64,000 nt of DNA, taken from positions 121,014,126 to 121,078,125 of the forward strand of contig CP136069.1 in NCBI GenBank assembly GCA_032622095.1, written 5' to 3'. A program made the translations under genes and the position numbers. Shown in pieces: positions 1 through 64,000 of the stretch; the first letter of the stretch is position 1; every line of letters begins with the position of its first letter. The notes beneath the pieces are model-generated. The model was not told the DNA's origin. It searched no databases and saw only the letters and a program-made list of their open reading frames with translations. The DNA is from Siphonodentalium dalli. Its lineage: Eukaryota; Mollusca; Scaphopoda; Gadilida; Siphonodentaliidae.

Positions 1-125
1 GAGACGGAACTGAGATGAACCATGATATGTGGGTATTCTGGCCCATTGTGATAAAAATGTATCAACTGGAAACAGGGTGGAAGCCAAGATGGCAGCCAGG
101 GAGTTACTCTATGATCATAGATGAG

Positions 126-711
126 GATAATAGGTATACAGGGAGTTATTGTATGGTCATGAATGATACGTGGGTACATAGCGAGTGCCTTGTTGGTAAC
201 GATGTGACGTATATTTATATATGTTGTGGATGTGTTATCATTTGTGATGTATGGGTAGTAGATGTATGATCATGGATGGCGTGTATGAGTATGGCAAGAA
301 TGGAACTTATGAGTGGTCGTATGTGCGGGTATTGGTATATCTGGAAGGGCTCACCATTGGTGATATGCATGTGTATACCTGGATTGACTCTATGGTCATG
401 GGTATGGCGAATATGTATAAATGTAGTGGTTGTATGGTCCATGGTGATGTGAATATTTATACAATGAGTGACTGTATGATCGTGAATGTAGTGAATGTGT
501 ATACATAGAGTGACTATATGGTCATGTGTCGGGTGTATGTGTATACCTGGTGTTCATGCATGGTGACTCGTGGCTGTATCTTCATTTGTGGTATGTACGG
601 GTATAACCAAGTATGGCTGTATGGTCAGGTGTATGTGTATAAAGTGGGTGATTATGTTGTCATTTGTGTGGTGTTTATGTACACATGGAGTGGGTTGTAC
701 ATGTGTATCTT
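126..711 (-). repeat. Minisatellite block, about 42-bp unit, left arm of fold-back 1
   Basis: Diverged tandem units centred on phrases such as gtgtatacctgg and tatggtcatg recur about every 40-45 bases. They are the reverse complement of the units right of the hairpin. Because 42 is a multiple of three, long stop-free frames appear in several registers; their Tyr/Met/Val-rich translations are repeat artefacts, not genes. Confidence 0.75.
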
Positions 712-804
712 GGGTGGCTATCGCTTTCCAAAATAACTCAATGATATGTTAATCAATAGAGAGGTCATGTCCGAGAGTCATATCGTGGAAAGCGATAGCC
801 ACCC
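712..804. other. Central hairpin of fold-back 1
   Basis: The sequence gggtggctatcgctttcca (712-730) is repeated as its exact reverse complement at 786-804, with a 55-base loop that is not minisatellite. It sits where the minisatellite changes orientation, so it marks the axis of the fold-back structure. A perfect stem inside heavily diverged arms suggests recent origin or sequence homogenisation. Confidence 0.85.
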
Positions 805-2451
805 ATTATCACACAGTCATTACATATATACATAAACGCCACAGACATAACAATATAGTGACCCACTGTATACATGTACACCTGACCCATGACCACGGAT
901 GGCCATACAGCCACGCATCACAATGCAGGAACACCGGGTATACTCCTAAACATGACCCATAACCATATAGTCACTCCTTGTATACCCATTCATCTCACCA
1001 TTGGCCATACGGTCGTCCCCTGTATACCTATTCTCCAAACGCATGGTCAAATAGACAATCAATATATACATCAACACCACAACAAAGTCACTCCGGTATA
1101 CATATGCACCTCAGCAATGGCCATATAGCCATCCGCTTCACACACATACCCTCACCCATGTCACCTGGTAGACTCCTTCGCATGACATATGGCCATATAG
1201 TCACCCCGTGTGTACCTATTCAAAACATTCATACATGATCATGGTCAATCCTTGTATACATATTCACCTCAACATTGGCCAGGTCACTCCCTGTATCCCT
1301 ATTTGTCACACTACAGCCGAATAGCCACTCAAGATATACGAATACACCACAGTCATGTCAGAATAGTCACTCCATGTATACATATGCACCTCATCCATGG
1401 CAATATAGCCACTCGCTATATACACATATCCCTCGCCCATGACAATAAAGCAACACGTGTGTATACTGGTATAACCTACACATGACCATACCACCACGAG
1501 TCACCAAACAGGTACACTCATACGCCTGTCACATGACCATTTAGTCAGCCCATGTATAGATGTCCATTACATTTATGATCGTACAGTCACTACTTGTATA
1601 CCTACATGTACTCATCTCACCATTAACCATACAGTCACTACATGTATACATATTCGACACACATAGTCATATAACCACTCGATATGCATATGCAGCCCAC
1701 CCTAGACCATAGATTCACTCCAGGTATACATGTAAACCCCACTAATGGACATTCAGCCCTTCCAGATATACAAAAATCCCGCACACACGACCACTCAAAC
1801 AATCCATACCTGCATATACACCTTACACATTACAATTCAGCAATTCACTATATAGTCATACACGCCATCCATGATAATACAGCTAAGCCATATACACCCA
1901 CCAATGATAATACATACACGAGATATATAAATATACATCCCACCCGTTACCACAAGGACACTCCCTCTATACACACACGCTCGATAATGTCCACCCAGAT
2001 TACTCCAGGTATTCATATCCAGTCATGACCGTACAGTCATTCCATGTATACCTCTACACATTACTCGTAACCATAAAATAACTCCCTATTTATCCACACA
2101 CCCCATCCATGATCATACAGACAACACATGTACACCCCACCCATGACCTTACAGTCACTCCATATATACATAATCAACACATCGATGACCACATAGCTAT
2201 ATCCATACACCACACCAATGACCATACAGGCACACCGGGTGCACCCGTACTGGATATACACATGCATACACCATGCAGTCACTCCATGCATATCGATTCA
2301 CCTGACCATGACCATGACCTATCCCTGTATACCTAGATGCATCTTACCATGCACAACCCACTCATAACCCAATAGTCACTCATTGTATACCTACTCACAT
2401 CAGTCATGACATACAATAACTCCATGTATACCTATTCACCTCACATACAGT
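805..2451 (+). repeat. Minisatellite block, about 42-bp unit, right arm of fold-back 1
   Basis: About 38 diverged units contain the phrases catagtcactcc, tgtataccta, ttcacctcacc and catgaccata in that order. Two adjacent units near 969-1052 measure 42 bases each. It is the reverse complement of the block at 126-711 but about 2.8 times longer. Apparent open frames here (for example 1684-2028) are caused by the triplet-compatible period. Confidence 0.8.
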
Positions 2452-2577
2452 TATGATCATAGAGTAACTCCCTGGCTACGATCTTTGCATCCACACTGTA
2501 TCCTGTTGACATATGTTTTTTTTATCATAATGGACCAGAATATAGCCAAAGATTATGGTCCATCTCAGTTCTGTCTC

Positions 2578-4120
2578 AAAGTTCTGCCCATTTCCTTTCA
2601 ATAAATATGGCCAAAATTACAAAAGAGGTTCTCGGCAAAATTACATACTTTAAAATGAATTTGTCAATGAATTTGGGACAACCAGAATAGAACATGTAGT
2701 TGTCAGTTAATTAACTAACACGTATAATAACCAAGTGAGTCACAATTTGCTACCTTTTCGGATAATGCAGAGAATGTTCGGGATATATGTAAAAATTAAC
2801 ATTTTACAAATTTTGTTGCCATTTTGGAAGCCACCTTGAGCAATTTGGTATATACACATCCTTGGGTGTCACACTTAAGATAGACCAAAACAATAAACAC
2901 CTTTCAATCCAAAGATAGTTAAATTTTACCTGAAAAAAATGGTCCAAACCTGTAAAGTGAATTTTTGCCAATATTTATGTCAAGTTTTTGAGAGAAAAGT
3001 CCAATATTTTTGACGATGTCAGTGGTGACAATAGTAACAATTAACTATGGTGCATCAGACATGTTAGTATTCAATGTATAGAATGCAGAATAGCCAATTT
3101 TATACATCAACCAAAACTTGTAAGCGATTGCAGGACACGCTGGTGTAATATTTACCATTTTCCATATATTGGCGGCCATATTGGCAGCCATTTTGAGCCA
3201 AAGTAAGAAATTTTGTTCCAGTGACTTGGATTTTATTGGTAATGATATGCCTCACTTACATTACAAAGTTCTGATCATTTCTTGTTGAAATATGACAAGA
3301 ATCCCAATTGTGATTTTTTTGTGAAATTTTATACCACATTCTGTAAAATCGAATTTTTGAGGGATCTGAATGGGTTAGGACCCCAATAATTGCATGGTTA
3401 ATTGCTCCAATGATCAGTTAATATACAAAACACAAAATAAAGTTGCATTACTCAACCAGTTTCAAACAGCATGAATTGATCTAGAAGATATATGTGAAAA
3501 ATGTCATATTTTCAACTTCAGGCGGCCATTTTGGCGGCCATCTTGGATGGTGAGTTTCAGTTTTGGTCCAAAAAAGTGTCATTGTGTCTTAGCTTCACAA
3601 AAATATATACACTTGTGTACATTTTACCAGATTTTCCCGCTATAATTTGCATAAAACTGACTAAGGGTCTGGTCTGAAATACGGCGGCCATGATGGACGC
3701 CATCTTGTCTGGAGTCTACACGGCCACTTTTTTTTCTTGTTAACATTGCTTAAAAGTTGAAGGACATAATAAGGAACAAAATGAGTGGGGTGAAGTTAAG
3801 TCCCATGGGGGGGGGTGCAAGGGTACCCCTATTAGCTCCCGGACTACATGCGACTTTAAAATATGGCTATCTGGTTTATTAGCTATTATGTTGCTTGTCT
3901 TGGAACACATTCGCAGACGCAACCGAAAAACAAAAATGAATGCCTTTAATTTTGATTATTATGTACTACGTACTACTTACTACAAAACCTAATTTAATCC
4001 AGGTAAGCTGACCATCAAATATCTTTTCTGTGATATTCTGTAAACATGCAGATGTAAAACATGATCAAATGCAACGTTCCAAATGCGAATTAATGGAAAT
4101 AATACATTATACCTTTAATC
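2578..4120. repeat. AT-rich spacer with four degenerate gcggccat repeats
   Basis: No gene is visible. A motif related to ggcggccattttggcggcca recurs near 2815-2840, 3168-3200, 3520-3545 and 3683-3710, with similar flanks such as atatgtgaaaaat, suggesting degenerate units of roughly 350 bases. A similar motif (aagatggcagcc) lies in the left end of fold-back 1, so this stretch may be the outer part of that element's right arm. A short G run occurs near 3808. Confidence 0.45.
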
Positions 4121-5401
4121 ATAGAGGAGCGGTCTTGACCAGAATTTTTTTTTTTTAATTTTTTCTTTTACACACGGAAAAATTATATATCATATGAAAG
4201 TAGAAGATGTAGGCTTCATGTTCCGCCCTGCTGTAAAATGTGAAAGTGGTGCCGTTGCCATGGAAACAGAATGTAAATAATGTAGACACAGTTTGATATT
4301 AAACCATTTCCGTAAATGGTAAAAACTAATTTAAGCCCATTCTAGGACAGGAACAGACGTTGAAGGTCATTTATTGGTGATTTGTCCACTATAACTATGT
4401 TCCAACGATTCCAGTATTACATAGGATGCACATATAGGTTATACGGGTCTTTATTGCCATTTTGGGGTGAAACATGGTGATTTTTGCAAAAAATGCGATA
4501 ATTTTGGAATTGGAACATTTATTGAATACTACATTGGTTACAGTAATAATTTATGCATTATTATGATGGCATCATACGTGTACTTAAAATTAATTTGGAT
4601 AAAACTGCCGAAAATGCCCAATACCAAGAGAAATACCTGTTACCATGGAAACGATATTTAAAAATACAAAAAATGCCGTTATTGGAAAGAAATGAAGACC
4701 TATAACCCTTGCGACACAATATAACTTTTTGAAATTTGTTTTTTATGACATGCACTTTTAATCCGTACTTCTGTGTTGGGTAATTGATGCGGTTTATTCA
4801 GCTGTTGTCATGGAAACGGACCAAATTTCGCCAAATAATGATGTTTTTTCCCATAGAGCTGACATTTAAAGCATGTAATTTTATGAAGCAAAGCGTATTA
4901 TGACAACCCGTTATAGATGTCTCAAAACCTTTTTCAAAGATTACTATTTCCCAATTATCCCAGTAGTAGCTAGGGTGCACATATAGGATATGAAGGTTTT
5001 ATTGCCATTTTGGGGTAAAAACTGTTAATTTTTGCAAAAAATGCGATAATTTTGGAATTGAAACATTTATTTGATACTACATTGGTTACAGTAATAATTT
5101 ATACATATTATGATGGCTTCTTACGTGTGCTTCAATCTAGTTTTGATAAAACTGCAGAAAAAGCCCAATACCCTGAGAAATACCTATCACCATGGAAACG
5201 ATATTAAAAAATACACAAAATTTCATTATTGGAAAGAAATGAAGTTCTATAACCATTGCGACACTAATTAACTTTTTGAATAATGAATAATGATGTTTTC
5301 CCCTATAAACCGAACATTTAAATTGTGAATTTTATAAAGCAAAACATATTGTAACAACCTGTTATAGGTATCTCAAAATCTTCAACTCATATATATAATA
5401 C
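4121..5401 (+). repeat. Left inverted arm of fold-back 2, two 545-bp subunits
   Basis: It is complementary to 8168-9456. Inside the arm, 4430-4975 and 4976-5385 are diverged direct copies of one subunit: both contain attgccattttggggt, then tgcaaaaaatgcgataattt, then ccatggaaacgatatt. Short frames here are mirrored in the other arm only because the DNA is mirrored. They are not evidence of selection. Confidence 0.85.
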
Positions 5402-5487
5402 TAGCCGGTGAGCCCGACGTTGTCCGGGCTATTCAAATACCAAATTTCAAGTCGATAGCTCCACCCGTTTCCGAGATCTTTGTCAAT
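5402..5487 (-). mobile_element. Helitron-like 3' end fragment
   Basis: Directly after the left arm the plus strand reads a then ctagccggtgagcccgac. Read on the minus strand this is a GC hairpin (cccggacaacgtcggg) followed by a CTAG terminus and T. The segment also carries the reverse complement of the cggaaacgggtggagctatc motif that is abundant at 55-61 kb. The matching position in the right arm lacks it, so it joined after, or at the edge of, arm duplication. Confidence 0.6.
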
Positions 5488-6388
5488 AAATATGGTAAGT
5501 TAGTCAATATATACATCTATTTTGCCAAAATGTGCAATTGCATTGACAATATATCCAGCAACTTTATCAATATATATATATATATGATTAGTTAGTCATT
5601 GTTTGCAGCTGCTTAGTCAATATATGTGGTTAGTTAGTCATTATATGCAGTTACTTAGTCAATATATGTGTCAGTTAGTCATTATTTGCAGCTACTTAGT
5701 CAATATATGTGGTCAGTTAGTCAGTATATGCAGCTACTTAGTCAATATATGCAGTTAGTTAGTCATTATATTTAGCTACTTAGTCAATATATGCAGTTAG
5801 TTAGTCATTATATGCAGCTACTTAGTCAATAAATGTGGTTAGTTAGTCATTATGTGTAGATAATTAGTCAATATATGTGACTAGTTACTCATTATATGCA
5901 GTTTCTTTGTCAATAAATGTGGTCAGTTAGTCAATATATACATCTACTTTGTCAAAATGTGCAATTGCATTGACAATATGTGCAGCTAATTTATCAATAT
6001 ATATGGTTAGTTGGTCATTATATGCAGCTACTTAGTCAATAGATGTGGTTAGTTAGTCATGTTGTGTAGATACTTAGTCAATAAATGCGGTTAGTTAGTC
6101 ATTATGTGTAGATAATTAGTCAATATATGTGACTAGTTAGTCATTATATGCAGTTTCTTTGTCAATAAATGTGGTCAGTTAGTCAATATATACATCTACT
6201 TTGTCAAAATGTGCAATTGCATTGACAATATATGCAGCTAATTTATCAATATATATGGTTAGTTGGTCATTATATGCAGCTACTTAGTCAATAGGTGTGG
6301 TTAGTTAGTCATGATGTGTAGATACTTAGTCAATAAATGCGGTTAGTTAGTCAATATATGCAGTTTCTTTGTCAATAAATGTTTTCAG
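5488..6388 (+). repeat. 21-bp minisatellite, orientation A
   Basis: Tandem 21-base units of the type ttagtcattatatgcagctac alternate with ttagtcaatatatgtggttag, giving a 42-base dimer. Variants with ttgtcaaaatgtgcaattgc recur near 5521, 5946 and 6205, so a higher-order period of a few hundred bases is present. The block flips strand near 6388. Confidence 0.9.
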
Positions 6389-7600
6389 TTAACTGCATAT
6401 AATGACTAACCAACTGCTTATGTTGACTGAGTAACTGCATATAATGACTAACTAACCACACATGTTGACTAAGTATCTACACATAATGACTAATTAACTG
6501 CTTATATTGACTACGTAGCTGCATATAGTGACTAACTATCCGGATATATTGACTAAGTAGCTGCATATAATGACTAACTGACCACATATATTGACTAAGT
6601 AGTTGCTTATAATGACTAACTAACCCCATATATTGACCAAATAGCTGCATATAATGACTAACTGACCAAATATTGACTAATTATTTGCATATAATGACTA
6701 ACTGACCGCATATATTGACTAAGTAATTGCATATAATGACTAACTAACCGCATATATTGACTAAGTAGCTGCATATAATGACTAACTGATCGCATATATT
6801 GACTAATTAGCTGCATATTACTAACTGACCATATATATTGACTAAGTAGCTGCATATAATGACTAACTAACCGCATATATTGACTAAGTAGATGTATATA
6901 ATGACTAACTGACCACAAATATTGACTAAGTAGTTGCATATAATGACTAACTAACCGCATATATTGACTAAGTAGCTGCATATAATGACTAACTGATCGC
7001 ATATATTGACTAAGTAGCTGCATATAATGACTAACTGACCACATATATTGACTAAGTAACTTCATATAATGACTAACTAACCACATACATTGACAATGTA
7101 GATGCCTATAATGACTAACTGACCACAAATATTGACTAAGTATAGTTGCATATAATGACTAACTAACCACATATATTGACTAAGCAGCTGCAAACAATGA
7201 CTAACTAATCATATATATATATATATTGATAAAGTTGCTGGATATATTGTCAATGCAATTGCACATTTTGGCAAAATAGATGTATATATTGACTAACTTA
7301 CCATATTTATTGACAAAGAAACTGCATATGATGACTAACTAACCGAATATATTGACTAATTTGCTACATATATTGACTAACTAACCAAATTAATGGACAA
7401 AGTATTGACCAACTAACCACATATATTGGAAACGTAGCTGCATATATTTGCAAAGTAGCTGCATATATTGACTTAACTAACCACATATATTGACAAATGA
7501 GCTGCATATATTGACTAACTAACCTCCAATATTGACAAAGTAGCCAAATATAATTACAAAGAGGCTGCATCTATTGACTAACTAACCACATATATTTATA
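6389..7600 (-). repeat. 21-bp minisatellite, orientation B
   Basis: These are the reverse complement of the units at 5488-6388, typically tagctgcatataatgactaa and ccgcatatattgactaagta. The 7-residue period leaves a 156-residue minus-strand frame (6658-7128) of repeating SVSHYMQLLSQYM type; this is a repeat artefact. Units degrade after about 7300. Confidence 0.9.
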
Positions 7601-8167
7601 TATTAACCGGATATATTGCCTGAGCTTGACATAAGGCAGCTATGGCGCACCATATCACCGCATTTGCATAGCAATCCTCACTATTATCACACTACATGAC
7701 CCATTTTAATCATGCAGGTCTACATTTGACCCAAAGGGGTTCAGATGTGATATATTCCAGGAACTTGTTATGCCGCTATTCTGAGTAAGTACAGGTAATT
7801 ACTATTTAGGGATGTAGCTTATAATCATCAACTATTTGCTTTCAAATCAGTTTCATAATTCCCGAACAGCGAATCTTTTAAAATCCTATCATGGCATTTT
7901 CCAGATACGTGGTGTTGGTTTTTAAACATACCCGTAATTTTTCACACAATTTCCAATAATAAAAACAATTGTGCAAAACACATCACTATTTAGACAATTT
8001 TCGTCTAGATCCACAGAAACAGCTGAGAAATTGGGAATAAAATGATAAAAACACGTGGACTCTGAGTCTGATGAGTACCATGTCAGGGTGCGTTCACATA
8101 ATGGTAAATTTGTCTGGCAAACCTACAGGAAAGTCGTCTTAGGGGTGCTCTTATCCCCTATTGTATT
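7601..8167. other. Unique spacer inside fold-back 2
   Basis: AT-rich DNA with no repeat units and no convincing coding frame. It separates the minisatellite from the right arm and has no counterpart on the left. It could be remaining host sequence or the remnant of an internal region. Confidence 0.5.
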
Positions 8168-9456
8168 ATATATATGAGTTGAAGATTTTGAGATACATAT
8201 AACAGGTTGTTACAATATGTTTTGCTTTATAAAATTCACAATTTAAATGTCCGGTTTATAGGGGAAAACATCATTATTCATTATTCAAAAAGTTAATTTG
8301 TGTCGCAATGGTTATAGAACTTCATTTCTTTCCAATAATGAAATTTTGTGTATTTTTTAATATCGTTTCCATGGTGATAGGTATTTCTCAGGATATTGGG
8401 CTTTTTCTGCAGTTTTATCAAAACTAGATTGAAGCACACGTAAGAAGCCATCATAAATATGTATAAATTATTACTGTAACCAATGTAGTATCAAATAAAT
8501 GTTTCAATTCCAAAATTATCGCATTTTTTGCAAAAATTAACAGTTTTTACCCCAAAATGGCAATAAAACCTTCATATCCTATATGTGCATCCTAGCTACT
8601 ACTGGGATAATTGGGAAATAGTAATCTTTGAAAAAGGTTTTAGGACATCTATAACGGGTTGTCATAATACGCTTTGCTTCATAAAATTACATGCTTTAAA
8701 TGTCAGCTCTATGGGAAAAAACATCATTATTTGGCGAAATTTGGTCCGTTTCCATGACAACAGCTGAATAAACCGCATCAATTACCCAACACAGAAGTCC
8801 GGATTAAAAGTGCATGTCATAAAAAACAAATTTCAAAAAGTTATATTGTGTCGCAAGGGTTATAGGTCTTCATTTCTTTCCAATAACGGCATTTTTTGTA
8901 TTTTTAAATATCGTTTCCATGGTAACAGGTATTTCTCTTGGTATTGGGCGTTTTCGGCAGTTTTATCCAAATTAATTTTAAGTACACGTATGATGCCATC
9001 ATAATAATGCATAAAGTATTACTGTAACCAATGTAGTATTCAATAAATGTTCCAATTCCCAAATTATCGCATTTTTTGCAAAAATCACCATTTTTCACCC
9101 CAAAATGGCAATAAAGACCCGTATAACCTATATGTGCATCCTATTTAATACTGGAATCGTTGAAAAATAGTTATAGTGGACAAATTATCAATAAATGATC
9201 TTCAACGTCTGTTCCTGTCCTAGAATGGGCTTAAATTAGTTTTTACCATTTACGGAAATGGTTTAATATCAAACTGTGTCTACATTGTTTACATTCTGTT
9301 TCCATGGCAACGGCACCACTTTCACATTTTACAGCAGGGCGGAACATGAAGCCTACATCTTCTACTTTCATATGATGTATGATTTTTGCGTGTGTAAAGA
9401 AAAAAATTAAACTCGAAAAATAAGCCCCGTTGGGGCCAAGACCGCTCATCTATCAA
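8168..9456 (-). repeat. Right inverted arm of fold-back 2
   Basis: It is complementary to 4121-5401, including both 545-bp subunits and the terminus caagaccgctcatc (9437-9450). Differences from the left arm are mostly single bases plus a few short indels (for example gccccgttggggcc at 9422-9435, absent on the left). Confidence 0.85.
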
Positions 9457-9517
9457 TGCTTGCTAAGAAAAGAGAAGTGAATTCAGAGTCTGCCGTGACA
9501 GTTTTTTTTATCAAATG

Positions 9518-9519
<2 letters not shown>

Positions 9520-9574
<55 letters not shown>
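9520..9574. repeat. (GA)n microsatellite
   Basis: About 27 uninterrupted GA dinucleotides lie shortly outside the right end of fold-back 2. The Arg/Glu or Leu/Ser repeats in translated frames here are artefacts. Confidence 0.98.
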
Positions 9575-9579
<5 letters not shown>

Positions 9580-12524
9580 GTGCTTTTGTCCTATCCAATA
9601 CTACATGTACGCATCTGAATATCCCAGGGAGTATGAGCACCGCTTGATATAACTGATAAACATGCATACGGACAAACACACAGTGGTCATGATGACATTG
9701 CGCCATCTTAGTTCGGTCAAACATTTCGAACAACCATGCAGACCAGTTCAAAGTGTGCATATCATGTCTTCCACAACCGGTATAGCACGCCCGTTTAGTA
9801 ATTTGTCCAAGAGAAGTTTTAAAATGACTATAACATTTCATGGATGTACGAGCAATGGTTGAACGCAGCATCTCCTCTGTTTGAACTTTTAACATCTCAC
9901 AAGAAAGATTTCTGGCGGGCTCTTATCCAGCATTTCTTGTTATTGGACAATCTGACGGATTGAGTGTTTCTTGCACTATATTAACAGCAATGTATAGATC
10001 AATCACCAGAAAAAGCATCCAATCTGGAGAAACGTTATATAGATAAGTAGCCGGGAGCGATCGGCGTATATCAACTTAGACAGCCAGTGCGTGGTACAAA
10101 CAGCCGTGATGTCCGAAGAAGTCAGATTTATAGAGGAAATTTGAAAGCGCGGCATCGATCACAGATACATGTGTTTTGCGGGAAATTCTATCACAAATTG
10201 AAGAAGAGATGATCTGAGGAAAATTAATGATTCTCGCCACCATAAAACGATAGTAATCAGCGGGCTACGTTCTGTCAAGCTGCATATCCACTTCACTGTT
10301 AGCCGGTTTGGTGTGCTTTGAATTCACTGCATGCAATTCCAATCTGAAACGCTAACGTTAGCGGTATGCACCAACTAAACTCCAATTCGAGTTATGAGAA
10401 AGGGATGGATCCCTTGATCCTTCTTTAATATAGCAGGTTGGTCGCCGGCGGCGATATTGCTCAAAGGGGTAGGATAACATACACATATACATGCAAGAAA
10501 GAATGAATCGCGTCCTTAATTTTAGTCTGTTCATGATATGCTAAAAAAATGAAGGGCGTCCACGTGTCTAACTTATGTGGGGAAACAATTGAAAACATCT
10601 AGAAAATTGCCACTAATTTGGTAAGCTTATTAATATCAGAATATACACACAAAATCACACATCGTGAGTTAATGGGTGTGTTGTTACGACACGAGTGCTT
10701 GCGCGGAAGGATGATGCGACACGGATGCTTGTGCGGAAGGACCCTTCCGCGATGGAACAAGTGCCATATCAACAAACACATTAACGCATGTGTCGTTCTG
10801 TGCTTATTACACACCACTCGACCGTGAGTTAATAATACAGACTTACAATGTTTATTTAGGCACACACATGCACGGCTTGTTTTGTCATGTGTGATAATGC
10901 TGTTATATAGTTCCGGTTTCATGGTTGAGGCGAACGTCATGCATGTACGTCCTGTGACGTAAATAGTATTTATCGGCATATATGGATTTCAAAACTCCTT
11001 CCAGATTACCTAGACATAATTGGGAGGTGAACATGGGCCATGTTAGTTCAATTATATACCTTTCCAAATTGACAAATACACATTGCGAAACAATAAACAA
11101 ATAAACAATAAATGACAATTAATGCACTCGTTTGTCCGTAGAGTTCAGCGCCACAACTATACATATGATCTCCAACAAGTTATGTTTGGATATTAGATTT
11201 TATGAAACGAGTTTGATAAATTTGATTCACAACGAGTCGTAGCAGAAGCATAAAATGCACACTTTTACATTGTTGGCTGAGACGCTTCACAGCCGTACAC
11301 GACAGTATTGCGCGCGAGCTGCCGACGGAAGATATAGTCCACCCAATTTGCCACTTTGTTTTTATGTCTATTTTAGTTAGTGCAACGAAGCTGGACAATA
11401 ATTCACTTTAATTAACAAAGCAATCATTTTGCATTTCTGGTGTTGTTGTCATATGCAGCTTTACGAAACAAATATTAATCCGCATGATTTAATGTAAAGT
11501 CATTTTGCTGGGGCCATGTCAAGTTAGCGAGAAGCATGCGCCTATTCGTCACTAGTGAGAGATAAGGAAACATGTAATGGCTTTTCTAATGATATAATAG
11601 GGGTTTTATTTGATATAGCAATATATTATCTGCGTATTGACAATTCAACAAAAGTTGGATTCAACTACAGTTCGCCAAATTCAACGTTGTATATCACATT
11701 ACGTACGTCACATTACGTACGCAGTGCACTAAGTAGGCCAAATGGGACAGGTATAATTTGTTCTAGTGTTATATATACTATTTGGGAACAATGTTCTTAG
11801 TCTTTGGATCAATTGGTCTTAATCAATACATCTTAATTGTCTCGATCCCTTCGTGATTATAAGGACATGCACATTCCAATAATCTATAAAGTGTCATGAA
11901 AGACCGAAATATTCAGCAAAGGGCTTGTCCATATCAAGGAAATATCCATCAACACACGTATGGTTGAAATTCGCAACTGATTGATTTTAGTTCAACAATT
12001 GACAATACGTTGAAAAGTATTTCCACTTTGATATTAAAACAACAAAATTCACACCAACTGTGAGTTGAAAACAATCAAAGTATCAGTAAATAATATCAAC
12101 CTTCATTTGTTTTGATATTTCGGATAATTGCTGTCACGGTGTCAGGTTGTTGTGTCAGGTGTCAACTGTTGGAAATGTTGGCCTAAGTTGGAGTGAGGCA
12201 CCCAACCCCATTTATTCATGCTCCTAGTGCCCAACCACAATTCAGAGCCCAACAACCATTTCCTATCTGAATGTCGATATATGGCGATAAAAGTCTCGCG
12301 ATAATTAAAGAACGTTTCGTATTACTAGTATCGATCGCATGCCATACCAAACAGAATGATGAACGTTTAGTTATAACGTTAGTACACTCGATATCACACA
12401 TCGTTGAGTGGTCATGCTAATTCCCAATGATGATGATGGTATGACAAAATGGCGCTAATACGAACATTTTCTAAAGTTACCATTTTGACGGCCTTTGGTA
12501 ACCTGAATCAATGGAGAAGAGGCC
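9575..12524. other. Non-coding stretch, mostly unique
   Basis: No gene, RNA gene or intact transposon is recognisable. A roughly 31-base motif (cacgagtgcttgcgcggaag, then a variant) occurs twice near 10689-10745. Around 11990-12235, phrases such as tgttggaaatgttgg and gcacccaacccc resemble the decayed ttccaact repeat class seen at 41-44 kb. Short open frames show no recognisable domain. Confidence 0.5.
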
Positions 12525-12625
12525 ATGATTGATTGATTGATTGATTGGGGTGTAATGTCGCTTCCAACAACTAACGCCATATCACGACATTGCCAGGTTT
12601 AGTGGTGGAGGAAATCCGCACATCT
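12525..12625 (-). mobile_element. SINE-like 3' fragment with (GATT)n tail
   Basis: Five GATT units (12529-12547) are followed by ggggtgtaatgtcgcttcc and catatcacgacattgcc. This order resembles, from memory, the 3' region of common mollusc SINEs read on the minus strand. No tRNA-like head is visible nearby, so it would be truncated. It could instead be a chance microsatellite. Confidence 0.3.
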
Positions 12626-12654
12626 ACGGCTAATCTAACAGTGATTTCAATTAG

Positions 12655-12820
12655 GGGATAACGGTGTGGTGTTTTGTGATTTCGGATAGGTACAGGGCGA
12701 ATTTACTGTGGCAACTTTAGTTAATGGACGACGGCGGAGCCGGAGCCCATTAACGGGTATTTGCCACAGTATATTCGCCCTGTACCTTTCCGAAATCACA
12801 AAACACCACACTGTTATCCA
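12655..12820. mobile_element. Hairpin MITE, about 58-bp inverted arms
   Basis: The segment from ggataacggtgtggtg to ctgtggca is mirrored almost exactly from tgccacag to acactgttatcc, around a 45-base GC-rich loop. Only a few mismatches separate the arms. No clear target duplication is seen. Confidence 0.75.
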
Positions 12821-13260
12821 CATTCTAATTTTCTTCGAACTTAAAACGTTAATTCGAATCACACATGCCTTGTAATTATCGATGAAATGTGCAGACATAG
12901 AAAACACTCAGCCAATTCACGGCTTTTGGTTTTAATTTTAATGCGCTGGATAAAACATAGTCCCTCAATTAGCATCGCTCTTATCGTACAAATGCTGATA
13001 AAGATGAAAAATTGCCACCTCGAATAGAATTAAATATGCACAACAATTAGTTTCTGCATGTACCTGATGTCTTTTTCAGATGTTTACCACTTACACATGT
13101 GAATAATGTGTGCCGGGCGTGCAACTTTCAACTGAGAAATATCGGAAGGATTCGTAAGTACCTGACCATCTCAGCTACTAGGACATTAATTCCACCTGAT
13201 ACAGACCAATGTTACTCTGTAGTAATACAAAACTATTAGTTAAAATTCCTCAGTGATAAA

Positions 13261-13500
13261 GGGTATTTGGCATGTCACGCCAGCCGTTGAGGCATGCCAA
13301 TATCCCATAATATGTCAAATATAGCGAATTATCGAAATATGAAATACCACGAAAAAGCGAAATAGGAAAATACAGCGAAATTGCGGAATAAAAAATGCAT
13401 CGAAATGACGAAATAGCGCGAATTATGAAATAAGAAATTATTTTTATTAACTAAATAACGGAGATATTTGAAGAAGTGTTTTTGACGAAATAACGGGCAT
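13261..13500. repeat. Small hairpin and cgaaata-rich simple repeat
   Basis: gggtatttggcatg at 13261 pairs with catgccaatatccc ending at 13307. From about 13325 the phrase cgaaata or cgaaat recurs every 10-15 bases to about 13490, probably a decayed short tandem repeat. No coding potential. Confidence 0.45.
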
Positions 13501-13595
13501 ATTTGGAGAAGTTTTTTAAAGAGTCTGTATCAGGTGATTAATTCAGGCCCTTGTAAGTTCTAAGCTGGACTTTATGAACGCATGTTTGTTCGACA

Positions 13596-14150
13596 GTGCA
13601 TGATTCACTCATATACAAATTGCAGAGAATCCAAAACACAGCGGCCAGAATTGTTACTCGTCCATCCAAGCACGATAATATTACACCTATCTTGAAAGAT
13701 CTGCATTGGCTGCCTGTGAAATATCGAATTAAATTCAAAATCTTGGTGTTGACTTTCAAGGCAAAATACAATTTTGCCCCCGTATACCCGCAGGAACTTG
13801 TTATAGAGAAAACAACTGATGGTAGGGAACTGCGCTCGAATGGGATGAACTTATTAGAAGAGCGCAGAAGTTACAGTCACTCCGGAGATCGTGCTTTCAT
13901 TGTTTGCGCTCCATCATTGTGGAACTCTCTGCCTGGTGAAATTCGAGGCTGTTGGGACTTAATGGAGTTTCGTCATCTGTTAAAGACTCATTTCTTTAAA
14001 TTAGCTTTTGAAACTGACTAACATGCAGCTACTGGTATCGTAATTTGTATTTCTCGACAACTTTTTCAGACTCGTGTAAACTATAACTTTGTTGCGCATG
14101 TGAACATGTATATGGAATTTGCGCGTTATAAAATAATACAAATTGCGATT
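13596..14150 (+). pseudogene. CR1/L2-like LINE, 5'-truncated end of the reverse transcriptase ORF
   Basis: The 141-residue frame 13596-14021 begins inside the motif LQRIQNTAARIVTR, continues with LKDLHWLPVKYRIKFKIL and SLWNSLPGEIR, and ends at FKLAFETD. In CR1/L2-group LINEs these motifs form the C-terminal part after the reverse-transcriptase catalytic domain. The region that should encode the RT fingers and palm is absent upstream, and homology seems to begin near 13605, so the ATG is incidental. After the stop, about 130 bases of AT-rich 3' UTR end in gcgcgttataaaataatac, resembling LINE tails. The copy is dead by 5' truncation, the usual outcome of incomplete reverse transcription, although this segment is still open. 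Insertion limits are not defined by a visible target duplication. Confidence 0.85.
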
Positions 14151-14635
14151 TTTATTTTACAAAAATGGAAACAAATTTACTCAATGAGATGTATACAGGG
14201 CGAATGTACTGACTCAATTTTCGACAAAAGCGACGCTGCTGGTTTTTTTATATAGCAACGACTAGTAGCGGAAGTCAGTAGACCGGGCGCCAACTTTATA
14301 CATCTACTCCGTAACGTCGTCGGCATGTACTGCGTACGGGTGACGTTATGTAGAGAAACGGAACAGTGAGCGGAGCTAGATTAGGAATTCAGCTGACGGC
14401 AATATTGGCGCATAGGAATATCTTACATTGAACCGGTGAACCGGACTATACATTGCGACAGTTTATCGATAATTAACCCCCCGCAAATATGTGATGTTTC
14501 ATGGGGTATATTGGCATAAGTGCATTAGAATGGCCGATAATCTCGTCGACCATGTGCGACAAACCACCGGCCATCGGCGGGTAACTGGCAACTCCATCAG
14601 GTAACGATTTCGAGTTACAAAGTCCACGATGGAAA
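14151..14635. other. Unique non-coding stretch
   Basis: I see no gene or repeat here beyond short AT-rich and GC-rich patches. Confidence 0.4.
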
Positions 14636-14722
14636 CATGTGGATTTGAACCCTCATCGCAGGGGCCGAAGGGCGAAACGGCTTGGAGTTGTATCCATAAC
14701 CGATTGAGTTACCGAGGCCCAT
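14636..14722 (-). mobile_element. tRNA-derived SINE head (not an intact tRNA)
   Basis: On the minus strand the sequence reads gggcctcggtaactcaatcg, matching a tRNA start and A box, and about 50 bases later gggttcaaatcc, a good B box. The acceptor stem cannot close because the 3' side does not complement gggcctc, so this is a pol III-promoter relic rather than a functional tRNA. The shared phrase agaagaggccat also appears at 12508 beside the (GATT)n tract. Confidence 0.5.
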
Positions 14723-14792
14723 GAGAAGAGGCCATATTGTTTATAAAACATTCAAGAACATGTACTGTATATTGTAAACTATTTATAAATAA

Positions 14793-15107
14793 CTAGCTGA
14801 TGCGCACGACTTCGTCCTGGCTATTTAGGGATTTCTTTGTGATCACCTCCGTCTGGGCAGAATGTATACAGCGTGTGACAACGTGGAACAATACTGAGCG
14901 AACAACTTAGGAGTTTAGGAGAAAGAAAAAAAACTATTGTTGGATCGGTCCAGAAACATGCCTATATGAGCGTATATGAGCGAGGTCAAGGTCGGAGACA
15001 CGGTCGCATGTGAAATTGGATCCGCCCATATTGCTCCCGGGATCAAAGTACATACATACATACATACATAAATACAGACAGACAGAAGTTCCAAAATATA
15101 TAACAGA
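14793..15107 (-). mobile_element. Helitron-like non-autonomous element
   Basis: Read on the minus strand it starts TCTGTTATATATTTTGG, runs through gacagacagaag microsatellite-like sequence, and ends with a hairpin (ccaggacgaagtcgtg) followed by ATCAGCTAG. The host bases are A on the left and the next element on the right. TC...hairpin...CTAG|T is the Helitron terminal signature. There is no Rep/helicase. The element at 61779-62044 is a close relative in plus orientation. Confidence 0.7.
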
Positions 15108-15318
15108 CTAGCAGTTGACCCCGACTTCGCCCGGGCTTTGACCTTGAATTGATTTTGAAGGTCAAGGTCAGGTCGGAGTCAATATTTGACCTGCCCAAAA
15201 CACTCCCCGGACAAAATTACCCGTATAGGTATCAAATTTCGTCGAAATCCGGGCAGCAGTTTCCCGGCAATAGCTAACAGACAAACAAACAGACAGAAGT
15301 CCCAAAATATATATTAGA
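15108..15318 (-). mobile_element. Helitron-like element joined head-to-tail to the previous one
   Basis: On the minus strand it starts TCTAATATATATTTTGGGAC and ends with gcccgggcgaagtcggg followed by tcaactgCTAG, immediately followed by the TC of its neighbour. It is flanked on the right by T, as expected for insertion between A and T. Length is 211 bases. Confidence 0.7.
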
Positions 15319-15619
15319 TCATTTGTGGGTACCCATTTCAAGGTGAAGGTCACCTCGGGCGGAAAAACTGACCCGATGAAAATCTCCCGCATTCCCAGGA
15401 ACCCCTAAGTACGAACACAGAATCACACAACACGCTCATGTTTGTACACAGACACAACACACTCATGTCTGGACACATACGCGTTCTTTATCAACGACAC
15501 TGTGGGTACGAACGCTCTTTAACTATCACGCGATTAACCCATGAATTGCCATTGCGGTGGCGGGGGATTGGAGAATGAGTGCTCTGGCGTTCTCAAATGC
15601 GGTCCGATGACCATTCCCG
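15319..15619 (-). mobile_element. Helitron-like internal fragment
   Basis: It matches the 52.86-53.19 kb element segment (tttcaaggtgaaggtcacct, actgacccgatgaaaatctc, acacaacacgctcatg) down to gaccattcccg, where the CACTG MITE begins. The 5' terminus is missing, so it is a truncated copy that received or lost sequence at the MITE boundary. Confidence 0.6.
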
Positions 15620-15819
15620 CACTGAAAAAAAAAACTTAGTTAAAAGTAACTAAGTTACCTTAGTCAGAACCCCCGTCTCAAAACTAACTAGCTTAGCTTA
15701 GTCAGAAATGACTAAGGGCAACCTTAGTCATTTCTGACTAAGCTAAGCTAGTTAGTTTTGAGACGGGGGTTCTGACTAAGGTAACTTAGTTACTTTTGAC
15801 TAGGTTTTTTTTTTCAGTG
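15620..15819. mobile_element. CACTG-ended palindromic MITE
   Basis: A nearly perfect 200-bp inverted repeat begins cactgaaaaaaaaaactta and ends in the complementary tttttttttcagtg, with arms of about 97 bases and a 3-6 base centre. The arms are rich in ttagtcagaaatgactaa. No target duplication is visible. The CACTG end is compatible with the CMC group but does not establish it. A relative lies at 18163-18696. Confidence 0.85.
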
Positions 15820-15840
15820 TAGATATAACATATAATATAA

Positions 15841-15912
15841 GGCCTTAGTCAGAAATGACTACGGCCTTAGTCAGAAATAACTAAGGCCTTAGTCAGAAAT
15901 AACTACGGCTTG
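15841..15912. repeat. Short MITE-derived tandem
   Basis: The phrase ggccttagtcagaaatgact occurs three times with slight changes. It is derived from the arm of the neighbouring CACTG MITE. Confidence 0.6.
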
Positions 15913-17050
15913 ACTATGTCATCACTGTATACATTAGTACATTTAATTGGACCTAATTATTGGGGGTATCATAGCCCTGCAACCTCAGCTGAACATCGCA
16001 ACTGCAGATTAAAATAACTGAAAATAATGACTTACAGGTATCAAAATAAATTTTATTAACTATTAAAACAATGTTTTATCTTGAAAGAAAATTATTCATC
16101 ACAAAATACTAGTATGCATTGAATATACATTCAATATCTGACCAGTTGATAATTGTTTCAATTGAAACAACAAAAATTTATGCTTACATTAAAATGATAA
16201 CGAGCGACCAACATAGAAGATTAAATCGGAGGAAATGAAGAGTTTTTTTTTAGAAGAAAAATTATATGATAAATATCTTCACCGCTATGTGTGGAACTGA
16301 GCGCTTGTATCAAGCCACGGTGGAGTTTCCGACACACATCGTGACTTGCCTTCAGGCTCGTCACAATAATTTCAGGAATACCGCCTTAGCTTGATACAAG
16401 CGTGCATATCCATACACGCATAGCATAATCTCTATTTAACAAATGAATGTTTGTTTTCAGAAATGCATGCAATTATGAACGCTTTGTTGCGGTCACATTT
16501 TGAGTGAATCGCGAAAACAAACCTCGCAATAGTTGATTTAAATGTCACAATTTTGAGTGCAAATTAAGTGTCACCATATTAAGGCGCAAAATATTGCAAT
16601 AATATCACAAGCGACATGCTTATAAGCGTTTCCACTTGCGAAAATAGCATGCTTAATATACCACTTCTTTTGACTGGTACTGTACTACTGTATACATCAA
16701 CAACAACTATTTGGGATTGGTCCCTTCAAGACAACAGCAGATCCAATATTTAAACGTGTAACTGTGCGCAAAGACTTGGCGACAATGTTCTCATGTAGTC
16801 GCACATTTTCCATGAAATATCAGTGAATCAGCCGAAGGTAGTTTGATAAGAACATCCAACCAATAATAGTGTACTCCTGGTAAATTGTCGTGATACCGGT
16901 AACTTGACGATAACATGGCGAACAATGACAATGTCTCATATCCACACGTTTCAATGAACAATGATGAACACAGGATGGATTGGTCGGGGTCATTGTAAAG
17001 TTGGAATTGTAAATATGTGATCATCCATCACGACACAGCATCGGTTTCAT
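15913..17050. other. Non-coding stretch with one imperfect hairpin
   Basis: No gene is recognisable. An imperfect inverted repeat of about 45 bases per arm (around 16284-16331 and 16381-16425) shares cgcttgtatcaagc with its complement. The rest is AT-rich unique DNA. Confidence 0.45.
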
Positions 17051-17051
17051 T

Positions 17052-17153
17052 GTTGTTTGTCTATTTGTTGACATTGAAGCTCGTGTGAGTTACACTGGTG
17101 CGCACACTACAGTACTAGTACACGTATGTCTTCTCTTGTAGTTGTACATGCAT
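17052..17153 (+). repeat. Direct repeat copy 1 (about 102 bp)
   Basis: It matches 18049-18152 with a few differences, including tctatttgttgacattgaag, gttacactggtgcgcac and gcagtactagtacacgta. The copies are about 1 kb apart. Confidence 0.85.
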
Positions 17154-18048
17154 GTCGATCATATTGATGTGCTCTGAAAGAATTAGATTCTGAACAAGTA
17201 CTGTCATGAACTGCATTTTCAACATTATAATATTAATAGCTGCTCGTTGAGTCGTTGTTATTATTGTCACTATTGCTTGACATCGAAACTTGTGTTCATC
17301 TGAATGAAGTCAGACCATTGATTCGATTGAATGGATCATATCATGATTCATCGATTAATTGGCATGCATCTCTGCTCTCGATGAATTTAGTGGAAATTGT
17401 CAATGATTAATAAGCCTTTTTTTCGCAGAATTTAAACTTGTCCGGTTATCAAAGGAACCGAAATCAGACCGTCTTTAACAACTGTCCGCAATCGAACAGG
17501 TAACAGCCTCGATCACCAAGCCGGAATGAACATCAAGTTCAAGTTAGGGTGCTCGTCCACACTGAATGCCACTGCGAAAAACGTTCACCACACCGTATGT
17601 ACTGTACTGTGTACATGTAACCTTGAAGGAGTCATCAGTCACACATCTAATTTTGGCAGCAAATTATTCAGGCGCCGTTCTTTCACATGTAGAATAAAGA
17701 TTCAAACCATTATTGACAAATTGTCCTCTTGTTGAATGAAAACAGAGCTCGGAGTCTGAATAATTAGTTCAACAATACACGATGAACGGTTTCGCAGATT
17801 ATTTTCATAACTTCTCTTTTATCCTGATTGTATCCGCTCTCTAAATACGCCATGGTTGTTATTTATGTAATATGTCGTCTCTTTTAGTTCGTTCGACGCC
17901 AATATCACGTCTAAATCACCATGATTTTAGTGATTAAAATGTCGGCCACAAAATGGAGAAACAATAATTTGAGTTAAAATTACGTACTCGCCATATACGT
18001 ACCGACCCGATTAACACAGAATGAATGCGATATTATATATATAATATA
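17154..18048. other. Unique AT-rich stretch between direct repeats
   Basis: No recognisable gene or transposon. The short frame at 17526-17735 has no domain resemblance. Confidence 0.4.
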
Positions 18049-18152
18049 CATTGTTTGTTGTCTATTTGTTGACATTGAAGCGTGTGAGTTACACTGGTGC
18101 GCACAGTGCAGTACTAGTACACGTATATCCTCTCTTGTAGTTGTACATGCAT
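18049..18152 (+). repeat. Direct repeat copy 2 (about 104 bp)
   Basis: It is the second copy of 17052-17153 and ends a few bases before the CACTG MITE at 18163, whose insertion may have cut the repeat. Confidence 0.85.
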
Positions 18153-18162
18153 ATAAAATGTA

Positions 18163-18696
18163 CACTGAAAAAAAACTTAGTCATAGCCTTAGTCATTATG
18201 TTATTTTTGGCTAAGTTAGTCAAAAATAACTGAGTTACGGGTTGACTAAGGCTATGACTAAGTTTTTTTTTTGACGAAAATATTAACCTAAGTAACTAAG
18301 AATTAGTAAGATGTGACTAAGGTCAAACTTAGTTACTTTTGGCTAAGTTAGTCAAACATATCCTATCCATCGAAACAATTTTTCATTATCACTCTTGCTT
18401 AAAGCCAATTGGCGGTTTGCGTTCACTTGTGCAAAACATTGAAAAAAGCAGTTATACTGTATGGAGCAGATTAAGATTCAGTTATACTGTATGGAGTCAT
18501 TGCCGTGTATAATATGTCGCCGATAGGTATACTATTGAGTTTTGCCGGCATGACTGAATCACGAAAATATCAACCTTAGTAACTAAGAATTAGTAAGATG
18601 TGACTAAGGTAAAACTTAGTTACTTTTGGCTAAGTTAGTCAAAAATAACTAAGTTACGGGTTGACTAAGGCTATGACTAAGTTTTTTTTTTCAGTG
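18163..18696. mobile_element. CACTG-ended compound MITE
   Basis: It starts cactgaaaaaaaacttagtc and ends gactaagttttttttttcagtg in complement. An inner hairpin closes at about 18272, and an 82-base internal segment (18277-18357) recurs at 18554-18636. Between these lies non-MITE sequence with gcagttatactgtatggag present twice. It may be two MITE copies that rearranged. Confidence 0.65.
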
Positions 18697-18714
18697 CGTG
18701 TTTTTACCCTTATA

Positions 18715-18803
18715 TATCAAGTTTTGGTTAAATCCGCCCGGCAGTTTTCCCGGCCATAGCTAACAGACAAACAGACAAACAGAAGTCCCAAAATATATAT
18801 TAG
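18715..18803 (-). mobile_element. Helitron-like 5' end fragment
   Basis: On the minus strand it starts TCTAATATATATTTTGGGAC followed by ttctgtttgtctgtttgtctg, like the 5' end of the element at 15108-15318. The 3' end is absent. Confidence 0.6.
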
Positions 18804-18912
18804 ATAACACTTTTAGTTGTTGCCAACAGACAACTGCTACCCTGCCGTTTAGCAAACACGTGAGCTGTCATGAATAAAATATTTTGAAATATGTATGTTC
18901 CTGAATGGTTAA

Positions 18913-19495
18913 AGGGGTACTGTACGCCAAATGTTGTTGTTGGTTTTTATAGTCTCCGAGTAGGAGAATAAGGTAACAATTTTTTCATTATTTGAAAGTC
19001 TGTTGAGTACGAAGTAGTGTTACGGATGACAAATTTACCGGAATGCAAAAATACAAATTGTTGTTGTCGAGTAATTTTTGTTCAGTTTTCAACCAAATGA
19101 ATCAAATAAAAGTTATATTATATGCATACTAGTCCCATATAATCATTTAAGTTATTGTATCGTCGCTAGACAGTGAGTAGCTTGAGTGTTCTCCCCGTAT
19201 CATCATAATATTTTAAGCGATCGTGTGTGCGATCGGTTTAACAATCCAGTATCCCTCAATTACTTTATATGATTACGGAAATTCGTAATTTAATTGACGC
19301 CGTTTTATGGCTCCAGTCATAAATTAAATTTATATCAAATTATTAACTTTTAAATTATTAAATTTTAAGATAGCCTATTAACCTGAGCGTTTACAGAATA
19401 CATCTTCGACTCAAATTACTTATGTTTCTATATATTATCGATATTAGATCGTTGTTGTCACCGGAAATTTAATGAAATTGGCGTACAGTACCCCT
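18913..19495. mobile_element. TTAA-flanked non-autonomous element (piggyBac-like)
   Basis: The termini aggggtactgtacgccaa (left) and ttggcgtacagtacccct (right) are exact complements, flanked by TTAA at 18909-18912 and 19496-19499. A TTAA target duplication is the hallmark of piggyBac-type transposition. The 583-bp interior has no transposase frame and is AT-rich, with attaaatttta-type sequence. Confidence 0.85.
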
Positions 19496-19499
19496 TTAA

Positions 19500-20792
19500 G
19501 GCAAGCACTAGCTTTTTCTCAAATAGCAAAATGATAACTTTGGAACAAAAATAACGGTGCAATTTCTTAACAGTTTTCCCTAAAAGCACCATAGCAAAGT
19601 ACGAGTATCGCGTAACCAGGGGTGATGCACGCCACACAACTACAAGGTGCGTATATTTCCTCTTTGTTGCAACATGTTGTTTCTCGACTCCCAAAACATG
19701 CAATCTGCAAAACAGAGTTCATTCCCATCGCTACGCTATGTCTGACAGCTGCCGCATGTGTATTTTCTTAATTCAATCTAACATATTTTATTGAAGTGTT
19801 TTGTCAGTTACAATTTATTCTAGACAATTTCCAAATGAATATGGACAGTTCAATTTCTCAGAATAATGCAGTATGATTTTGTAACCAACAAAAGTCTCAA
19901 ATAAATAAACGAGTGATTTCTTCACATTATGTGTAGGTGCTGGCAGCGGTAAGTCCATCGTAGCAGGGGATTGAAATCTGCATGGAGCTTGGTCGACGTG
20001 TTGGTCTTGTCTGGAACAGTGCATTAATATTCATATTGCAACACAACAAATGGTTCACATTAGGCCGTATATTGTCGGTTCTAAACGTGTGCATGTTTGT
20101 TCTTTTACATCGGCAAATATATCATGTTTACGGCTCAGGTCTTTGGGGTGAACAAAGAACAATCGTTCATCTTAAATCCAGATCTCCGGAATATGGAACC
20201 CATCATGAAGACAGATCATTCTGGCACAACAGTATTCCCACGGGAGTCTCTGGTATCGTGAAGCGCTCAGTTGTGTTTCATAATTAATTCCGGAACATTG
20301 ATGTGAAGACTTATAGTGCCGTCTGCCAATTGGTTTTTCGCGTGTCCAAGCTTCAAAGTTTCAGTCCCAATAATTTATCACCTTTATCTCATCCCGGTGA
20401 TAAAAAATACCCTGATGATCCCTTGTTCCATCATCTTGTATATAACATTTACCATTTCTGTACTAAATACTTATTGATGAGTAGTTATCCCTTTATAAAT
20501 GTTATTATCTGAACATTTCCCGCTATAATTAATATAATTCATTCTGCTCTTTCTATTATCTCTCCTCTACTTTTATATCTTGAATATCCCTCCAGATGAA
20601 TCATATACCCGTCCAGTGTATACTGTTATAACTGAATTGGGTAATCCATTTAGTATAGATAAAGCTGAATAGCGTTTTCTGTTATCCTCTCCCAATTTAA
20701 CATGATATATATGACGCTCTTTTTGAGGGCACTTGCACTTGAATTATTATTTTTTTAAATATCGCGCAGTATCGCAATATGTCCTGCGAATG
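19500..20792. other. Non-coding stretch
   Basis: No recognisable gene. A 101-residue frame at 19982-20287 has no family resemblance and I treat it as chance. The part after 20300 could be decayed LINE DNA, given the fragment just downstream, but I cannot show it. Confidence 0.4.
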
Positions 20793-20868
20793 CCTGCATG
20801 CCAACGAACTGCAGTAACCTGAAATATGACCTGTTTTGCAATCACTTGAATAATAGTCCATTTGCCAA
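20793..20868 (+). pseudogene. LINE C-terminal fragment
   Basis: The DNA translates to NCSNLKYDLFCNHLNNSPF, nearly identical to the protein stretch encoded at 38848-38905 in the larger LINE relic. Homology stops where the C-terminal Cys-x-Cys-Gly motif should start. It is a small remnant of the same family. Confidence 0.75.
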
Positions 20869-21221
20869 AAAACATCACATTGATGTTACTGTATCCTCAT
20901 ATGGGCCTTACTGGATATGACAATACGTTATGGCATGTTGCTTATGGGACGGTGAGGTGCAAAAAGAAGCTTCTACAAATGTAGAATTGAGATAAATAAA
21001 CTTGTCCTGATGTAACTAAGACATTTACGCTTAAATCATTGTGTGCATGGAAAAAGAGCGAGCAACTGTCTCAAACATTAATGTGACTCTCAATGGCTAG
21101 AAAATAAATGTCATCAGTGCATCAAGAAATCAGTGAATTATTTGCGTGTCTATCAACTCAGATGATTTGTCACTCTCACAGGACCTAAAGTATCCATGTC
21201 TGATATAGTGACTGCTTTTCA

Positions 21222-21520
21222 TCTATATATACAAACGGGTAGGATCTGTCTGTCCGGAGTTTTCCATAGACCCCTGGACCGATGTCAACAAATTTGGTGT
21301 GGTTACTCTGGGCAACGCGTTATAACGGGGTTTAATTTTTCAAAATTATAAATTAAAAAAAAAATTGGTTTTGTTAAATTGAACAATGAGTTCAATCTAA
21401 AAAAAAAAAAATTAAAACAAATATGTTCTTTTTATTTTGAATCAAAATGTTTAAACAATCAAAATGTGCTTCAAGTGCACAAAATCACTGAATAAAGACT
21501 ACGTGAAGTCGCACAGCTAG
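21222..21520 (+). mobile_element. Helitron-like element, complete termini
   Basis: It is flanked by A on the left and T on the right. It starts TCTATATATACAAACGGG and ends with a short hairpin (gactacgtgaagtc) followed by gcacagCTAG. The interior carries gacccctggaccgat and aaatttggtgtggt, also found in the relic at 35540. At 299 bp it is non-autonomous. Confidence 0.75.
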
Positions 21521-22429
21521 TTTAGTATACTATAGAAGTTTCTCCAGCAGACTAACAAATGTGGTATGGAATATGTTAGACAACGGGCTGGTTGACAGAC
21601 TAATCAAGAAATAGTTAGAAAATATGGAATTATGTGTATACTGCACAATGGCATAGGTTTCCAGATATCAGCAATTTATAAAATATTATTTCCAATCACA
21701 GCCTATAAATATCCTCTCTGTATTTATTTCATAAATATGTCAACTGTTGTTGAATTGGAGCTTAACAACTGATATGTCACGGATATGTCTACAAATGTCA
21801 ACAGTGAGTCGAAAGTAAAGATTAAGTTCACTGTACTGATCTGTTATCAGCTTAAAATGTATTACAGCCAAGTACACAAAATACGTGTTCTGTTGGTTTA
21901 ATAGCGTGCAGGGAAAAGTTATATCTCACTGGATGTGTAGGGAATACTTATAATTTATTTTTGTAAAATAGGATGCATATACCTTGTACTAGTATTTTTT
22001 GTGCACCTATTTTTGATCGGTTACTGTATATGTCCACTTCATCGATGCATTAGAATTTCCATTTAGCAGTATGGGAGTTGACCACCCAGTTATACCTAGC
22101 ATATTCTTTCCCAGTCATATGAGTGATATCAGTAGGGTATTGTGCGGTTTTAGACCCCAATTAGTGAAATTGAGGGGGTTTCAAAAAATTGGGAGGTAAA
22201 AAATATATTTATTTTTTTGCAGGTTTGGGGGTGGTGGGTCCCGGAAAATGCCAGATTCAATCAAAAAAAGACATATATGTTCTATCCCCTGGCATGTAGG
22301 TCATTGTCATTGTCATAACCGAAGCGGCAGAGTACGCTTTTTCGGAATATTAGGGTCAATTCTGATTCCGATCTAGATCGCATACAACAGAGTCTTATCA
22401 CCCAACATATCCTCGAGCAAATAGCTTCA
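21521..22429. other. Non-coding stretch
   Basis: AT-rich sequence with no gene or clear repeat. A G-rich patch with gggggtttcaaaaaattggg lies near 22170. Confidence 0.4.
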
Positions 22430-22610
22430 TATAGGACCTAAATATTCACATATATTCATATGGAACTTATTTGATTCTGAAATAAGCTCTCACATTACTT
22501 CTACCCGTTACATATTTCGTTGAATGGCGCTGGCCGCATTAAAAACACATTATAAAGAGCCTTCACCTGGTCCGTCGTATCGATGACCAAAGTAGATTAA
22601 ATAGTGCCTA
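22430..22610. repeat. Partial copy of the gcctcatt hairpin family
   Basis: Phrases such as gttacatatttcgttgaatg and acacattataaagagc match the region just upstream of the hairpin at 23560-23660. It is probably the first half of one family member separated from the rest by C-rich DNA. Confidence 0.5.
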
Positions 22611-23157
22611 TATCAGGGGGGGTGGGTCTGACAAAAAATTCAGGCACGTATGGCATTTTTTCCCTTTCGATCATTTTTTGTACCCACCCACCCCCCCCCC
22701 CCCGCCAAATTTTTTTCCGTTTTCGGCAGTTTTTTCCGACCATTTTTTGACACCCACCCCCCCCTTTTAACACTAAAACAGAGATTTGCGGGGGGAAATT
22801 CACTGTAAACAGCTGTATATGAATTTATGTGCATACTATTTATCATGGATGTTAACATGGACAGGTAAATAGGAATGAGTCATTTTGAGGTCATTCGGCC
22901 AAAAAAACATGGCTCCAGCGGCCATCTTGGATTTCAAAATTGGCAACAAAATACAACACGATAACTGCCCGCAGTCAGTTTACCAGTCATAAGTACATTA
23001 TTTCTCTCATTCAAAGTGGTTTTGAAGCCCAACTCATTGCCAAAACACTAAAAAAAACAAGCAGGAATTTTTTTTTTTAGTTGCGGAAAAAATTGCTTGT
23101 TGGTGGCTTTGACCACCCACCCACCCCGGAATTTTTTTTTCACCCCCCCCCTGCCTA
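22611..23157. repeat. C-tract-rich insertion
   Basis: It contains C runs of 15 or more bases near 22687-22703 and shorter ones near 22755 and 23140, with repeated phrases such as tttttccg and cacccacccaccccg. Similar C-run segments occur at 27.1, 29.8 and 42.7 kb, usually inside decayed transposons. Frames rich in Gly or Pro here are artefacts. Confidence 0.45.
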
Positions 23158-23670
23158 TATGAGCTTATTTCGAATTTAAATAAGCTCACATACATACGAC
23201 TGTTTTGATCGTGTCCCATTTAGGTTCATATGGAGCTTAATTAGCTTCAAATAATCCCTAAAAAGGCATAATTCGTGTGTTTGGCATAGGACCATGTAAA
23301 TGAAGAAATATGTGTGAACATGATTCATAGTACGACGCTACACTTTCTAGTTTTTGTGAATTCATAGAGGAGCATGTTTTGTAATATTTTCGCAGCGTAT
23401 CTTTTGGCGATTCAATCATATTTGTGTCAGTGAAGCTGAATAAACCACTGATAGCCGTTATTTTGTTTTACGGCGCGGGCCAATGTGAAAACACATGTTA
23501 AAGAGCGTACACCCGAGAAGTCTTTTGTTGGCTTATTTGAGTCATTATCCGCACATAATCTGCTTAGAATTGCCTCATTATGAGCCGATAATGTGACTAA
23601 AATGCTCTCATTTTCAGCACATTATATAGACTGAAAATGAGGCGATTCTAAGCAGAATACCTACCTAGAT
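23158..23670. mobile_element. Dispersed hairpin-family element, copy 1
   Basis: It contains agcttatttcgaatttaaat palindromic sequence, the block acggcgcgggccaatgtgaa, and a hairpin in which cttagaattgcctcatt (about 23567) pairs with aaaatgaggcgattctaag near 23633-23651. The same ordered block occurs in opposite orientation at 49240-49480. Confidence 0.7.
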
Positions 23671-23842
23671 TCTTTAAGTTCTTTATAAACAGATCATGTG
23701 CAGGTTTAAGGGAAAACAGGCTGAGGAAAACACTCACGGAATAGTCATCTGGAATGTTCAAAACGCTCGATCAGGAAGTCTTGGATGTTGCTGCGAGTCT
23801 TATTCGGAAGACAATTATTGAGTTATTAATGATTAATACGAT

Positions 23843-25075
23843 GTGCAATGCTATCCTATTGTCGAGTCGTTAACATTAAAGGACGGCCAGCCTCCGCACA
23901 AATCTGTGATAGGGTTTGTAGATCAGATTCACACCATTGGTACCGTTGCATGTTCGATTGCGCAGAATCTCGTGTATTGTGTATCGTGTGGGAAGTTCAT
24001 AACCGATATCACCATTTTCCAGAACATCGAATTGCCACGAATAAAACGCAGATCAATACACGCTACGAATATTACAGAACCTAAACATCGCTTCGGTAAC
24101 CCAAACCGAGAACATTTGATGCTGGCCACACCAGGTGTTCGGTGTTCGGATGAAGTTGGTGTGTAGGAGAACAGAAACTATAATGTTTTGGAAATTAGCG
24201 TGGTCAAAAAATGAAGGCGAGAAAGTATTCCCAAGATTTACGTATTGGGTATCGTTGGCATCGTGTGCTCATACTTCCCAGTTAAAACAGTTATAACCTT
24301 CCAACCACATATTCATAAAGCAATATATGAATATGTTCCTACTATTGAGGAATACCTAAGAATGACACAGAAACTTGCAGTGCAAACGAACATGCCTATT
24401 ATTCACTTAACGCTCGATGTTGGGGCGCGGCTAAGATATATAATGTTGTTTGGAACTTTCCCGATTCGCAAATGTTGTTATACATCCGGCAGACTTTCAT
24501 TTAATGCAGGAGCTGTTTGGAATAATTGGTAAAATTATCTCCGGCAACGGGTTCGAAGATGTCGCGTTTCAATCCAGTTTGTGTGCGTCCGGTAACGTGA
24601 TTGTTGGAATGTATGGTAAACATTATAATAGGGCATGGTTAGTCAACGAACAGTTCGCTGATGCATTAGAGCGATTGCTTCTAATGAGAATATTGGATCA
24701 CAGCGGGATGAACTTCCCATCATCACAAACTTGCGACGGGCTTCGAGTGCAGGATCATCGCTGGAGTTTATCCAGCAAAGTTGAAACCTATTCAGACTTG
24801 GACAAATTTTGGGAAGTGTACAATGCGTTCAGACAACATATTTGGGGAGGAAGCTTTGGCAAAACTGCACAATTCTGGTTCCTTTACTTAGACTTGGTTG
24901 ACAGTCGTTATTTGCCGCATTTGTCAATTAAGGAGAACAATTTTGATCTCAGTTTGATATTCTGGAAGGAGTCCGCACTATGCCAAGAGAAAGGAATTAT
25001 AGTCGGAAGAGGTGGCTCGCCGGGCGATAGACGAGCCGGCCAACAAACTTACAACCGCGACTAAGATGACAGGGG
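23843..25075 (+). pseudogene. Relic of an uncharacterised multicopy invertebrate protein family, N-terminal part
   Basis: Three frames read in order on the plus strand look like one protein broken by frameshifts. The first (23843-24166) has IELPRIKRRSIHA. The second (24245 to about 24450) has YVPTIEEYLRMTQKLAVQT and MPIIHLTLDVGARL. The third (about 24465-25064) has VIHPADFHLMQELFGIIGKI, then SGNGFEDVAFQSSLCASG, HYNRAWLVNEQFADALERLL and FGKTAQFWFLYLDLV. I recall this series from large, uncharacterised, probably transposon-associated gene families of molluscs, brachiopods and cnidarians; I do not know a proven function. The end QQTYNRD matches a conserved EQTxNRDAK-like motif interrupted by a small deletion. 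It is not functional: at least two frameshifts are visible. The protein continues at 27848-28735 after a 2.8-kb gap. Confidence 0.6.
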
Positions 25076-26184
25076 TGCTATTCACCGGCTGGGTTTATAA
25101 TATAGTCCAGGTAGTTTTACGAGGCGACGCTCAATGCGAGGCTATCGGTGGACATCTCGATGGGAAGACATCGTCGCGCCATATAGGATTATCCAATCAA
25201 GGTGATTGGCGTCAATCATAGATTGACCACCGGTCACATAAACATGCTGCGTGTAGAAGTACACGTTTGTACACATTTCAACAATGAGCAACCGAGGAAA
25301 AGGACGTGGGGCAAAATATACCACCGACGATATGAGGGGGTCTACAAAAACAATCCGTATATAGGGCCGGGGTGGGTGGTGGTCCAGAGGCCGAAACAAT
25401 CGTGCTTGTAATTTGTTTTCCAAAATGGTTTTTTTTCAAACAATTTACAAGTACTGACCATGTAATGTTGTTTGTAAGCATGTTAGTATCATGTTTGTTG
25501 GCATATGCATGGCTATATGGACATCTATAGTGACTATTTAGCCTCAGATTTAGCAACATTCTGGATTTCACAGGATCCCGTCGCACTTCTCAGTGGAAAA
25601 CCGTAATTTAGTAAACAAATTAATGTATTACCCAGTTGTATTACCCGAATAAAAGTAATAAAATAAAAAAAACTGTATCACAAATACTACATGGTGAATA
25701 CTCAATGATGACTAGATATCATTGACCCGATTGTTGCATAACATGAAATTGAAAAGGGTATCTCATAAATTTCTAATGTCTGAAATACTGTCTTGTTCTG
25801 GCATGCAATCAATTTCATTCCTTCTGTTATTTCTCATCTTTTTAATGATTGCAATTAATGTTAATTTGCAGCACTTATCCAAATAAAACTGAATTGGTTA
25901 TGATGAATGGCCGTTACTGTTTATTGTTCAGACAATCCCAACTGAAGGTGACGCTATTCTCCTTGAATTTACGAACTTCATCTTTAAGCTTAAATACTGC
26001 TCAACAAGACTAAACTACAATACTAATTGTATACTGTTATCGCTTACAAATATATGAACGGAAATAGTGTGATGCATTCAGATGCTTTGAGAAATGACAT
26101 TCTTCAATGTCTTCAAAGTTCAAACTAAAATCAAGAATAAAATCTGACTGAGACTATACTGCAGACTCTAGTGCACAAATATAC
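25076..26184. other. Non-coding gap within the relic
   Basis: AT-rich sequence with no recognisable domain. It could be an intron of the original gene or inserted DNA; I cannot decide between them. Confidence 0.4.
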
Positions 26185-26600
26185 ATACAATTGGTTAAGT
26201 TATAATAATGCAAAATGTGTTTACGGATGGAACCAAGTTGGTAGCTCTGGTGTGCATCGACAGGCAAAACCTGTGATATGCAGTAATATCTGCACACATC
26301 ATTCCCGTATCATTCAGGTATATCACCATACCAAACCACTTCAAAATTCGACAACCGACACTTCAACTTATATGGCAAAAACTTTGTACGGATTGAATTT
26401 CATAAACAGGGCCCATGGATAACTCTGGTAGGCATTGGTACTCACAACCCGTGATATTATGCATATTCGTTCCCCATTTCTGGTCCGTCACATGTCATAG
26501 AGCATCAAAATATGACAACCGACTCTTGAGTTATGATGCAAAATGTTTGTACGGATGGACACACAGACGGCTCGAGACGTCAACTATATACCCGCCGACT
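26185..26600 (+). repeat. Three diverged tandem copies, about 164-bp unit
   Basis: The phrase gacaaccgac...tatggcaaaa...tttgtacggatgg recurs with starts about 163-165 bases apart (landmarks at 26222, 26387 and 26550), with shared acctgtgatat or cccgtgatatt between. A 148-residue open frame overlapping the last copy (26415-26861) has no domain and is probably chance. Confidence 0.65.
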
Positions 26601-27060
26601 AATATCGGGGGTATAATAACCATATATCTATGTGTATACCTAACAACACAATTCCCCTCCTCACCCACCCTGGTGAATAAGACTAAAGAGTTCTTTGATC
26701 ATGCACAAATAATTGTAGAACCCCTGACCTGTTTACTACTATTTACACTGGCCAGTGTTCTCTGTCAGACTAAACACGCTCGATATATTAAGGCTATAAT
26801 GCGGTCTAGGGCAATTTGTGACATACAGTGTACCTACACAATGCTTTATTATTGTTGTTAGATACTGGAAACACCAGGAAACACCTGGAAATACAGTTTA
26901 TTTTTCGTTTTTCTGACCTGTGCTTACCGATTAAGGATGTTATTGCTTGAGTCTTAATTTTACACACTTTGAACCAACAAAGGATAGTGGAATGGGATTG
27001 AAAGGCAGTTAACACAGTTATCGAAGAACGGCTAAAAAACTCTGAAATTTTGATAAAAAC
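26601..27060. other. Non-coding stretch
   Basis: No gene or clear repeat is visible. Confidence 0.4.
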
Positions 27061-27416
27061 ATGAGAAAGGGGGTGGGTCCCCAACATTTGGAGGAACAAA
27101 TTTGCACAAATGGGGTGGTGGGTCCCTCGGGGTCGGAAAAAAACAAATTGGGCCCTATATGTGCAATTGTTTTCCAGACCCCCCCCCCCCCACTGCCGAC
27201 GAGCGTAACACTATTTTGGGCATTGTGGAGAGAAGAATCAAAATATTAAAGAACAAAGAAACCTGCACTATTCACAAGCGCCGGAAAAATGATGCATGGA
27301 AAGAAATGTCTTTGGAAATAGCAGGGAAATATCCAAACAGAACCAACCAAAACACAAACAAAATTCTTCTGAGACGTTATCTTCTTGGCTCTTCATTTTC
27401 ACACTGTGCTAATTAA
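27061..27416 (+). pseudogene. C-run repeat followed by Myb/SANT-like DNA-binding remnant
   Basis: From about 27061 there is G-rich then C-rich sequence (C run at 27180-27191). The frame ending at 27416 then reads ILGIVERRIKILKNKET, KRRKNDAWKEMSLEIAGKY and NRTNQNTNKILLRRY. The spacing of hydrophobic residues, the central K/R-R-K-N-x-A-W-x-x-I/M motif and the trailing basic helix resemble Myb/SANT-like domains that accompany PIF/Harbinger transposases. The domain begins abruptly after the C run and the stop follows at once, so it is a fragment. No transposase frame adjoins it. Alternatively it may be a chance frame. Confidence 0.45.
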
Positions 27417-27465
27417 AAAAAAACCTCATTAATATCATTGAAACTCATTCTGCAGATATATAAAC

Positions 27466-27957
27466 TCAAGCATGAGTCTCCACACAATTATACCCAAAAA
27501 ATATACCGCTATACATGCCGATTGTGGCCGGTGAGTGTTCGTGAATTAGTCGTAAGACGGCGTCAATTGACAGGTGACAAATCTGATAGATTGGATCAAT
27601 CACACCATCGACAGCGTGTGTCGTTTGCGCTAAAGCAAAGATACCTTTGCGTTCAGCCGCTACCATATAAACTACCTGGTTTATAAAATAGTCTCGCTTG
27701 GTGAATAGCACCCCTGGAGTCATAAAGCTGTTCGCATGGAACAGAGACTCGTATACTAGGTGTGTGATGAACCGACCATAATTAGCACGGTTCCGGAAGT
27801 CATGCGTCGAATCGAAATGCGTGTGATACCGCTCACCCTCATGAAAAACGAGTAAAATCGAATCATCGGAGGACCGTGTGCTTGCAGTCCTGGATATACT
27901 TACACATGAATTCGTCAATCCATTTGATTGTAGCTTAGACATAACTAAATTGTACAA
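27466..27957 (-). CDS. Unrecognised 163-residue open frame
   Basis: The frame is open on the minus strand and begins with an ATG at 27957. Its first 36 residues (27850-27957) overlap antisense to the relic starting at 27848, so that part is a shadow. The remaining roughly 125 residues include VFHEGERYHTHFDSTHDF, FMTPGVLFTKRDYFINQVVY and AAERKGIFALAQTTHAVDG. They have a balanced composition and no repeats, unlike the artefact frames. I see no signal peptide, clear membrane helix or known motif. It could be an exon or inverted piece of the neighbouring relic, or chance. I do not assign a function. Confidence 0.2.
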   Translation of the reverse strand: MYNLVMSKLQSNGLTNSCVSISRTASTRSSDDSILLVFHEGERYHTHFDSTHDFRNRANYGRFITHLVYESLFHANSFMTPGVLFTKRDYFINQVVYMVAAERKGIFALAQTTHAVDGVIDPIYQICHLSIDAVLRLIHEHSPATIGMYSGIFFGYNCVETHA

Positions 27958-28735
27958 CCTCTCATCCGGAGTCCATATTGGAGGTCAGACAGGCGATTGG
28001 ATTCTAAGCATGTTGGACTACGGAAAACAGCAGATGAATGATTTTTCGGAGAAGAGTCTTGAAAATTCCGATGATGACTCAGGTATTGCAATATTTCTTC
28101 AATCCAATATAAAACACGCGTGTGTATAGTTTCCAGACACACACAAGAATGTCGTTGTCTCAGCCCAAGGCACAACAAAGAAATTGGCAATCGAGAGGGA
28201 CATTCTGGGAGGACTGTTGGACACATGAACAGCTTATCAATCGATGTGGACAGAGGTTAACAGTTCGCCTCGGCCCTGAGCCAATGTAACTGGGTTATCC
28301 CGACGGTGCGCGTGGGAAAACTATGAAAAGCAAACTATTTGACATATTGTCAAATACATTGGGAGGCCACAGATGATAAATCAATGACTGCCAGAAGTTA
28401 TATTTTGCCTGCCACTTTTGAAGAACTAGCAATGCGAATTTAAAAATCCTTTCCAAATTGTTATTCCAGAATAGACGTTTCGACGTATTGCTATATCTCA
28501 AATAATCAACAAAGCAAGGAGAGGGGGTAACGGGTATGGCCGAGAAATACACTGTAAGGAGTGAGAAGACAAAGATCCCAAAATATTTCGCCAAATTTCA
28601 ATCTAATGGGGCCAACAAAGAGAAGATGATTGATCTGATTCTAGTCACATGGAATAATCATCGAGACCAGCTAGGTGCAGGACAGGAAATTGACCTATCG
28701 GTCAGAAACTCGTGTCACTTGATTACCCGATAGTC
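27848..28735 (+). pseudogene. Relic of the uncharacterised family, C-terminal part
   Basis: The frame 27848-28129 encodes EDRVLAVLDILTHEF followed by NPFDCSLDITKLYNLSSGVH and WILSMLDYGKQQMNDF. In the family as I remember it, an INPF...LYNISSG block follows the QTxNRDAK region, so this continues 23843-25075. A TAG interrupts, then the same frame resumes with VVVSAQGTTKKLAIERDIL to a TGA near 28229. A frameshift leads to LGYPDGARGKTMKSKLFDIL around 28290-28350. A last frame, 28536-28733, has KIPKYFAKFQSNGANKEKMI. Several stops and frameshifts show it is dead. Confidence 0.55.
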
Positions 28736-29264
28736 TACTATGAGTGTTGATGCTTTGTGTTCAGACCACCACAAAATTGGATCGAAATAGCCATGGTAAC
28801 TCGAGATGCTTACCGATCAGCACAATGCTATGAAGCATCTTTAGGTAGATTCCTATTAAAATTTGTTACATGATCCTACCCTTATTCCATTCAATAAACC
28901 CATTCTATAAATTTTGATATTAAACGTTTGTTTAATAACAGGAAATTGTGCCTGGTGATTTTTGACTTCCGGTTTGTCGTCTGTTTACATTGCGTGCGCT
29001 ACGTCTCAAAATACCATGGCTTCCAATATGTTTTCCAACAAACTATAATGTATGAAGAGTTTGAAAAGTTATGTCATTAAATATACGCCATTCAATACGC
29101 GCATGAGTATTTAATTAGCTGGGACGATTTCTTTACGCGAGCAAACAACGCACAGTTATGTGAAACGTCATCGCATCCCTTATAGAAGCCGATGTTAATT
29201 TCGCGTCCCGTTTGTTGATTTAAGTATGTTTTGTCGAGGTTTAATGTCATGTAATAAATATAAT
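28736..29264. other. Non-coding stretch
   Basis: AT-rich unique DNA with no recognisable feature. Confidence 0.4.
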
Positions 29265-29412
29265 CTTCAACTCGTTCCCAGTTTATGGAGGAACTTACAA
29301 AACTCGTCCAGTAAATTAGGTCTGGATCTCGCCAAAGGCTCGGTCCAGACCTAATTTAGTGGGATCGTTTTGTAAATTCCGCTATAAACTGGGGACGCTT
29401 TGTAGATCCTCT
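29265..29412. mobile_element. Hairpin MITE, family A
   Basis: The left arm (gttcccagtttatggaggaa, then cttacaaaactcgtcc and agtaaattaggtctgg) is mirrored by the right arm from ggtccagacctaattt to ataaactggggac. The same arm sequence reappears at the end of the window (63958-64000). Confidence 0.8.
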
Positions 29413-29779
29413 ATTATATATACAACGAAATGTGCGTTACACATATGAGACAATATGTACTTTTTTGCTAACTTGTTTGACGACGACGTCGACAGTTTTG
29501 GAAACCGGAATACCACGAATTCACGGATATTCATATAAAACACTATAGTTTCCGATATAAATCTTTATCGTATAGGTATAGTTTAAGTTGATCCTCACCT
29601 TCCTAATAACATATACATAAATTTAAGCGAAATTGTAACCTTTTTGTAGCTGAAAGAAGTGAAAGTCATGGCAATTTGTGACCGATAAACAAAACAGATT
29701 GTTTTTAGCTTTTTGTCGACTGGATCAGTCGGAGATCTTCCGTGTAGGAATGCTTTGGTTTATGCACGGACGTGACTCC
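29413..29779. other. Non-coding stretch
   Basis: No recognisable feature; mildly AT-rich unique DNA. Confidence 0.35.
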
Positions 29780-30363
29780 ACGTGGTTTGGCGTGTATCAC
29801 CCCCCCCCCCCCCGCCATTTGGCAAAAACAATAAACAGTTGGATATATATTTCATGCCTGCAGGTATAACGTCAGTTGGAAACTTCAGACCAAAGTTAAG
29901 TTAACAACATTGCGATAGTTTGAGTTTCCAACCAGTAATTAATGTGAAATATGTTGTTTTTCTATCAAAAGTCGAACATTCTTCTACATTTGGTCACCTT
30001 TTTGGGCCGAACATTTTGAAATTTCGTGTCTTACACAACATTTGTGGAAATTTCAGACCAAAAGTTGAATGAACTTATTCTAATAGTTTTACATTACAAC
30101 AATTTTTCAATGTGAAATTTGTGGTTTTAGAACAAATTATTTTCCTACATTCGGTGAATTGTTTTGGACTGAATCGATGATGATTTGGAAGTTTTCAACC
30201 ACATGGACGTGTCAGGTTGGAAATTCCAAAAAGTTGGAAAGTTTAGACCACCAGCGCAAATGGAAGTTTCATACTTGAATATTTTGGTCTCCTTCAAGGG
30301 GTGCTGTTGAAAATTCCAAGGTGGACACTGCTCCCCTCAATTTAGACCTTTAACCACGTCCCT
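29780..30363. mobile_element. Decayed ttccaact-class repeat (possibly hAT-like)
   Basis: A C run (29801-29813) leads into phrases such as gtcagttggaaacttcagacc, ttgtggaaatttcagacca and gaaaattccaaggtgg, ending at aaccacgtcccta. This vocabulary matches the well-defined hAT-like element at 42688-43850, whose terminus in complement is catctagccacatccctg. Ends are too decayed to define. Confidence 0.4.
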
Positions 30364-31717
30364 ACTATAGGAGAAGAATAAGCACATAAATGCATGGATA
30401 GCCCATCGCGTAATTAATAAGTACTTCTTGCGAATACTCACCGGTTTCAATATCTCAGAATTTTAGCAGAATCGTTGTCGTCACATGTCGTAACCTGGGA
30501 AGAACCCGCGTGTCCTCAGTCCGACGAAGAAAATAGTTATAGACAATTATGGTTTGCTCTTGTTAATCCTATACCTAATCACCACCGTCTGAAATAAAAG
30601 ATCAATCAACGTGCGATCAAAGAGCTATATGTTTGTATCATTGAGTGGTCGTAGTGGACTCGGTTCCATCGGCTATGACATGCCGTGGCTGTATTGATTG
30701 CGAGCAGCAGAGGATCCAATGCAACGGCGCATCTTCCCTTCACTAAAATACAAAATCACGGGCCAATTGGAAACGCTCTTTCTCCTGTCCCTTCATGTCA
30801 GCATCAAATCTTCAACGTAGCGAGAGCAAAATGTCATTTCTTAGATATCTGCGAAGTACTATTAGGGTCACGGTATATAATGTCAACACTGTCACGTTGA
30901 AGGGTGCAGTCGTACGCCGTTAACGCGAATGAGGTACATCGCGAAATGTCTCGATGAGTGGAGGAGTTGAGAGAGTTGCGAGATTAACGCTAACTGTGGC
31001 AGCGAATGACGACCGTTGTTCAATTCAATTGGTGACTTACGGTATACGTTGCCGGGTGGCAAAATACCTAGCAGTAAATTCGTAAAACGTTACGGCATAA
31101 AGTGCCACCAACAATGTTACCATTGGAAGCAGCCGTAAACTTTACGATAAATCCGTTTAAATAATTGAACGGTAAATTCTTTCAGTAAATTTCATTATTT
31201 CTTGGTAAATCTATTTCCGCTCAATCTCCCGTATATAATAGTATGGTTATTTTGACGCTACAATGCAAAGACAGACACTAGTAGTTGACATGAAAGCTCT
31301 TGTGAATTAGTCTGATGTGGGTATCGTCTTGTGTAAGTATCTGTGTTATGAAACAGTCGCAACACTGTCAAGCTGTCAAGTTCAACATCAACACTCGAGT
31401 CGAGTAAAGTCTCGTGTCAACCGAGTGCGCGAACACAATCCAACTATCACAATTCCGATGACAATATCAATGATAAAGGCCACCGGCCGGTTTTGCGTAT
31501 GAAAATCGTGTTCGGTTCACACAGAAAGAGAGAATGAGATAGTGTGAACATTATTCCAGCACTGTAGTATTGTAGAAGTAATTTCTTTTCGACAAAGTTC
31601 GTGAAAATAGCAACAAAGAATTCGATGGTCAATAATTCTGAAATGCACGAAGCTATGTATGGACTAACTTAATTAAATACTGGGTGGCGGAATGCAGCCG
31701 GAATGCATTTGGAACTG
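30364..31717. other. Non-coding stretch
   Basis: No recognisable gene, RNA gene or repeat. The frames at 30685-30900 and 31317-31502 show no domain. Confidence 0.4.
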
Positions 31718-32404
31718 AATATTAACATTGAGCCTATATACGCATCACCTCATGTCATAATATTAACAGTGAGACTATATACGCCTCACCTCATGTCATA
31801 ATATTAACAGTGAGCCTATATAAGCCTCACCTCATGTTATACTATTAACAGTGAGCATATATACGCCTCACCTCGTGTTATAATATTACCAATGAGCCTA
31901 TATACGCCTCACCTCATGTTATAATATTAACAATGAGCCTATATACGCCTCACCTCTGTTATAATATTACAGTGAGCCTATATATATACGCCTCACCTCG
32001 TGTTATAATATTAACAATGAGCCTATATAAGCCTCACATCATGTTATAATATTAACAGTGAGCCTATATATATACGCCTCACCTCATGTTATAATATTAA
32101 CAATGAGCCTATATAAGCCTCACCTCATGTTATCATATTAACAGTGAGCCTATATATACGCCTCACCTCGTGTTATAATATTAACAATGGGCCTATATAC
32201 GCCTCACCTCATGTCATAATATTAACAGTGAGCCTATATACGCCTCCCCTCATGTTATAATATTAACAGTGATCATATATACGCCTCACCTCATGTTATA
32301 ATATTAACAGTGAGCATATATACGCCTCACCTCATGTTATAATATTAACAGTGAGTCTATATACGCCTCACCTCATGTTACAATATTAATAGTGAGCCTA
32401 TATA
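31718..32404 (+). repeat. 41-bp satellite array, about 16 copies
   Basis: The unit is agcctatatacgcctcacct plus catgttataatattaacagtg. Copies are mostly 41 bases; several carry an extra tata, one lacks a few bases, and point changes are few, so the array is fairly young. Confidence 0.95.
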
Positions 32405-32515
32405 CGCATCACCTCATGTTATAATGCTGTTACGCCTCACCTCATGTTATAATGATGTTACGCCTCACCTCATGTTATAATGCTGTTACGCCTCACCTCA
32501 TGTTATAATGCTGTA
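32405..32515 (+). repeat. 28-bp satellite derived from the 41-bp unit
   Basis: Four copies of tacgcctcacctcatgttat followed by aatgctgt form a shorter monomer. It keeps the central part of the 41-bp unit but loses the attaacagtgagcctata half, so a deleted monomer seems to have been amplified at the array edge. Confidence 0.9.
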
Positions 32516-33620
32516 TCAGAAAGATATGTATAATTATAATATATCTTGACAATTACACGAACTATTGATATGTCGGCTTTAAATAAATCCCCCCACCACA
32601 AGGTGAAAATTGACTCTCTTTCTCTTCGGAAACAAATCAAGTGAGTTATTTTATAATTATGACGCCTTTAATACAGAGCCGGACGACATCTCATAAGACG
32701 GATTCAGATTGCATTACTGAAGGTTACTGGGAGTGCATTTAGTGGAAGTTTTAAAAAGGGTATGAGCGTTCCATTGGTCTTTAATTTCCTCAGCGGGGAT
32801 AACATTACACGGTTACTGGAATACAGATGTCATTATATTATGCTATCCTATGAATATACGATTGGATAAACACCACGGAGTATTTGTGACAATTTCCTGC
32901 TCTTTGACTATATAAATTAGCATACAATCGATTTAAACGGTGCGAAAGTTACGTGTAATCAAAACTACCCCCGCCTTCACAGGCAGCTGAAAACAAAACT
33001 TTATTTTCAGCCAGAACACCCGAAAATAACCTAATTGTGAACGCACTGGACATCCCAAATGGGTACTGTACACTGAATCCGACCATTTATGGGACCATCT
33101 TTTATACTCAACATAATTTATGCAAGATATGAATGAATTTGGGCCATGGGTTAATGCAAAATACACTCGTACTACGAACGATGCAAACAACATGGCAATT
33201 ATAATGAAAATGAATTAATTATTTCATTTGTTGCTTATGTTCTGTTTAGTATAAAATGAGATGGTACCATAAATTGTCGGATTCAGTGTACAGTACCAAC
33301 ACTAATTGCATATATAAATGTAAATAAGAACGCTCGTTAATACGTTTCGCTACAAGTTGGCTGATTAATAAGCGATCTTTATGAAAGGTTGTCATTTAAC
33401 TAAATGTGGCGAGGTTATGAAGCATCACTTTTGGAGTTCGACACATGCATGCGTCACAGCTCATACCACCCATGAATGGCCTCATATAGATTCCAACTCA
33501 TTATTTTCAGCAGGAGGAAACTCTGGCCACGCCCATTGAGATCATATTCCACCAGTTCAAAACTTGTAACTTTTTGAAGTACTGACGGGGAACATTATAA
33601 CATTGGAAAATAACGCAGGG
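32516..33620. other. Non-coding stretch
   Basis: AT-rich unique DNA with no recognisable feature. Confidence 0.4.
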
Positions 33621-33741
33621 AATTAATTTCTTTAATACCAGGCCTGTTTCTTAATAATTAATACGTTTGTGAACCGCATGTAATTAATTTCTTTGTTAAT
33701 ACCAGGCCTGTTTCTTAATAATTAATACGTTTGTGAGCCGC
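33621..33741 (+). repeat. Tandem duplication, about 61-bp unit x2
   Basis: aattaatttctttaatacca followed by ggcctgtttcttaataatta and atacgtttgtgaaccgc is repeated at once from 33682 with a three-base insertion and one substitution. Confidence 0.9.
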
Positions 33742-33767
33742 TTTCCGTAAAAGCATTTACTTGATTA

Positions 33768-33838
33768 CCGGGGTGATTTCATGTTTGTAAGCGACGCTGA
33801 TGGAATACAGCTCACAAAAGTTGCATAAATCATGCAAT
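33768..33838. repeat. Short dispersed motif shared with 62.13 kb
   Basis: The order gattacc, ccgggg or ccggggtg, gtttgtaagcga.gc, then gctcacaaaa is also present at 62130-62215. This suggests a small, decayed dispersed repeat. Confidence 0.35.
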
Positions 33839-34120
33839 CTCGAGCTTGGACAAACACCTACTGCGAAATGAATTTTAAGGGACATGAACAGTGTATTAGC
33901 AATGACATATATTGCCTACGTTATTTTTTTCCCGGTCAAAGTTCTTAATCGATAATTTCAAGAAGTTCTTATCCATACGAAAGCTACAAGGCAAAATAAT
34001 TATACATACATATCTTTATTGACCTCTTCATGGGAGAGTATATAATATATTAGACAGTGTCGCGGCAACGACATGTCGCGGCGATTTTAAGGTCGAACGG
34101 CACAACCACGACTGACTTAA

Positions 34121-34512
34121 CCCTTTACCCAACAGAAGGGCCCTGTGCCAATGCATTCTCTTATATATGCGAGTCGACCATAGGTCGCCTCGCATATATA
34201 AGAGAATGCATTGGCTTAACACATTAAAAATTATAAAATTGTTAAAGAATGTAAGAAAAAATGGTAAAAAGTGTTAAAAAAAGATTTTTTGTAGGCCAAT
34301 GCATTCTCTTATATATGCGAGGCGACCTATGGTCGACTCGCATATATAAGAGAATGCATTGGCACAGGGCATAACTGTAACTATCACAATGTGGTCAAGG
34401 AGCCGGTTCCAATGATATCCATATTTGTATGGTTCTATTGAGACAGACCGAAGATATTTTAGGCTGTTGAAGCTTTATTTGGCCGGTTTTGGCCGGTTTG
34501 TTGGGTAAAGGG
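34121..34512. mobile_element. piggyBac-like MITE with two internal palindromes
   Basis: Termini ccctttacccaac and gttgggtaaaggg are exact complements and are flanked by TTAA at 34117-34120 and 34513-34516. Inside, two 69-bp palindromes (34147-34215 and 34295-34363), each of the form gccaatgcattctcttatat...complement, are copies of each other in opposite orientation. A decayed relative is at 44859-45114. Confidence 0.9.
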
Positions 34513-34516
34513 TTAA

Positions 34517-35529
34517 ATTGCTTCTTATCTGATTGTAGCTATGTCTTTCCTCGGTGGTTGAACAACTATCAGTGCTTACCAGTATATAATCACTTGCAAA
34601 AATGCACGTGAACAATTCAATATTGTGTTAAATTACAATAACCTATATGACAAAGAATTCGATCTTAGATGTTATACGTGGCCCGTTTAAGTTTGGTTGC
34701 GCCTGTCGTCTCCAGTACAATAACAGTATATGTTGTTCTGTTGTCGCGAGGATATTGTTAACACAATCAATTGATTTCAATTCGAGTCGAGGATTTGAAG
34801 CATATTCCGAGAACTCGCTCGTGAAAGTCGGTGCGGGTGTCACACATCAACACGAATCGAACAGTAATTTTGCTTGTGTCAGTTGATCCGCGAACATCAT
34901 GCCCACAGTGTGTAAGCCTGTACTCCAGGACTTGGCTTTCTTCGGAGAAATGAACAAACTATATCGTCGTGGAAAATCAATTATTAGTAACAAATGCCAA
35001 TTTTGAAGATTAGTACCCAGGTGTCATCTGATAGAATACTATATTTGTTCAAAATAGTGTGCTCAAAACAATACAATGGTCAAGCTGTGTACCAAAACTC
35101 CTTTTACCAAAGAAACCAAAAATATGGCAACAAAGATCCATTCAGCCTCAGTATGGATATGTACAAAAACATCCCCGGTTACAACGCATGGCGGATTTGG
35201 TCAATGCTGCATATGTCTGTGTATTAGCGTATCCAGGATATTATAAATGGGGATTAACCAGTTCTATTAAAATGTAGAGTGCTAGGATATGTGGATCTCA
35301 CCATGATTGATCTTTCCACAGCTGCCAATCAAATCATTATTAGCAGATATTTTCGACCAATCTGCGATTGCGCCGGTCGCTTGCTGCAATGCAAATTCTG
35401 ATTTCATAATTTACTTAAATTTATATTTGCCCCATGATGTTGGAAATTTATCCATGGTTATAACAATGGTTCACTTTCACAATTAAGAACGAAAATGTGT
35501 GTTAGCCGGTGTATATATTCTATAATATT
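34517..35529. other. Non-coding stretch
   Basis: No recognisable feature. Frames at 34643-34886 and 34994-35277 carry no domain I know. Confidence 0.4.
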
Positions 35530-35775
35530 ATAGAGTAAGAACTATATATGTCTGTTCCCGACCCCTGGACCGATTTCAACCAAATTTAGTGTGGTGCATC
35601 AGGGTACCCAATCGCTAGAACGGCGTTATTTTGTTAATTTTTAAACGTTAAATTGAGCAATATGTTAGCTAAATAAATTCAAACATTTAATTTAAAAAAA
35701 AATGTAATTAATTAAAAACATATTTTTATTCAAAATGTTTTTAAAAATAACTATTTCTTCAAACACCTAGTCTCC
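35530..35775 (+). mobile_element. Helitron-like relic, same family as 21222-21520
   Basis: It shares gacccctggaccgat, tcaaccaaatttagtgtgg and the A/T-rich aaatgtttttaaaaata interior with the intact element at 21222. The 5' end is unclear, and the 3' hairpin region seems lost. Confidence 0.5.
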
Positions 35776-36654
35776 TAACAGCCGTAAGCTACTCCCCATA
35801 ATGCATATATGTGGAAAATTCCATTTAGGTTCGATCGGATATCCAAATCAACGTCCGTTGTGTACCAAACTCATGAAATTCGGTCTGTTTAAATAAAATC
35901 ACCTACCCTATATGTATGGGGTTGGGCAAACATTATCAACAGCTGGAAATTTCACGCCTGACACAACATTAGTTGGAAACACTACAACACATATATGTTG
36001 AATATATGCGTATATATATCAAACTTTCACGCTATGCATACAGCTAGTGATATCACTAGTAGATCGTAAACCGGTACAGATTAGCTGCCATAATATTACA
36101 CGGGACGCCCAATCATTGTCCCAGTTTAAGTGATTCAGTGATATATTCCAGTGAGTGGTGAAGCGATGGAGATTTATAGACTATTTATACTTGTAAAATA
36201 ATACATTCATAACAAACCGATGGTGTGCCTATTAAAGTTATGTGGAACACACCGGTAGGGTAGTCAAATAGAAATGGAGAATACTTTTGTTCAAAGTAGT
36301 TATTTTATAAATATTGTATCTAAATTGACAACATACACCATCATTCCTATATATTAATTAACTCTCGGTGACGAAATCGTTTGCCGTTTGTTCATCGCCA
36401 ATAGTTGCATCCAGAATTACAATTGAGCATAAGTCAGAAGATGTTTTCTATGGAGGTATATAGTATACGGTCGAGATGTTGGAATTTTTCGGCGATGTTA
36501 GTATAATGCTACATTCCTCCAGTTACCATAGCGCATGAGTACCAACTGGATCAGTTTCACTCACCCGAACAAATCCATAATATGTCTTTCTGAAACTTCA
36601 CGAGCGGTTGACCGAGCCCATGCACAATGGGGAAAGACTGTATTGCCTATATTG
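35776..36654. other. Non-coding stretch
   Basis: A short ttccaact-class fragment (agctggaaatttcacgcctg, near 35941) is present; otherwise nothing is recognisable. Confidence 0.4.
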
Positions 36655-37070
36655 ACAATTTAATGGGGAGGTAAAGTAACCAATTTTAATGGGGGTTTCC
36701 ATGCAAATCTCCGCAGCAAAAGTTATATATGAAACAGTTGTCTGGGCACTAAAGTAGCCATATCATTAAACAGACATAACATTTAACTGGCGGCTGCACT
36801 TGGTAAATTGGCAATTTTTGCTATAAATTTGTGACTTTTTTTTCCTGGAATTACAACACTTGACCAATCAATATAAAATAAAGAAAATAAACCAACATTC
36901 AAATGAAATATATTCCAAGCTGACCTGCCATATTGATATGTATTGCTTTCAATACCCCACAAAGTCACGCATAGAAATATTTGCAACTCTGTAACTTTTG
37001 CTGCGGAGATTTGCATGGACATGCCCATTCAAAATTGATCACTTGACCTCCCTCCCCCTTAACGAATTGT
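36655..37070. mobile_element. Inverted-repeat element, about 66-bp arms
   Basis: catgcaaatctccgcagcaa at about 36703 is mirrored by ttgctgcggagatttgcatg near 36999-37018. Pairing extends outward through aattttaatggg and cccattcaaaatt to the A/G-rich ends. The interior (about 265 bases) is non-coding. Confidence 0.7.
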
Positions 37071-37264
37071 TACATAATATATTGCCATTATTAGCCCAAG
37101 TAATCATAAATATTACTACAGTATAATCATATTAAATTAATTAATAAATTGATATGTGCGTGTGTAGACACACAACAATTTGTATTTAAAATGAAAATAT
37201 CCACACACACATCTGATAACAGCGATGGGTGGATGGTATTTGGAATATTCTACCATTTGTATTG
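37071..37264. other. Unique AT-rich flank of the LINE relic
   Basis: Nothing recognisable; contains short gtgtgt and cacaca runs. Confidence 0.35.
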
Positions 37265-38450
37265 CTATTTTATCAAATCATAACTCGAAAGAATAACAAA
37301 ATCAACATATATGGTCATGGCTGTGCTCGAGTGGTGGAATAAATGTCGTTTATCGACAAACAATGAAGCATAGGACCGATCATTTATTGGAGTTATATAT
37401 GTACCGCCATTAATTTTGTTACTGTATTTTTCACAAATATTATATAATTCCGACAACCCCGTACAACTCAGTGGGAGGCAATACCATGCCATCTGTGTGT
37501 GTAGGGCAAGTACAGTCGACACCGAATATAGTAAGACCATATGGTGACTCTGATAACAAATGAATCAATGCGTCTACGTATATCATGTAGTGCAAAGGTG
37601 AGAGAATAGTTCCTTGTCTGGCGCCCTGTTGTACATCGAACCAACGAGAATGTGTTTCATCATACTGGATACAACATTGGACAGTTTTGAGTAGTTGGTT
37701 TATCAGTTTAGAAGTCTGTCCTCGCATGCCACGTTTATGTATTTGTATAAGAGACCATCAACCCAGACAGTGTCAAATGCTTTCTAGACGTCTAAAAAGA
37801 AGCAGTATAATTTATGATTGCAATCGGAAGTGTAAGAAATGCATTCTCTCAAAAGGTATGCTGTCATTGTTGCGCTTACACTTTTTTGGAAACCATGATG
37901 TAACGGGTGTACCGAAAGAATGTTCGGTGCATATGATTCCAGTCGAGATTGCATAACTTTCTCAAATAATTTATACAATACAGACATTAGTGTTATTGCT
38001 CGATAGCTGTCAAATTCAGTTCTGGGCTTTGATCTTTTGATCCTTTGTACATTGTTACGATTATTGCGCGTTTCATTTGATTGGGTACATTTTGTGTGAG
38101 AAAGACTGACGTGAGTTATTCAGCGATTGTTTTCGTTAGTAGAGGGCTTCCATGAATAAGATGTTCATTTGTAATATTATCCCACCCGGCCGCTTTGTTT
38201 CGACTGAGAGAACGATAAATTGGTACAAGTTCCTTTCCGGTTACAGGGAACATAATGCGACGGTCAATTTCGCTCGTTTGGCTACATGAATATTCAGAAG
38301 ACTCACGCGAAACAAATGAGGTGATAAGATCAAAATGTTCAGAATTGAACTCATAGTGGTACAGGTGCGAGTATAGCTTTTCAAAGTAAGTTGCCCAGCC
38401 TTCTGAAACTTCCTAATCCGTGCGGAGGGTTTTTCCTTCATGACAGTAGA
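37265..38450 (-). pseudogene. LINE reverse transcriptase segment, inverted relative to its 3' part
   Basis: Read on the minus strand from 38450 downward, fragments in shifting frames give EGWATYFEKLYSHLYHYE, then SLSRNKAAGWDNITNEHL, SYRAITLMSVLYKLFEKV, HGFQKSVSATMTAYLLRE, KAFDTVWVDGLLYK, GARQGTILSP and YMIYVDALIHLL. These are successive motifs of a non-LTR reverse transcriptase, from the N-terminal linker through the fingers to the palm. The catalytic (F/Y)ADD motif is degraded to THTDGM, and a stop replaces the residue before KAFDTVW, so the copy is dead. The 3' end fades near 37265-37380. The next segment on the plus strand carries the C-terminal part, so the two were rearranged during insertion. 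Confidence 0.85.
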
Positions 38451-39430
38451 TCGGGTTTCGATCCAGAAAATTTATTACGAGAAACCGGCTGGGATACACG
38501 TTCGAGCAGAAGAGAAAAAGCAAAACGTATTCAATTTTTCAAAATGCTTAAGCGAGACACGCCTCCTTACTTATATACACTTGTCCCTCCGGTATCTGGA
38601 AGCCAAAACCAATTACGACTTCAGACAAAAAGGTCCCCGTTTTCTTGCGACAAGATATGAAAATTCATTCCTACCAGCTACCGTAAAATATGGAATTGCA
38701 TTCCACCAGAAACGAAAAGTTGTGACTCAGTTTCAAAATTCAAGAGATACATGTATATCTCCAAAATCGCAATACTATACCGTCATATCGTCATACAACG
38801 TTTACAAGACCAAGTCAAATCTACATTGTCGTCTGAGAAGCTATTGCAGTAACTTGAAATATGACCTGTTTTGCAATCATCTAAATAATAATCCATTCTG
38901 CGATTGTGGGGAACTGGAGACCGCCGAACATTTTTACTTCATTGTCCGATTTACAAAACAGAGAGAGATAACTGTTTTGTGAGTCGTAATATGACATTAA
39001 ATGTGAACACTTTGCTTAATGGATCGATTAACTTAACGTACAGGGAAAATGCAGTCATTTTCATGTCACTCCAAAAGTTCATAGATAGGACCGAACGATT
39101 TAACTGAGTACCATCACTAACTGATATACATATCTCATCTAAAGTGTAGTGAAAACAAATAAGAGTGCTCTCCCATAAACGACTGCAACCTATGCAGTGC
39201 GGGGGAGGGGTGTCGGACATGCAGCGATCAGCCACGGATATGCTCGCAGGTGCATGTTTGTGGAGCTGACAATTCATCACTCGAGACCAAAACAAATCAT
39301 GAAGCAACTTTACATCGCTGTAATGGCCACGAATAGGCACAGACTTACCATCAGATCCCTTTATATCTTATGTCTTATTGTCTATGTTATAATTGTATTT
39401 ATGTGCCTGGTTGAGAAATAAAATATTGTT
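38451..39430 (+). pseudogene. LINE C-terminal segment and 3' end
   Basis: The segment begins near LLRETGWDTRSSRREKAK and QFFKMLKRDTPPYLYTLVPP, shifts frame to YENSFLPATVKY and YCSNLKYDLFCNHLNNNPF, then CDCGELETAEHF, a C-terminal zinc-ribbon-like motif. It shifts again to CPIYKTERDNCF and FMSLQKFIDRTERFN, ending at a stop at 39107. About 310 bases of 3' UTR end in gagaaataaaatattg. These parts lie downstream of the reverse-transcriptase core in Jockey/CR1-group LINEs. At least two frameshifts are present. A second fragment of the family is at 20793-20868. Confidence 0.8.
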
Positions 39431-39536
39431 TACACTAAACAGAAGTACACTCGGCGACTAAAGTAGTACGGACAGGATAGCTACTATAGTAGATCAATTC
39501 GGTTCAATCAAGTTCCTGCATGGCATCAACCCCAAC

Positions 39537-40152
39537 GGGTGTGACTAATTACCGCCCGGGACCGCCCGGGGACCGCCCGGGGACCGCCCGGGACCGCCCG
39601 GGCGGCGCCACGGGCCCGTGGACACAATATATCGACGGTATAACGTAGCGACATGCCACCTGAGGGCAACATAGAAAAATTTACTCGCTCGCTCGTCTCC
39701 GGCCGGTCATATTAACCCCACAAATGCCGATATTAGCTAAAAGAGCCTGGGTGATTACTGGTGTCTTCGTGTGTTTTCAGACAGATTATTTTGGTGATTC
39801 TCGGTAGTGCAATACACCTGAGTGTTAATTCCATGTATTGACTCGTTGACGCGTCCACGGCCGATGTTATTAACCCCTCAAATTCAGGTAAAATAGTGTA
39901 TACACAAAAGAACCTTGGAACCGGCCGGGACCGCCCGGGCGGCCCCATGGGCCCGTGGACACTATATCTCGACGTTATAACATAGCGACATACCCCACGA
40001 GGTCAACCTAGAAAATGTTATTTTTTCTATGTTGCCCTCAGGTGGCATGTCGCTACGTTATACCGTCGATATATTGTGTCTACGGGCCCGTGGGGCCGCC
40101 CGGGCGGTCCCGGGTGGTCCCGGGCGGTCTTGGGCGGTAATTAGTCACACCG
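39537..40152. mobile_element. GC-rich fold-back element with 8-bp target duplication
   Basis: The ends gtgtgactaattaccgcccg and its complement (40130-40150) enclose GC-rich tandem ccgcccggga units and long arms including gacggtataacgtagcgaca. A third partial arm copy lies at 39920-40016. The flanks show accccaac at 39529-39536 and 40153-40160, consistent with an 8-bp target duplication. No transposase is present. Confidence 0.8.
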
Positions 40153-41759
40153 ACCCCAACCAAGCTTTAAATACAATAGAGGGGATATATAGTGTTGTAC
40201 TGGGAAGTCATTTGTTCCTGGATATATTTAGGTGCTTTGAGTATGAGTACATTTTATCGCCTATACAGAACGAAAAATTAACGCAAAATCTGAGAATTAT
40301 GTCGTTTATTTGTATACATATGCATTTGAAATAGTTGTTATTGGCCTGAATAAAAAAAATTAGATCATTGGTTAGTCGCGTGGTTAAGTTAACTTATTGA
40401 TTTGTTGACGTTTAACCCCTTTATTAACATATCTTGTACACATGTTGTCAGCATTTTTGGTCAAAAGTGATGCCAATCGGAAGAAAATATAGTAGAAGAA
40501 AGGCAAATATCCTCGAGTACAGGCTTACACAATGTGATGCCGTTAGGCCGGAATTCTGCTCGATACAAAAACAAAATCAAACATGTCCTAAGCCAAGAAA
40601 TCACCCCGACATCACAGCTTTAGAACTTTAGAACTTGACACCGCGTAATGATGGAACGTTCCAACTGGTATCCATAAATCATTCCAAAAACATTCTCATA
40701 AAGTAAGTAAATACATAAATTCGACTTTGGTGTAAAACAACAAACTTCACACTAAATAATGCTTGGAAAATCAAACAATAAAAGAATTTGAACCAAATTT
40801 TAGAATGAAATTTCCAACTGCATGATGTCAATAGTGTCGGGCATGGAATATCCAACTGTTGAATTTCACTAGTCTAAGAAATTTCCATATGCAGCACTCC
40901 CCTGTACAAGACCGAATTGTCTGCACCTCACACTATTAGGGGTGTTGCTATAGGGATAGATCTCCGTTGATGGGAGATGGTCCATCTTGGAATTTCTAAG
41001 TGCACCTCTTGGACCAAAACCACATTCCCAACTTCATTAAATTCATTTGCACCGCACTCATCGTGGGTTGAAATGTCACAAACCGGCACGTCGAACTCCC
41101 CAATTATTGGAAACTTAGGGTATTTTCAACTGATTGCAATATGAATCCAAATATTAACCGATTGTTGGATTATATACAGTTTTTTTAAAAATCGCACAAA
41201 ATATTGGTTGCCGAAAAACAAACTATCAGAATATTTTCAATTTATTTTATGTCTAAAATTTTCAACTAATGTAAAATCAGGCATGGAATTTGCAACTATA
41301 CTGAAGAGTTTGGCTAAAGTTGGGATGGAGTGTTTGATAACCATAACCCCACGTCCATGAACTCAAGATTTTTCAACCTAGCGTACCTGTGGCTGGACAT
41401 TTTCCAACTACGTAAATGCCATTTCAGTCCAACAAATACATCTGAAAGTAGTGGAATATTATATTAGTATTGACACCGAAGTCGAATATTTCCCTTCTTC
41501 TGGTCAAATTATTTCAAACCATATATATATAGAGAGCGTTTGATTAGAATTCGCAATATTTGGAAGGTTTCAGGTACCAGTCGGAACTTCCAACCAATAA
41601 CTTATTGGGTGCATGGGCAGTGAACATAGAAGCTCTCTGACTTGAACATTTCGGTCTGGGCTGCAGTTAAATAGTCTAAATGGTCACCATTATTACCATT
41701 CTCATACATGTAGCTACGCCCCCGTTAGATATTCTTTCAATTATTTCACGACATTGCCG
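40153..41759. repeat. Non-coding stretch with decayed ttccaact-class repeats
   Basis: Phrases such as gaatatccaactgttgaatt, gaaatttccatatgcag, ggaatttctaagtgcacc and aaccataaccccacgtcc recur between about 40740 and 41660. They point to several decayed copies of the class that ends in ccacgtccctg-like termini. No gene is visible. Confidence 0.4.
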
Positions 41760-42084
41760 GATTTCTTTAATTACCTTCTATGTTATGTTGTTATAAGAAA
41801 CAGGCGAAAGCTATAGGCGAAACATCGCCCATGTGAAATTGGTTATAACGAGGACGCAGTTGATTGGCGAAGATTAATTGGCTCCACGTTGAGCAACGCA
41901 TCGCGTAATATTGCGGCGGCATGCCGTTGCCGCGCGACGTTAGGTGGGATCAAACCTTAAACGCCATCGCGCTAAAGCGTTAAACTCAATTTTATTAAAA
42001 AGTTGAAAAGTGCCTATAAATTTGTATTGCACCGGCGAGTGATTTCAGTGTATATAATATATAAATATCTCGTTCATGCATATT
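41760..42084. other. Non-coding stretch
   Basis: Unique DNA with a GC-rich patch near 41900-41950 (cggcggcatgccgttgccgc). No gene or RNA is recognised. Confidence 0.35.
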
Positions 42085-42242
42085 TAAGAAATAACTCTTG
42101 TATCGATTAGGCTTATGCAGTTATAACCGAAAAGTTTGAAGATAAATTGCATAACGCGCGTAGCGTAATTATAGAAATTTTATCTTCAAACTTTTCGCTT
42201 ATAACTCACAACCTTAATCGAAACAAGAGTTATTTCTTATAA
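42085..42242. mobile_element. Hairpin MITE, about 62-bp arms
   Basis: agaaataactcttgtatcga (42089) pairs with tcgaaacaagagttatttct near 42219-42238, and gttataaccgaaaagtttga pairs with tcaaacttttcgcttataac. The loop carries ataacgcgcgtagcgtaatt. Arms are near-identical. Confidence 0.75.
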
Positions 42243-42679
42243 TATAATACGTCATTCCACAAGATAAACACATAAGTAGAAGGTATAGGTACAAAAGGAG
42301 CGTAAACCTTTGAGATTATTGACGACGAAAAAGACGCTCCCAAAGTTCAATTATGTCAATCAAACATCCAATTATCAAGTGATCAAATGTTCACTCCACT
42401 GTGACAGCAGGTCTTCCAGAAATATTTCGCCTGTATATTGTGACATGAGTTGTTAGTTATGAAACTTCATTTCTTGAAACTGTTAGCTGGATATGCTGGA
42501 TCGAGTCTTGTTGATTTTTCTAGTTACTTATGCACCTACGTATATTGGTGGGCAATTAGCAGTAAATTTAATGACAGCATAGTACTGCCTTAAGGATTTT
42601 TGAAGCAGCATCGGAATCCCGTTTATATTGCAGAAAGTATCGAATAGTTTTCATGTACATTTTAGGCACGCGATATATA
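42243..42679. other. Non-coding stretch
   Basis: Nothing recognisable. Confidence 0.35.
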
Positions 42680-42687
42680 CATGTAGT

Positions 42688-43850
42688 CAGGGATGTGGCT
42701 AGATGGTCTCCGCTGGGGGGGGGGGGTGTCCACCTTGGGAATTTCCAACTGCACCCCCCCCCCCCCTTGAGTCGGAATCACACCAACACAACTTTTTGCA
42801 TAATTCCATTTGCACCCCCCCCCCCCCCATTGAGTCGGAATCGCACCAACACTATTTTTGCATAATTCCATTTGCACCCCCCTTGTACCTCATGCTCAGG
42901 CCTAATTTCCTATATATTCATAAGCCATGCTTCTATTTTCCCAGTATGAGAACATTAAGATATTTTAACCTGAAAATTGCCCAAAAAAAAAATCAACTAG
43001 TGATCTAATTCCAGACAAATGCACACAGCTACCGACAACAGACCAGGGAACACCAGGCCGACCATGGTTGTTTGGCCCGGTGTGAGAAAATTTTGAAAAC
43101 TATATACAAGAAAATCGCAAATCCTAGCATCTAGACTGGCCTCAACTGAAGCTTTCCTAGTGTTGGGAATTTCAAACCTCATGCTCCCCCTCAGGTTGGA
43201 AAATTCTTCAACTGATGACCATTTATGGCTACAAGTTTGACCAAATGTAGTAAAATATTGTTTTGCTAAACTAATTAGCAGTTTTGTATTGGCCATGTGG
43301 ATGGGCCAATGACACACCGGGCCGACCATTGTTTGGCCCGGTGTGCGAAAATTTTGAAATCTGAACAAGAAAATCGCAAAATCCTAACATCTAGACTAGC
43401 CACAGGCCTTCCTACTGTTTGGAATTGTCATATGTTGGAAATTTCAAACCCTACACCCCCACTTAGGTTGGAAAATTTCCAACTGATGACAATTCCAATG
43501 ACAATGTTGACCAATTGTATTACAATATTGTTTTCTTAAATTAACTAGAAGTTTTTGACTGGCCACGGGGGAGGGACCAGGACACAAGCTTTCCAAGTGT
43601 TGGAAATTTCCAACTGATGTCCATTTCTGTCAAAATATTTGACCAAAAATAGGAACATATGCAAATATTGGTCGAAAAACAATAAATTCCCCCCAATAAA
43701 TTGTTTTATAATCAAACTACAAGAACATTTTCAACCTATTGTTGGTGTGAAATTTCGTTGTGGCAGGTATGAAATTTCCAACTATTGGAAATATAGCTCT
43801 CTGCTGGGGGGGATGAGACACCCCCACACCCCCATCTAGCCACATCCCTG
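42688..43850. mobile_element. hAT-like non-autonomous element with 8-bp target duplication
   Basis: The terminal inverted repeats cagggatgtggctagatgg and ccatctagccacatccctg are exact complements, directly flanked by catgtagt at 42680-42687 and 43851-43858. An 8-bp duplication and a CAGGG-type end fit the hAT superfamily. The 1163-bp interior contains C runs and repeats such as ggaaatttccaactgatg and ttgtttggcccggtgtg (twice, near 43067 and 43329), with no transposase frame. Confidence 0.88.
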
Positions 43851-43858
43851 CATGTAGT

Positions 43859-44858
43859 CGTGGTAAGACAGCACGGTGCTGCTATGAGCGCTGTCATTTC
43901 AATATCAGAAGTAATCAGAAATAACTTTAATTGCTAAATTTGTGACAATGGGTTTATAGTATTATATGGAATTGGCAGCTTACGATTAAATTATATTAAT
44001 ATATTTTTATCACACGAACATGACAAAATCCTGCAATTACTCAATGCTAAATTTGAGGCCCGCAAATCATTAGCCGTTTTGGGTTCTGTTGTTTTTGTGA
44101 CATCAAGCAATAATTACCTGAAAACGATCCTATATTTTCCAGATTAGGTTTGAGTATAAGTTATCCATAATCCCAAGCGTTTCAAGTCAAGAATCACACG
44201 TTCATATATTGGCCATGGAAGTAAAATCCTTGGGAAACATCACAAAATGTTCGAGGAAGATAATCAGCCATTAATTTGTTTTATTTTGTTTGCATCACAC
44301 GCCAGCTGGTGGTGATTGATATATCTTATAATGAAAATTAATTTAACTCCAGAAAAAAAGTAATTCGATTAATCCACGGTAGAAAACGACACGCAGGTAA
44401 AATGCCAGTGGGTAACTGGAGATTGAATGTAAGCGAGTTACAGTGTTACCAGTATTTAAAAGATATTTGTATCTGGTAGCTAATTAGTATCCACAGGAAG
44501 AGTTTACCTGGTCCTCGTGCGTACAGCGTTAACAGAAACACTCGATAAAACGCGAGGTTAGGACCAGAAACATTATCCCGCAATATCGCTGAACATGGTC
44601 TCTAATTGGAAAGCGTGTACAGACAGCGTTTGATTACACTTCGTAGATTTGATAAAAAAAAAATCGCATCCATTCTCGTTCTGGACGAGACTCATTTCGT
44701 TCAAAAGCTTGATGAATAAAGCACTGGTGTGGATAGGGCCCTAAGCGATGACTGTTTAGGAACTTAGGGTACGTTAATTCACACAGATGAAATAAATGCC
44801 TGACAGTCACACGGTGAGATTGTGTAATTGTCTAATTCTTTAAGAATTTGTCTAAACT
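43859..44858. other. Non-coding stretch
   Basis: AT-rich unique DNA; no gene or repeat recognised. Confidence 0.4.
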
Positions 44859-45114
44859 CCCTTTCACGGCGGGAGCTGCGCTGGTGCCGCACTAAAGATC
44901 CCGTGCCAGTGCATTCTTTTACATATGTGAGTTTCCCATAGAGAGCCTAGCATGAATTAGATAATGCACTGGATTACAAGGTGAATGTAAATATTGCTGG
45001 GCCATTGTATTCTCTTATATATGCGATGCTCCATATGTGAGACTCGTATATATAAGAGAATGCACTGGCACATGGTTTACGCAAATTTTCAGGAAGCTCC
45101 AGTTCATGAAAGGG
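44859..45114. mobile_element. Decayed piggyBac-like MITE
   Basis: The right end tgaaaggg is followed by TTAA (45115-45118), and the left end begins ccctttca. Inside are two mutated hairpins with gccagtgcattcttttacat and ttctcttatatatgcgatgc, clearly related to the 69-bp palindromes at 34147 and 34295. The left TTAA has been lost. Confidence 0.7.
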
Positions 45115-45509
45115 TTAAGGTATTCCACAAATGAAATTTTCCCGCAAATATCCTTGTAGATATCTGGGAAGAATCAATCGGACAAACACACAACAAACAA
45201 AAGACACATGACATCTAAAATAATCACCACGAGGCCTGCATTAGATAGCCATCTGGGAAGAATTTCAAATAAATCTTCCTGGCAAATTTGTCCAGCTATG
45301 CATGTGAACACAGCCTGTCTTGTTACCGCCACGCCAGTGGGTGTACACTGGTGTAGAGTTTCTTATGTTTGAGCGGACGATCGATAATCCTCTGGGCGAA
45401 TATATTATGGTTAGCTATTTCGTACTTGAGATAAACCGTTCCGATATTGACGATAGTCCAACAAAGATTAGCACATGTGTTCACGTCACCGGTGTAATTG
45501 TGGAGACAT
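45115..45509. other. Non-coding stretch
   Basis: No recognisable feature; the overlapping short frame to 45658 is driven by the repeat that follows. Confidence 0.35.
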
Positions 45510-46330
45510 GTTTCTATTATGAAGGTTCGCTATCCAGAAGGTCCACTATTCCGAAGGTTCTCTATTCTGAATACTTGCTATTTCGAAGGTTCACTATTCT
45601 GAAGGTTCGCTATTCCGAAGGTTCTCCATTCCGAAGGTTTTTGTTATTTTTGGGTTAATTCTATATTCTAAAGTATTGAGAGGGTTCATTATCACGAAGA
45701 TTCCTTTTATGGAGTGTGTGCTCACATCCGAACTGATCCTGCGCGCACACCGATACAGATACAGGAGGAAACAACTTAGAACATTAAATGTGATTTTGTT
45801 TTGTTTTCGCGGGTTTTCTTGAGATTTAATGTGATTACCTGGGCCCATACCTTTGAATTCTTGGCATATAATATGAATGTTGTGGTATATATGGACCATC
45901 CAGCATTGGGACACGACACAGGTACAGCTGACTTACGTGCTGTTCTGTGCGGGCTCCAATTTGGGGTTCAATATTATAAGGGCCAAATTTAGAATTTTAT
46001 GGGCCCATACCTTTGAACTCTGGACATAAAATATGAATATTGGGGGGCATTTCTCTACTCCGAAGGTTCACTATCCCGAAGGTACACTATTCCAAAATTT
46101 CTCTGAATGTTCGCTATTCCGAAGGTTCACCAATCCGAAGGTTCGTTATTCCAAAGGTTCTCTATTCTAATGGTTTTTGTTATTTTAAGGTTAATTCAGC
46201 TTCTAATGTATTGAGAGGGTTCATTATCACGAAGATTCTTTTTATGAAGGAAATAACTTAAAACATTAAATGTGTTTTTGTTTTGTTTTCGCGGGGTTTC
46301 TTGAGTTTAATGTCATTACGTATGACCTTA
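45510..46330 (+). repeat. Direct duplication (~530 bp) with ccgaaggttcgctatt microrepeats
   Basis: Around 45520-45640 and again around 46050-46175, variants of ccgaaggttcgctatt recur about every 16-17 bases. Both are followed by tattgagagggttcattatc and then by acattaaatgtg...ttttgttttgttttcgcggg. The phrase gggcccatacctttgaa also occurs twice (45841, 46000). This is an old tandem duplication of a segment with an embedded short-period repeat. Confidence 0.7.
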
Positions 46331-46789
46331 TTTCTCATTACATATTCACGCCAAGCAGCCCACATAATTGCTATGTTCCCTGCGATGTAATGTCATTACG
46401 TGTGACCTAATATCTCAATAATCTGAAACAAGAGTACGCCTGCTAAAGGCGAATTATTACAGTGGGACTATAATGCTCAATGAATGCTGGAGGCTATAAC
46501 AAACTGCGCAGCAGGATATCGCTGAATAGACGAGTATGAGATGAGCCTAACTGCAATTGTGACTTTGTTTAAAGGCCCACTTAATTTTGGAGTCATTCAT
46601 TTTTGTTATAGTATATACGGTTTTAATAACAATTTATGCCATAAAATTTGAATAAAATACTCTGATTCATCACCATTTGAAACGCAGAATACTTCTATCT
46701 CCTAGTTTGAAACACATTTTAAAAAACCGCGACAAGTCGTGCGTCGTATATCTAGCAATTAGCAACTAACATGTCCTCTTCGACTTTCC
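46331..46789. other. Non-coding stretch
   Basis: Nothing recognisable apart from atgtcattacgt(a/g)tgacc occurring twice (about 46310 and 46388). Confidence 0.35.
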
Positions 46790-47225
46790 ATAGATTTCAA
46801 CGTAATTTGATACTTAGTGGTATTTGTGTCCGGGAAGTGTTTGGACGGGTCAAATCGTGACCCCGACCTGACCTTGACCTTTAAAATTGTCAATGCAACT
46901 TCAATTTGGGTAAAACGGACGAATTTCGGCGAAATTTGATACCTAGGGATACTTTTGTCCGGGGAGTGTTTTGAATGGGTCAAATCCTGACATCGGAGTG
47001 ACCTTGACCTTCAATGTGGTCAATCAAAGGTCAAATCTGGTAAAACGGATGGATTTCGACGAAATTTGATACCTATGGGTACTTTTGTCGGGGAAGTGTT
47101 TTGGACGGGTCAAATCATGACCCTGACCTGACCTTGACTTTAGAAATAGTCAATTCAAGGTCAAATCGCGCCTTTCTCCGGAAATCTGATGGGGAAACAG
47201 CCCGGACGAAGTCGGGCCCATCAGC
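46790..47225 (+). mobile_element. Helitron-like relic with three ~133-bp internal repeats
   Basis: Three copies, starting near 46790, 46925 and 47055, share gacgaaatttgatacctatg, acttttgtcggggaagtg, cgggtcaaatcgtgacc and gacctgaccttgacctt. The 3' end has the hairpin cccggacgaagtcggg followed by cccatcagcttg, where the expected CTAG has mutated to CTTG. A related unit is at 54600-54900. The 5' end is not visible. Confidence 0.65.
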
Positions 47226-49239
47226 TTGTGTAATAATGAAGACAGTTTGAAAAATGTAATGTATAACACGAGAAACGGGAAAACTTGAAATATGGAAGTA
47301 TGCAAATTTCCCATATAAAATTTGAAAGCTACTTTATAGTATAATTATATTATAATTTATATTTATGGCTAATAATATGATCTTGGTGGTGTTACCATTC
47401 TTGTTGTGTAATGCTCAGCTGTATCGCGCACATACTTGGCGCAAGCATTCACCACGATCAAATAGGTTTCTCACTATGTGTCGGCGCACACGTAGTCCCT
47501 TGTCTCTGAATTTTCCTGCTGCAGGGTAAATCAGGAGAAATCGGGTATGTATGAGACTTCAATTTCCCTGTACACTGATAGATATATTGGCTGGTTAAAG
47601 TGGATGTATCACACAGATGTCGGAAAACGCCTTAGCTTCAAGTTCTTAAGTTAATGAAGGTGTGTAACTTTATAATCTCCTGAGGTCCCGATCGCTTGTC
47701 CATAGTGGTATGCACATCATTACGAAACTCTGGCTTGCTGTCTGCATACAGATAAGCGAGTTAATAGCGCTTTTGAATTATGAAATCACTGTTATAAATC
47801 TCTCAAACACAGATCGTATGAAAAATTGGAATACAATCATGAGGCCCATAATTATTACTTGAAATATTGTAATTAAAAATCCAAGTTAAGATACAGTGCC
47901 ATTGACACTAATTTCTTGAGTGACATTTTCGGTTGTAATATTACGAAAACTGAAGAGGCTACATGAATGGTCAACGCATATCTCTCTTTTATTAAAATTT
48001 ACCAATCTAATTTATTCTCCGTGTTCCAACTATTAACCCGTACCTCTTAAATATTTACAGATGATGAACTTGGAAACATACCAATTAGATTGATTGTGTA
48101 AACATCTCGGGCACACAATAACTGTCCATAAACAATCATACACAGCCATTTATGGCTCAGTCGAAAGGACACACATTACAAAACTCATATTTATCCATAT
48201 CCAAGATCAAGTTCCAGGGGAGAAGGCTTGGTGACATACACATCAAATGTTGAATATATACTGCTCAAGATGTTGTATATATCATGGTTTTAAGTAAACT
48301 ACCCCAATTGTAAATTACTTGCATGGAATGGCTGATGAAAATAAAAGTGAAACAACGTGATGTGACAAAGAATGAGCATTAGCCTGTTGAGTATACTTGT
48401 ATTGAATTCGGTAAAAATGCAACTCTTTACCAAAAAGTTATGTTTACCTAAACAGAAAAGACAATCCAGTCAGTCCGAAATGTATTAACCTAACCACCTG
48501 GCGAAGATGTCTGTTTAATTAATTATTCACTTTTAACTAGATAGTACACGGAGGATGTGAAATGAGTGTTTCTCATATGGTATTTATGAAACGAATCTTG
48601 AATTTTCAGTTTTGGGGAGCCTGTGGGTGAAATATTTTATATACTCCCCCGTACACTATTGGCAAATATCTATAACATAGCTCTCGATATCTCACTCGCT
48701 CTGGCGTATCATTGGGGATATATGTTTAGTTTTAATCCTAATAAAATTCGATAGAGGCGATTTCAAAGACACTAAAATGTCAAACAATTTGTACTGCACG
48801 CCTTATTAATAGTGAAATAAAATGTTATTTAGTTGCGAAAGGAAATAAACTAAAAATAGATTTAGCCTTTATGATACAGCGGATGCAAACCTAAATGGCA
48901 TTCCCTAGATTTGTTACGTAACGGCATCTGATGTCACCCATATCGGTACTAAACAACAAAACGTGCGACATTTTTCTCGATGAAGTTACAAAATACTGCC
49001 TGTAGAATTTGTTTGAAATTATGAATTTGTATGAATTAGTTGACAAAACGGGTGAGGAAAACGACGTGACTGGCGACAGTGCATACGATGTTATAGTTCA
49101 GCTGTATTTAGATTAAATACATATGACTTTGAAAAAGTGTAAAAATCGAACTGTCAAAATGTGACAGCTGAGCACTTGATGCACACAGGCAGCCTGTTCT
49201 CCGGAATATCATCTGCATCTGCTTATAATATAACTTGTT
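47226..49239. other. Non-coding stretch
   Basis: Two kilobases of AT-rich DNA with no recognised gene, RNA or repeat. Confidence 0.45.
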
Positions 49240-49480
49240 TTAGGAATATAATCGCCTCATTTTGAGTCGAAATGTGCTAAAAATTAGAGCATTTTAGTCA
49301 CATTATCGACTCAAAATGAGGCAATTCTAAGCAGATTATGTGCGGACAAAGAGCCAAAAAAGCCAACTCACAACTGTTCAAGTGTACGCGCTTTAATACG
49401 TGTTTTCACTGTGGCCCGCGTCATAACACGAAATAACGGATATGACTCCATTATCTGCTTATTTGAGAAAATAAAATAAT
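49240..49480. mobile_element. Dispersed hairpin-family element, copy 2 (reverse orientation)
   Basis: The hairpin cgcctcattttgagtcgaaa / tcgactcaaaatgaggcaat is followed by gcagattatgtgcggac, agccaactcacaactgttca and ttttcactgtggcccgcg. It is the reverse complement of the order seen at 23450-23660. Confidence 0.75.
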
Positions 49481-50160
49481 CACATTATGTACCTATTTTA
49501 CATTATAGGTCGATTATGTACGTATTGCGCGAGGATATGTTGACACAGGATGTAACAACACAATGAAACTGAGCACTGAGTTATAGTCTGATGGTACATG
49601 TATGAAATATAATTGTTCATTTCTCGAATTTGTCTCAAAACTAGAAAACGCAGAACATATGGAGCAAATGTGGAGTGACTGAGGACATATTGCTTTCAAA
49701 ATTTTAAAATGTTGTACACTGTCCTGGCGAGTAGATAATACCTGATACCCACTAACATGCATATATATCCTCTGTCTATTTATCATATGACACCGATTAT
49801 GTATAAAATAACACTTGTCTTAACATTGGCGAGTGGAATGTTAACTTCAACGAACACAGCAACGTTGCTGATTGTCCCATGAAATAAGTCTCCTAAACGT
49901 GCGCTAGTTTACTTCGCGTATTCTCAACATCGGCGACATTGATCGGGTTTCACCATATATTCAATTTTACTATCAAATAACCAACAGTCAAATGGAACGA
50001 GGTTTCTAAATTCTCCCAACATTTCTAAATTATCAACAAACAAAAATAGAAATACCACATTTTAATTGCACGACAATATTCACAATTTGATGTTTTTGTA
50101 GTAGTATGGTGAGTGTATAGACACCTACAAGTTGATACATTTAATTTCAACCTTGTTTCT
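49481..50160. other. Non-coding stretch
   Basis: No recognisable feature. The 90-residue minus frame at 49514-49786 shows no domain. Confidence 0.35.
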
Positions 50161-50165
50161 GCTTT

Positions 50166-50531
50166 ATGGACTATATTTTGTTAATTAAACAAATATTTCA
50201 GTTTATTCTCACAGAAATCGTGGCTTGCCGTAAATCAGCAGCTGAATATTCGGGTGAAACAACTGGCAATGTGACAGAAATTGTTTATTTCCATGAATCA
50301 GAAGCTGGACATTACGGTGAAGCAACCCAAAATAATGTGACAGATCTTCCAGGTTCAGACGAATTCGATGAAGGCGAGTCGGACATTGAATTGCCTTTAA
50401 CTGACGATTCACCACCAGCAAACAAACGAACGATTACCAAGGTTATCAAGCAAAATTGGTCGGACGAAGAGCCCAGAGCTTCACAAATACTGTTGCTATT
50501 ATTTAGAGACTCGAACATGACCCAGATGTAA
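50166..50531 (+). CDS. Possible acidic exon or short ORF, hypothetical
   Basis: The frame has 121 codons from an ATG at 50166. Its first 16 or so codons overlap a plausible 3' splice site: tttcag ends at 50201 and cacag at 50214, after T-rich DNA, so the coding part may really start at 50215. After that it reads CRKSAAEYSGETTGNVTEIV, ESEAGHYGEATQNNVTDL, then an acidic run (DEFDEGESDIELPLTDD) and a basic KRTITKVIKQNWSDEE. The first part holds a weak internal repeat (S-x-A-x-x-Y-x-G-E-x-T). The composition differs from the repeat-driven frames nearby. I recognise no family. It could be an exon of an unseen gene, transposon-derived, or chance. Confidence 0.3.
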   Translation: MDYILLIKQIFQFILTEIVACRKSAAEYSGETTGNVTEIVYFHESEAGHYGEATQNNVTDLPGSDEFDEGESDIELPLTDDSPPANKRTITKVIKQNWSDEEPRASQILLLLFRDSNMTQM

Positions 50532-51369
50532 TGATTTCAGCCGATTAAGATAATTAAGTTTGAATTGAAACAAGGTGGTGTGTTGTACCGTATAGCTAAC
50601 CACCTGATTGTTAATAAAATAAGTGCTGAAAATCATAAAAATAAGTAACATTTACAACAGTTGTCGTCAACAGTGCTAGTACTTCCGTTTTTATGTTTAG
50701 CACCAATCACTAACTGTCTTTTTTAAAGCTGGCATGCTGCGCCTGGCTTATTAGCGGTGATTTTGCTAGGGTGTGGTATGCATGGACCGGTAGCTGCCCC
50801 AGTGGAAGGAAATCATGTTAGGCATAGGGAACTTGTTTATTTGGGAAGATATTATTTTTTTATTTACAGGAATGACTTTAATGGTCTTATTTTATCACAC
50901 TCCTTCGATCAGTAGCCATCTTTTGCAATTAAGAATTTTCATTTGGAATTAGTCAGCATGTAATATTGCATCCCAGCACTTTCAATAGTCATTTTCAAAA
51001 TGAGTGAATAAACATTTTCATAATCTTGACTGAGCTGAATTACTGAGTTATTACTGAGTTATTGCAATATGTGCAAATATATGAGAGAAGAGCTCATTTG
51101 TCGATTATACATTGCACAAATCAACATGTATGTACATGATTTGACTGCAGAAGATGCACAGATCTATCATAGTTAGGTCATTAAATAAAATAGATAGGTT
51201 TTCAGAAAGTAAACTGATTCCTATATTGTTTTTTCTTTCATATATTATTGTTTCATAATATGAAAACGTATTAGAGAAAAGAACAAATGTTAATAATGTT
51301 CATGGATAATTATATGAGGTAAAGACTACCGTAAAGTTAAACTGTTTTCATCTAGCTGGAAAAATAAAA
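50532..51369. other. Non-coding stretch
   Basis: AT-rich; nothing recognisable. Confidence 0.4.
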
Positions 51370-51666
51370 GAATTGGAGAGGGTGGTGAGGGGAGGTCACC
51401 TCTGTCAACCGTAGAAAATATGGTACTGTTGGTCTGAAAACGACAAAGTGTCCACAAATTGTTGGTTGGAAAATCAAACAATGAGAATAATTTCAACCAC
51501 ATTTAGATAAGATAACATTGAAAGCAAAACATACAGACAAATGGTGAAATGGGTGTAACATGTCCAACTAAGGTTGTGTCGGCCATGAAATTTCCAACTG
51601 TTGAAAAATGTTACCAAAGTTTAGGGAGTGAAACACCCCCCCCCCATGTCTCCACGTCCCTAAACC
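51370..51666 (+). mobile_element. ttccaact-class repeat, copy in plus orientation
   Basis: The segment from gagggtggtgagggg through ctgttggtctgaaaacgaca, aattgttggttggaaaatca and catgaaatttccaactgttg to ccacgtcccta is almost identical to the reverse complement of 63006-63305. The terminal ccatgtctccacgtccct resembles the hAT-like end at 43832-43850. A deletion of about 40 bases distinguishes it from the other copy. Confidence 0.75.
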
Positions 51667-52549
51667 AGCTGGAAAGTCTGTCGTGTGAGCAAATTATTAC
51701 CAAATAATTTTCAGATCAAACACTATGTAATCTAATAAATGCATAATGCTCTGCAAAATATATATACGGAGTTTGATGATAATATGCTAATACGTTGAAT
51801 TAACATTTGAATAATTCAGCTCAACACAGATTGGCATTCAATTGTCTGCCGTTTTTATCCATACCCATCGGGGTGTATCTCCGGGTCTATCATTGCCATC
51901 ACGATTGATACCAGTGAAGTAAATTTTGCATGACCTGATACCATCAATTGCTGCATATAACCTTGCCATCAAGTATCAGATAAAACCGATCTAACAAGCA
52001 TTGTACTCGGCGCTTGTGTATTTTGATATCAGATTGTCTGCGTCTAATTCGGTCTTTGGGTTCAGAATCGCGGAACAATTGCACGGATATTATTTATAAT
52101 GGTTCGAATTGAAGCGACACGTGTCTGATAATTCAGATAAACGACATTGTTTGCTCTTTTAAAAATGTGTTCGTGCACTTAGCGGTATGGCAGAGCTGCA
52201 CGATTGGGGCGAAATCATGCATTGAGTTAGTGCATGTGCCAACAACGTTATACCCAAACAATATGAACCAAAACAGCTGTACGGTATGCTTGTATGCAGT
52301 ATATAAGTTAAATGTTTCTAGTTGTCTAGATCTGTCTTAGAGTGGTACAAGGCCGGGTGGGACAAATATCATGGTTTCACCGACGCGACGCGGATGGTAG
52401 TTTTGTCAGACCGAGCTGTGTGCACGCATTATCATAAACATGGCATAAAATAAAATTTACCATGTCGGCGAACCCAAAGACTTTGAAATATCTGACTGCA
52501 CTAGATCCTGCCGTGAATCTCTGTTCTGGTTACGCCCGTATATATATCA
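51667..52549. other. Non-coding stretch left of the Helitron array
   Basis: No gene or repeat recognised. Confidence 0.35.
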
Positions 52550-53215
52550 CTAGCAGGTTAGCCCGCCACTGGCGGCATTCGTCAGAAACATGACAATTTT
52601 TTATTTTTTTAATTAATTTTTTAATTGAATTTTTTGTTTTTCAGTGAGTTAATTTTGCCTTTTTAATTTACTGGCTTTTTTAATTATTTTTTTTTAATTA
52701 ATTTTTAGTTTAATTTTTTGTTTTTCAATTTGACCCGATTTGACCTTGAATTTATCATTCTCAAGGTCAAGGTCAGTTCGGGGTCACAATTTAACCGGTC
52801 CATGACACTTCACGTAGGTAGCAAGTTTGAGCTCAATCGGTTCGAGTCTATAAAGGACACACACATATATATCATTTGTGTGTACCCGTTTCAAGGTGAA
52901 GATCACCTCGGGCGGAAAAACTGACCCGATGAAAATCTCCCTCGTTCCTAGGAAGCCCTAAGTGCGTAAGAATCACACAACACGCTCATGTCTGGATACA
53001 TATGCATGGTCACGCCCGTACACAGACGTAAGACTCACATTACACGCATACGCTCTTTATCAACAACACTGCGGATACGAACGCTCTTTAACTATCAACG
53101 CGATTAAATCCACAGTGCCGCTTTTTTGTGACTCAGAGTGGAGAACGGGTGCTCGGAGCTTCTCCAAAACGCCGCGACGACCATTCCCGAATGAAGTCTC
53201 AAAAGATATAGTAGA
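52550..53215 (-). mobile_element. Helitron-like unit A
   Basis: On the minus strand it starts TCTACTATATCTTTTGAGAC and ends with gccgccagtggcgggctaac followed by ctgCTAG. The left flank is A. The interior has gaccttgaccttgag-type and ctgacccgatgaaaatctcc sequence. No coding frame. Confidence 0.75.
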
Positions 53216-53890
53216 CTAGCAGGTTAGCCCGCCACTGGCGTGGTTGGTCAGAAACATGACAGTTTTAATTTTTTAATGTTTTTTTTTTTTTTTTTTTTAA
53301 TTAATTTTTGGTTTTTCAACATTTTACCCGATTGAATTGGTCATTTTCAAGGTCAAGGTCAGGTCGGGGTCACAATTTAACCCGTTCATGACACTTCCCG
53401 TAGGTATCAAGTGTGAGCGCAATCGGTTCGAGTCTATAAATGACACATGCACACATATATATATAATTTGTGGGTACCCGTTTCGAGGTGAAAATCACCT
53501 AGGGCGGAAAACCTGACCCGATCCGCGTTCATAGGAAGCCCTAAGTACGTAAGAACCACACAACACGCATATATATAATTTGTGGGTACCCGTTTCAAGG
53601 TTAACATCACCTAGTGACGCAATGTAGACAGTGTCGTTCGCGGTGATTTTGATGATTGGGAGTTTATCACTTGATTAACCACCGCAGTGCCGTTCGCGGT
53701 GATTTTGATGATTGTGAGTGGAGAAAGGGTGCTCAGAGCTTCTCCAAAATGCGACAACTACGGTGTCCGTTGGATTTTACCCTTATATACGAAATTTGAG
53801 CTCGATCCGACCAGCCTTTTTCGATTCTATGAAGTACACACACATAACACACACATATATATCCGGAAGTCTCAAAATATATAGTAGAGA
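53216..53890 (-). mobile_element. Helitron-like unit B
   Basis: It is joined directly to unit A: the CTAG of B (53216-53219) abuts the TC of A. Its 5' end reads TCTCTACTATATATTTTGAG on the minus strand and is followed on the plus strand by T. It contains a poly(T) run (53279-53298) and two copies of tttgtgggtacccgtttc. Confidence 0.72.
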
Positions 53891-53976
53891 TATTCCATAA
53901 GTTCAAAACCTGAGAACTTTTTGAAGATCTGACATGTACATGTATATTTTATTATATAATTATATATAATTATCTA

Positions 53977-54903
53977 TCTATTATATATTTTGGAAGATCT
54001 GTGTGTCTGTGTGTGGTCTGTGTGTGTGTGTCTGTGTGTGTGTTCGCGATGAACTCAAAAACGGCCCACCCGATTTCGATGAAACTTGGTATGTGGGGGT
54101 ATTTTCGGCCGGGGACGAACATAGGCCTATTAATTTGTCCGTGCGAGGTCAACTTTTCACGTGCCGAGGTCAAATCTGTTTTTACGCCGTTTTGCGCTAA
54201 TATATTTCAGTTCGGTGCTTACAAATCGATTCGAAACAGCGCGAATAATAACATGCCAGTCATAATAATGACACTATGAGAATCTTTCGTGTTTCCTCTT
54301 TCCAACGATATATAATATGTATGTATCCGTTTTAGTTATCTGCCTCAATTATTAAGAAGAAGTGGTACGATCTTCTATCAGGGTAAAAACAATGCGTAAC
54401 TTCTATGACGTCGTTAGAGGTCATAAAGTTAGATCACGTTAACTCTTCTCCGGCCGATGCATTTGACTGTTTCAGACGTCTTGGCGATATCTCGGGCACC
54501 GATGGTAATTTATCTTTACGTTGAAACTTGATAATTAATGAGCGTGTGTATATGAGGCGCGTTTATATACTTCAGTGGAAATCAAATCGGGTTAAACTGG
54601 CGGATTTTTTCGGACGAAATTTGATGCATAGGGTATCTCGGTATCCGCTGGGCCGATTTCCCGGTATCCGCTGGGCCGATTTCCACCATTTTTGGGGTGT
54701 TGGTCCACCTGACCTTGACCTTCAAAATGGTCAATTCAAGGTCAAATCGGGTAAAACCGGATGGATTTCGACGGGTACTTTTGTCGGGTACTTTTGTTCG
54801 GGCACTGTGTTTTGGACGGGTCAAATCGTGACCCCACTTGACCTTGGCCTTCAAAATAGACAATTCAAGGTCAAAGCCCGGACGAAGTCGGGTCACCTTC
54901 TAG
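53977..54903 (+). mobile_element. Helitron-like unit C
   Basis: It starts TCTATTATATATTTTGGAAG after A and ends with gcccggacgaagtcgggtca followed by ccttCTAG and T. It holds a (TG)-rich 5' part and partial 130-bp repeats (gacctgaccttgacctt). Unlike its neighbours it belongs to the gacgaagtc hairpin subfamily. Confidence 0.72.
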
Positions 54904-55836
54904 TACTATATATTTTGAGACTTCCGTATATATATATATATGTGTGTGTACTTTATAGAATCGAAAACGGCTGGCTCGATTGAGTTCAAACTTCCCATCT
55001 AAGGGTAAACACACACGAACACCGTAGTTGTCGCGTTTTGGAGAAGCTCAGAGCACCCGTTCTCCAATCTCAGTCACAAAAAACGGCACTGCGGTGGTTA
55101 ATCAAGTGATAATTTAATGAGCGTTTGTTTTTGACGCATCGCTATAAAGAGCGTCTGTTTACCATTCAACGTTATTAGTATCTGCGGAGAGATATACGGG
55201 ATTTTGAGTGGTTTCCTATGCGGGGAGATTTATTGGATGCCATAATACTCTTACAACATCATTGTTATAGTATGTATGACACTTAGGTCAGGGCTTGGGG
55301 AGGGGGGTTAGTTAGTGTGGATATAGGCATAATGCTTCTCAGAAATCCCGGTTACAAACCAACACTCACAATTTCGTCTTTTGCATCAGATACCAACACC
55401 TCGACCGATCGGGACGAAACTTGGTAAGTGAGTGTAGTTTGACCAGGTGGTCGTCGTTGTCGTATTGGCGAGCCCGTGCGACGCCTTGCAGCGCATGCAC
55501 AGACGAGATCTCGGAAACGGGTGGAGCTTTCGACTTGAAATTTGCTATGTGAATGTATCTTGCCCCGGATACGAATTTTATCGGGTCGCCGAGCCCGTGC
55601 GACGCCAGCTTCGCGCATGCGCAGACCAGATCTCGGAAAGGGTGGAGCTACCGACTTGAAATTTGGTTTTTGAATAGCCCGGACAACGTCGGGCTCAACA
55701 ATTTTTCATCGGGTCAGTTCTTTCCGCCCGATGTACCTTAAATCTTTTAGGGACGGGTACCATAATTTCTCGTTGAAAAGCCAAAACAAATGTCATGTTT
55801 CGGACCAACGCCGCCAGTGGCGGGCTAACCTGCTAG
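54904..55836 (+). mobile_element. Helitron-like unit D
   Basis: It starts TACTATATATTTTGAGACTT directly after the CTAG of unit C, so the initial TC is missing, and ends gccgccagtggcgggctaac followed by ctgCTAG. The interior has cggaaacgggtggagctttc and gagcccgtgcgacgcc. Confidence 0.7.
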
Positions 55837-56698
55837 TCTATACTATATATTTTGAGACTTCCGTATATATATGTGTGTGTGTGTGTGGTTACTTTATGGA
55901 ATCCAAAACGCGTGTACAGATCGAGCTCAAACTTCGTATGTATGTGTGAAATCCCACGGACACCGCCGTGGTCGCGTTTTGGAGAAGCTCAGAGCACCCG
56001 TTCTCCAATCTCTGTCACAAAAAACGGCACTGCGGTGGTTAAGACATCAACGATCTTTATATTGACCTTGTACGGAGGTGTTATCAATTAACGCTCTTTA
56101 TTGCAATGGACGTGGCTAAACGACTGACCCCATGCGTCTGAAATACGGATGCGGATTCCAATGGACGTGGCTAAACGACTGACCCCATGCGTCCGAAATA
56201 CGGATGCGGACGAAATGCAATTATCTCGACTGTATATTGCAGAGGGATTTCACGACGGGATTAATTGACTGTCCGCTCTGAAGTTTAGGACGGGGAGGAC
56301 GGGTACCATGAATTAACTCATTGAAAAACAAAGAATGCGTTATCTCGGAAACGGGTGGAGCTTTCGACTTGAAATTTGCTATGTGAATGTATCTTGCCCC
56401 GGATACAAATTTTATCGGGTCGCCGAGCCCGTGCGACGCCAACTTCGCGCATGCGCAGACGAGATCTCAGAAACGGGTGGAGCTATCGACTTGAAATATA
56501 CTATGTGAATGTATCTTGCCCCGGATACGAATTTTATCGGGTCGCCGAGCCCGTGCGACGCAAGCTTCGCGCATGCGCAGACCAGATCTCGGAAACGGGT
56601 GGAGCTATCGACTTGAAATTTGGTTAAATTAAAAAAATGTCATGTTTCTGAAACAAAGCCATGAGACGAATGCCGCCAGTGGCGGGCTAAACTGCTAG
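55837..56698 (+). mobile_element. Helitron-like unit E
   Basis: Starts TCTATACTATATATTTTGAG and ends gccgccagtggcgggctaaa then ctgCTAG. A 55-base segment (aatggacgtggctaaacgac...) is tandemly doubled at 56098-56215, and the ~122-bp cggaaacgggtggagc unit occurs twice. Confidence 0.75.
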
Positions 56699-56960
56699 TC
56701 TACTATATAATTTGAAACTTCCGTATATATATGTGTGTGTATATATGTGGGTACTTCATAGAATCGAAAACGCGTGTACAGATTGATCGGGCTCAACCCG
56801 GACAACGTCGGGCTCAACAATTTTTCATCGGGTCAGTTCTTTCCGCCCGATGTACCTTAAATCTTTTAGGGACGGGTACCATAATTTCTCTTGATTAAAA
56901 AGGCACCATTAAAATGTCATGTTTCTGACCAACGCCGCCAGTGGCGGGCTAACCTGCTAG
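56699..56960 (+). mobile_element. Helitron-like unit F (short)
   Basis: A 262-bp unit, TCTACTATATAATTTGAAAC to gccgccagtggcgggctaac ctgCTAG. It keeps the termini and the acaacgtcgggctcaacaat piece but lacks the 122-bp repeats, so it is an internally deleted form. Confidence 0.75.
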
Positions 56961-58893
56961 TCTATACTATATATTTTGAGACTTCGTATATGTGTGTGTG
57001 TGTACTTCATAGAATCCAAAACGCGTGTAAAGATTGAGCTCAAACTTCCTATGTAAGTGTCAAATCACACCGACACGACCGTGGTCGCAGTTTAGAAAAG
57101 CTCAGAGCACCCGTTCTCCAATCTCAAATCACCGCAAAGGCACGGCGTGGGTTAATCAAGTGATTATTTAATGAGCGTTTGTTTTTGACGCATGTCTATA
57201 AAGAGCGTCTGTTTGCCATTCAACGTTATTTGCATCTGCAGAGAGATATACGGAACATACATTAAATTAAAAAAACATTTGTTTCTGACCAACCCTGCGA
57301 GCACGGATGGCGCGCTTTGTTTTTACAGTATATAATAATATACCGAAATCATCCCAGATAATCACGAATATAGCATCAGATTTCTCCCCAGATATAGCTA
57401 CTGGAATCTGCCAATCTACGGGAAATTCCAGGGAATGCCGATTGAGCTCAAACTTGCTACCCACGGGAAGTGTCATATTTTTGAGTGTGTCCTTTATAGA
57501 CTCGAACCGATTGAGCTCAAACTTGCTAAATAAGAAAATAGCCCCCAAGCCGTAAATATCAACAACAACGATATTGCTACCTACGGGGAGCAACGTTGTT
57601 AGCATCTGCAGAATTATGCAGACAGAAAGTGCTTTCCTATTTTTAGAACGCAACACATGTTTACGTCGCGTTGGTGATTGAGGTTCACAACGGGGTTAAT
57701 TGACTGTCCGCTCTTTGCGACGATGAGGTTCACGGCGGGGACTATTGACCAACACTCACAATTTCGTCTTTTGCATCAGATACCAACACCTCGACCGATC
57801 GGGACGAAACTTGGTACGTGAGTGTAGTTTGACCAGGTGGTCGTCGCTGTTGTATTGGCGAGCCCGTGCGACGCCCGTGCAGCGCATGCGCAGACGAGAT
57901 ATCGGAAACGGGTGGAGCTATCGACTTGAAATTTGGTATGTGAATGTATCTTGCGCCGGGTACAAATTTTATCGGGTCGCCGAGCCCGTGCGACGCCAGC
58001 TTCGCGCATGCGCAGACCAGATCTCGGAAACGGGTGAGGCTACCGGGTACAAATTTTTCTTATTGAAACGCGTGGAGCTAAAAATAAAAAAAATATATAT
58101 AAAAACATGTCATGTTTCGGACAAGCCGCCGGTGGCGGGCTAACCTAATCTGCCAATCTACGGGAAATTCCAGGGAATGCCGATTGAGCTCAAACTTGCT
58201 ACCCACGGGAAGTGTCATATTTTTGAGTGTGTCCTTTATAGACTCGAACCGATTGAGCTCAAACTTGCTAAATAAGAAAATAGCCCCCAAGCCGTAAATA
58301 TCAACAACAACGATATTGCTACCTACGGGGAGCAACGTTGTTAGCATCTGCAGAATTATGCAGACAGAAAGTGCTTTCCTATTTTTAGAACGCAACACAT
58401 GTTTACGTCGCGTTGGTGATTGAGGTTCACAACGGGGTTAATTGACTGTCCGCTCTTTGCGACGATGAGGTTCACGGCGGGGACTATTGACCAACACTCA
58501 CAATTTCGTCTTTTGCATCAGATACCAACACCTCGACTGATCGGGACGAAACTTGGTACGTGAGTGTAGTTTGACCAGGTGGTCGTCGCTGTCGTATTGG
58601 CGAGCCCGTGCGACGCCCGTGCAGCGCATGCGCAGACGAGATATCGGAAACGGGTGGAGCTATCGACTTGAAATTTGGTATGTGAATGTATCTTGCGCTG
58701 GGTACAAATTTTATCGGGTCGCCGAGCCCGTGCGACACCAGCTTCGCGCATGCGCAGACCAGATCTCGGAAACGGGTGAGGCTACCGGGTACAAATTTTT
58801 CTTATTGAAACGCGTGGAGCTAAAAATAAAAAAAAAATATATAAAAACATGTCATGTTTCGGACAAGCCGCCGGTGGCGGGCTAACCTGCTAG
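56961..58893 (+). mobile_element. Helitron-like unit G containing a 742-bp tandem duplication
   Basis: Starts TCTATACTATATATTTTGAG and ends gccgccggtggcgggctaac ctgCTAG. Bases 57405-58146 are repeated at once as 58147-58888 with only a handful of substitutions. The first copy stops eight bases into gctaacct, just before the CTAG end, so the duplication breakpoint lies inside the terminus. Confidence 0.8.
57405..58888 (+). repeat. 742-bp tandem duplication, two copies
   Basis: Copy 1 is 57405-58146 and copy 2 is 58147-58888, both starting aatctgccaatctacgggaa. I counted about five or six differences, including a C/T in ctcgac(c/t)gatcggg and a change in an A run, so the event is recent. Mirror frames in the two copies are duplicates, not paralogous genes. 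Confidence 0.95.
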
Positions 58894-59703
58894 TCTCTTC
58901 TATATATTTTGAGAACTCCTTGTATTCGAGAGATAGCCCACACCCTCCGGACCTCAATGATATGATCGTGAATGAGTATTGATATACCCCACTAAACTTT
59001 GACAAACACCATTAATGGTGTGTAGATCATTTACATATCTCTCCTATATATTTTGATACAATCTATCTAATTTACATATCTCTCTTATATATTTATGTTT
59101 GTGTGTGTGTTGTGTACTTCATACAAATCTACGATTCTCGACCGATCGGGACGAAACTTGGTACGTGTGTGTAGTTTGACCAGGCGGTGGTCGTAGTCGT
59201 GGTCGTAGCCCGTGCGACGCCCGTGCAGCGCATGCGCAGACGAGATCTCGGAAACGGGTGGAGCTATCGACTTGAAATTTGCTATGTCAATGTATCTTGC
59301 GCCGGGTACAAATTTTATCGGGTCGCCGAGCCCGTGCGACGCCCGTGCAGCGCATGCGCAGACGAGATCTCGGAAACGGGTGGAGCTATCGACTTGAAAT
59401 TTGCTATGTGAATGTATCTTGCGCCGGGTACAAATTTTATCGGGTCGCCGAGCCCGTGCGACGCCCGTGCAGCGCATGCACAGACGAGATCTCGGAAACG
59501 GGTGGAGCTATCGACTTGAAATTTGGCATGTGAATGTATCTTGCGCCGGGTACAAATTTTCATGCGCAGACCAGATCTCGGAAACTGGTGGAGCTACCGG
59601 GTACAAATTTTTATTATTGAAACGCGTGGAGCTAAAAATTAAAAAAATATATATAAAAATGTCATGTTTCGGACAAGCCGCCGGTGGCGGGCTAACCTGC
59701 TAG
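58894..59703 (+). mobile_element. Helitron-like unit H, possibly nested
   Basis: It begins TCTCTTCTATATATTTTGAG and ends gccgccggtggcgggctaac ctgCTAG. Further TC starts (tctctcctatatattttgat at 59038 and tctctcttatatatttatg at 59078) suggest two more 5' ends nested within, so this may be two or three overlapping insertions. Three ~122-bp repeats fill 59206-59560. Confidence 0.65.
59206..59570 (+). repeat. ~122-bp tandem repeat, three copies
   Basis: Each unit runs from gcccgtgcgacgcccgtgca through cagacgagatctcggaaacg and cttgaaatttgctatgtgaa to gggtacaaattttatcgggt. Copies start near 59208, 59330 and 59452. The same unit occurs once or twice in units D, E, G and J. Confidence 0.88.
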
Positions 59704-60879
59704 TCTATACTATATATTTTGAGACTTCGTATATATGTGTGTACTTCATAGAATCCAAAACGCGTGTACAGATTGAGATCAAATTTCGTATGTAAGTGTA
59801 AAATCCCACCGACACCGCCGTAATCGTGTTTTCGAGAAGCTCTGAGCACCCTTTATCCACTCCCAGTCATCGAAATCAGCTCAAACGGCACGGCCGGGGT
59901 TAATAACGTCATTATATATATATATGAAGTCAGAGTCTCCAAAGTTATACCGGAACAAACACGTGTTTACGTCGTCTTGGGGGTCCACGATGGGAGTCTG
60001 ACTTCAATGCAATGTTATCGCTCGAAACACGTGTTTACTTCGTGTTGAGGTTCACGATGGGAGTCTGACAATTGTTATCGCTCGAAATAGTACATTAGGA
60101 CGGGAACGGCTGGACAGATTGAGCTCAAACTTCCTATCTAAAGGTAAAATACCACGTACGATGTCGTCCACGCGTTTTCCAGAAGCTCCGAGCACCCGTA
60201 CTCCACTCCCAGTCATAAAAATCAACTCAAACGGCACGGCCGGGGTTAATAACGTCATTATATATATATATACGAAGTCAACGTTATTAGCATCTGCATT
60301 GAGTGCATTTCCTAGAACGCAACACGTGTTTTACGTCGTCTTGAGGTTCACGATGGGAGTCATTTCAATGCAATGTTATCGCTCGAAACACGTGTTTACT
60401 TCGTGTTGAGGTTCACGATGGGAGTCTGACATTTCAATGCAATGTTATCGCTCGAAATATTATGCAGAAAGGTAGATCTCGGAAACGGGTGGAGCTATCG
60501 ACCTGAAATTTGCTATGTGAATGTATCTTGCACCGGGTACAAATTTTATCGGGTCGCCGAGCCCATGCGACGCCCGTGCAGCGCATGCGCAGACGAGATC
60601 TCGGAAACGGGTGGAGCTATCGACTTGAAATTTGCTATGTGAATGTATCTTGGGCCGGGTACAAATTTGATCGGGTCGCCGAGCCCGTGCGACGCCAGCT
60701 TCGCGCATGCGCAGACCAGATCTCGGAAACGGGTGGAGCTACCGGGTACAATTTTTTCTTATTGAAACGCGTGGAGCTAAAAATTAAAAAAAAATATAAA
60801 CAAATGTCACAATTAACTCATTGAAAAACAAAAAATGTCATGTTTCGGACAAGCCGCCGGTGGCGGGCTACCCTGCTAG
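59704..60879 (+). mobile_element. Helitron-like unit J
   Basis: Starts TCTATACTATATATTTTGAG and ends gccgccggtggcgggctacc ctgCTAG. It contains a ~66-bp internal repeat (aatgcaatgttatcgctcga, then aacacgtgtttacttcgtgt) at 59985-60450, two copies of the 122-bp unit, and twice an attatatatatatat tract. Confidence 0.75.
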
Positions 60880-61778
60880 TTACTATATAATTTGAGACTT
60901 CCGTATATATATATGTGTGTGTGTGCATCTTTGTCCTCTATAGACTCGAAAACGACTGGCTCGATTGAGCTCAAACTTCCCATCTAACGGTAAAAACACA
61001 CGGGAATCGTCGTCGCGGCGTTTTGGAGAAGCTCTGAGGACTCATTCTCCACTCCCAATCATCAAAAAACGGCACTGTGAGATTAATCGTGTTGATAGTT
61101 AAAGAGCGTTCGTATCAGCAGTGTCATTGATAAAGAGCGTATGCGTGTAATGTGATTCTTACGTCTGGGCCCGGGCGTGAGCGTGACTGTATCCAGACAT
61201 GAGCGTGTTGTGTGATTCTTACGTACTTGGGGCTTGATTGATTGTTTATTGTTTATTGGTGATATAATGAATACTTATGTTTATGACAATTATAATACAA
61301 GAAGAGTATAACATTATATCACCAGGGGATGACGTAATCTCGAGGACTGTCTTCCTGTCATCCCCTGGCGCAGATTTGGTGATTAAGGCCTGATTATATA
61401 ATCAACGTATGTACAAAAATCATGTGAGTGATTCAAGTGGTGTCTCTGGTCCATAACTAAGCTCTTTTCTTGAATGAGTAATTGGTTATTGCAGGAGAGA
61501 TGATGCTCGGGGCTTCCTAGGAACGGGGGAGATTGAGCTCAAACTTGCTACCTACGGGAAGTGTCGTGGACTGGTTAAATTGTGACCCCGACCTGATCTT
61601 GACCTTGAAAATGATCAATTCAAGGTCAAATCGGGTCAAATTGAAAAAAAAAATTTGAATTAAAAAATTAAAAAGTCACAATTAACTCATTGAAAAACAA
61701 AAAATTAAATTAAACAAATTTTGTTTTTAAATTGTCATGTTTCTGACGATTGCCGCCAATGGCGGGCTAACCTGCTAG
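60880..61778 (+). mobile_element. Helitron-like unit K, interrupted by an insertion
   Basis: Starts TTACTATATAATTTGAGACT after a CTAG (initial TC lost) and ends gccgccaatggcgggctaac ctgCTAG. A 273-bp insertion at 61236-61508 splits the segment that in unit A reads continuously (gttcctaggaagccctaagt in the opposite orientation). Confidence 0.75.
61236..61508 (-). mobile_element. Retroposon-like insertion with 7-bp target duplication
   Basis: ggggctt is duplicated at 61229-61235 and 61509-61515, and unit A preserves the uninterrupted site. The left edge, gattgattgtttattgttta, reads on the minus strand as a caataaacaataaacaatca tail, typical of a LINE or SINE 3' end. An internal inverted pair (caggggatgac, gtcatcccctg) is present. 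No RNA pol III boxes are evident. Confidence 0.65.
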
Positions 61779-62044
61779 TATTATATATTTTGGAAGTTCT
61801 GTGTGTATGTATGTATGTATGTATGTGTGTTATAGACCCGAAAACTTCTCGACCGATCCGACTCAAATTTGGTATGCAGGCCTACTTCCTGATCACAGGA
61901 ACAATATGGGCGGGTCCAATTTCACGTGCGACTGTGTCCTTGACCTTGACCTCGATATACGATCGAACTTTATATTCTGCCCAGACGGAGGCGATCACAA
62001 AGAAATCCCTAAATAGCCCGGATGAAGTCGAGCATATCAGCTAG
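61779..62044 (+). mobile_element. Helitron-like unit L
   Basis: Begins TATTATATATTTTGGAAGTT after a CTAG and ends with gcccggatgaagtcgagc followed by atatcagCTAG and T. The interior (accttgacctcgatatacga, ctgcccagacggaggcgatc) matches the element at 14793-15107. It closes the array. Confidence 0.75.
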
Positions 62045-62399
62045 TATTATATATGTTAGTCAATGCTATTTCCTTAATAATATAGTATAAGGTTGATATT
62101 GCACGATTTAGGCTACATACTAGTAACTTTTGTGATTACCGTGACACCGGGGAAAATTGTATGATTGTAAGCGATGCGAAGCGAAATCCGCTCACAAAAT
62201 CTCACAATCGCTGGCATAAAATATTCGTTACATGACGTTTAGGTGGTGGAAGTGGTGTCCTTTGAGGCTCAGCGAAAACAATATTGTTATCACTTCGCCT
62301 CATATGACGGCGTATCCGCATAACTACCATGCTATACAACTGATGATTGCCAGCTAAGTTAGTTGCACGGTAATATCATATTCCCTTTTAATTGACGTT
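62045..62399. other. Non-coding stretch with short dispersed motif
   Basis: Contains the motif shared with 33768-33838 (gattgtaagcgatgcgaagc ... gctcacaaaa, 62130-62215). Otherwise nothing recognisable. Confidence 0.4.
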
Positions 62400-62407
62400 A
62401 TATAACC

Positions 62408-62790
62408 GTGTATAAATTTAAAACAAATAGAAAGGTATTCCAAAAACATCACACTTTAAATAAACCGATTGTATTTCAACAGAAAGCATTACGAATATTG
62501 CATAATGCTACATATGTCATACTGAATCTCTCTTCGAAAAACTCTTATTTTAAAGGTGAAAGACCTGTATATTCTCGAATTTCTCGGAGCTTCCCAGTAT
62601 ATTCGTGACTGGCATTTGAATGCATTACCTTTTGTACTTTTGTAGATCTTCACTAAAGGTGACAAGTCGAGAATTAAAACAAGATAGAAGGGAAGAATAT
62701 ACCAAAGTAAACCAGAAACACATTTTCAGAAAATCTCCCAATTCATAATTTTCCCAAAATATGGAATCAGTGTATTGTTTGGCGTCAGGA
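62408..62790 (+). pseudogene. Possible LINE C-terminal relic
   Basis: The frame 62408-62608 includes LNKPIVFQQKALRILHNATY, resembling the LNKLxxLQKRALRIIxNAxY motif that follows the reverse transcriptase in Jockey/CR1-group LINEs. Shifted frames downstream give FSENLPIHNFPKIWNQ, plausible for the later PxIWNxL motif. Stops and frameshifts abound. The resemblance is from memory and partial. Confidence 0.4.
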
Positions 62791-63005
62791 TCTTATGCCC
62801 CGTACCACATTCAAATGACAATCAACACACGTTGCCATTGACTGCTACTCGCAGAAAGTAGAATGCAAAAATATGTACATGTATTGCCAAGATTGCTACC
62901 CAGGTATTATGGATAATTAAACATGAGACATTGTTTATCAATGATATACCAATTTAATGAATTCCATTACACACATTATGATATTTTATTTTAATGGAAA
63001 TACAC
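62791..63005. other. Non-coding stretch
   Basis: Nothing recognisable. Confidence 0.3.
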
Positions 63006-63345
63006 GAACCCCCTAAACTTTGGTAACATTTTTCAACAGTTGGAAATTTCATGGCCGACACAACCTTAGTTGGACATGTTACACCCATTTCACCATTTGT
63101 CTGTATGTTTTGCTTTCAATGTTATCTTATCTAAATGTGGTTGAAATTATTCTCATTGTTTGATTTTCCAACCAACAATTTGTGGACACTTTGTCGTTTT
63201 CAGACCAACAGTAGCATATTTTTCTACGGTTGGCAGAGGTGTCTTGAAACAGGGTTTAAAATACAATGTCCGCTACCCGACCACCCCCTCATCACCCTCT
63301 ACAATTCTGTTATTTTTTCCAGGCCAACATTTTGAGACCCACCCC
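63006..63345 (-). mobile_element. ttccaact-class repeat, inverse copy of 51370-51666
   Basis: From ccctaaactttggtaacatt through caattgtttg-like and ttggttgaaattattctcat sequence to tgttggcagaggtg-like text, it is the reverse complement of the 51.4-kb copy with high identity, plus about 40 extra bases near 63250-63290. Frames here follow the repeat. Confidence 0.75.
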
Positions 63346-63381
63346 AACAGTTAGTAAATAAATGAGAATAATATGACACAA

Positions 63382-63842
63382 AAGTATATCAGTCTGGTTA
63401 GCATTTAGTATATAAGTCTGGTTAGCATTTAGTATATCAGTCTGGTTAGCATTTGGTATATCAGTCCGGTTAGCATTAGTATATCAGTCTATTTACCATT
63501 TAGTATATCAGTCAGGTTACCACTTAGCATATCAGTCTGGTTACCATTTAGTATATCAGTCTGGTTACCATTTAATGTATCAGTCTGGTTAGCATTTAGT
63601 ATATCAGTCTGGTTAACATTTAGTATATCAGTCTGGTTACCATTTAGTATATCAGTCTGGTTACCATTTAGCATATCAGTCTGGTTACCATTTAGTATAT
63701 CAGTCTGGTTACCATTTAGTATATCAGTCTGGTTACCATTCAGTATATCAGTCTGGTTGCCATTTCGTATAGCAGTCTGGTTACCATTTAGTATATCAGT
63801 CTGGTTACCATTTACTATATCAGTCTGGTTACCATTTAACAT
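63382..63842 (+). repeat. 24-bp minisatellite, about 19 copies
   Basis: The unit is agtatatcagtctggttacc followed by attt, with minor variants (ggttagc, aatgtatc). A period divisible by three gives a 149-residue minus-strand frame (63489-63938) of NGNQTDIL octapeptides, which is best explained by the repeat. Confidence 0.95.
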
Positions 63843-63954
63843 ATTCCAACATATTAATACAACCGAAAACCGTGGAATTATAGTATCATGATCGGAAGCA
63901 AGATCATAAACACATGCTTCCCATCTTTTTGCCAACATCGAATACGTCTGAGTT

Positions 63955-64000
63955 TACAAAACGAGTCCAGTAATTTACTGGACGAGTTTTGTAAATTCCG
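63955..64000. mobile_element. Hairpin MITE family A, cut by the window end
   Basis: tttacaaaacgagtccagta then atttactggacgagttttgt is a palindrome centred near 63974, and its arm (actggacgagttttgtaaat) matches the MITE at 29265-29412. The remainder is outside the window. Confidence 0.7.

Follow-up and report, generated by a model that had tools for sequence, protein, structure and literature searches.

How do Helitron transposons come to stand end to end in long chains? The locus described here lies in a 64,000-nucleotide stretch of contig CP136069.1 of the scaphopod Siphonodentalium dalli (the window), and its scars bear on an old argument over how such chains form. Joints between head-to-tail Helitrons have been brought forward in favour of rolling-circle transposition, at least in the available text of one report (PMC5876387), and for an adjacent pair in maize the available text leaves insertion order and site open (PMC2267711). 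Scars of the kind found here can separate read-through from insertion, and insertion at 5' ends from insertion at 3' ends, in thousands of cases within one genome. Because the joints carry discriminating scars, the question of chain origin can be tested by counting.

An earlier note on this DNA had described a single chain of eleven Helitron units of 262 bp to 1.9 kb. The eleven units (262-1933 bp) are present and the CTAG|5'-end joints lie where it had placed them, but the units form two divergent runs, one of two units on the minus strand (52550-53890) and another of nine on the plus strand (53977-62044), separated by 86 bp of host DNA (Table 1). All eleven units end in CTAG, and thus carry the CTRR terminus. 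TC starts abutting these ends, as the earlier note had described the joints, occur at six of the nine; the units at 54904, 60880 and 61779 start with TACT, TTAC and TATT, respectively, instead of TC, which we read as truncation. The termini of the first and last plus-strand units (53977-54903 and 61779-62044) differ from those of the other units. Allowing up to three mismatches, the 5' word was matched six times in the window versus none in 100 shuffles; five of these matches are unit 5' ends and one, at 59038, is internal. The TCTA that closes the host spacer would be the stub of a resident's 5' end, or could be host sequence instead; removal of the family C unit at 53977-54903 would make a full family A 5' end continuous. 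No stub matching the 5' end at 60880 or that at 61779 could be identified.

Table 1. Helitron units and host spacer of the locus, in window coordinates.
Positions	Strand	Feature	Ends and joints
52550-53215	-	Family A unit, second of minus run, 666 bp	Outer 3' flank T GATATATATACGGG; outer boundary proven by empty sites
53216-53890	-	Family A unit, first of minus run, 675 bp	Preceded by host A, TCTCTACTATATATTTTGAG; outer boundary proven by empty sites
53891-53976		Host spacer between divergent runs	Final 4 bases TCTA at 53973-53976
53977-54903	+	Family C unit, 927 bp	Flanked by TCTA and TACTATATATTTTGAG
54904-55836	+	Family A unit, 933 bp	5' end without TCTA
55837-56698	+	Family A unit, 862 bp	CTAG|TC joint exact
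56699-56960	+	Short family A unit, 262 bp	Joint CTAG|TCTACT
56961-58893	+	Family A unit, 1933 bp	Exact joint; direct repeat inside, spacing 742 bp
58894-59703	+	Family A unit, 810 bp	Joint CTAG|TCTCTTCTATATATT
59704-60879	+	Family A unit, 1176 bp	Exact joint; closest sampled relative elsewhere (0.979, L067)
60880-61778	+	Family A unit, 899 bp	Joint starts TTACTATATAATTTGAG, without TC
61779-62044	+	Family C-like unit, 266 bp	Joint starts TATTATATATTTTGG, without TC; outer 3' flank TATTATATATG

The window units are real canonical Helitrons, that is, elements inserting between A and T. When the joined flanks of the minus run were searched, with 40 of 1,205 first-look candidates scored, 39 of the 42 matches listed were other places spanning the joint, and all 14 of the 39 that were fetched were unbroken at A|T. 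These paralogous empty sites prove that the run starts with TC after a host A and that its insertion between A and T was clean, without target duplication. A search with the right flank of the plus run yielded no paralogue. T follows 98 of the 100 family A 3' ends listed and A precedes 85 of the 100 5' ends listed, while G stands before TC in none of the 100 listed 5' ends outside the joint class. Both the TC/CTAG ends at empty sites and the A|T preference among dispersed copies, on which the earlier note had made the identification depend, were therefore found. Membership of the Helentron/Helitron2 group, which uses TT or T-rich sites, was rejected on the target alone because that target is A|T. 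A scan for a Rep-helicase copy sharing the termini did find one, but it is broken: L013/L017 on contig C1 holds Helitron_like_N and PIF1 domains between family A termini. No intact family A RepHel copy was identified among those of the 151 Rep matches that were looked at. As for the hairpin said to precede CTAG, a 3' stem (CCGCC AGT GGCGG) is possible in two of the three tails folded and a shorter one in the third, but folding was no more stable in these tails than in shuffles (z of -0.20, -0.29 and -0.24).

The genome holds 3,763 family A joints. The family A 5' end contains five A|T steps, of which the first was used 2,507 times, making exact CTAG|TC joints the commonest form, and the second 1,766 times, which gives truncated joints; for steps three to five, no joint of that form was seen among 10 matches. 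Truncation is linked to TCTA stubs: of 34 stubbed 5' ends, 17 had a truncated joint in the 3 kb downstream, versus none of 37 unstubbed ones (Fisher 2e-7), with upstream controls of 5 of 34 and 2 of 37, respectively. For host-flank stubs alone the figure was 7 of 17. These scars point to insertion into the 5' end of resident copies. Half of the stubs are without a truncated joint within 3 kb, and the stub total (871) does not balance the total of truncated joints (1,766), an imbalance that might stem from duplication of truncated units, or from stubs that precede 5' variants or members of other families. Nine further arrays, picked because the listings showed a stub followed downstream by a truncated joint in each, were inspected within the fetched stretches: stubs and truncations stood 1:1 in four of the nine (L111, L114, L116 and L117), stub-like TCTA or TCTTCTA outnumbered truncations in L109, L110, L112 and L113, and in L115 stubs were fewer than truncations. 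TCTA repeats are present in host DNA too.

We estimate at roughly 80% the probability that the chains have grown by newcomers inserting at the 5' ends of residents, in one orientation, so that unlike units adjoin. A newcomer would insert at an A|T step within the resident's first bases, A|TCTA|TACTATATAT... The preferred target would be an A|T step with TATA a few bases downstream, and the resident's 5' end may be entered because it resembles such a target. Use of the first A|T would create a perfect CTAG|TC joint and keep a fresh A|T before the newcomer; use of the second would leave TCTA upstream of the newcomer and a resident downstream without TCTA. Many such events over time, involving several families, would build a chain of unlike units in the same orientation. 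Blocks in other arrays have been multiplied by tandem duplication or read-through. A RepHel protein of the same lineage probably performs the insertions, and we likewise infer the order of those in the window.

An alternative is rolling-circle read-through, in which the transposase runs beyond the 3' end and one element goes in as a multimer in a single event, with exact CTAG|TC joints. The predominance of exact joints would fit, as would circles with exact joints in the Helraiser system, according to the available text of PMC4778049, and L027 (three adjoining 1125-bp units, all identical) and L024 (two 1164-bp units, 98.9% aligned identity). In the window, however, neighbouring units derive from different families and score 0.12-0.70 against each other at eight of nine joints (the ninth went without a score, unit 58894-59703 having been cut 144 bp short), three of the nine joints are other than CTAG|TC, and read-through gives no reason to expect truncated joints linked to stubs. 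The alike neighbours and exact joints of a read-through concatemer are thus not found there, although L027, L028 and L030 do hold identical neighbours or blocks. Read-through is therefore disfavoured, and in our judgement unlikely, as builder of the window chain, and is retained as a contributor elsewhere: the identical tandem blocks of other arrays imply duplication or read-through in those arrays. Unequal exchange or segmental tandem duplication from a few starting units would suit L028 and L030, where two-unit and three-unit blocks are repeated, and the 300-bp stretch inside unit 56961-58893 that has an identical second copy 742 bp on. Such exchange cannot, however, join unlike units at the base-exact CTAG|5'-end boundaries of the window, and we regard it as very improbable.

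The earlier note had offered read-through or repeated insertion at resident 3' ends, and both fit the window poorly because neighbours are unlike and the scars point to resident 5' ends. Insertion at 3' ends, also considered for the maize pair in the available text of PMC2267711, would produce an identical exact joint if a G|T target were accepted. The 3' end offers G|T and not A|T, however, against the A and G counts before TC given above, and such insertion would neither truncate the 5' end of the downstream unit nor leave a stub upstream; there is hardly any chance that it made the chain. An assembly artefact has to be considered as the joints are known here from assembly sequence, but thousands of joints keep base-exact forms, the minus-run boundaries are proven by empty sites and the 9 contigs (2.23 Gb) are of chromosome size, which makes this reading scarcely credible.

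The chains have partial parallels elsewhere, described here as far as the available text of each source goes. At maize r1, two unlike Helitrons adjoin at a CTAG|TC joint, and insertion at the A|T formed by a host A and the resident's 5' T was one of two options offered by the authors (Du et al. 2008, PMC2267711); that is a single pair of unsettled order, whereas here truncation and stub scars are spread over the whole genome and as many as nine units stand in one run. Tandem Helitrons in Metarhizium and self-insertions of FoHeli (PMC5148889) are non-canonical, with termini and target unlike those found here, and are reported as few cases and, in that text, without a target motif that explains the tandems. 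Head-to-tail arrays in bats, silkworm and plants have been ascribed to termination being bypassed or to truncated copies being amplified by rolling circle; in bats and maize distantly related Helitrons also adjoin, as here (PMC4067079, PMC5876387, PMC12628747). In contrast to those explanations, every unit in the window possesses a 3' end of its own and unlike neighbours. A further parallel is found in Drosophila, where double insertion of transposable elements makes dimers (McGurk and Barbash, via PMC12628747), with insertion-site preference, not replication, as the main maker of tandems, as here; those elements are seemingly not Helitrons, whereas here insertion appears to prefer the 5' end of the resident itself.

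What makes that end attractive may be its likeness to the target. Of 19 family A host target flanks, 15 had TATA at +6 (control mean 0.78), and the 5' end therefore resembles a target, although in the commonest family A joint TATA is at +8, not +6. If TATA stands at a near-fixed distance in targets, the A|T rule would gain precision and clustering would have a possible cause; Helitron chains, possible raw material of satellite DNA, would then get an origin in target choice. The Helraiser target is likewise A|T and AT-rich, most strongly on the side of the transposon 3' end; in the available text a fixed-distance TATA is not stated, and 701 retransposition sites showed no clustering around the donor sites (PMC4778049). 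We further consider, as a speculative and rather doubtful extension, that the Helitron 5' terminus is a landing pad, insertion being steered to TATA-box-like DNA (A|T with TATAWA some 5 bp further on) and the TATA that the element itself has at much the same position being kept as mutual landing offers a harmless haven. Steering might perhaps involve TBP, or promoter-type melting that exposes single strands. If this were true, arrays would represent a self-targeting strategy and not a replication accident. A second, unselected family fits the target pattern more loosely than family A: T followed the 3' end in 40 of 40 copies, another Helitron adjoined 25 of the 40, and in eight distinct host flanks TATA was at +6 in two and within +4 to +7 in seven.

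The CTAG-to-5'-end joints that an earlier note had reported in the window are present where it placed them, and its count of eleven units could be delimited. These units do not form one chain, however, but two divergent runs (two minus, nine plus) that depart from an 86-bp spacer. TC directly abuts CTAG at 6 of the 9 joints; the other 3 differ. Nine of the eleven units belong to family A (letters denote Helitron families of this analysis), whose 3' end is GGCGGGCTAACCTGCTAG or differs from it slightly. Family C comprises the outermost plus-run units, with the 5' end TATTATATATTTTGG and the 3' end CTTCTAG or CAGCTAG. Several units contain a 122-bp tandem repeat (56342-56619, 59207-59560 and 60474-60741; 2.2-2.9 copies each), possibly a satellite seed. 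Within a single unit, an identical 300-bp stretch occurs at 57405-57704 and 58147-58446, 742 bp apart, apparently the product of a recent local duplication.

Helitron-like units of the window
Feature	Position	Strand	Remark
Minus-strand unit	53890 down to 53216	-	first of two
Minus-strand unit	53215 down to 52550	-	second of two
Plus-strand unit starts	53977, 54904, 55837, 56699, 56961, 58894, 59704, 60880, 61779	+	last base 62044

Canonical Helitrons have a 5' TC, a hairpin followed by a 3' CTRR, an A|T target and a RepHel protein. For the empty-site comparison, the joined flanks plus spacer were searched against the genome; of the 1,205 first-look candidates, 40 received a score. Three of the 42 matches listed were the window itself, and all 39 others spanned the minus-run joint (identity 81-86%, one 74%). 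Since the joint was unbroken in 14/14 retrieved empty sites (14 of the 39), the minus run must have been inserted precisely between A and T, without any loss or duplication. The same search found no paralogue of the right-hand flank. Dispersed copies also showed the anticipated A|T preference: outside the main joint class, A preceded 85 of 100 listed 5' ends (T the other 15) and T followed 98 of 100 listed 3' ends. These listings, and that of truncated joints (CTAG followed by a 5' end lacking TCTA), cover chromosome C1 only.

Genome-wide, the exact joint word occurred 2,507 times and a flexible form 3,763 times, with 0 occurrences of either reversed control. The 5' word TACTATATATTTTGAGACTTC was found 7,660 times, preceded by TCTA in 4,087 cases, by CTAG in 1,766 and, by subtraction, by neither in 1,807. 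For family B (17,333 occurrences of its 3' word), another Helitron's 5' end came next, as judged with a strict word, in 25 of the first 40 places listed, taken unselected; a looser word gave 29/40, four of them judged false.

A newcomer entering TCTA|TACTATATAT at its second A|T would leave TCTA upstream as a stub, and the resident would then begin TACT. The family C unit 53977-54903 is flanked by TCTA (53973-53976) and TACTATATATTTTGAG (from 54904), which together restore the consensus 5' end. Among the 84 of 100 listed C1 5' ends within the range of the truncated-joint list (16 were dropped), a truncated joint lay ≤3 kb downstream of 17/34 stubbed ends and 0/37 ends preceded by A without a stub (Fisher 2e-7), and of 2 of the 13 with T at -1. 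Narrowing the range to 1.5 kb gave 8/34 versus 0/37 for stubbed and unstubbed ends. The upstream control gave 5/34 versus 2/37. Stubs behind CTAG are favoured in this test because they are in arrays by definition; the subset in host DNA, which is free of this bias, gave 7/17. The family A 5' end contains five A|T steps, of which the first accounts for 2,507 joints and the second for 1,766 (with search words of different length). For the other three, a search able to catch such joints produced 10 hits (reversed pattern, 27), not one of which had this form. Stubs and truncated joints are unbalanced in total (871 versus 1,766).

Target sequence was studied at 84 distinct 3' ends from the window and retrieved loci, 19 of which were not followed directly by a 5' end (word, ≤2 mismatches); 14 of these 19 flanks came from places chosen by eye from the C1 3'-end list as unlike known 5' ends. 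TATA started at +6 in 15/19, against a mean of 0.78 (sd 0.85, max 4, 1,000 draws) for window A|T sites matched for AT content. Two of the 19 are internal rather than host flanks (L032 538, L043 1386), both without TATA at +6. In the unselected family B sample, T followed the 3' end in 40/40. Of its eight distinct host flanks, seven had a TATA starting within +4 to +7 (control mean 1.54, max 6, 2,000 draws), but only two had it exactly at +6 (control 0.40). The 5' ends of families B (TCTCATATATA) and C (TCTATTATATA) carry TATA at +6 from the first A|T, that of family A (TCTATACTATATA) at +8 from the first and +6 from the second. Because TATA is similarly placed in both, the Helitron 5' end resembles its own target, and we infer that this likeness may cause the clustering.

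Together, the window and 21 loci, picked partly for regular joint spacing, yielded 61 units, and pairs of units were scored as matches over the longer length. Window neighbours scored 0.12-0.70 at 8 of the 9 joints, those measured, while unit 59704-60879 scored 0.979 with a unit of another locus (L067). At L029, five joined pairs scored 0.60-0.90, and 6 of 7 units reached ≥0.94 with units of other loci. Such mixed chains are best explained as products of serial insertion. Elsewhere, three units are identical (L027) or a two-unit block is repeated (L028), and duplication or read-through has multiplied some chains. In L030 (C1:49027500-49037000), a three-unit block (about 1301, 1118 and 1301 bp) recurs in the manner of a higher-order repeat.

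Tandem Helitrons are known from bat, silkworm, rice, maize and Drosophila; bypassed termination or rolling-circle amplification is the cause given by some authors, and unlike Helitrons also adjoin each other in bat and maize (PMC4067079, PMC5148889, PMC5876387, PMC12628747). Insertion into a resident's 5' end was already considered for three fungal tandem copies (PMC5148889) and for a maize pair, with G|T at the 3' end as the alternative and the order left open (PMC2267711). A|T is preferred by a wheat family (PMC13286980) and rice Mothra inserts between A and T (PMC4683698); Helraiser prefers AT-rich DNA, chiefly on the 3' side, and its 701 retransposition sites do not cluster near donors (PMC4778049). 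In the accessible text of openly licensed literature, we found no report of TATA at a near-fixed distance or of stub-and-truncation scars; as only such papers were covered, their novelty is tentative.

The proposed search for a RepHel copy sharing the termini did locate one within family A ends on C1 (L013/L017), but its coding sequence is broken: TCTATACTATATATTTTGAG and GGCGGGCTAACCTGCTAG, ~8.5 kb apart, flank three frames, the first matching Helitron_like_N, the second without a Pfam match and the third PIF1. An intact 1614-aa RepHel frame (L016) is flanked by the family B ends TCTCATATATATTTTGAAG and CATCGGCTAG, which abut family A ends. Both copies come from part of the genome's 151 Rep matches. 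Around L016 (C1:13714967-13786363), family A and B ends are dense. A second, low-scoring class of PF14214 Rep matches (about 91-94 bits, open frames ≤2864 aa) is perhaps Helentron-like.

Outside the array, a different Helitron family contributes a CTAG|TCTGTTATATATTTTGGAAC joint at 15107 (-), and two 5'-end-like words of similar type lie at 15313 and 18799 (-). The window also contains a 21/42-bp AT-rich satellite (5578-7596), reverse-complemented from about 6382 into a head-to-head array. In L018, L019, L026 and L117, Helitron-like TCTA starts adjoin a recurrent sequence, CTGGAATCTGCCAA, at one and the same base; this sequence may be either a shared target or a captured segment. At window 57398-57420 it runs on into TCTACGGGAAATTCC.
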